From Anaerolineales bacterium (GTDB taxonomy: Bacteria > Chloroflexota > Anaerolineae > Anaerolineales > Villigracilaceae), in the NCBI GenBank assembly GCA_022865905.1, contig JALHUM010000246.1, positions 1 to 34,257 of the forward strand: a DNA stretch of 34,257 nt, read 5' to 3'. The position numbers were made by a program, and so were the translations under genes. The notes beneath the pieces are model-generated. The model did not search any database. It had not been told where the DNA came from and saw only the letters and a list, made by a program, of their open reading frames with translations. Shown in pieces: positions 1 through 34,257 of this stretch (position 1 is the first letter of the stretch; the number at the start of each line of letters is the position of its first letter).

Positions 1-510
1 CGCCTCGACCATGAGCGCGACATCAACGCCCAACTCGACGTCAACCTGCGCGGTCTGATTCAGGTCACGCGCGCCTTCCTGCCGCACATGTTGGCGCGCC
101 GCGCTGGTCACATCATCAACATGTCTTCGGTGGCCGGGATGATCGCCGCGCCGCTTAACAGCGTCTACGCCGCCACCAAGTACGGAGTGCGCGCCTTCAC
201 CGATTCCCTGCGTCGCGAGGTGGCCCCATTTGGCGTCCAGGTTTCCGGCATCTACCCCGGCCCGGCTTTAACCGAGTTTGGCAAACACTCCGGTAATAAC
301 GCCGTCAAAACCGATCTCAAACTTCCCGGGGGGATCTCGATGACTTCCGAGTACGTTGCCCGGCGCGCCGTCAGCCTGGCGAAACGTCCGCGCCGGACGC
401 TGGTCATCCCCTGGTGGTTCCGCCCCCTGGTGTCATTCGACTACCACTTCCCAGGCCTGGTGGACTGGTTCTTGAAGGTAGCCTTTGTGAAGCGATTTCA
501 TCGTTTCTAA
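1..510 (+). CDS. SDR-family NAD(P)-dependent oxidoreductase, 5' truncated by window edge
   Basis: Frame is open from base 1 (RLDHERDINAQLDVNLRGLIQVTRAFLPHM); SxnSxxG-like 'INMSSVAGMIA' and 'YAATKYGVRAFTDSLRREV' YxxxK motif. Confidence 0.9.
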   Translation, partial: RLDHERDINAQLDVNLRGLIQVTRAFLPHMLARRAGHIINMSSVAGMIAAPLNSVYAATKYGVRAFTDSLRREVAPFGVQVSGIYPGPALTEFGKHSGNNAVKTDLKLPGGISMTSEYVARRAVSLAKRPRRTLVIPWWFRPLVSFDYHFPGLVDWFLKVAFVKRFHRF

Positions 511-720
511 ACACGAAGTACACACCGTTCGCCTGCACTTGCGCAGGTGCAAGCGTGCCGCCCTGGCCTGGCCCCCCGGACAGGCCAGGGCGGCAGCCGC
601 GAAGCGATCCTGTGGACGCCGGCCGTTTCACCCCGGCGGGCTGGGTCTATCGGCCCGAACGGGGTGCGAGACAGCGAAGTTTCACAATGGAAATCCTTTG
701 TGCAACTTCGTGTTGAAAGG
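511..720. repeat. Mosaic of palindromic repeats: 17-nt unit 531-547, perfect 14-bp hairpin 557-594, GC-rich 48-nt unit 621-668
   Basis: GCCGCCCTGGCCTG/CAGGCCAGGGCGGC arms; GCCTGCACTTGCGCAGG recurs at 5669-5685; GGCCGTTTCACCCCGGCGGGCTGGG...CCCGAACGGGGTGCG recurs at 29051-29098 and, shortened, at 5684-5724. Confidence 0.85.
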
Positions 721-727
721 TTCATCC

Positions 728-1834
728 ATGACAACCACTCGCCTCACCAAACTTCTCGAACCTCTCCAGACCTCTGGCTGGGATGCCCTGACCCTCAACC
801 CTAGCCCATCCCTGACCTATCTCACCGGCCTGCACTTTCACCTCAGCGAACGACCAGTTGTCGCGATTTTCACAGCTGACCATGCCCCGGTCATTGTCTT
901 GCCGGAGTTGGAAATGCTCAAGTTGAACGGCTTGCCGTATGAGATTACTGCCTTTCCCTACCCTGAAAACCCCGCCGAATGGGATGGCGTCTTCCGCCGC
1001 GCAGTGCAATCACTGAGACTGGACGGCAAACGCATCGGCGTGGAGCCGCGCGCCATGCGCCTGCTGGAGTTCCGCCACGTCAAGGCCGGCGCGCCCGACG
1101 CGGACTTCCCCGACGCCTCGGATGTGGTCAGCCGGCTGCGGGTCAGGAAAGATGCGGACGAAATCGCCGCGATGCGAAAGGCAGTCAAGGTGGCGCAGTC
1201 CGCGCTGGAGGCGACCCTCCCACTGCTCAAAGTCGGCATGAGTGAGAAGGAACTGGCCGCAGAGCTGGTTGTTCAATTGCTGCGGAATGGGTCGCAATCC
1301 GAGATGCCGTTTGCGCCTATCGTCTCCGGCGGCCCGAACAGCGCTAACCCGCACGCCTCGCCCAGCGAGCGCAGACTCCAGCCCGGCGACCTGCTGGTGG
1401 TGGACTGGGGCGCATGCGTGGACGGCTACATCTCCGACCTTACGAGGACTTTCGCGGTGAGGGAGGTGGAGGCGGAGTACCGCAAAATTCATCAGATCGT
1501 GCTGGAAGCCAACGCGGCTGGACGTGCCGCGGCCAAGCCTGGCGTGCCTTGTGCCAATGTGGATAAGGCCGCGCGCGAGGTTATCGAGAAGGCTGGCTAC
1601 GGTCTCTATTTCACGCACCGCACCGGTCACGGCATCGGCATGGAAGGCCACGAGGAACCCTACATGCGCGGCGACAACATGCAGTTGTTGGAGCCGGGCA
1701 TGGCCTTCACTGTCGAGCCGGGGATTTACTTGCCGGGGAGCAATGGCGTAAGGATCGAGGATAACGTGGTGATTACGGAGGATGGGGCGGAGTGTTTGAG
1801 TTATATGCTCCGTGAGTTGCGGGTAGTGGGATAA
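728..1834 (+). CDS. M24-family Xaa-Pro aminopeptidase/dipeptidase
   Basis: 'DWGACVDGYISDLTRTFAV', 'HRTGHGIGMEGHEEPYM', 'VEPGIYLPG' M24 metal-binding motifs; start placed at ATG 728 because the longer ORF reads through repeats. Confidence 0.92.
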   Translation: MTTTRLTKLLEPLQTSGWDALTLNPSPSLTYLTGLHFHLSERPVVAIFTADHAPVIVLPELEMLKLNGLPYEITAFPYPENPAEWDGVFRRAVQSLRLDGKRIGVEPRAMRLLEFRHVKAGAPDADFPDASDVVSRLRVRKDADEIAAMRKAVKVAQSALEATLPLLKVGMSEKELAAELVVQLLRNGSQSEMPFAPIVSGGPNSANPHASPSERRLQPGDLLVVDWGACVDGYISDLTRTFAVREVEAEYRKIHQIVLEANAAGRAAAKPGVPCANVDKAAREVIEKAGYGLYFTHRTGHGIGMEGHEEPYMRGDNMQLLEPGMAFTVEPGIYLPGSNGVRIEDNVVITEDGAECLSYMLRELRVVG

Positions 1835-1868
1835 AGATTCACCTCGAAGCACGAAAGGCATATAGCAG

Positions 1869-2984
1869 ATGCACCTCTCTCCCTTCAAACTCGAACGCCA
1901 CTTTGCCAAATACGAATTTACTGCCCGTTACTTGCTGTGCAGCTCGGACTGTGAGTCGCTTTCGGTGGGTGACCTGCTGGCGCTGGAACCCGGCTCGGAC
2001 GAGGCGCTGCAGCGTCACTGGCTGGGCTACACCGAGTCAGAGGGCGCGCCCTCGCTGCGACAAGAGATCGCGCGCATTTACACCACAATTCGACCGGAGC
2101 AGGTACTTGTCCACAGCGGGGCGGAGGAAGCCATTTTCCTGTTCATGCACGCCCTGCTGCAAACCGGCGACCACGTCGTTGTTCACTGGCCGTGCTACCA
2201 GTCGCTGTTTGAAATCGCCAAAAGCGCTGGCGCTGAGGTGACTTTCTGGGAGGCGCGCGAATCGAACAGCTGGGCGCTCGACCTGGATGAACTTAAACGG
2301 CTGCTCAAGCCTAACACGCGCGCGGTGGTGGTTAACACCCCGCACAACCCGACCGGCTACCTGATGCCGCGCCCCGATTTCCTCGTCCTGAACGCGCTCT
2401 GCCAGGAACACGGCATTTTGCTTTTCTGCGACGAAGTCTACCGCGAACTGGAGTACGACCCCGCCAGCCGCCTGCCGTCCGCCTGCGACCTCAACCCACT
2501 GGCGGTTTCGCTGGGCGTCATGTCCAAGACCTACGGGCTGGCCGGCCTGCGCATCGGCTGGATCGCTACGCGCAACGCCGATATCTACAATCGCATGGCC
2601 GTACTCAAGGATTACACCACCATCTGCAACAGCGCGCCGAGCGAGTTCCTGTCTGAGCTGGCCCTGCGCCACCGCGAAGCGCTCGCAGCGCGGAATTTGC
2701 AGATCATCCAGTCCAACCTTGCCCTGTTGGATGATTTTTTCACCCGCCGCGTTGACTGCTTCTCGTGGGTACGTCCCAAGGCCGGGCCTATCGCTTTTCC
2801 GCGCCTGCTGAAAGGGGACGTGGAATCATTTTGTGATGAACTCGTCCACGAAAGCGGCGTGCTCCTGCTGCCCGGCAGCATGTACGACCATCCTGGCAAC
2901 CATTTCCGGGTCGGGTTTGCGCGCCAGAATATGCCCGAAGCCCTCGACAAACTGGATAAGTTCCTGGGATCCATCCCAATATGA
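1869..2984 (+). CDS. PLP-dependent class I/II aminotransferase
   Basis: 'NTPHNPTGYLM', 'CDEVYRELEY', 'MSKTYGLAGLRIGW' fold type I aminotransferase motifs. Confidence 0.92.
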   Translation: MHLSPFKLERHFAKYEFTARYLLCSSDCESLSVGDLLALEPGSDEALQRHWLGYTESEGAPSLRQEIARIYTTIRPEQVLVHSGAEEAIFLFMHALLQTGDHVVVHWPCYQSLFEIAKSAGAEVTFWEARESNSWALDLDELKRLLKPNTRAVVVNTPHNPTGYLMPRPDFLVLNALCQEHGILLFCDEVYRELEYDPASRLPSACDLNPLAVSLGVMSKTYGLAGLRIGWIATRNADIYNRMAVLKDYTTICNSAPSEFLSELALRHREALAARNLQIIQSNLALLDDFFTRRVDCFSWVRPKAGPIAFPRLLKGDVESFCDELVHESGVLLLPGSMYDHPGNHFRVGFARQNMPEALDKLDKFLGSIPI

Positions 2985-3307
2985 CAACCTACAACAAGCG
3001 CCCGGCGTGTTTAGGTATTCCTCAAGTTGTCCTTCTTGCCCTCGCTGCCTGCACCGCTGGTCCCGCCACTCCAGCAACTTTGACACCAAGTCTCACGCTA
3101 TAACCAAACCTCACTTTCTTCCCCACCTCAACGCCAGAGCCTGTTGAAACGCATCAAATAACGAGAGTCTTTACGCCGGTGGCGACAAATACGCTCTGGA
3201 ATTTTTCGTCAGGGTTGAGCATTGAAGAGCATCCGTTGGCAAAACGGCCTGAGATCGAGCCGCTGGTCATCTATCCTCGGGAAGTTCGTTCATTGGAAAA
3301 AGGATAG
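2981..3307 (+). pseudogene. Remnant of a Thr/Pro-rich lipoprotein gene with an in-frame TAA
   Basis: ATG 2981 overlaps the preceding TGA; MTTYNKRPACLGIPQVVLLALAACTAGPATPATLTPSLTL*PNLTFFPTSTPEPVETHQITRVFTPVATNT..., same frame on both sides of TAA 3101-3103. Confidence 0.55.
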
Positions 3308-3459
3308 CATGGATCACCGGTTGATAGGCGTCGTACCTCGTTCTGTGGGGATGCAAGAGGGAATGGGAACAGATCAATCAGGGGCAACGAAAGCCTTGAC
3401 GTAAACTTTTGAGTAAAGTACAGTTGGGTTGCCAGATTCTTGTTACAGGAGGAAGAATT

Positions 3460-3678
3460 ATGAACAAGTATAAGCAGACCATCGTTATTACCCTGTCTCT
3501 CGGCATATTGTCTCTTATCGCAATGGCTTTCAGCCACCTCGCGCTCACAGACATCGTGCACGGAGAAGCCGACGTTTCCCTGGAGTGGACCATTCTGCGA
3601 GTTACTGTCCTGGTTCTGTTTGCTTTCAGCGGTTCGTCTCTTTTCACTTTGATTCGAATTCTCAAACTGAAATCGTAA
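3460..3678 (+). CDS. Small membrane protein with two predicted TM helices, unknown function
   Basis: ATG preceded by AGGAGGAAGAATT; TIVITLSLGILSLIAMAFSHLAL and ILRVTVLVLFAFSGSSLFTLI hydrophobic segments. Confidence 0.65.
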   Translation: MNKYKQTIVITLSLGILSLIAMAFSHLALTDIVHGEADVSLEWTILRVTVLVLFAFSGSSLFTLIRILKLKS

Positions 3679-3758
3679 ATACAGTAATATAATAGTGCTA
3701 TGCTGCAAACATTCCTCAACCTAGCGATGTTCGGCATCCTTTTGCCGTAAAGTCAGCC

Positions 3759-3798
3759 AAGGCCTGACGGGTGAACGCACACCTGTCAGGCCTTTTTT
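3759..3798 (+). terminator. Intrinsic terminator-like hairpin (or attenuator) upstream of the aminotransferase
   Basis: AAGGCCTGACGGGTG..CACACCTGTCAGGCCTTTTTT stem with T-tract. Confidence 0.7.
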
Positions 3799-3837
3799 GT
3801 CTCGTGCGGTGACACATCACATACTTAAGGAGAAAGA

Positions 3838-5061
3838 ATGCAGACACCTTGGGAATACCGCTATGCAAATCGCACGCAACGCATGGGAAGTTCCATCATC
3901 CGGGAGCTGCTCAAGTGGACCGAGCAACCGGACATCATCTCTTTTGCAGGCGGATTACCAGCTCCGGAAGTTTTTCCGGTAAAACAATTCAAGGAAGCCT
4001 GCAATACCGTCTTGGACGAGTTCGGCGCGCAGGCGCTGCAATACAGCACCACCGAGGGCTACCGTCCGCTGCGGGAGATGATCGCCCGCCACGCGACCCG
4101 CTTTGGGATTGACATCACCCCGGATAACATCCTGATCACCTCCGGCTCCCAACAGGCGTTGGATTTCATCGGGCGCGTGTTCATCAATCAAGGCGATCAT
4201 ATCGTGTGCGAATCACCTACTTACCTCGGCGCGCTGCAAGCCTGGAACGCCTACGGGGCGCAGTATATTTCTGTCCCTTCGGATGAGAATGGCATGATCG
4301 TGGACGAATTGGAGAAAGCCCTGCGGGTGGGACCCAAGTTCATATACGTTCTACCGAACTTCCAGAATCCGGCCGGCTCGACCCTGAACCTGGAGCGCCG
4401 CAAGATGCTGGTCGAACTGGCCGACCGGTACGGAGTCCCGATCATCGAAGATGACCCTTATGGTCAACTCCGTTACGAGGGCGAACATCTGCCCGCGGTC
4501 GTCACCCTCGACAGCCAGTTCCGGGGCGACGACGGCACCTATACCGGCAACGTGATCTACCTGAGCACCTTTTCGAAGATTCTCGCCCCGGGCATCCGCC
4601 TGGCATGGGTCGTCGCGCCGCAGGAAGTGATCCGTAAGCTGGTGATGGCCAAGCAGGCGGCCGACCTGCACACGGCCACCTTCAACCAGATCGTTGCCTT
4701 CGAGGTCGGCAAGGGCGGCTTCTTGGATGAGCATGTCAAGTTCATCCGCGCCACGTACAAGGAGCGGCGTGACATCATGCTGGAGACCATGGACGAGGTC
4801 TTCCCGTCTGAGGTTCGCTGGACGCATCCGCAGGGCGGCATGTTCCTGTGGGGCATCCTGCCAAAGGGGATGTACGCGGCCGAGGTGCTGAAAGTTGCCA
4901 TCGAGAAGAAGGTGGCATTTGTACCCGGTGGGTCGTTCCACCCGAACGGCGGCGGAGAGAACACCATGCGGCTCAACTTCTCCTTCTCCTCGCCGGAGAT
5001 CATCCGCGAGGGCATCACCCGCCTGGGGCTGCTGCTGCGTGAACTGGTGAGAAAGAGCTAG
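3838..5061 (+). CDS. PLP-dependent aminotransferase, 2-aminoadipate/MocR-like (LysN-type) family
   Basis: 'ISFAGGLPAPEVFP', 'LQYSTTEGYRPLREMIA', 'YVLPNFQNPAGSTL', 'STFSKILAPGIRLAWV'; RBS AAGGAG. Confidence 0.92.
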   Translation: MQTPWEYRYANRTQRMGSSIIRELLKWTEQPDIISFAGGLPAPEVFPVKQFKEACNTVLDEFGAQALQYSTTEGYRPLREMIARHATRFGIDITPDNILITSGSQQALDFIGRVFINQGDHIVCESPTYLGALQAWNAYGAQYISVPSDENGMIVDELEKALRVGPKFIYVLPNFQNPAGSTLNLERRKMLVELADRYGVPIIEDDPYGQLRYEGEHLPAVVTLDSQFRGDDGTYTGNVIYLSTFSKILAPGIRLAWVVAPQEVIRKLVMAKQAADLHTATFNQIVAFEVGKGGFLDEHVKFIRATYKERRDIMLETMDEVFPSEVRWTHPQGGMFLWGILPKGMYAAEVLKVAIEKKVAFVPGGSFHPNGGGENTMRLNFSFSSPEIIREGITRLGLLLRELVRKS

Positions 5062-5094
5062 TTGTCCGAAAATTGCAGATATGGGAAATAAAAA

Positions 5095-5117
5095 CGACGC
5101 ACTTTCTACGTGCGTCG
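5095..5117. terminator. Hairpin between convergent genes, probable bidirectional terminator
   Basis: CGACGCAC-tttctac-GTGCGTCG flanked by A-rich and T-rich tracts. Confidence 0.65.
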
Positions 5118-5142
5118 CTTTATTTTCTTGGGCAGAGCCAGC

Positions 5143-5433
5143 TTATTCAGCAGTCTTCTCTGCGCTCTTTTCGGGCTTTGGTTCCTTGTCTTCGCTTTTA
5201 TCCTTCTTTTCTTCCTTACCATCTTGCGAATGTTTCTTCGCCTCTCCTGAGGGGGAGTGGTGGTCAGTAGCGTAAAAACCCGAACCCTTGAACACGATCC
5301 CAACCGGACCGTAGATTTTGTGCAGGCTCTTCTTGCCGCACTCCGGGCAGCGGACCAACGGCTGGTCGCTGAACTTCTGCTTGCGGTCGAACTGCAGGCC
5401 ACAGGTTCCACAACGATAAGAATAGACAGGCAT
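5143..5433 (-). CDS. FmdB-family zinc-ribbon protein with charged Lys/Glu-rich tail
   Basis: MPVYSYRCGTCGLQF...RCPECGKKSLHKIYGPVGIVFKGSGFYATD; GAGGAAAGT RBS before ATG at 5433. Confidence 0.9.
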   Translation of the reverse strand: MPVYSYRCGTCGLQFDRKQKFSDQPLVRCPECGKKSLHKIYGPVGIVFKGSGFYATDHHSPSGEAKKHSQDGKEEKKDKSEDKEPKPEKSAEKTAE

Positions 5434-5530
5434 ACTTTCCTCGAACTTCCTATTGAATGAACAGGCATTATTATAGCGCACTCGAGAGGGGGTGACAATA
5501 GGCAATTGCGATGAATTTCCCAACAAGAGC

Positions 5531-5573
5531 TTGACATTTCAGGATTTGTGTTTATAATTAGAACATACGTTCT
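5531..5573 (+). promoter_or_regulatory. Consensus sigma70-type promoter overlapped downstream by a LexA/Cheo-box-like palindrome
   Basis: TTGACA (5531-5536), 16-nt spacer, TATAAT (5553-5558), then AGAACATACGTTCT (5560-5573), matching GAAC-N4-GTTC. Confidence 0.75.
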
Positions 5574-5605
5574 GATTTGAGCCTGTTCCAATCCACGGTG
5601 ACGCC

Positions 5606-6454
5606 ATGTCCGCTTCCAATTTCTTTGCGCTGGCCCTCCAGGCCTACCGGGAACTCCAGCCTGAGCTTGCCTGCACTTGCGCAGGCCGTCTCGCCCCGGC
5701 GGGCTCCCGGCCCGAACGGGGTACAAATGACCAGGCGGGGCAAACTATCCACGCGCTAACCCTGCCCGCTCTCGCAGATGTGCTTGGGCAACTGGAGTCC
5801 CCGCCGCAGGGCGCGCTGATGCTCGGCGTGGCTTCGGACGGTCTGCCGGTGCTGTTGGATCTGTACGACCCGGCCCCCTGTCCGATCCTGGTGGTTGGAG
5901 ATGGCAACAGCGGCAAGACGGCGTTATTGCAACTGCTGGCGCGCACCGCTGATCTCCTTCAAGAGCCGGGCGATGTGCAGTTCGGTGTGGTGACCAATTT
6001 TCCAGACGAATGGAAAAGTATGGAAACCTCGGCTGCCAGCATGGGCATCTGGCCCGCCTATCACAGTTCAGCGGTGCAGTTCCTCCACGATACGGTGGCC
6101 TGGGCGGATGGCTCGACCCCGGGACGGCAGGTGCAGGTATTGCTGCTGGACGACCTGGCCTCGCTGGTGAGCACCAGTCACGAGACCCAGGAGGATTTGC
6201 GCTGGCTGCTGGTGCGCGGCCCGGAACGGCGTGTCTGGACGGTGGCGACGCTCAACGCGGTACGCGCCATGCGTCTGCGCCCCTGGCTGGGGTTGTTCCC
6301 CACGCACATTTTCGGCTTCATCCACCAACCCGCCCTGGCAGAGACGTTGACGGGAGATCCGCAGGCTGGCCTGGCGGACCTGGTGCCGGGTCTGCAATTC
6401 AGCCTGAAACAAGAAAGCGGCGGGCTCCAATTTTGGCTGCCGTCCCTTGATTGA
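5606..6454 (+). CDS. P-loop ATPase of unknown function
   Basis: Walker A 'VVGDGNSGKTALLQ', Walker B-like 'VQVLLLDDLASL'; N-terminal region carries repeat-derived sequence. Confidence 0.75.
   Translation: MSASNFFALALQAYRELQPELACTCAGRLAPAGSRPERGTNDQAGQTIHALTLPALADVLGQLESPPQGALMLGVASDGLPVLLDLYDPAPCPILVVGDGNSGKTALLQLLARTADLLQEPGDVQFGVVTNFPDEWKSMETSAASMGIWPAYHSSAVQFLHDTVAWADGSTPGRQVQVLLLDDLASLVSTSHETQEDLRWLLVRGPERRVWTVATLNAVRAMRLRPWLGLFPTHIFGFIHQPALAETLTGDPQAGLADLVPGLQFSLKQESGGLQFWLPSLD
5669..5724. repeat. Two fused repeat units lying in frame inside the P-loop ATPase gene
   Basis: GCCTGCACTTGCGCAGG identical to 531-547, followed by GGCCGTCTCGCCCCGGCGGGCT..CCCGGCCCGAACGGGGTAC, related to 621-668. 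Confidence 0.8.
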
Positions 6455-6466
6455 TAGGAGATTGAT

Positions 6467-6706
6467 ATGAATGTGGGTATGCTCTGGTTCGACAACGATC
6501 CCCGCACCGCGTTGACGGTCAAAGTCGAGCGCGCCGCAGATTATTACCGCCAAAAATACGGCCACATACCGGACCTGTGCCTCGTCCACCCCAGCATGTT
6601 GGCCGAACCCCTGCTCAAGGCTGGCAAGAAATTCGTCATCTCTGTCCGCCCGAACCGGCTGGTGCTGCCTGGGCACCTGTGGATCGGTATAGAAGATAAG
6701 AATTAG
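6467..6706 (+). CDS. Small conserved-looking protein of unknown function, 12 nt downstream of the P-loop ATPase
   Basis: ATG with TAGGAG RBS; MNVGMLWFDNDPRTALTVKVERAADYYRQKYGHIPDLCLVHPSML... Confidence 0.75.
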   Translation: MNVGMLWFDNDPRTALTVKVERAADYYRQKYGHIPDLCLVHPSMLAEPLLKAGKKFVISVRPNRLVLPGHLWIGIEDKN

Positions 6707-7074
6707 ACTTCCCCCATCGCAACGACGAGCGCGATTGCGTGCGTTTCGCTGTGACTCAGGCTGACCGACCAGGTGGTCAGCCTGAGTTCTTTCGCGATCC
6801 TTTCCGCTCTTTCGTGCAGGATGATGGCTGGCGCCTCGTATTCCACGCCTTGGATTTCGATCTCCTGCCAGGATACCGGCCCGATGCCTGTCCCCAAGGC
6901 CTTCGAGACCGCCTCCTTGGCCGCGAAACGGGCTGCCAGCGATTCGAATCTTCCGGCGCAGGATGCGAGTTCAGCTGGCGTGAAGATGCGCCTCGAGAAG
7001 CGCTCGCCGTGACGTTCGATCGCGGCGCGGATACGGGCAATTTCGATCAGGTCTATCCCAGTGAGCAGGATCAT
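6703..7074 (-). CDS. acpS: Holo-[acyl-carrier-protein] synthase
   Basis: 'GIDLIEIARIRAAIERHGERFSRRIFTPAEL' and 'SLAARFAAKEAVSKALGTGIGPVSWQEIEI'. Confidence 0.95.
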   Translation of the reverse strand: MILLTGIDLIEIARIRAAIERHGERFSRRIFTPAELASCAGRFESLAARFAAKEAVSKALGTGIGPVSWQEIEIQGVEYEAPAIILHERAERIAKELRLTTWSVSLSHSETHAIALVVAMGEV

Positions 7075-8346
7075 TTATGGCCCGGCAATGGCAATGGCCA
7101 GTCTCTCAGGGTGGAAGTACTTGCGCGCGGCCTGCAACACTTCATTGGGCGTCACGGCGCGCACCAGGTCGGCAAAACGGCGGTAGTAATCCAGGCCTAG
7201 TTCGAAGCGTTCGATGTTGAGTAATGCACCTGCCACTCCGGCGTTGGATTCCATCGAAAGCGGCAAGCGTCCGACGAAATTCGCCTGGCTATCGGAAAGT
7301 TCCTCAACCGTGACCCTCTTCTCAACGAAACGGGCGATCTCGCCGCGGATCAAGTCGCAGGCCTTGGCGACATTGTCAGGGTTGACGCCCGCGCTGATTT
7401 CCCACGAGCCGGGGCCGACACCCGCATTGAGCGAGGAATAGGCGTAATATGCCAGGCCGGATTTCTCGCGCACTACGTCGCCGATGCGCCCCATCAAACC
7501 GAACTGGCCCAAAACAGAATTGCCCAGCGAGACGGGGAGGTATTCGGGGTCGCGGCGCGCCGGCCCCGAGACTCCGATGACGAGGTCAGATTGGACTTTG
7601 CCAGGGATGTCCACGCGCCGGGTGACGGTTTCTTGCAGGGGCGTCAATGGGGGCAAAGGGGGGGCATCCGGCTGCTGGGGATTGTCCCAGTCGCCCAGGG
7701 CGCGCTGCACCTGTTCCGCCGCTTCCTGCGGTTCGACCGCGCCGACGATGGCGATGACCATGCCGCGCGGCCCGTAGAAACGGTGGTGGAAATCCGCCAA
7801 ATCCTCGCCGCGGATGGCCTGGATCGTCTCCGGGTAGCCATCTTCCGGGCGGCCATAGGGATGATTGGCAAAGACGATCTGGTCGAAGGTGAGGGCAGCC
7901 ATGCTGGCGGTATCCTGGGCGCGGATGGCCAGCCCGGTCAGCAATTGGGCGCGCAGCTTCTCGACCTGCTCGCCAGGGAAGGATGGCTGACGGACGACTT
8001 CGGCCAGAGTGTTGAGCAGGAGGGACAGGTCTTCGGCCAGGGAACGGCCGCTGAATCCAGCCGTGTGCGCACCGGCGCTGAAGGAGAGGCTCGCCCCGCA
8101 GGATTCGAGCGCGTCGTAGATCTGTTGGAGGTCGCGCTGCGCGCTGCCTCGCATCATGGCCGAGGCGGTGAAATCGGCCAGGCCGAGTTTCTCATCCGGG
8201 TCGAAGAGGCTTCCAGCCTGGATGTAGCCGCTGATCACCACTGAGGGGCTGTTGAAGTTCGCCCGGCTGAGCAGGATGAGGCCGTTGGCTAAGGGGGAAC
8301 GCGTTATGTCATCCTTGCCAGGCAGAGAAGATCTCAATTTATTCAT
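7075..8346 (-). CDS. M16 peptidase-like protein lacking the HxxEH motif (probable non-catalytic partner)
   Basis: M16 fold sequence; HxxEH position reads 'ADFTASAMMRGSA'; adjacent to a catalytic M16. Confidence 0.88.
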   Translation of the reverse strand: MNKLRSSLPGKDDITRSPLANGLILLSRANFNSPSVVISGYIQAGSLFDPDEKLGLADFTASAMMRGSAQRDLQQIYDALESCGASLSFSAGAHTAGFSGRSLAEDLSLLLNTLAEVVRQPSFPGEQVEKLRAQLLTGLAIRAQDTASMAALTFDQIVFANHPYGRPEDGYPETIQAIRGEDLADFHHRFYGPRGMVIAIVGAVEPQEAAEQVQRALGDWDNPQQPDAPPLPPLTPLQETVTRRVDIPGKVQSDLVIGVSGPARRDPEYLPVSLGNSVLGQFGLMGRIGDVVREKSGLAYYAYSSLNAGVGPGSWEISAGVNPDNVAKACDLIRGEIARFVEKRVTVEELSDSQANFVGRLPLSMESNAGVAGALLNIERFELGLDYYRRFADLVRAVTPNEVLQAARKYFHPERLAIAIAGP

Positions 8347-9631
8347 GCCCCACCTCCGCTCCGGTCGGGACGTAGGTGCCGACCACCCGGTTCTGCGGCC
8401 GGAGGATGCTTTGCGCGGCGCGCTGCACCTCGGCCGGTGTAACAGCCGCTAGCTTATCCAGGTAATCGAGGAACCAATCGTAGGTGGCGAACATCTCGGC
8501 GTGACCCAGCCAGAAGGCCTGGTTGGTGATGTTCTCGCTGCCGTAGGCGAACAGGGCACGCGCTTGCTTGATGGCGCGGGCAACCTCCTCGGCTGTGATG
8601 GCCTCATACTGGATGCGCTTGACTTCGTCATCGAAAGCCGCCAGGACTTCCTCGGCTTTCCGCTGTGGATGAATAGTGAGGGTAGAGGTGTACAGGAACG
8701 GATCAACCGTGGTGATGGCGCTGCCGCCGACGGCCACGGCCAGTTCCTTTTCCACCAGGGCGCGGTACAGGCGCGAGGTCTTGTTGGAGACGCCCCCGCC
8801 GCCGAACATGTTCAGGCTGCTAGGGCCAGCCAGCAGGCTATCCAGGACAGTCAAATGGAAGAAGTCCGGGTCGGCGCCGGCCGGGGCGCGGTAGACAAGC
8901 TGAAGGAAGGTTGTCTCGCCCGGCCCCTCGACCGTGAGGCGGTGTTCGCCGCGCATCGGCGGCTCGGGGCGGGCCAGGCGCGGGGGAGTCGGTCCCGCCG
9001 GGATCGGTTCGAAAAGTTCGTGGATGCGCCTGAGCATCGTCTCGGTTTTGAAGTCACCGGCCAGGGCTACGACCGCGTTGTTGGGCGCGTAGTAGCTGCG
9101 ATAATGATTGTAGAGGTCGTCGCGGCTCATGGTCTTCAGGTCGGCCAGGTCGCCGATAATCTCGTGGTGATACGGGTGGACGCGGAAGGCAGCCGCCTGC
9201 ACCGCCTCGCTGAGCAGGAAGAGCGGCTCGTTCTCGCTGCCCTCGCGCTCGGAGATCACCACGGTGCGTTCGGAGGCAACCTCTTCGGGGTCGAATGTGC
9301 TGTTGACCATCCGGTCAGCTTCCAGGCGTAAGGCCAGTTCGATCTTGGTGCCGGGCATGGTTTCGAAGTAGGTCGTCCAGTCCATGTAAGTAAAGGCGTT
9401 CGAGATGCCGCCCTCGCGGGCGATGATCTTATCCAATATGGAGGCTGGGAATTGGGGCGTTCCCTTGAACTGCATGTGCTCGACCCAATGGGATATACCG
9501 GTGCGGCCAGAAGGCTCGTCCCTAGAACCGACGCGGTACCAGACCCAACTGCTGATGATGGGCGCGGTGTGAATCTCTTTCAGCAGCACTTGCAGACCGT
9601 TGGCGAGCGTGGTGCGATGAATATCGGGCAT
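8339..9631 (-). CDS. M16 zinc metallopeptidase
   Basis: 'GISHWVEHMQFKGT' HxxEH inverted zinc motif. Confidence 0.93.
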   Translation of the reverse strand: MPDIHRTTLANGLQVLLKEIHTAPIISSWVWYRVGSRDEPSGRTGISHWVEHMQFKGTPQFPASILDKIIAREGGISNAFTYMDWTTYFETMPGTKIELALRLEADRMVNSTFDPEEVASERTVVISEREGSENEPLFLLSEAVQAAAFRVHPYHHEIIGDLADLKTMSRDDLYNHYRSYYAPNNAVVALAGDFKTETMLRRIHELFEPIPAGPTPPRLARPEPPMRGEHRLTVEGPGETTFLQLVYRAPAGADPDFFHLTVLDSLLAGPSSLNMFGGGGVSNKTSRLYRALVEKELAVAVGGSAITTVDPFLYTSTLTIHPQRKAEEVLAAFDDEVKRIQYEAITAEEVARAIKQARALFAYGSENITNQAFWLGHAEMFATYDWFLDYLDKLAAVTPAEVQRAAQSILRPQNRVVGTYVPTGAEVGHE

Positions 9632-9665
9632 GGAAACTCCAAAGGCGGCTATTGCATCAGAGTTT

Positions 9666-9759
9666 ATGGTAGCCTACCCTGGCTTGCCAGCCACCTGTGC
9701 CTGCCTGTCCAGGCGATAGGCCAGGGCGTCAGATGCAGGCAGGGCAGGCTGGCTACCAT
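9666..9759. repeat. Long imperfect palindrome in the intergenic region
   Basis: ATGGTAGCC ... GGCTACCAT outer arms; CCTGCCTG/CAGGCAGG inner arms. Confidence 0.7.
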
Positions 9760-9780
9760 TATGGCAGCCTACTGGCTACC

Positions 9781-10575
9781 TTACTTGAACCACCAGGCGC
9801 AGACGGCGCGCAGCGGTTTGCAGATGGCAATATCCTCCCAGTAAAAAGGTGATCCGGCAAACGCCCAGAAATAGGGTGAGACCACCTCCTGCAGGTTGAC
9901 AAAGGGCGTATGCAGGCTGGTATCAACGAGAGGAATGTCCATTGTAACGGATGTAGAGTACTTTAGTATCTGCTGGTATGGCACGGTCACGTTCAACTGG
10001 ATCGGTAAGATCGTTCCAGCAGGGATGACGATATCCGCCGGGCCGTTGATGGTGATGATGCCGGTAATTATCTTGACCGACGCGTCGTCAATTGGGGTAT
10101 CCCGCGTGATGGTCACGTCCGTTGCCAGGTTGATGGGGATCTGTAAATTGAGGGGCACTTCCAGATTCACCGGAATGTCAGCCTTGATTCGCGCCTGATC
10201 CATCAGGGAGAAGTTATAAGCCAGGCCGCCGAGCAGATCGCGGACGAGCATCCGTTTCAAGGAGAAAATCTCACGGCTCATCAGAAGAACCACCGCAATG
10301 AGGATGGCGTTGACGATCAGCGAGAGGCTGCTGGTCACGTTCCAATAGGCAGGCGCGACCTTCTCGCGTTGGAATCTCAACCAGGAGGGGCGAGGATTTT
10401 TTGGGGCATTGGCGCGCTTCGCGGCGGTCTCGATGGCGCGCAGTCGCAGGCCGGGGTTGATGCCTCTCACGGCCGGGCGGGGACGCGGCGCGGAGGCGGG
10501 TTTTGCCTCCTGCCCGGTTTGGGTCTCGGGCTTGTGTTGGTCAGCGAGCGGTTCGATTAATTCAAGTGGTTTCAC
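9781..10575 (-). CDS. Membrane protein of unknown function with one TM helix
   Basis: GTG start at 10575 preceded by AGGAGGAAGGCC; TM 'SLSLIVNAILIAVVLLMSREIFSL'. Confidence 0.7.
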   Translation of the reverse strand: MKPLELIEPLADQHKPETQTGQEAKPASAPRPRPAVRGINPGLRLRAIETAAKRANAPKNPRPSWLRFQREKVAPAYWNVTSSLSLIVNAILIAVVLLMSREIFSLKRMLVRDLLGGLAYNFSLMDQARIKADIPVNLEVPLNLQIPINLATDVTITRDTPIDDASVKIITGIITINGPADIVIPAGTILPIQLNVTVPYQQILKYSTSVTMDIPLVDTSLHTPFVNLQEVVSPYFWAFAGSPFYWEDIAICKPLRAVCAWWFK

Positions 10576-10652
10576 GGCCTTCCTCCTGATCCTGGTATCT
10601 AAGGCAGGACTGCCCTTAATCGTGGAGGGCGGTTTTTCTGCCACGAATTTCA

Positions 10653-10673
10653 CCCTGGCCTAGCCCGCCAGGG
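10653..10673. repeat. Short palindrome CCCTGGC..GCCAGGG
   Basis: CCCTGGC-ctagccc-GCCAGGG, sharing a core with the 557-594 hairpin. Confidence 0.6.
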
Positions 10674-10940
10674 CAGGCGAATTGTCACGTATATTTCGAG
10701 AAATTCGTACAATTCGTGGTTAAATTTCCACTGCGATGAAGACTCCACGATCTACTCTGGAGCTATCGGTGTTTAATATAGCATAGAGTAGTAAAGTGCG
10801 CGCCGGTCTGGGTCATGTCAACTTCGGGTGACTGTCGCATTAGTGTATTGTACTTGCCTCATGGATTTTATGCAGCTATAATCTACGCCACATTATTTCT
10901 TAGTGGTGAATCTTTATAGAGCCAACTCGAAAGGGATATT

Positions 10941-12274
10941 ATGCAAGAAACGAAATACCTGGCGGCAATCATCGGGGCTGGCCCGGCCGGCCTGTTCGCT
11001 GCTCGTTACCTCAGCAGTAACGGTGTACGGGTGGTCTTGTTCAACCGCGACATCAAACCCGGCGGACTGGCCGAATACGGCATCTATCCCGATAAGATCA
11101 AGATGAAGGAGGGATTGCGCAAGCAATTCCACCAGATTCTCGATTCGCCGCTGATTGATTATTATGGAAACGTCACTGTCTGCTGCGGTGGCAACATCGT
11201 ATTTTCCGATCTGTTCGATTGGGGTTTCAGGTCGTGGTCATTGCAACGGGCGCGCAAGGCACGAAATGGCTCAGGATGCCCGGCGAGAACCTGCCGGGGG
11301 TCTATCACGCCAAAGACATCGTCTATCACTATTACTTACTTCCGCCTTTCAGCCAGCGCCGCTTCGTCATCGGACGGAATGTGATCGTGGTCGGCGCCGG
11401 GAACGTGATGATGGACCTGGCGCATTATCTCGTTCACGAAAAGAAAGTGGACGAGGTGACTGCTGTGGTACGGCGCGGTCCGGCAGATGTGAAGTTCACC
11501 AGGAAAGAGATGGAAAACGTAGTCGGCAATTTAGATCTCAAGGCGCTGGACGCCGAGTTCGAGCGCGTCGCCCCGCACATGCAAGCTGTCGGCCAGGATG
11601 TGGTTGCAGCGAAGAATGCCTTTCTTGAAGCTTTCCCCAAAGCCTCCGAGCGGGTCTCGGACACGCGCCTGCGTTTCGAATTCCTGGCATCCCCCGTCCG
11701 CATCTTAGGCAGTTGGACCACAGGCGTCAGCGCGCTGAAGATCGAGGATAATCACCTGGTCACGGTGGATGGGAGCGTCAAAGCCCAAGGGTCAGGAATC
11801 ACCCGCCAGATCGAAGCGGACACAATCATCTTTGCCATCGGCGATACCGTAGACAAGGATTTCTGTATGCCGATCTATGGCGATGCTTATGTGGTGGTCA
11901 AAGAACCGCGCTTTCCTGTGAATGATATTTCCTACGAGGCATTTGACGTGGACGCAAACTGTCCCATGGAGAAGGTGTTTTTAGCGGGTTGGGCGCGTCA
12001 AGCCAGCACGGGGCTGGTCGGCGTGGCGCGTAAAGATGGGGAGAACGCGGCGCAGGCTGTGCAACAATACCTGCAAACTCAACCCCCCATGATGGATAAC
12101 GAAAACGTCTACCTCAAGTTTGCGGATTGGCTGCAAGATATCCACCCGCTGGCTGTGACCAAGAGATGGCTGGCGCGCCTGGAGGCAGCTGAGCAGGCTG
12201 AAGCCCAAATCCGTCACCTGGAATACTTCAAGTTCGCGACAAACGATGAAATGTTGAGGGCGATGGGGCTTTGA
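10941..12274 (+). CDS. FAD/NAD(P)-dependent oxidoreductase (ferredoxin-NADP reductase/GltD-like), interrupted by an apparent 1-nt frameshift near 11219
   Basis: 'AAIIGAGPAGLFAARYLSSNGVRVVLFNRDIKPGGLAEYGI' in frame 10941; 'GFQVVVIATGAQGTKWLRMPGENLPGVYHAKD...VVGAGNVMMDLA' in frame 11219. Confidence 0.85.
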
Positions 12275-12315
12275 GTGAAGAGGCAGCGCTCGGGCAGCGC
12301 GGTGGAATAGAAAAT

Positions 12316-12346
12316 AACTTCCGAAGTCTCGAAGACTTCGGAAGTT
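12316..12346. terminator. 14-bp perfect hairpin between convergent genes, probable bidirectional terminator and repeat-family member
   Basis: AACTTCCGAAGTCT-cga-AGACTTCGGAAGTT then TTTAT; resembles the pyrF-internal palindrome. Confidence 0.75.
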
Positions 12347-12352
12347 TTATCC

Positions 12353-13012
12353 TCAGGTTGTAATATGTTCCCTCAGGCTGTGTTCGACCGCGTAGGCGGC
12401 TGCTTCGGCGCGGTTATTGACCCCTAGCTTGGAAAGGATGCTGCTGACGTAATTCCGCACCGTTCCTTCACCCAAAAAGAGTGCTTTGGCGATCTCCCGG
12501 TTGGTCTTTCCTTCCGAAACCAGGAGCAGCACGTGCTTTTCCTGCTGGCTGAGATGCGCAAAGGCAGAGGCCTCTTCCTCTTTGACCGCCCGGCGCACTT
12601 CCTGGAAGACGCGCTGCGTGACGGCCGGATCGAGCAGGGCTTCGCCGCGTCCGACCGCCTCGATTGCCTTTACCAGGTCCTCCCCGCCGATTTGCTTCAA
12701 TATGTAGCCGGAAGCCCCGGCGCGGATGGACGAAAACAGCATCTCGTCCTCTGCATACGAGGTCAACATGATAACCTTCGTATCCGGGAAGCGGCGGGTG
12801 ATCTCCTCGCAGACCTCGATCCCGGAAGAACCTGGCAGGCGGATGTCCATCACGACCACGTCTGGCTGCGTGTTGTTGACCATTTCGAGGGCTTCGCGCG
12901 CCGTGGAGGCTTCGGCGACCACGTCGAATTGCGGATGCCGTTCCAGCAGGACTTTCAATCCCAGCCGGACGACTTCATGATCATCTACTAATAGAATGCG
13001 TTGCTTGCTCAT
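12353..13012 (-). CDS. NarL/LuxR-family response regulator
   Basis: '[23 protein letters not shown]', '[16 protein letters not shown]', HTH '[36 protein letters not shown]'. Confidence 0.95.
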
Positions 13013-13071
13013 GCGGGTCTCTACCTCCGTACTGGAAGTATATTCGAGAGTGGGTTGTCTGGCAAGGATAA

Positions 13072-13098
13072 AAAAACGGCCACCCATGGCCGTTTTTC
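13072..13098 (-). terminator. Intrinsic terminator of the FmdB-like gene
   Basis: AAAAACGGCC-acccat-GGCCGTTTTT. Confidence 0.7.
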
Positions 13099-13125
13099 AG
13101 ATGCGTTGAGGTCTGGTGCTAAAGA

Positions 13126-13341
13126 TTATGACTGGCTACTCTCACTTAAGAAGCTACCCACAGAACGATGATCGGTACGATACCATCCACTGCCTTTGAA
13201 CACGACTGACGGCGCCTGGTAGACCCGGTGCACGCTCCGGTGTCCAGACGGGCAGCGCACCTCAGCTCTGCTCCCATTATAAAGCAAATCCTTTTCAAAG
13301 GTTTGTCTACAAGTGGTGCAGGAAAACTCGTAGCGCGGCAT
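13126..13341 (-). CDS. Second FmdB-family zinc-ribbon protein
   Basis: MPRYEFSCTTCRQTFEK...VRCPSGHRSVHRVYQAPSVVFKGSGWYRTD. Confidence 0.88.
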   Translation of the reverse strand: MPRYEFSCTTCRQTFEKDLLYNGSRAEVRCPSGHRSVHRVYQAPSVVFKGSGWYRTDHRSVGSFLSESSQS

Positions 13342-13397
13342 GCCTTTCCTCGCTGCATGGATAATGGGCGACAGTTCATCTATCGCCCATGGTGCGT

Positions 13398-13838
13398 CTA
13401 TTTTGTCTGGACGGTGACCGTTTTCGGTTTAACTTCTTCGGCCTTGGGCAGGGTGATGGTCAGGATGCCATCCTCGAACTCGGCCTTGGCCTTATCGGTC
13501 ACGACATCGGTCGGCAGGCTGAGGGTCCGCTCGAAGGAGCCATAGCGGTGCTCGCGGATGTGGTAGGCCTTCTCCTTGACCTCTTCCTTTTCCTTCAACT
13601 CACCCTTGACGGTGAGCATGTCGCCCGTCACAGAAATCTGCACATCGCTGGCTTTTATGCCGGGCAGCGTGGCTTTGACGATAACATCGTCGTCTGTTTG
13701 GTATATGTCAATGGCCGGCATCTGCCAGGAGCTGCCAAGGTCGAGCGGGCGGGTGAAGGCGTCGTTGAACTGGCGATCCATCGCCTCTCGCAACTTGATC
13801 ATCTCGCGCATGGGTTCCCAACGGATTAGATTGGACAA
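13398..13838 (-). CDS. Small heat-shock protein, Hsp20/alpha-crystallin family
   Basis: 'AIDIYQTDDDVIVKATLPGIKASDVQISVTGDMLTVKGE' and 'FERTLSLPTDV...AEFEDGILTITLPK'. Confidence 0.96.
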   Translation of the reverse strand: MSNLIRWEPMREMIKLREAMDRQFNDAFTRPLDLGSSWQMPAIDIYQTDDDVIVKATLPGIKASDVQISVTGDMLTVKGELKEKEEVKEKAYHIREHRYGSFERTLSLPTDVVTDKAKAEFEDGILTITLPKAEEVKPKTVTVQTK

Positions 13839-13891
13839 GGTCTACTCTCCTTTCATTCCGATGAATGTATCTTCTCAAAGTAGGGGAGGAT

Positions 13892-13930
13892 GGGGGATGT
13901 GCGGGCCGCGAAGCCGCCCGCACATCCCCC
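13892..13930. repeat. REP-like palindrome upstream of hsp20
   Basis: GGGGGATGTGCGGG-ccgcgaagccg-CCCGCACATCCCCC, perfect 14-bp arms. Confidence 0.8.
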
Positions 13931-13981
13931 GCCCCCTATTTTATTGAGATGATATCTATTAAGATTGTTTCAGGTTTAAAA

Positions 13982-14020
13982 ATACATGGTTTGCGTTAGA
14001 AATACGCAAACCATGTATAA
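13982..14020 (-). terminator. 15-bp hairpin terminator downstream of the OmpR-family regulator
   Basis: ATACATGGTTTGCGT / ACGCAAACCATGTAT, T-rich tail when read on the minus strand. Confidence 0.7.
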
Positions 14021-14042
14021 ATAGTATGTCAGAAAACCCGGG

Positions 14043-14768
14043 TTATTCTTTTTGCTCTCGTCGAAAATCTACAAACCGGTATCCTACCCCGCGCTCTGTC
14101 AGGATGTATTTCGGGTTGGCTGGGTCTTTCTCCAACTTTTGGCGCAGGTAGTTGATGTACAGACGGACGTAGTGCGGCTCGTCGCGATACTCGTAGCCCC
14201 ACACTTTCGCCAGCAACTGGTCGTGTGAGATCACCCAACCTGCGTTCTGTACCAGGTGGAAGAGCAGACGGTACTCCGTAGGACGCAACTTGACGATCTT
14301 GCCTTCCAGCCAGATTTCTCGCCGGTCGAAATCTATCTTCAAACGCTCGTCAACCTGGATCAGGCCGTGCATACTGCCGCCCGCGCCTTCGGTGCGCCGC
14401 AGAACAGCCTTGACGCGGCTGACTAGTTCGCGCGGGCTGAATGGCTTGGTGATGTAATCGTCCGCGCCCAATTCCAGGCCGCGTACGCGATCATCTTCTT
14501 CGCCCTTGGCGGTCAGCATGATAACCGGTACGTTATTGATCTCGCGGATCATCTGTAATACTTCAAAGCCATCCAGATCAGGCATCATGATGTCCAACAG
14601 GATGAGGTCGGGAGTGGCATCCCGCAAGCGTTGCAGGGCCTGTTTACCGTTGAAAGCCTCGATGACGATAAATCCATCATGTTCCAGGTTCAGGCGGATG
14701 AAGCGCACCATGCGCTCCTCGTCGTCAACAACCAGGACCTTCCGCCGTTTGAGAGATTCGTCGTTCAT
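14043..14768 (-). CDS. OmpR/PhoB-family response regulator, no adjacent histidine kinase
   Basis: '[24 protein letters not shown]', '[17 protein letters not shown]', winged-helix '[53 protein letters not shown]'. Confidence 0.95.
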
Positions 14769-15013
14769 GGATTTTCCCTTACGAAGCCGATGATCTCTTC
14801 TTCTACCTGGCTGGGCAACACTTCGATGAAGGCGATCTGGTTGACCGGCCAGAGGACGGTCACGACATTGTTTTGCAAGTAGTGGACGTCTTTGCCGTCT
14901 CGCCGGCGCGGGCTGTGGATCGTGATCAGTGTGTCGGTGGGAGCGGGCAGCTCGTCTACCTCGCCGACAATTGGGTCTTCGTTCGTGATGTGGATAATGA
15001 TTGTTTGGGCCAT
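14765..15013 (-). CDS. Small protein of unknown function, start overlapping-operon arrangement with the response regulator
   Basis: [67 protein letters not shown]; 4-nt ATGA overlap with the next gene. Confidence 0.75.
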
Positions 15014-15025
15014 GCGCACCTTACT

Positions 15026-15559
15026 TTATTTGTTCTCTGGGCTGAAAAGGATCTGGATTTTCAGCTTGCCCAGGTGGATCAGATCACCGTGGTTGAGGAG
15101 ATTCTCGACGCTCGGCACGAGACGGTTCCCGTTCACGTATGTGCCGTTGGACGATCCCAGATCCAGGATCAAGACGTGTTTGTTGACCAGTTTCAATAAG
15201 GCGTGGAGGCGTGAAACGCCATTCTCATAAGCCTTGTAAGGCGTCAGGTCAATGTCTGGCATGATCGGCTGACCTTTGGCGACTCTTCCCAGCGAGATCT
15301 CATTCCACTCGGCCAGAGGCAAGATCTGTCCGCTTTCGACCAGATGTAGGGAGATGTGCGCCCCCGCAGACATCATGGGAGAGGTGGATTTCAGATTGGG
15401 TTTTCCTTTGGTATTCGAGCCGGTTTCGGTCATGGGGTCTTTCTGCCGAAGGCCTAACGGCAAGTCGGGGTCTGAGGTGGTTACTAATTGTGCACCACAT
15501 TGGCTGCAAAACAGCGCGCCAGGAATTTCTTTATACTGGCAACTCGGGCAGATGATCAT
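15026..15559 (-). CDS. Zinc-ribbon plus FHA-domain protein
   Basis: N-terminal 'CPSCQYKEIPGALFCSQCGAQL'; FHA 'ISLGR...YENGVSRLHALLKLVNKHVLILDLGSSNGTYVNGNRL'. Confidence 0.93.
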   Translation of the reverse strand: MIICPSCQYKEIPGALFCSQCGAQLVTTSDPDLPLGLRQKDPMTETGSNTKGKPNLKSTSPMMSAGAHISLHLVESGQILPLAEWNEISLGRVAKGQPIMPDIDLTPYKAYENGVSRLHALLKLVNKHVLILDLGSSNGTYVNGNRLVPSVENLLNHGDLIHLGKLKIQILFSPENK

Positions 15560-17034
15560 GGTTGATCTTCCTCCTGCTTAGGCAGGAGTAGGGCGCGCGT
15601 ACCGTATTTTATATGCTTCTCACCCTCTTGTGAGAACTTTTTTTGGTGTTGGATGTTTTCGGCCTCCAAAAGGGCGGTGCGCGCCAGGCCTCTCTGTCCT
15701 TGTTCGAGTAAATGCGTTGCCAACAGCTGTAAGCGCCGCGAGGCCTGTGTATACTTGCCGGCTGCCACCTCCCTGCGAGCCTGTTCCTGCAGCCGGTACA
15801 GGCTCAAGTGGGAAAGTGCTTTCATGATTTCTTCTGGGGGCGTTTGTAACTTGGTCGAATCAACCACCGGCCGCGACAGGTGGAGCGGTACAGATTGGAC
15901 AGGTACAGGTTGAGACGAGATCGAGACTTTGAACTCCCCCTCCAGCAGGCGCACCTTCTCGGCCTGGCTGCCTGGAGGTTGAACCATGAATTCCATGAGG
16001 ATTTTTAGATCAATATCCTTTAGGATCGGGCCTAGGCGCAGCGGACTTTCGACGGGCAGAAGCCCAACCTCTGGCTGCAGCCGGAAGGCGTAGCGCAGAT
16101 CTGCCCCGTCGCTCACCTTGAATTCCAGCGTGCTCTCTTTGGCGTAAATCTGCCATAGTTTGTTGAATTTCTCGATCAGCATGACCTGAATATCCTGCGG
16201 CCTGGAAACGTAAAGGCTGCTCCCTCCCGTCAGGCTGGCGAGTTTATCCAGGAAATCATCGTTCCATTCGTCTCCGATGCCCAATCCGCTGTTGCCGATG
16301 CCGGCCTCAGCGGCTTTTCCTGCCAGCTCCAGGCACTTCTCTTCATCGCCGTAAGTGCGCCCGTCAGTGAGCAGGATGATGTGATTGACGTGGGATTTCT
16401 TTAGACCGCGACGGATCTCGTTATATCCGCTTTCTAACCCCTGGAAGATCTCGGTGCTGCCCGAGGTCTGGAGCATCTGGATGCGCGCTTCTAGCTTTTT
16501 CAGCTCAATGTTGTGCGTGGCTGGGATGATCGCCTCCGCCCGGTCGCTGAAGACCACCACCGAAAGGGTGTCGCTATTGCGCAGGCGGCGGAGCAATTGG
16601 ATGGCGGTGGCCTTGACCATGTCCATATTTTGGCCTTGCATGGATGTCGAGCGATCCAATACAAGGCAGAGGTTGAGCGGCGGCGTGGGAAGGGCCTTCG
16701 AATCAATCGTAGCGAAAAACTCGATCAGGGCATAAACAAGTTGCGGCTCCTTCATGCGGGGTACGCTTTGCCGGCTGTAGAGTACTTTTTGCTGGATCAG
16801 CCCGCTTTCGATTTTTTCTGGCGGGAGAGTGTCATTGTATTTGGCCCGCTTTTTGGGATCATGCAGCACCTCGTATGCCGCTTGGATCTCGAGGAATCTT
16901 TCGGTGTCTTGCGCAGAGCCGCCTTTATCGGGGTGCAAGCGACGCGCAGCACTGAAATATGCCTTGCGAATCTCTTCGGGTGAGGCATCTCGTTGAAGGC
17001 CGAGCAGAGTGTAGCAATCCGGTTTGTTGGTCAT
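15556..17034 (-). CDS. J-domain (DnaJ-type) fused to a von Willebrand factor A domain protein
   Basis: 'CYTLLGLQRDASPEEIRKAYFSAARRLHPDKGG' with HPD; vWA MIDAS 'LCLVLDRSTSMQG'; start at ATG 17034. Confidence 0.92.
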   Translation of the reverse strand: MTNKPDCYTLLGLQRDASPEEIRKAYFSAARRLHPDKGGSAQDTERFLEIQAAYEVLHDPKKRAKYNDTLPPEKIESGLIQQKVLYSRQSVPRMKEPQLVYALIEFFATIDSKALPTPPLNLCLVLDRSTSMQGQNMDMVKATAIQLLRRLRNSDTLSVVVFSDRAEAIIPATHNIELKKLEARIQMLQTSGSTEIFQGLESGYNEIRRGLKKSHVNHIILLTDGRTYGDEEKCLELAGKAAEAGIGNSGLGIGDEWNDDFLDKLASLTGGSSLYVSRPQDIQVMLIEKFNKLWQIYAKESTLEFKVSDGADLRYAFRLQPEVGLLPVESPLRLGPILKDIDLKILMEFMVQPPGSQAEKVRLLEGEFKVSISSQPVPVQSVPLHLSRPVVDSTKLQTPPEEIMKALSHLSLYRLQEQARREVAAGKYTQASRRLQLLATHLLEQGQRGLARTALLEAENIQHQKKFSQEGEKHIKYGTRALLLPKQEEDQP

Positions 17035-17035
17035 C

Positions 17036-17935
17036 CTATCCAAGCAACTGAACCAGCACCACGCTGATGTTGTCTGGCCCGCCGGCGGTGTTGGCCGCGT
17101 TGACAAGGTTTTGACAGGCGTTCTGGAGATTAGAGGATTCGCCAATGATCTGATAAATATCTTCTTCTGGCAGCACGCCCCACAAGCCATCGGTGCACAA
17201 TAAGATGTATCCTGGCTGTGGGAAAGGCGCTGTGAAAATATCCGGCTCGAACATCTCTCCCTGGCCGAGCGCCCGGTAGAGCACGTTGCGCTGAGGGTGG
17301 ACGGCAGCCTCTTGGGTGGTGATCTGGCCGAGTTCCTCCAGACGCTTTACGAGCGAATGGTCGCGGGTGAGGGCCTCGATCCGCCGGTCAGGACGGAGGA
17401 TATAGGCGCGGCTGTCGCCGATATGGGCGACGGTCACTTGTTTGCCGAGTACGAGAGCTGCCGTCAGCGTGGTGCCTCCGCCCGGCGCGGACTGCAGCAC
17501 GGTGTGCTGCGCCTCGTCAACCACGGCGCGGATGAGTTCCTGGAGCGGTTCGTCCATCACTTCAGACTGGTTGGCGATATAAGGAAGGAACTTTCGCAGG
17601 ATATTCCCGGCCACCGTGCGCACGGCTGCGTTGCTGGCCACCTCGCCATACTGGTGACCACCCATCCCATCAGCAACGATATAGAGGCCGAGCGGGACGC
17701 AGTTGCTCCCGTTGCCAATCGTGATCGAGATCGCAAACAAGCTGTCTTCGTTGTGCTCGCGTTGTTTTCCTACAGATTGTCCGCAAGCCGCATCCAATTG
17801 CTGTGGTTCGTAATGTTTGCCTTTGACCAATGCCTCCTGGATTTGCTGGTTCAGTAGGGGAGCAGTACTCACGTTAGCCGATGGAGCAGGTACGCGCACA
17901 CGTTTCTTGCCACGAAAGATATTTTTTAGAGTCAC
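17036..17935 (-). CDS. PP2C/PPM-family Ser/Thr phosphatase
   Basis: 'GKQREHNEDSLFAI', 'YIVADGMGGHQYGEVAS', 'VAHIGDSRAYIL', 'LLCTDGLWGVL', 'GGPDNISVVLV'; GTG 17935 preceded by AAGGAGACC. Confidence 0.95.
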   Translation of the reverse strand: MTLKNIFRGKKRVRVPAPSANVSTAPLLNQQIQEALVKGKHYEPQQLDAACGQSVGKQREHNEDSLFAISITIGNGSNCVPLGLYIVADGMGGHQYGEVASNAAVRTVAGNILRKFLPYIANQSEVMDEPLQELIRAVVDEAQHTVLQSAPGGGTTLTAALVLGKQVTVAHIGDSRAYILRPDRRIEALTRDHSLVKRLEELGQITTQEAAVHPQRNVLYRALGQGEMFEPDIFTAPFPQPGYILLCTDGLWGVLPEEDIYQIIGESSNLQNACQNLVNAANTAGGPDNISVVLVQLLG

Positions 17936-17990
17936 TTGAGGTCTCCTTGAGTTTATGAACCTGCTGTATCCTCGATAAATTGGGGGAGAG

Positions 17991-18046
17991 GGTGTGCAGG
18001 TGGTCGCGAAGCATACCCGAAGGGTGCGAAGCCACCCGCACACCCC
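17991..18046. repeat. REP-like palindrome between kinase and phosphatase genes
   Basis: GGTGTGCaGGTGG ... CCACCcGCACACC arms; interior TCGCGAAGCATACCCGAAGGGTGC resembles 26013-26037. Confidence 0.75.
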
Positions 18047-18082
18047 CCACCTTTCCCTAATCATCGAGAAGGTACAAACAGC

Positions 18083-20005
18083 TCAGGCTAACAGAGCGTA
18101 GAGAAAGTGGTCGGCGGAACCCACGTAGACAATATCATTATCGACTAATGGGGCGCCGGTGATAGGCCCCTGGCTGGAAAATTTCCAGCGCAGGCGACCC
18201 GTACGATATTCCAGGCAAAATAGATACCCATCCGCCGTGCCGCAATAGAGCGAATCCTTATAGATGACCGGTGACCCGCTGACTTGGTGCTCAGTGCGAA
18301 AACGCCAGGCCTCCCTCGAAGTGCGGGCGTCAATCGCATAGATATGACCGTCAGCGGATCCGGTGAAGATCAACCCCTCGGCCAGGCAAGGCGAGACGAT
18401 GGAGCCTTTGCCCATGCGAAATCGCCAGATGGCCCACCCGGAGCGCGTATCTAGCGCGTAGAAGCTGCTGTAGAGCGAACCAAAGTAGACGACGCCTTCT
18501 TCGACCCATGGCGAGGATGTGACGGCCAATTTGGCCTTGAAGCGCCACTTCAACTCGCCGCCGAAATCCACGCAGTAGAAATCTCCGCTTTCGCAACCGG
18601 AGAATACGGCTTCGTTGGTCACGAAGGGAGTGGAGCGCACCGGCGCAGCGGTCTCGAAACGCCAGGCAGCCCGCCCGGTGAGCACATTGACCGCGTGGAT
18701 GTGGGCGTCATCAGAGCCGAAGAAGATGTGGCCTTCTGCGATGCGCGGCGAAGAACGTACCGCCCCTTCTGTGTAATAAGTCCATACAACTTTGCCGGAG
18801 CGGGCGCTAACAACGTGCAGACGCTGGTCTTCCGACCCGAAGTAGATGTTGCTCTCGTACACGGCCGGGCGCGTGACGATGCCGTTATCCGTCGCGTATT
18901 TCCATTGGAATTCACCCGTCACTGCATTCAGGCAGTACAGGTTATGGTCGTAGGAGCCGATGTAGATTGACCCGTCGTAGTGGATGGGCGTACTGCGGAT
19001 CTCGTCTTCACACTGGAAGGTCCATAGGGGTTTCAAGCCGCCAGACTGGATGGCGGCAGTCATCCCCCCAATACGGTTGAGGATGCCGGTCTTGCGGCCG
19101 GCCGCCACCAAAGCTTCCTTCATCTCTTCAGCGCTCTGAAAACGGTCTTCAGGGTTATATTGGAGCGCCCTGCTGATGACAGTCTCCAGGTCCGCCGAGA
19201 TAGCCGGATTGATCTTCCTTACCGGCCGCTCGGAGAAGGAGAAAGGCGGCTCCATTTGCGGGTTGCGGCGGGTGAGGGCATGGTGCAGGGTCGCGCCCAG
19301 GGCGTAAACATCCGCTAGCGGGGTGGACTCGCCCCGGTACTGTTCGGGCGGAGAGTAACCCTCCGTGCCGATCATCGTCCCTTTTTGACCAGCCTGGAAG
19401 GGCTTGGCAATGCCAAAATCCACCAGCATCACATGCTGGGACTGGTTGATCATTACGTTGGAGGGCTTCATGTCGCGGAAGATGATCGGGTCGGGCTTGT
19501 GGGTGTGCAGGAAATTGAGCACATCGCATAACTCGATGGCCCACACCAGCACTTGCTCCTCAGCCATGAAACCCTCTGTCTCCTCGATGGTCATCTCCAG
19601 GTCTTTCCCGTTGATGAATTCCAGCACCAGGTACGAGCGCTCCTCCAATGAGAAATAATCATATATTCTCGGAATAGAAGAGTGGTTCAAGGTGGCTAGG
19701 ATATTGGCCTCGCGCTCGAAGTTGTGGATGATGGTCTGGCGGATCAACGGATCGCTGGCGTTGTTGATCATTTCCTTGACGGCGACGAGCTTGACCACGT
19801 TCGGGAAGTGCAGGTCGCGCGCCCGGTAAACCGAGCCCATGCCGCCCACCCCAATCACATCCTGGATCACATAGCGGTTAACGAGCGCTGTCTTGGGTAG
19901 GATTTGCAGGCGCTTTGATTCGCCGCCTTCGTCTTCTTTGAGTGGATCGGTGATGTTCTTGGTGCTTTCCAGACGAGCCTCCTTCTGCGCACAGAACTTG
20001 TACAA
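18083..20005 (-). CDS. Ser/Thr protein kinase with C-terminal eight-repeat PQQ-type beta-propeller
   Basis: Kinase 'VGGMGSVYRARD', 'IIFRDMKPSNVMI', 'LVDFGIAKPF', 'GTEGYSPPEQY'; eight 'SSP..YFGS.D..LYALD..TG...W.F' repeats. Confidence 0.94.
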   Translation of the reverse strand: MYKFCAQKEARLESTKNITDPLKEDEGGESKRLQILPKTALVNRYVIQDVIGVGGMGSVYRARDLHFPNVVKLVAVKEMINNASDPLIRQTIIHNFEREANILATLNHSSIPRIYDYFSLEERSYLVLEFINGKDLEMTIEETEGFMAEEQVLVWAIELCDVLNFLHTHKPDPIIFRDMKPSNVMINQSQHVMLVDFGIAKPFQAGQKGTMIGTEGYSPPEQYRGESTPLADVYALGATLHHALTRRNPQMEPPFSFSERPVRKINPAISADLETVISRALQYNPEDRFQSAEEMKEALVAAGRKTGILNRIGGMTAAIQSGGLKPLWTFQCEDEIRSTPIHYDGSIYIGSYDHNLYCLNAVTGEFQWKYATDNGIVTRPAVYESNIYFGSEDQRLHVVSARSGKVVWTYYTEGAVRSSPRIAEGHIFFGSDDAHIHAVNVLTGRAAWRFETAAPVRSTPFVTNEAVFSGCESGDFYCVDFGGELKWRFKAKLAVTSSPWVEEGVVYFGSLYSSFYALDTRSGWAIWRFRMGKGSIVSPCLAEGLIFTGSADGHIYAIDARTSREAWRFRTEHQVSGSPVIYKDSLYCGTADGYLFCLEYRTGRLRWKFSSQGPITGAPLVDNDIVYVGSADHFLYALLA

Positions 20006-20090
20006 ATTATAGCCACCAAAGAAGGAAATAGCAACCTATCTGACCTTGCAGAGATGGCCGATTTCGGGGAAAATACAGGCAGAGCATATC

Positions 20091-20717
20091 ATGAAAATAT
20101 TGGCAGTCAGCGACCAGGTTGATGATCGTATCTACACGCCCCAAGCGCGGGATTATTTCGGCGATGTGGATCTCGTGCTGGGCTGCGGCGACCTGCCCTA
20201 CGAGTACCTTGAGTTCCTGGTCTCGGCATTGAATAAACCGTTATTGTACGTCCCTGGGAATCACGATCCGCTTTACGAGCCGCGCTCTCCGGATCACAGG
20301 GCGGAAGGTTGCGTGTTCTTAGATCAACGCGTGACGCGCCTCAAAGGGCTGACCATCGCCGGGATGGGCGGCAGCATCCGCTACCATCCGACTCGAGTAA
20401 ACCAATACACGCAGGCGCAAATGTACTTGCGTATGTTGAAAATCGTACCGGCGCTTCTATGGCATCGCCTTCGCTTTGGCCGCGCGCTGGACATCCTGAT
20501 CGCCCATTCCCCGCCGCGCGGCATCCACGACGAAGACGACCGGGCGCACATCGGTTTCTTGGCCTTTATGGACTTCATCCGCACCTTCGAGCCGCGTTAT
20601 TTCCTGCACGGGCATACGATACCGTTGGGTAACCTGGCCTCCTCGGTGACGCAGGTTGGCGCGGCGACAGTCGTTAACGTTTTTCCCTACCGTCTCATCG
20701 AGATCGAACCCTTATGA
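20091..20717 (+). CDS. Calcineurin-like metallophosphoesterase
   Basis: 'KILAVSDQVD', 'LVLGCGDLPYEYLEFL', 'YVPGNHDPLYEP', 'LIAHSPP', 'LHGHT'. Confidence 0.92.
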   Translation: MKILAVSDQVDDRIYTPQARDYFGDVDLVLGCGDLPYEYLEFLVSALNKPLLYVPGNHDPLYEPRSPDHRAEGCVFLDQRVTRLKGLTIAGMGGSIRYHPTRVNQYTQAQMYLRMLKIVPALLWHRLRFGRALDILIAHSPPRGIHDEDDRAHIGFLAFMDFIRTFEPRYFLHGHTIPLGNLASSVTQVGAATVVNVFPYRLIEIEPL

Positions 20718-21562
20718 GTAATGAACTGGAATCGCGCGTAAAAGATGACTTTTTCCACGCCCGTTTCAAGGCCTTCTTGAATGGCGTCCAAGCTGCCCTC
20801 ACTGGTCGGCCGGACACTTTGCTATCCTATGACGAGGTCAAAGAAAAGTTGCGCATCGGCGGACCGATCTATCGCGGTGTTCAGGCCGTGCCGATCAAGA
20901 GAATCGTTGGTAGTTTGAACCGCTACCAGCAGTTTGACCGGGCTTTCATGCCGAAACAGGATGATACGGCGGGCCGTTGGCAGCGCGTCGATCGCGCCTT
21001 CTACGAAGATGTTAGCCTGCCGCCGGTGGTACTGTACAAGGTGGGTAAGGTTTACTTTGTAGTGGACGGCCACCACCGTGTCTCGGTCGCTCGCGAGCAG
21101 GGACAAGAATTCATTGACGCCGAGGTGCGTGAGTGCTCGACCAAGATCAACATCACTCCCGACCTCAGGCCGGAAGATCTGCGGATCTTGGGCGATAAGG
21201 TGAATTTCCTCGAACGCACCGGTCTAGACCGCATCCGCCCGGAGACGCATATCAAGTTGACCATCCCGGATGGTTTCAGCCGTATGCTCGAGCACATTGC
21301 CGTGCACTGCTATTTCATGGGGCTTGACCTGAAGCGAGATGTCTCCGAAGAAGAGGCGGTTGCGCACTGGTACGAGGCGGTCTATCTGCCCATCATCCGC
21401 GTCATCCGCGAGAGCGACATTCTCATAGATTTCCCCGGCAAAACGGAAGGCGACCTGTACCTGTGGGTGCTAGATCACCAGCGTTACCTGTCCGAGACGG
21501 GTCACAACCTCAAGCCGCCGGACGAGGCTGCCCGCGATTTCGTACAAGGGGTGGAAGAATGA
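20714..21562 (+). CDS. ParB/sulfiredoxin-fold domain-containing protein
   Basis: 'LPPVVLYKVGKVYFVVDGHHRVSVAREQGQEFIDAEVRE'; ATGA overlap with the preceding gene. Confidence 0.75.
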   Translation: MSNELESRVKDDFFHARFKAFLNGVQAALTGRPDTLLSYDEVKEKLRIGGPIYRGVQAVPIKRIVGSLNRYQQFDRAFMPKQDDTAGRWQRVDRAFYEDVSLPPVVLYKVGKVYFVVDGHHRVSVAREQGQEFIDAEVRECSTKINITPDLRPEDLRILGDKVNFLERTGLDRIRPETHIKLTIPDGFSRMLEHIAVHCYFMGLDLKRDVSEEEAVAHWYEAVYLPIIRVIRESDILIDFPGKTEGDLYLWVLDHQRYLSETGHNLKPPDEAARDFVQGVEE

Positions 21563-22473
21563 AGACTGCGCCCAGCCATCCCCTGGCTGGCGTTTACGCC
21601 GCCGCTCTCACCCCGCTCGAGGCCGATTTCTCGCCGGACCTTGAGGCGGTCGCGCCGTTGTTAGCATTCCTTGCCAGCCGCGGCTGCCACGGCTCGCTCC
21701 TTTTGGGGACGACTGGCGAAGGCCCCTCTTTTTCTCCATCCGAACGCGCCGACATCTTCCGCGCTGCCCTGGCGATCCACGCCGCGCACCCCGACTTCCG
21801 CCTGCTGGTCGGTACCGGCACTCCCAGCCTGGACGAGACGGTCCACCTGACCCGCCTGGCCTTCGACCTGGGCTTGGATGGCGTCGTCGTCCTGCCGCCC
21901 TATTACTTCCGCAAGGTCAGCGACGAAGGGCTGTTCGCCTACTTTGGCGAGATCATCCGGAGGGCTGTCCCGGCGGATAGGTTCCTGCTTGGCTACCACA
22001 TCCCCTCGCAGACGGGCGTCGGCTTCTCGCTCGACCTGCTGGCGCGTTTGAAAGACGCCTTCCCGCGACAGTTTACCGGCATCAAGGATTCCTCTCACGA
22101 GGCTGGGTTCGCCCGCGCCCTCGGCGCTCGCTTTGGCTCCGATCTGCTGGTGCTGACCGGCACGGACTCTCTCTTCCAGTTAGCCCTCGAATCCGGCGCG
22201 CAGGGCTGCATCACCGCCCTGGCCAACCTGATCTCACCCGACCTGCGCAAGATTTGGGATGGCTGGCAGAGGGGTGAGGACATCGCCCCCTTGCAGGCGC
22301 ATGTGACAGATATTCGGCACGTGTTGGAGGGCTATATGCCTTTCCCGCCCATCCTGAAAGCCTTGCTGTCACGGTTGTATGGCTTTCCGCGCTGGTCTGT
22401 CCGCCCGCCACTGGTGGAGATTTCGAAGAAAGAGGAAATGCAGGCAGCGGAGGAGTTGGCAAAGGAAGCGTGA
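21559..22473 (+). CDS. Dihydrodipicolinate synthase/N-acetylneuraminate lyase family protein
   Basis: 'GVYAAALTPLEADFSPD', 'GSLLLGTTGEGPSFSPSER', 'VVLPPYYFRKVSDEGLFAYF', 'GIKDSS'. Confidence 0.92.
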   Translation: MKTAPSHPLAGVYAAALTPLEADFSPDLEAVAPLLAFLASRGCHGSLLLGTTGEGPSFSPSERADIFRAALAIHAAHPDFRLLVGTGTPSLDETVHLTRLAFDLGLDGVVVLPPYYFRKVSDEGLFAYFGEIIRRAVPADRFLLGYHIPSQTGVGFSLDLLARLKDAFPRQFTGIKDSSHEAGFARALGARFGSDLLVLTGTDSLFQLALESGAQGCITALANLISPDLRKIWDGWQRGEDIAPLQAHVTDIRHVLEGYMPFPPILKALLSRLYGFPRWSVRPPLVEISKKEEMQAAEELAKEA

Positions 22474-22488
22474 AAACTTTCAGGCATT

Positions 22489-23157
22489 TCACTTGTGTGG
22501 GAGATGGTTGGATAGTAATTCTTCCAACCGGAGCGAGGCCAGCGAGGGAAGGACAATATCCGCACCGTCAACGCCCAATTGCCGCGTGAGGCCGATCGGC
22601 ACTGCCACGGTAAAGATGCCGGCAGATTTGGCGGCCTTCACGCCGTTGGGCGAATCCTCGAAGACGATGACCTCCTCCGCCCGGAGTTGGAGGGCAGACA
22701 GGGCAGCCAGGAACAGGCCCGGGTCCGGTTTGACCCGCCGCACATCTTCAGCGCAGAGAATGGCCTCGAAGTAGTCCAACAGGCCGAGGCGGGTCAGGTA
22801 CCTGTCCACCCAACTGTGCGGGGAACTGGAGGCAATCGCCAGGCGCAGGCCGAGTCGCCGGGCATGGTCGAGACAATCCTTCACGCCAGGCAGGATAGGT
22901 TGGCGGTCAATCAACTCATCGCTGCGAGCGCGCCAAAGGGTATTCAGCGCCGGGCGGTCAACCGGATGGCTGAGAAGTCTCTCGAGGTGAATGGCGGCGT
23001 CGAAATCCGTGGCGCCCGCCCCGCCGATGAGCTGTCCCCACAGTTCGATGGGGAGCCTGGCGCCATGCTCGGCGTAGATTTCCTGCCAGACGATGTAATC
23101 GGGCGTCTCGGTGTCGAGGATCAGGCCGTCGAAGTCGAAGATGAGGGCTTTGATCAT
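22489..23157 (-). CDS. HAD-superfamily hydrolase, beta-phosphoglucomutase-like
   Basis: 'IKALIFDFDGLILDTE', 'LAIASSSPHSWV', 'VIVFEDSPNGVKAAKSAG'. Confidence 0.94.
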   Translation of the reverse strand: MIKALIFDFDGLILDTETPDYIVWQEIYAEHGARLPIELWGQLIGGAGATDFDAAIHLERLLSHPVDRPALNTLWRARSDELIDRQPILPGVKDCLDHARRLGLRLAIASSSPHSWVDRYLTRLGLLDYFEAILCAEDVRRVKPDPGLFLAALSALQLRAEEVIVFEDSPNGVKAAKSAGIFTVAVPIGLTRQLGVDGADIVLPSLASLRLEELLSNHLPHK

Positions 23158-23209
23158 AGCCGCCCCATTATACCCGACGCCTTCGGGGAAGATGTTGTAT
23201 ACTGGCGGC

Positions 23210-24052
23210 ATGGAAACTTTTTTTACTTTTCTCGAAAGACGCGTGGACGACTGTTCCTCGCTCCTGTGCATCGGACTCGATCCGCACGTTTCCGATCTCC
23301 CTGCCCCCACCGCCGATGCGGCGCGAGACTTTTGCCTGCGTCTCGTTAAACTAACCGCTCCCTACGTTGCGGCCTTCAAGCCCAACGCGGCCTTCTTCGA
23401 ACTCTACGGACCCGACGGCTGGGCTGCGCTGAAGCGCGTCATCGAGGCCGTGGCTGAGGAATCAGCGCGTATCGGCTCCACGATCCCCGTCATTCTGGAT
23501 GCCAAACGCGGCGACATCGCCTCGACCGCCGAAGCCTATGCCCAATCGTCCTTCGAGAACCTGGGCGTCCATGCCATCACGCTCTCGCCTTATCTGGGCA
23601 AGGACTCGATTGACCCGTTCCTGGCTTACAAAGAGAAGGGCGTGTTCCTGCTATGCAAAACGTCCAACCCGGGGGCGGGGGATTTGCAGGATTTGCGCAT
23701 ACAGACCTCCGAGGTCTATAAAGACCTCGGAGGTCTCACCCTGCACGAATACATCGCCCATCTTGCCCAACAATGGAACACAGAGGATAACATCGGCCTG
23801 GTGGTCGGCGCGACTCAGCCGGAGGCGCTGGCCCGCGTCCGCGCCGCCGCGCCAGATCTGTGGTTCCTCGTCCCTGGCGTTGGCGCCCAGGGCGGCGACC
23901 TGGAAACCGCGCTCCGGACCGGCTTGCGCAAAGATGGCAAAGGGATGCTCATCAATGTCTCGCGCGGCATCTCACGCGCCGAAAATCCGGCCAAAGCAGC
24001 GGCGGAATTACGCGACCAGATTGTGAATATCAAACACGATTTGGGTTATTGA
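23210..24052 (+). CDS. pyrF: Orotidine 5'-phosphate decarboxylase, type 2
   Basis: 'LCIGLDPH', 'FKPNAAFFELYG', 'ILDAKRGDIASTAEAYAQSSFE', 'VVGATQPEALARVRAAAPDLWFLVPGVGAQGGDLE'. Confidence 0.95.
   Translation: METFFTFLERRVDDCSSLLCIGLDPHVSDLPAPTADAARDFCLRLVKLTAPYVAAFKPNAAFFELYGPDGWAALKRVIEAVAEESARIGSTIPVILDAKRGDIASTAEAYAQSSFENLGVHAITLSPYLGKDSIDPFLAYKEKGVFLLCKTSNPGAGDLQDLRIQTSEVYKDLGGLTLHEYIAHLAQQWNTEDNIGLVVGATQPEALARVRAAAPDLWFLVPGVGAQGGDLETALRTGLRKDGKGMLINVSRGISRAENPAKAAAELRDQIVNIKHDLGY
23703..23736. repeat. Perfect palindrome inside pyrF
   Basis: AGACCTCCGAGGTCT-ataa-AGACCTCGGAGGTCT (15-bp arms), encodes TSEVYKDLGGL. Confidence 0.9.
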
Positions 24053-24060
24053 GAGTCAAC

Positions 24061-24091
24061 ATCGGATGATATAATTAACCATCTATCCGAT
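24061..24091 (+). promoter_or_regulatory. Inverted repeat flanking a TATAAT upstream of fic
   Basis: ATCGGAT-N17-ATCCGAT with TATAAT at 24070-24075. Confidence 0.5.
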
Positions 24092-24106
24092 ATTGACAGG
24101 AGTCTT

Positions 24107-25048
24107 GTGCTCGAAGCCCGTCTGCTCGAACGTATTGAACGCAAGAAAGCCCAGCTCGACGCTCTGCGGCCTCTGCCTGTAGCGGTGGTCAACCGTTTGC
24201 GCGAGCTAATCCTGGTCGAATGGATTTATAACTCCAATGCCATCGAAGGAAGCACGCTCACGCTTCAGGAAACGCGCCTGATCCTCGAAACGGGACTCAC
24301 CATTGGCGGCAAAACGCTGCGCGAGCATTTCGAAGTCACCAATCACCGCGACGCAATTCAATACGTGGAGCAACTCGCAGTCCGAAATGAAGCGATGACT
24401 CCATTTCACGTCCGCCAGATCCACAAAATAGGTCTCTCACAGGTTGACGATGCCAGCGCAGGGAATTATCGTTCGACCCAGGTGCGCATTGCGGGAGCAG
24501 AACACTTCCCGCCTGAAGCATGGGAAGTGCCTGCCCGCATGACCGCATGGGGTGAATGGCTCATTCAGTCCGGACAATCCACACATCCAGTCGTATTGGC
24601 TGCATTGGCGCATCATCGCCTGGTGGAAATCCACCCATTCGTGGATGGCAATGGACGCACCGCGCGGCTGGTGATGAACCTCCAGCTTATGCAACACGGT
24701 TACCCGCCGACTGTCATTCTGCGGACAGACCGCCAATCATATTATCGCGTTTTGTCACTGGCGGATGACGGTATAGAAAAATCGCTTATCAATTTCATCG
24801 GCAAAGCCGTGGAACGAAGTCTGACTCTCTATCTCGAAGCCTGTATAGAACAAACGGCAAAACCGAAGAAAGACGATGTATGGATTTCCCTTGCCGAAGC
24901 CGCACAAGAGATTCCCTACTCGCAGGAATATCTCAGTCTGCTGGCACGAATGGGGCGAATCGAGGCCGTCAAACGCGGGCGCAACTGGTTTACAACGCGT
25001 AAAGCGATTGAGAGCTATATGAAAACATTGGGCAGCAAGTTAACATAA
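24107..25048 (+). CDS. Fic-family protein with C-terminal helix-turn-helix-like region
   Basis: 'HPFVDGNGRTAR' Fic motif; inhibitory-type 'SNAIEGS'; C-terminus 'ISLAEAAQEIPYSQEYLSLLARMGRIEAVKRGRNWFTTRKAI'; GTG start with ACAGGAG. Confidence 0.93.
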   Translation: MLEARLLERIERKKAQLDALRPLPVAVVNRLRELILVEWIYNSNAIEGSTLTLQETRLILETGLTIGGKTLREHFEVTNHRDAIQYVEQLAVRNEAMTPFHVRQIHKIGLSQVDDASAGNYRSTQVRIAGAEHFPPEAWEVPARMTAWGEWLIQSGQSTHPVVLAALAHHRLVEIHPFVDGNGRTARLVMNLQLMQHGYPPTVILRTDRQSYYRVLSLADDGIEKSLINFIGKAVERSLTLYLEACIEQTAKPKKDDVWISLAEAAQEIPYSQEYLSLLARMGRIEAVKRGRNWFTTRKAIESYMKTLGSKLT

Positions 25049-25659
25049 TGACTGAAATCAATTCGTCCCTTAATTCTCTCGCCGATGGACTCCTCTCTGC
25101 CGCCTGCATCAAATTCGGTGAGTTCAACCTGAAATCCGGACTGAAATCCCCCATCTACATTGACTTGCGGCAGATCATCACGCACCCGAAACTGCTGGCG
25201 CAGATCGCGGCCGCCTATCTCCCTATCCTGCACCACCTGGCTTTCGACCGCATTGCCGGTCTGCCCTACGCCGCTATCCCGATTGCGACGGCTATCAGCC
25301 TTGCAGGGAATTACCCGATGATTTACCCGCGCAAGGAAGTCAAGGATTACGGGACGAAGGCTGAGATCGAGGGCGCGTATGAAGCCGGGGAGACGGTCGT
25401 CGTGATTGACGACCTGGCTACAACCGGAGGCTCGAAATTCGAAGCCATCGAAAAGCTGACCGCCGTCGGGCTGATCGTCAAGGATGTGGTCGTGCTGATT
25501 GACCGCCAGTCCGGGGCGAAGCAGGCGCTGGAGGGAGCCGGATTCCGCCTGCACTCGGTGCTGACGATTACGCAGTTGTTGGATCATTGGGAGAAGACGG
25601 GCAAGGTAGGAAGAGATAAAATCTTGGCGACAAGACAGTTCCTTGCCAGTAACCAGTAA
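25048..25659 (+). CDS. pyrE: Orotate phosphoribosyltransferase
   Basis: 'FNLKSGLKSPIYIDLRQII', 'RKEVKDYGTKAEIEG', PRPP loop 'VVVIDDLATTGGSKFEAI'. Confidence 0.96.
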   Translation: MTEINSSLNSLADGLLSAACIKFGEFNLKSGLKSPIYIDLRQIITHPKLLAQIAAAYLPILHHLAFDRIAGLPYAAIPIATAISLAGNYPMIYPRKEVKDYGTKAEIEGAYEAGETVVVIDDLATTGGSKFEAIEKLTAVGLIVKDVVVLIDRQSGAKQALEGAGFRLHSVLTITQLLDHWEKTGKVGRDKILATRQFLASNQ

Positions 25660-25708
25660 TTGGCAATCAGCACATCGGTAGGGCGAATGGATGCGGTATA
25701 CTTAAATC

Positions 25709-25951
25709 ATGAACACGCTTTCGGATACTCATCCTAAAATCGAGCAAATGCAAATCCGCTTGATGCGGCAGGCTTCGGCGCGGCGCAAACTGGAGATGGT
25801 GGCGCAAATGAATCATACTGTCCGCACGCTGATGTGGAGCGGCCTGAAACAGCGTCATCCCAAAACGCCTCCCGAATCCTTGCGCCGCATGCTGGCCGAG
25901 TTGCTGCTGGGTCAGGAACTTGCACAAAAAGTGTGTGAACATGATGCCTGA
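25709..25951 (+). CDS. Small protein of unknown function (80 aa)
   Basis: MNTLSDTHPKIEQMQIRLMRQASARRKLEMVAQMNHTVRTLMWSGLKQRHPKTPPESLRRMLAELLLG; coherent helical composition. Confidence 0.65.
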   Translation: MNTLSDTHPKIEQMQIRLMRQASARRKLEMVAQMNHTVRTLMWSGLKQRHPKTPPESLRRMLAELLLGQELAQKVCEHDA

Positions 25952-26009
25952 AAACAGTGAACCTATGCAGGTGGTGTTAAGAACTTTGATCGTCTCTTGC
26001 TGAGTGCGT

Positions 26010-26110
26010 GTCTTCGCGAAGCACACCCGAAGGGTGCCTGCTGGGGGAGGGTCTTCGCGACATTGTCCCCGAAGGGGAAGCACCCCCGGAGGGGCCCGAA
26101 CCTTCCCGGC
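26010..26110. repeat. Tandem REP-like palindromes upstream of lipoprotein A
   Basis: GTCTTCGCGAAGCACACCCGAAGGGTGC then GAGGGTCTTCGCGACATTGTCCCCGAAGGGGAAGCACCCCCGGAGGGGCCCG. Confidence 0.8.
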
Positions 26111-26207
26111 TTGCCCCCGCGAGTCTCCTATGATTTATTATGTGAATGGTACGTTCGGTCAGTAGGAAATATGAAAATGCTATACAAAACACTCACTGTA
26201 AGCGCGA
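26047..26207 (+). repeat. Direct repeat copy 1 (161 nt): REP + leader + first codons of lipoprotein
   Basis: Aligns at +1030 with 27077-27237 with two mismatches found by eye (26163 and 26189). Confidence 0.92.
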
Positions 26208-26998
26208 CAGCTGCGATGCTATTCTCTGGAGCCTGCACAAAGGCAACTGGCAGCACCACGACGCCGACAAACACGCCTCCTACAGTAACACAGATGTATA
26301 CTCCTTCAGATACGCCCACGTTCACGCCGAGTCCGACAGATACGCCGCTTCCTACGAATACTCCACATCCGACAAATACACCAATGCCAATAACTGTATC
26401 TCCTGGAGAGATTTATTATCTTTGGGGTCTGAGCCAATCTTCTGCTCCATACCTTGTTTGGGGTGCTCAATTAAGGGATACCATGAATGGTAGTTGTCAG
26501 GGATTTATTTGTGACGGAAAGGATTTACGTGAATATGATCCTGCTGTCTGGCATTTCTTAGGAAAAGGAGAGTACGGGCAAATGACTTTCACATTTGACC
26601 AGCCATTAGATACATTTGTTATAACTTATAGAGGCATAATGGGCTTTGATGCATTATCAGGAACAACGCCAGACGGAAAGGCAGTAGATTATGGGTTTTT
26701 GGCTGATGGAAGATTAACTACATCATATATGGATACATCCAATTTTAGAATGGAAACAATAGGTCACGCAGAGGATACTTTTTCGGCAGTCACTGTACCA
26801 TGCGGTATGATTGACCCGAATCCAAACGGAGACAACAGCTTCAACATGACTAATGGACCTGGTGGAATAATATTTAACTTTTTAGATAGGGCATGGGGTC
26901 AGGATACATATTCAACAAGGAAAGGATATGAATTAAATAGTCTTACTATTGTTTCCGCATCAGATAGTACTATCTCCTCAAATATGATGTGTCCTTAG
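26171..26998 (+). CDS. Lipoprotein A: signal peptide, Thr/Pro-rich linker, unknown extracellular domain
   Basis: MKMLYKTLTVSATAAMLFSGACTK; TPTNTPPTVTQMYTPSDTPTFTPSPTDTPLPTNTPHPTNTP linker; AT-rich remainder. Confidence 0.85.
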   Translation: MKMLYKTLTVSATAAMLFSGACTKATGSTTTPTNTPPTVTQMYTPSDTPTFTPSPTDTPLPTNTPHPTNTPMPITVSPGEIYYLWGLSQSSAPYLVWGAQLRDTMNGSCQGFICDGKDLREYDPAVWHFLGKGEYGQMTFTFDQPLDTFVITYRGIMGFDALSGTTPDGKAVDYGFLADGRLTTSYMDTSNFRMETIGHAEDTFSAVTVPCGMIDPNPNGDNSFNMTNGPGGIIFNFLDRAWGQDTYSTRKGYELNSLTIVSASDSTISSNMMCP

Positions 26999-27006
26999 TT
27001 AAAGAA

Positions 27007-27053
27007 ACAAGATAGATAGACAAGCAAGAATAAAGTGTTTTTTTCTATCTTGT
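27007..27053 (+). terminator. Possible terminator of lipoprotein A gene
   Basis: ACAAGATAGA ... TCTATCTTGT then ATTATTTTTTG; long loop. Confidence 0.4.
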
Positions 27054-27076
27054 ATTATTTTTTGTCTCTGCTGAGC

Positions 27077-27237
27077 GAGGGTCTTCGCGACATTGTCCCC
27101 GAAGGGGAAGCACCCCCGGAGGGGCCCGAACCTTCCCGGCTTGCCCCCGCGAGTCTCCTATGATTTATTATGTGAATGGTACGTTCGGTCAGGAGGAAAT
27201 ATGAAAATGCTATACAAACCACTCACTGTAAGCGCGA
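27077..27237 (+). repeat. Direct repeat copy 2 (161 nt)
   Basis: Near-identical to 26047-26207. Confidence 0.92.
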
Positions 27238-28262
27238 TTACTGCGATACTGCTCTCTTCATGCGCAAATGGGAATGGCAGCACCCCGACACCTACAAATA
27301 CGCCTCCGGCGATAACGCAGACATATACTCCCAGCCCCACAGCGACATACACGCCGAGTCTGACGGATACGCCTACCCCTGTGCTATATCAACTCTCCTT
27401 TCAAGCCTTCCACGATTATGACGGCAATGGCTCTCAAGAAGAGGGAGAGCTTAACCTAGAAGGGATTGTGAACATCACCTCTGCAGGAACATGCACAACA
27501 GGTGTAGATGGGAAGTGCGAGATAGAGGGGGTTCCTGCGGGGAGTCATAATGTTTCTGTTACTGATGATAGGAATGTCGAACAATATGAGAAGATGAGGT
27601 ATATATTGCCTTCTGTATCTGAAGTGAGAACGATAGCTCAGGGATTGAGCGTAAAGGTTGTTGGGAATACAGAAGTCAATGAATCATTAGGTCACGGATA
27701 TTTAACCTTACCATATTCTCCAGAGCTTACTATAAGACATATTACTTATGAAGATTTGAATGGGAATTACTTTGATAATCAAGTTAGAGATTGGAGAGGA
27801 GTAACCAAACTCCGTTTATATCATGATGGAAACGAGGATAGCGTTTATGATTGGCATCCAGGATGGGATATTGGGTGGGGAATCAATGCAGAAAAATGTA
27901 ATATGCCCGTTTATGCGGCTGCACCGGGTATAGTTTCTTCATTGGGACCAATAAATGAAAATGGAGGTGGATCAGTTAGATTAACACATCAAGATGATAG
28001 GATGACGGATTATGCACATTTAGGAGAGATAATAGTGTTTTTAACCCAACAAGTTGTAAGAGGACAATATTTAGGGAGCACATTCTGTGGTTGGAATGAA
28101 CCACATCTTCATTGGGAATTGATGGGTAAGACTGGTGAAGGAAGACTCCAATGGGATTACTGGAGAGTACCTATTTGTAGAGATCCATTAGATCCTAATT
28201 CATTAGATTTTTTAACAACTGCTTGTAATAATCAACCATATGCGGCAGAATACTTTAAATAA
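27201..28262 (+). CDS. Lipoprotein B: same leader and linker, C-terminal M23 (LytM-type) peptidase-like domain
   Basis: MKMLYKPLTVSAITAILLSSCAN; 'DYDGNGSQEEGE'; M23-like 'YDWHPGWDIGWGINAEKCNMPVYAAAPGIV' (HxxxD) and 'EPHLHWELM' (HxH). Confidence 0.85.
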   Translation: MKMLYKPLTVSAITAILLSSCANGNGSTPTPTNTPPAITQTYTPSPTATYTPSLTDTPTPVLYQLSFQAFHDYDGNGSQEEGELNLEGIVNITSAGTCTTGVDGKCEIEGVPAGSHNVSVTDDRNVEQYEKMRYILPSVSEVRTIAQGLSVKVVGNTEVNESLGHGYLTLPYSPELTIRHITYEDLNGNYFDNQVRDWRGVTKLRLYHDGNEDSVYDWHPGWDIGWGINAEKCNMPVYAAAPGIVSSLGPINENGGGSVRLTHQDDRMTDYAHLGEIIVFLTQQVVRGQYLGSTFCGWNEPHLHWELMGKTGEGRLQWDYWRVPICRDPLDPNSLDFLTTACNNQPYAAEYFK

Positions 28263-28273
28263 TAGTTTATTCT

Positions 28274-28332
28274 GCTGGGCGAGGGTCTTCGCGAAGCACC
28301 CCCAGAGGGGGCCTGACCCCGCCCAAGCCGTG
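28274..28332. repeat. Third, divergent copy of the REP-like boundary repeat
   Basis: GCTGGGCGAGGGTCTTCGCGAAGCACCCCCAGAGGGGGCCTGACCCCGCCCAAG resembles 26040- and 27070-. Confidence 0.75.
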
Positions 28333-28443
28333 ACCGCAGGTCTCCGGACGAACATCCTCACGTAATTATCGAAAATCTCTGGGATGGGCCGTTTGTGTCT
28401 CTGCGTTTCTGCTATAATGGATTCAAGAGAAAGGCTGGAAGCA

Positions 28444-28647
28444 ATGAAGTTTACTGTCGAATATGAACAGGAAGAGGACGGACGCTGGCTGGCGGAAGTG
28501 AAAGAATTGCCTGGGGTATTGGTCTATGGAAAAGATCCCGAGGATGCCGCGGCGCATGCCCAGGCACTGGCGTTACGCGTCGTAGCTGACCGCCTTGAAA
28601 ACGGCGAAAGTACTCCTTCCCTGGTGTTCACATTTGCGTTGGTATGA
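28444..28647 (+). CDS. hicB: HicB-like antitoxin
   Basis: MKFTVEYEQEEDGRWLAEVKELPGVLVYGKDPEDAAAHAQALALRVVADRLENGE, HicB partial RNase H fold signature. Confidence 0.85.
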   Translation: MKFTVEYEQEEDGRWLAEVKELPGVLVYGKDPEDAAAHAQALALRVVADRLENGESTPSLVFTFALV

Positions 28648-28856
28648 GCGGCTGGAAAACTGTCAAAGCCAGACGTTTGCTGACCACCTTATCGCGGATT
28701 GGCTGGAGGGTTAAACGACAGACAGGCTCACATAAAATCCTGGAACGCCCCGGCTGGCCTGACGTTATCTTTGCTTTTCACGATACAGATGAAATTGGGC
28801 CGAAGATGTTGGCAAGGGTGGCAAAGGTGACAGGCTTGACACCCGAAGACATATAG
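28644..28856 (+). CDS. hicA: HicA-like mRNA interferase toxin
   Basis: 'KARRLLTTLSRIGWRVKRQTGSHKILERPG' with GSHK catalytic His; ATGA overlap with hicB. Confidence 0.87.
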   Translation: MSGWKTVKARRLLTTLSRIGWRVKRQTGSHKILERPGWPDVIFAFHDTDEIGPKMLARVAKVTGLTPEDI

Positions 28857-28899
28857 AGGCGTGCTTGAGAAAGCGCGTCTCTCTTTATAAGAGCAGACT

Positions 28900-29396
28900 T
28901 TGACCAACGTACACACTTTTCGTGCCCCATCGAAAATCCCGGCGGAGGCGGAGCCTTCATCCGCATCCCCTTCGACGTGGAGCAGGCCTTCGGCAAGAAG
29001 CGCGTGCCGGTTAAGGCAACCATTGACGGCGAGCCTTACCGCGGCACACTGGCCGTTTCGCCCCGGCGAGCCGGGTCTCGCGGCCCGAACGGGGTGCGGA
29101 TGGGCGAGCCGTGTCATATTATGATTGTGCTGAAAGAAATCCGCGAGAAGATCGGCAAAACCTTCGACGACGAAGTGGAAGTGACGCTGGAGGAAGATAC
29201 CGAACCGCGCGTGGTCGAAGTCCCTCCGGATTTCCAGCAGGCGTTGGATCAAGACCCGGTTGCGAAAGCCGCCTTCCAGAAGATACCCTACACCCACCAG
29301 CGGGAATACGTGCGCGCCATACTGGAGGCAAAGCGTGAAGAAACCCGCCGCAGCCGGATCGCGAAGGCCATCGAGATGCTAAAGGTGAAAAAGTAA
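28900..29396 (+). CDS. DUF1905/YdeI-like protein with apparent 1-nt frameshift near 28927 and an in-frame repeat insertion
   Basis: Frame 28900: MTNVHTFRAP; frame 28977: IENPGGGGAFIRIPFDVEQAFGKKRVPVKATIDGEPYRGTLA..MGEPCHIMIVLKEIREKIGK. Confidence 0.8.
29051..29098. repeat. 48-nt GC-rich palindromic repeat in frame in the DUF1905 gene
   Basis: GGCCGTTTCGCCCCGGCGAGCCGGGTCTCGCGGCCCGAACGGGGTGCG, same length as 621-668; contains CCCGGC-GA-GCCGGG. Confidence 0.88.
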
Positions 29397-29400
29397 TTCC

Positions 29401-30492
29401 ATGTATCGCCTTATCCGCCCGTTCCTCTTCCGTCTCGATCCCGAGGCCGCCCACGCCCTCACGCTTTACGTTTTACGCTTTACGGGCGTACTGCCTCCCT
29501 TGAATTGGGCAATCAGCCAGTTCTTCAACGCACCTGAAAAACCAGTACAGGCCTTCGGGCTGACCTTCCGCAACCCGGTCGGTCTGGCAGCTGGCTACGA
29601 CAAGGACGCGGTCGCCGTGCGCGGACTGGCGGCCCTCGGTTTCAGCCACATCGAGGTCGGGACGGTTACGCCGCGTCCGCAGGCGGGAAATCCCAGGCCG
29701 CGCGTCTTCCGGCTGGTGGAGGATCAGGCGGTCATCAACCGCATGGGATTTCCGGGGAAAGGCGCGGAATATGTTGCAATGTCATTGCGAGGAGCGCAGC
29801 GACGAAGCAATCCCCGCGCTGGCGAGGAGATTGCTTCGCCTGCTTCGCAGGCTCGCAATGACACGATTATCGGCGTGAATCTTGGGAAAAACAAAGACAC
29901 GCCGTTGGAAAACGCCGCCGAAGATTACCTGTCGCTCATGCGTACTTTTGCTCCCCTGGCTGATTACCTTGCTATCAACATCAGCTCGCCCAACACGGTT
30001 GGCCTGCGCCGTCTTCAAGGACGCGAGATGCTGGAGACCTTGCTCGAGGCAATTGCAGAAGAGCGCATACGGCTCCCCTCTCCTTCCAGGAGAGGGGCTG
30101 GGGGTGAGGTCCGAGGTATGCCCATTTTAGTGAAACTTGCGCCAGATTTAGGTGATGCAGAATTAGATGACGCAGTCGGGGTTATCCTTAACAACAAAAT
30201 GGACGGCGTCATCGCTACGAATACCACGCTGGGACGCGAGGGGCTGCGATCAAAGCGCCGGGAAGAAACTGGCGGCTTGAGCGGCAGCCCGCTCCGGGTC
30301 CGCAGCGAAGCGGTGCTGCGCGTGGTAGTGAAAAGGATCGAAGGGAGAATCCCTGTTGTCAGTGTGGGTGGGATTATGACCCCAGAAGACGCCAAACGCC
30401 GCCTGGACATGGGGGCGGCGCTGGTTCAAGTCTATACCGGCCTGGTCTACGCCGGGCCGGGGATGGTGCAGAAAATCATACGGGCGGTTTGA
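29401..30492 (+). CDS. pyrD: Dihydroorotate dehydrogenase (quinone-type/class 2) carrying two in-frame repeat insertions
   Basis: 'FGLTFRNPVGLAAGYDKDAVAVRGLAALGFSHIEVGTVTPRPQAGNPRPRVFRL', 'GVNLGKNKDTPLE', 'INISSPNTVGLRRLQ', 'DGVIATNTT', 'VSVGGI'. Confidence 0.95.
   Translation: MYRLIRPFLFRLDPEAAHALTLYVLRFTGVLPPLNWAISQFFNAPEKPVQAFGLTFRNPVGLAAGYDKDAVAVRGLAALGFSHIEVGTVTPRPQAGNPRPRVFRLVEDQAVINRMGFPGKGAEYVAMSLRGAQRRSNPRAGEEIASPASQARNDTIIGVNLGKNKDTPLENAAEDYLSLMRTFAPLADYLAINISSPNTVGLRRLQGREMLETLLEAIAEERIRLPSPSRRGAGGEVRGMPILVKLAPDLGDAELDDAVGVILNNKMDGVIATNTTLGREGLRSKRREETGGLSGSPLRVRSEAVLRVVVKRIEGRIPVVSVGGIMTPEDAKRRLDMGAALVQVYTGLVYAGPGMVQKIIRAV
29780..29863. repeat. 84-nt palindromic repeat inside pyrD
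   Basis: TGTCATTGCGAG ... CTCGCAATGACA 12-bp terminal inverted repeat, inner GAAGCAATC/GATTGCTTC. Confidence 0.92.
30073..30111. repeat. Second repeat inside pyrD
   Basis: CCCCTCTCCT-tcc-AGGAGAGGGG hairpin followed by CTGGGGGTGAGGTC. Confidence 0.85.
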
Positions 30493-30502
30493 CCGCCCGT
30501 AT
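30478..30502. terminator. Bidirectional terminator hairpin with the pyrD stop codon at its loop
   Basis: ATACGGGCGGT-ttg-ACCGCCCGTAT; TGA at 30490-30492. Confidence 0.75.
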
Positions 30503-30504
30503 TC

Positions 30505-32664
30505 TTATCGCGCTGGCCGCAAGGCAAGCTGAGGTTTCTCGCGGGGATTTGGGAAGAAGTCGGCAGGGAGGGAGAAGGGCGTAGAGCTCGTGCCGGTGCC
30601 GATTGTGCCATACGGAATGTAGAATAGCTGGGTCGGACTATTCGCGCCCAGGCGGATGTCCTGGAAGGCAAAGGCGATGTAATTCCCATCCGGGCTCCAG
30701 CGCGCATCACGGTAACAACAGGTGCTGCCGAGGGGATCGAGAGAATCAGCATTGTGAGTTTCCAGGTTGTAAATGTACAAATAGCCATAGCCATCATTGC
30801 GATAGTGACTATTCAGCAGGAATAACGTCATGCCATCCCAGTTGAAGGAGGGGATGACGGGATTACTACTGAAACCGGTCATGCTGAAGCGTGAGGCGGG
30901 GAAGATATCTACCCTATTAGGCTCAGCGGCAGAGCAGCGGTGGATATCCAGCACATACACCATCTCTTCTATGAGACCGCTATCGCCCACGCCCTGGATG
31001 ACGACGGCGATCTTCTGCCCGTCATTCGACCAGCGCACGCCTTTGGTTGCCAATTTGGTGTAAGTGAGACAACCATTCATGGCCGCCAGCTCGATGTGTG
31101 AACGCGCCTGCGATAGCTTATCAAGGTCAAATGGAACGACATAGAGTTCACGGTTCAGGCTGATGGCGACCTGCGCGCCGTCCGGCGAGAACTGGAAGGC
31201 TTCCAGGTAATCTGCAGCGATGAAGCAGGTCAGTGTGGATAACTCTTTGGTCTTGATGTTCACGATCTGGATGCACTTGCCGGTGATGTACAACACGCCC
31301 TCGCCGTCTGGCATCCATTGCAGATCGTGCTTTTCGGCGCCATCGGTGGTCAACTGGCTCAAACCGTCGCCGTCCACGCCCATGACCCAGACGTTGTTAG
31401 CGTTCAGGAAGGCGATCATGTCTGCGCCGCCGAGCATGGGGAGACTGGCAACTGTCGGCGTGAAGCTGGGAGTAGCCATATTCGTTGGGGCGGATGGGGG
31501 GGTAACCATATTGGTTGGTCCAAGGGCAAGAGGCAGCGAGGCAGTTTCGGAGGGGAGCAATGTGATATTTGTCGAAGAAGCTGGAATTGCTATCGTCTTT
31601 GTTGCGAGGGCTTTCGTTGGAAAGAGGGTGAACGGCAATAACCCAGGGATAAATAAGAAGACAGAGAGCATGCCTGCACATAACAGAACAGTCGCCGCGC
31701 CGAGGCCGATCCACAGCCTGGTCTTTTTGCGCGGCGCGCTTACCGGACCTGGAACTTCGATGCGGTTTTTAAGCTGCTCACTACGCTTGGCAACCACGGT
31801 CTGAGCCGTCGGAATGCGCGGCATACCTAGCAGGGTCTTTGGATCCAGTGCCTCACCGCGTTCGATGGCGCTCAAGGTAGCCGCCAGTTCGGCGCAGGTG
31901 GCGAAGCGCGCCTGTTTATCCTTCGCCATAGCCTTTTGGATGACCGCCTCGATCGCCTGCGGCAGGTTGGAGTTGACATCCAGAATGTGCGGCACTGGCT
32001 CGGTGATGTGCTTGACGACCACGCCCATGGGCGTATCGGCCTTGTAGGGCGGCTTGCCGCTAAGCATCTCGAAGAGGATCACACCCAGGGCGTAGATATC
32101 CGAACGCCAGTCCACTGGTTCACCCTGCGCCTGTTCCGGACTCATGTAGGTGGGTGTACCGATGACGGCACTGCCGGTAAGGTTGGCCTGAGCCTCGGAT
32201 AGCTTGGCGATGCCAAAGTCGGAAACGTAAGGTTCGTTGAGTCGGTCGAAGAGAATATTCCCAGGCTTCAGGTCGCGGTGGACGATGTTTCTAGCGTGGG
32301 CTTCGTCCAGGCCAGGGGCAAGGCGTTCAAAAATCCGGGCTGCTTCCTTGACCGTGATAGGGCCTTGGTTCATCCGGTCGGAGAGCGAGCCGCCGGTCAT
32401 GTTGCGCATGACGAAATACGGCTGGCCGTCTTCCTCGCCGTAGTCATAGACTGGGACGATGGCCGGGTGTTCCAGCATGGCGATGGTCTTGGCTTCGCGC
32501 TCGAAGCGGGCGCGGAACTGCGGGTCGTGCAGCATTTCGCGCGGCAGGACTTTGATCGCCACATCACGCTCGAAGCGCGGGTCATAGGCCTGATAGACCG
32601 TAGCCATGCCACCGCGGCCAAGCTCGGCCTTGATCTCGTAACGTCCGATCTTCTCTGGATCCAT
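30505..32664 (-). CDS. Membrane Ser/Thr protein kinase with extracellular TolB/WD40-like propeller
   Basis: 'LGRGGMATVYQAYD', 'IVHRDLKPGNILF', 'SDFGIAKL', TM 'LWIGLGAATVLLCAGMLSVFLFIPGLL', propeller-type 'QFSPDGAQVAIS', 'RWSPDGNYIAFAF'. Confidence 0.93.
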   Translation of the reverse strand: MDPEKIGRYEIKAELGRGGMATVYQAYDPRFERDVAIKVLPREMLHDPQFRARFEREAKTIAMLEHPAIVPVYDYGEEDGQPYFVMRNMTGGSLSDRMNQGPITVKEAARIFERLAPGLDEAHARNIVHRDLKPGNILFDRLNEPYVSDFGIAKLSEAQANLTGSAVIGTPTYMSPEQAQGEPVDWRSDIYALGVILFEMLSGKPPYKADTPMGVVVKHITEPVPHILDVNSNLPQAIEAVIQKAMAKDKQARFATCAELAATLSAIERGEALDPKTLLGMPRIPTAQTVVAKRSEQLKNRIEVPGPVSAPRKKTRLWIGLGAATVLLCAGMLSVFLFIPGLLPFTLFPTKALATKTIAIPASSTNITLLPSETASLPLALGPTNMVTPPSAPTNMATPSFTPTVASLPMLGGADMIAFLNANNVWVMGVDGDGLSQLTTDGAEKHDLQWMPDGEGVLYITGKCIQIVNIKTKELSTLTCFIAADYLEAFQFSPDGAQVAISLNRELYVVPFDLDKLSQARSHIELAAMNGCLTYTKLATKGVRWSNDGQKIAVVIQGVGDSGLIEEMVYVLDIHRCSAAEPNRVDIFPASRFSMTGFSSNPVIPSFNWDGMTLFLLNSHYRNDGYGYLYIYNLETHNADSLDPLGSTCCYRDARWSPDGNYIAFAFQDIRLGANSPTQLFYIPYGTIGTGTSSTPFSLPADFFPNPREKPQLALRPAR

Positions 32665-32777
32665 ACCGCCTAGTATAGCAACGTATAGGGTGAAACGCAA
32701 GCACTTTGAGAACGCCAAAGGACTCCGCCGAAAAAGAGTTCACCAATTTCTGTAAAAAGCAGTATAATTTTTTCGCC

Positions 32778-32851
32778 GCCCCAGTAGCTCAAAAGGACAG
32801 AGCAGGGCACTCCTAAGGCCAAGGTTGTGGGTTCGATTCCCGCCTGGGGCA
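32778..32851 (+). tRNA. tRNA-Arg (anticodon CCT), CCA not encoded
   Basis: GCCCCAG/CTGGGGC acceptor, GCTC/GAGC D-stem, CTCCTAA anticodon loop, GTGGGTTCGATTCCCGC T-arm; anticodon stem imperfect by eye. Confidence 0.85.
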
Positions 32852-32857
32852 CAAATT

Positions 32858-32894
32858 AAGCCTTGCGAAGGTTTAAAACCTTCGCAAGGCTTTT
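32858..32894 (+). terminator. Hairpin terminator just after the tRNA
   Basis: AAGCCTTGCGAAGGTTT / AAACCTTCGCAAGGCTT followed by TT. Confidence 0.75.
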
Positions 32895-33344
32895 CGAATC
32901 TTGAGGAATTTCTGGCTGGTTTGCGTTTTGAACAGAGGGGAAAACTAGAAGAGTAACCATTTGAATCTCGTTGATTCAATTCACGCCAAGAATCATCCCT
33001 TTCCATTTATTTCTACTGTTTCCATAACCTACATAATTTGGGAGAATCGCGACCAACATGTTGATAACAGAAGCGGTTAGTAACATAAACAGCCATTTGT
33101 TTAATAAGAGTTCTTCGGAAATAATTCAAAAATATTACTTGCCACATCAATCATTTCGTAGTCAAAGGTAATCAGGTAGGGTATCACGGGTGATTTATAG
33201 TATGTGGATGGTGACATATGAATTAATGTTCAAAATCTGACGTCCATATTTCGAAGCAGAAGGGAAATACCAAATATAACCTTATGCCTGCAGTTCAGAC
33301 ATCGTATCTGCAGACACGTTAGGAAAATAGAAAAATATGCACAA

Positions 33345-33535
33345 GGGTCCATGACCCGCATGGCCTCGTCCTTATACGCGCCGGAAGCCAGGGTGGCCAA
33401 ATCCCCGCCACCCGCTTTTACCACTTCCTGGCGAGTGATGCCCGGTGCAAAAGCTGGTTCCCACATCACACCAAAGTCGATTATCAGGATTTCGAGGCCA
33501 TTTTTCTCGATCAACTCCTTAGAATGGTCTATAAT
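33345..33535 (-). pseudogene. Fragment resembling the N-terminal part of UPF0261/Tm-1-like proteins
   Basis: 'LIEKNGLEILIIDFGVMWEPAFAPGITRQEVVKAGGGDLATLASGAYKDEAMRVM', then sequence loses similarity; upstream start region absent. Confidence 0.5.
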
Positions 33536-33541
33536 TAATCT

Positions 33542-34257
33542 ATGTCTACGCCAATTTTAGCCACAAAATTGTATATCCCCCCACCTCGGTCTAAAATTGT
33601 CCTCCGCCCCCGCCTGATCGAGCGGCTGAACGAGGGCCTCTCTGCGAGCCGCAAACTGACCCTCATCTCTGCCCCCGCCGGCTTTGGCAAAACCACGCTG
33701 GTCAGCGAATGGGTCGCTGTTTGTGAACGACCGGTCGCCTGGCTGTCACTGGACGAAGGGGATAACGCCCCCACGGGCTTTCTGGCTTACCTCGTCGCTG
33801 CTTTGCAGACGCTTGCCCTGAGTAACGTCGAAGGGATTGTGGCGAATACCGGAGCAGGGGTGTTGAGGATGCTCCAATCTCCTCAGCCACCGCCAATTGA
33901 ATCGATTCTGACGGTCCTGCTCAACGAGATCACCGCCCTCCCGGATAATTTCGTCCTCGTCCTTGAGGACTACCATGTGATCGATTCCAAACCGGTTGAC
34001 GAAGCCCTCACCTTTCTGCTCGAGCATCTGCCGCCCCGGATGCACCTGGTCATCACCACCCGTGAGGATCCCCATCTGCCCCTGGCCCGGTTACGCGCCC
34101 GGGGCCAATTGACCGAGTTGCGCGCCGCCGATTTGCGTTTTACCCCCGCCGAAGCCTCCGAATTTCTCAACCAGGTGATGGGTCTAAACCTCTCTACAGA
34201 AGATATTACTGCACTGGAAGCCCGCACCGAAGGCTGGATTGCCGGCCTGCAACTGGC
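33542..34257 (+). CDS. MalT-type LuxR-family (STAND NTPase) transcriptional regulator, 3' truncated by window edge
   Basis: 'TKLYIPPPRSKIVLRPRLIERLNEGL', Walker A 'SAPAGFGKTTLVSEW', 'WLSLDEGDN', 'FVLVLEDYHVID', 'ITTREDPHLPLARLRARGQLTELRAADLRFT'. Confidence 0.93.
   Translation, partial: MSTPILATKLYIPPPRSKIVLRPRLIERLNEGLSASRKLTLISAPAGFGKTTLVSEWVAVCERPVAWLSLDEGDNAPTGFLAYLVAALQTLALSNVEGIVANTGAGVLRMLQSPQPPPIESILTVLLNEITALPDNFVLVLEDYHVIDSKPVDEALTFLLEHLPPRMHLVITTREDPHLPLARLRARGQLTELRAADLRFTPAEASEFLNQVMGLNLSTEDITALEARTEGWIAGLQL

Follow-up and report, generated by a model that had tools for sequence, protein, structure and literature searches.

In-frame palindromes are already known in bacteria, both as the Rickettsia palindromic elements (RPE) and as intragenic REPs. 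The RPE are short dispersed palindromes which lie in frame in unrelated metabolic genes (review PMC10969869; further example PMC5656822). The CGTC-tagged REPs are a second group of interest: their CGTC tag, at one end, is often TGTC and may be CCTC, their complementary stem starts with AT, head-to-head dimers dominate, intragenic units occur, and they have no dedicated transposase (PMC3733652). They are also defined by stems of 8–9 bp, loops of 4–5 nt and a CCA-like tail, and have been described in five phyla, Chloroflexi not among them (PMC3733652). The repeat described here, which is read in frame inside the pyrD gene of an uncultured Anaerolineales bacterium (Chloroflexota), is like the CGTC-tagged REPs in its TGTC tag, its AT-starting stem, its head-to-head pairing and the lack of a dedicated transposase. 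It is unlike them in that a pairing of only 5 bp (ATTGC/GCAAT) is followed by a hairpin arm of 11–45 nt, variable from unit to unit, and in that the tail is CYCC. Because this departs from the stem, loop and tail definition, and because that paper describes no CGTC-tagged REPs from Chloroflexi, the repeat is classified, on its sequence, as REP-like and is not filed as a member of that group.

The pyrD gene and its palindromic doublet

The window, that is, the whole stretch of 34,257 nucleotides that was analyzed, carries pyrD on its forward strand at 29401..30492. The open reading frame encodes an essential enzyme of pyrimidine synthesis, a class-2 (quinone-dependent) dihydroorotate dehydrogenase of 363 amino acids (PF01180, E = 3.6e-76; NF003652, above its cut-off). 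Membership of this class is borne out by the family profile, the conserved residues, and the fold, as well as by the alignment to 1F76, and the protein keeps every column that is invariant across 35 PyrDs. The draft genome, which is 94.67% complete, yielded no other pyrD; the proviso of an earlier note, made from the letters of this DNA, that another intact copy could make this one dispensable does not apply.

Two copies of a TGTC-tagged, REP-like palindrome, set head to head in a doublet of 84 bp, occupy 29780..29863 (forward strand) and are read in frame as residues ~127–154. The doublet is bounded by a perfect 12-bp terminal inverted repeat, whose left copy, TGTCATTGCGAG (29780..29791, forward), comprises the TGTC tag together with ATTGC, one half of the stem, and whose right copy, CTCGCAATGACA, lies at 29852..29863 on the reverse strand. 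Unit A (29780..29815, forward) has the form TGTC-ATTGC-GAG-arm-GAA-GCAAT-CCCC; unit B, which is inverted (29826..29863, reverse), has the form GGAG-ATTGC-TTCGCCTGCTTCGCAGGCTC-GCAAT-GACA. The two are joined by a linker of 10 nt, GCGCTGGCGA (29816..29825), with ends set by the unit matches. The coordinates, the 84-nt length, the perfect terminal repeat, and the in-frame reading had all been correctly recognized in the earlier note. Its description of the element as exactly 28 codons long is right for the length and can be refined as to phase. The element boundaries do not fall at whole-codon boundaries: the A of an ATG (Met) codon lies in the flank, and the final A of the element is part of the following Thr codon.

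Copies of the unit, with the formula TGTC-ATTGC-GAG-[variable hairpin]-GAA-GCAAT-CYCC, are scattered across the genome, as counted by searches and in fetched stretches of it. TGTCATTGCGAG occurs 26 times per genome strand, versus 0 for the reversed control, a BLAST search of the element against the genome gives 48 matches, and the doublet folds as single-stranded DNA at z = −7.55 relative to dinucleotide shuffles; the element is therefore more than a chance arrangement. The TGTC tag is present in 37 of the 41 unit matches and the tails are of the CYCC type. The ATTGC...GCAAT stem, with its A-T start, is found in every unit, in part because the search pattern required it, and the arms of 30 distinct units pair with themselves better than shuffles do (combined p = 8e-11). 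Ten head-to-head doublets were counted in the fetched stretches. Relatives such as G064 contain dozens of doublets with differing arm pairs, a sign, though no proof, that units swap their arms as cassettes. Many other units are intergenic or lie 5′ of genes; the repeat is widespread and mostly intergenic, and the earlier note had likened the terminal motif to a widespread intergenic repeat. Several further units of the window's genome (G000) fall in open frames upstream of a recognized domain (RtcB, PBP, NeuB, Iso_dh, or G5) and are probably 5′ flanks, not coding sequence. A likeness of 29783–29885 to the SAH riboswitch (Rfam, 29.7 bits, below the cut-off of 37) is taken as fortuitous.

One unit is also read in frame in a DMSO/TMAO-reductase-like molybdopterin oxidoreductase of the same genome (L231:1–1974, contig C142 of G000). 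It forms residues 510–531, between the two domains of the protein and directly before DTYPLQ; the link at this place is much shorter in the solved homologues that were aligned. The presence of such a repeat in a housekeeping gene, which the earlier note had called striking, is real, and the adjective has to be softened in view of the clear precedents for in-frame palindromes.

Other repeats were observed in the same material. A second palindromic repeat, CCTCTCCTTCCAGGAGAGGGGCTGGGGGTGAGG (30077..30109, forward), unrelated to the first, lies in frame in another loop of pyrD (LPSPSRRGAGGEVRG); similar repeats are found in this second loop in L026 and L085, from two other genera. A genome of the same genus (G015) contains an open reading frame with the peptide SLRGAERRSN...RND (L241:318–1205, reverse strand), which may not be a real gene since it belongs to no Pfam family. 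Elsewhere in the window, a 190-nt direct repeat with 95% identity (26038–26227 and 27068–27257) overlaps the starts of the neighbouring frames 25997–26998 and 27093–28262 and suggests a recent duplication, and a dispersed repeat around GGCCCGAACGGGGTGCG has copies in or near open frames at 616–668, 5701–5729, and 29046–29102.

Loop replacement and the predicted protein

As had been claimed, the loop at the site of the element is short in other PyrD proteins, with ~25 residues in the outgroups, which lack the repeat. The loop of the window protein has 43 residues, versus ~23–28 in outgroups and most element-free sisters, and the optimal alignment of the protein with E. coli PyrD (1F76) contains a gap of 19 residues. 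Alignment with PyrD relatives confirms the extra loop segment and corrects its size, the net gain over the ~25-residue outgroup loops being ~18 residues and not 28. Since a loop of 43 residues includes 28 repeat codons, about 10 native residues are gone; the 28 repeat codons have taken the place of ~10 native ones, which is not a simple insertion. A carrier of a single unit (L031) has a loop of 25 residues, equal to the native length, and carrier loops span 25–61 aa, with peptide sequence and length varying freely between species.

The reading considered highly probable here is that a surface loop of PyrD, being tolerant, has captured selfish REP-like DNA time and again (or exchanged it locally), and that this DNA is translated as the end of a helix followed by a disordered loop. 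In the window, two head-to-head TGTC-tagged units would have replaced the tip of the helix-to-strand surface loop, so that the first repeat codons would lengthen an existing helix and the remainder would form the disordered part. In the alignment-based AlphaFold2 model (mean pLDDT 79; best structural match E. coli PyrD 1F76), the helix 122–134 enters the insert, residues 139–152 have pLDDT < 50, and the next strand comes after them; confidence is also low in some other parts of the model. According to this model the window PyrD likely folds, and the intact invariant columns predict that the enzyme probably still works with its insert. We infer both that the insert is translated and that the enzyme tolerates it. 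The missing native loop residues, unexplained by plain insertion, count against this reading.

The frame is open and free of stops in all carriers, despite their differing sequences and lengths. Four pyrD doublets have both ends complete; they measure 84, 78, 87, and 90 nt, all multiples of 3, versus only 2 of the 9 non-pyrD doublets in the fetched stretches of the window's genome. These observations bear on the idea that the protein lacks the segment because it is cut out of the RNA or bypassed by the ribosome. The ends of the element do form a stable stem, but an open frame in every carrier and the predominance of lengths not divisible by 3 among the remaining doublets make the idea very unlikely. 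The conservation of the frame in 13 genes and a strong hairpin predicted in the transcript are what could be expected if the inserted residues were adaptive, either as a new surface, as a membrane or partner contact, or through an mRNA hairpin that controls pyrD translation. This is decidedly improbable, given the free variation of the peptide described above, the very low model confidence of half of the insert, as expected of disorder, and the existence of close relatives without it. An assembly error or a dead gene could be suspected in a draft genome of 359 contigs with 5.17% contamination. Nonetheless, genomes that were assembled independently (L148, L149, L151, L155, L163, L167, and L171) also have repeats in this loop, and both the frame and the invariant columns are intact, so that this explanation is hardly credible. 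The misassembly that the earlier note had named as a possible refutation does not apply either, because the same junction is present in independently assembled genomes of other genera.

One codon register and its origins

The loop was compared in a sample of 110 PyrD genes of the family, 13 of which, from seven genera, carry the repeat as a doublet or as a single unit. Full or decayed doublets are found in L009, L010, L011, L012, L014, L016, L022, and L030 (genera g1, g7, g10, g11, g16, g17, and g26), those of L010, L011, L016, and L022 being decayed and recognized via partial identity; single units are found in L028, L031, L083, L105, and L112 (all g17). In all 13 carriers the conserved hydrophobic codon of the loop lies inside the repeat, as TTG or a one-step variant of it; in the window it is the repeat-supplied TTG (Leu) at 29785..29787 on the forward strand. 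A hydrophobic residue occupies this position in 110 of 110 loops (L 92, I 8, M 6, V 4). Just 5′ of the ATTGC of the register stands TGTC in the doublets and GGAG (or CGAG) in the single units, which means that two different repeat ends share one register. In addition, L026 and L103 have a different, CAGTTGTCAGTG-like repeat in the same loop and the same codon register. A junction pattern that fits full doublets only, searched with up to 3 mismatches in 397 genomes of the class so as to look beyond the family, gave matches in 24, among which only G000 and G009 correspond by place to the known pyrD site; the remaining matches are taken as chance, a reversed control having matched at a similar rate.

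TTGC microhomology can explain the shared register, and so can selection that keeps the residue hydrophobic; both may have acted. The loop would tolerate repeat DNA provided that one hydrophobic residue stays, and the repeat supplies it through the TTG within ATTGC; a tolerant loop together with a repeat that brings the needed codon would account for repeated capture, in the same register and in related genera, of this and at least one other kind of repeat. More tentatively, and with less than even expectation that it will hold, the PyrD loop might be regarded as a standing landing site, in which at least two palindrome families keep capturing the same register and whose copies still exchange with the others of the genome.

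The number of origins was approached with a tree built without the loop, the carrier groups having been named only after the loops had been seen. The AU test rejects a clade of the eight full carriers (p = 4.5e-5), of L012, L014, L016, and L022 (p = 9e-33), and of the five single-unit carriers (p = 1e-5). Clades of L009, L010, and L011 (p = 0.088) and of L014 and L016 (p = 0.09) are not rejected, and one origin shared by L009, L010, and L011 remains compatible with the test. Parsimony counts 12 changes between carriers and non-carriers, gain and loss not being told apart. Element-free relatives from several genera have a similar native loop, of the type L/M-S-x-x-x-x-RPRS-T/V-I, and this loop, common to the element-free sisters, argues that the element-free state is the original one. 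The window element is closest to copies of its own genome, with best local scores of 59, 50, and 44, versus 32 or less for any pyrD copy of the relatives. There has been more than one origin, or else exchange; the AU rejections, the native sister loops, and the own-genome affinity of the window copy argue for three captures or more, or for a smaller number combined with exchange.

A single ancient insertion in the common ancestor, followed by vertical inheritance, decay in some lineages, and loss in others, would agree with the register and right junction common to the clear carriers, with the arm and linker sequence that L014 and L016 have in common, with the near-identity of L028 and L083, and with the failure to reject a clade of L009, L010, and L011. 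It is nonetheless unlikely: the clade of eight is rejected, the native loop of the element-free relatives could hardly be restored after replacement, and the kinds of arm differ by lineage, the window copy resembling its own genome most. Few insertions followed by recombination, with pyrD loop alleles swapped between species and arms overwritten by gene conversion from genomic copies, is a genuine possibility, if on balance a doubtful one. In g17, the 90 bp 5′ of the loop cluster by loop type and against the gene tree (92% identity for L105–L112 and 96% for L136–L142, versus 84% for L112–L136), which hints weakly at exchange among species; L105 and L112 have the right junction AACGACATGATCCTTGGAGTT in common and different arms, and the closeness of the window copy to others of its genome would also fit. 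However, the flank signal, besides being weak, is not seen in g16, and exchange between genera is hard at ~70–80% pyrD identity.

Mobility and comparison with known palindromic systems

For repeated capture in a tolerant loop, the preferred reading, two routes may be considered: the repeat could be moved by a transposase supplied in trans, or it could enter when the template is switched at TTGC microhomology. No transposase was found adjoining the repeat, the six Y1_Tnp genes of the draft genome having no unit in the fetched stretches around them. Similarly, the target-site duplication that the earlier note had advised looking for is not clear in any of the ten doublets. These two points also weigh against the preferred reading. 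MITEs of DDE transposons have terminal inverted repeats, a target-site duplication, and an autonomous relative; the observations here are the terminal inverted repeat of the element and, in ten doublets, no clear target-site duplication.

With this locus the range of protein-coding palindromes, which covered Rickettsia and a few genomes rich in REPs, comes to include Chloroflexota. It also offers a replicated natural experiment, since one enzyme loop has been rewritten several times by repeat DNA and element-free sisters are available for comparison, which makes the cost or benefit of the captures measurable. For annotation, it is important to note that peptides of the SLRG...RND type within conserved proteins can be translated repeats. 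If the loop were indeed a standing landing site, selfish DNA would be a recurrent source of new protein segments. A search of open papers for the repeat DNA (a 10-mer) or for its typical peptide found no paper on the repeat. Two things appear to be new, as judged from these papers: that a TGTC-type repeat is part of coding sequence in Chloroflexota, and that a single codon of a housekeeping enzyme has been reused time and again in several lineages.

The resemblance to known systems is partial in each case. With REPINs the doublet has in common two inverted REP units, a short linker, and the potential to form a single hairpin (PMC3116915). Unlike the REPINs that accompany RAYT transposases (PMC3116915), its tag is TGTC and not GTAG, and the draft genome yielded no RAYT-like gene that has units beside it. 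The REPs of Xanthomonas recB are similar in that differing REPs occupy roughly the same place in a single gene of related species (PMC3733652); however, two species are involved there, and seven genera with a common codon register here. As with the RPE, genome-dispersed palindromes lie in frame inside genes, in this case pyrD and the molybdopterin oxidoreductase gene. Compared by description, the RPE measure ~150 bp and belong to Rickettsia, whereas the present unit, from Chloroflexota, measures ~36 nt and its doublet 84 nt. Unlike in the RPE, here one loop of one gene has been struck repeatedly across genera, with the loss of native residues.
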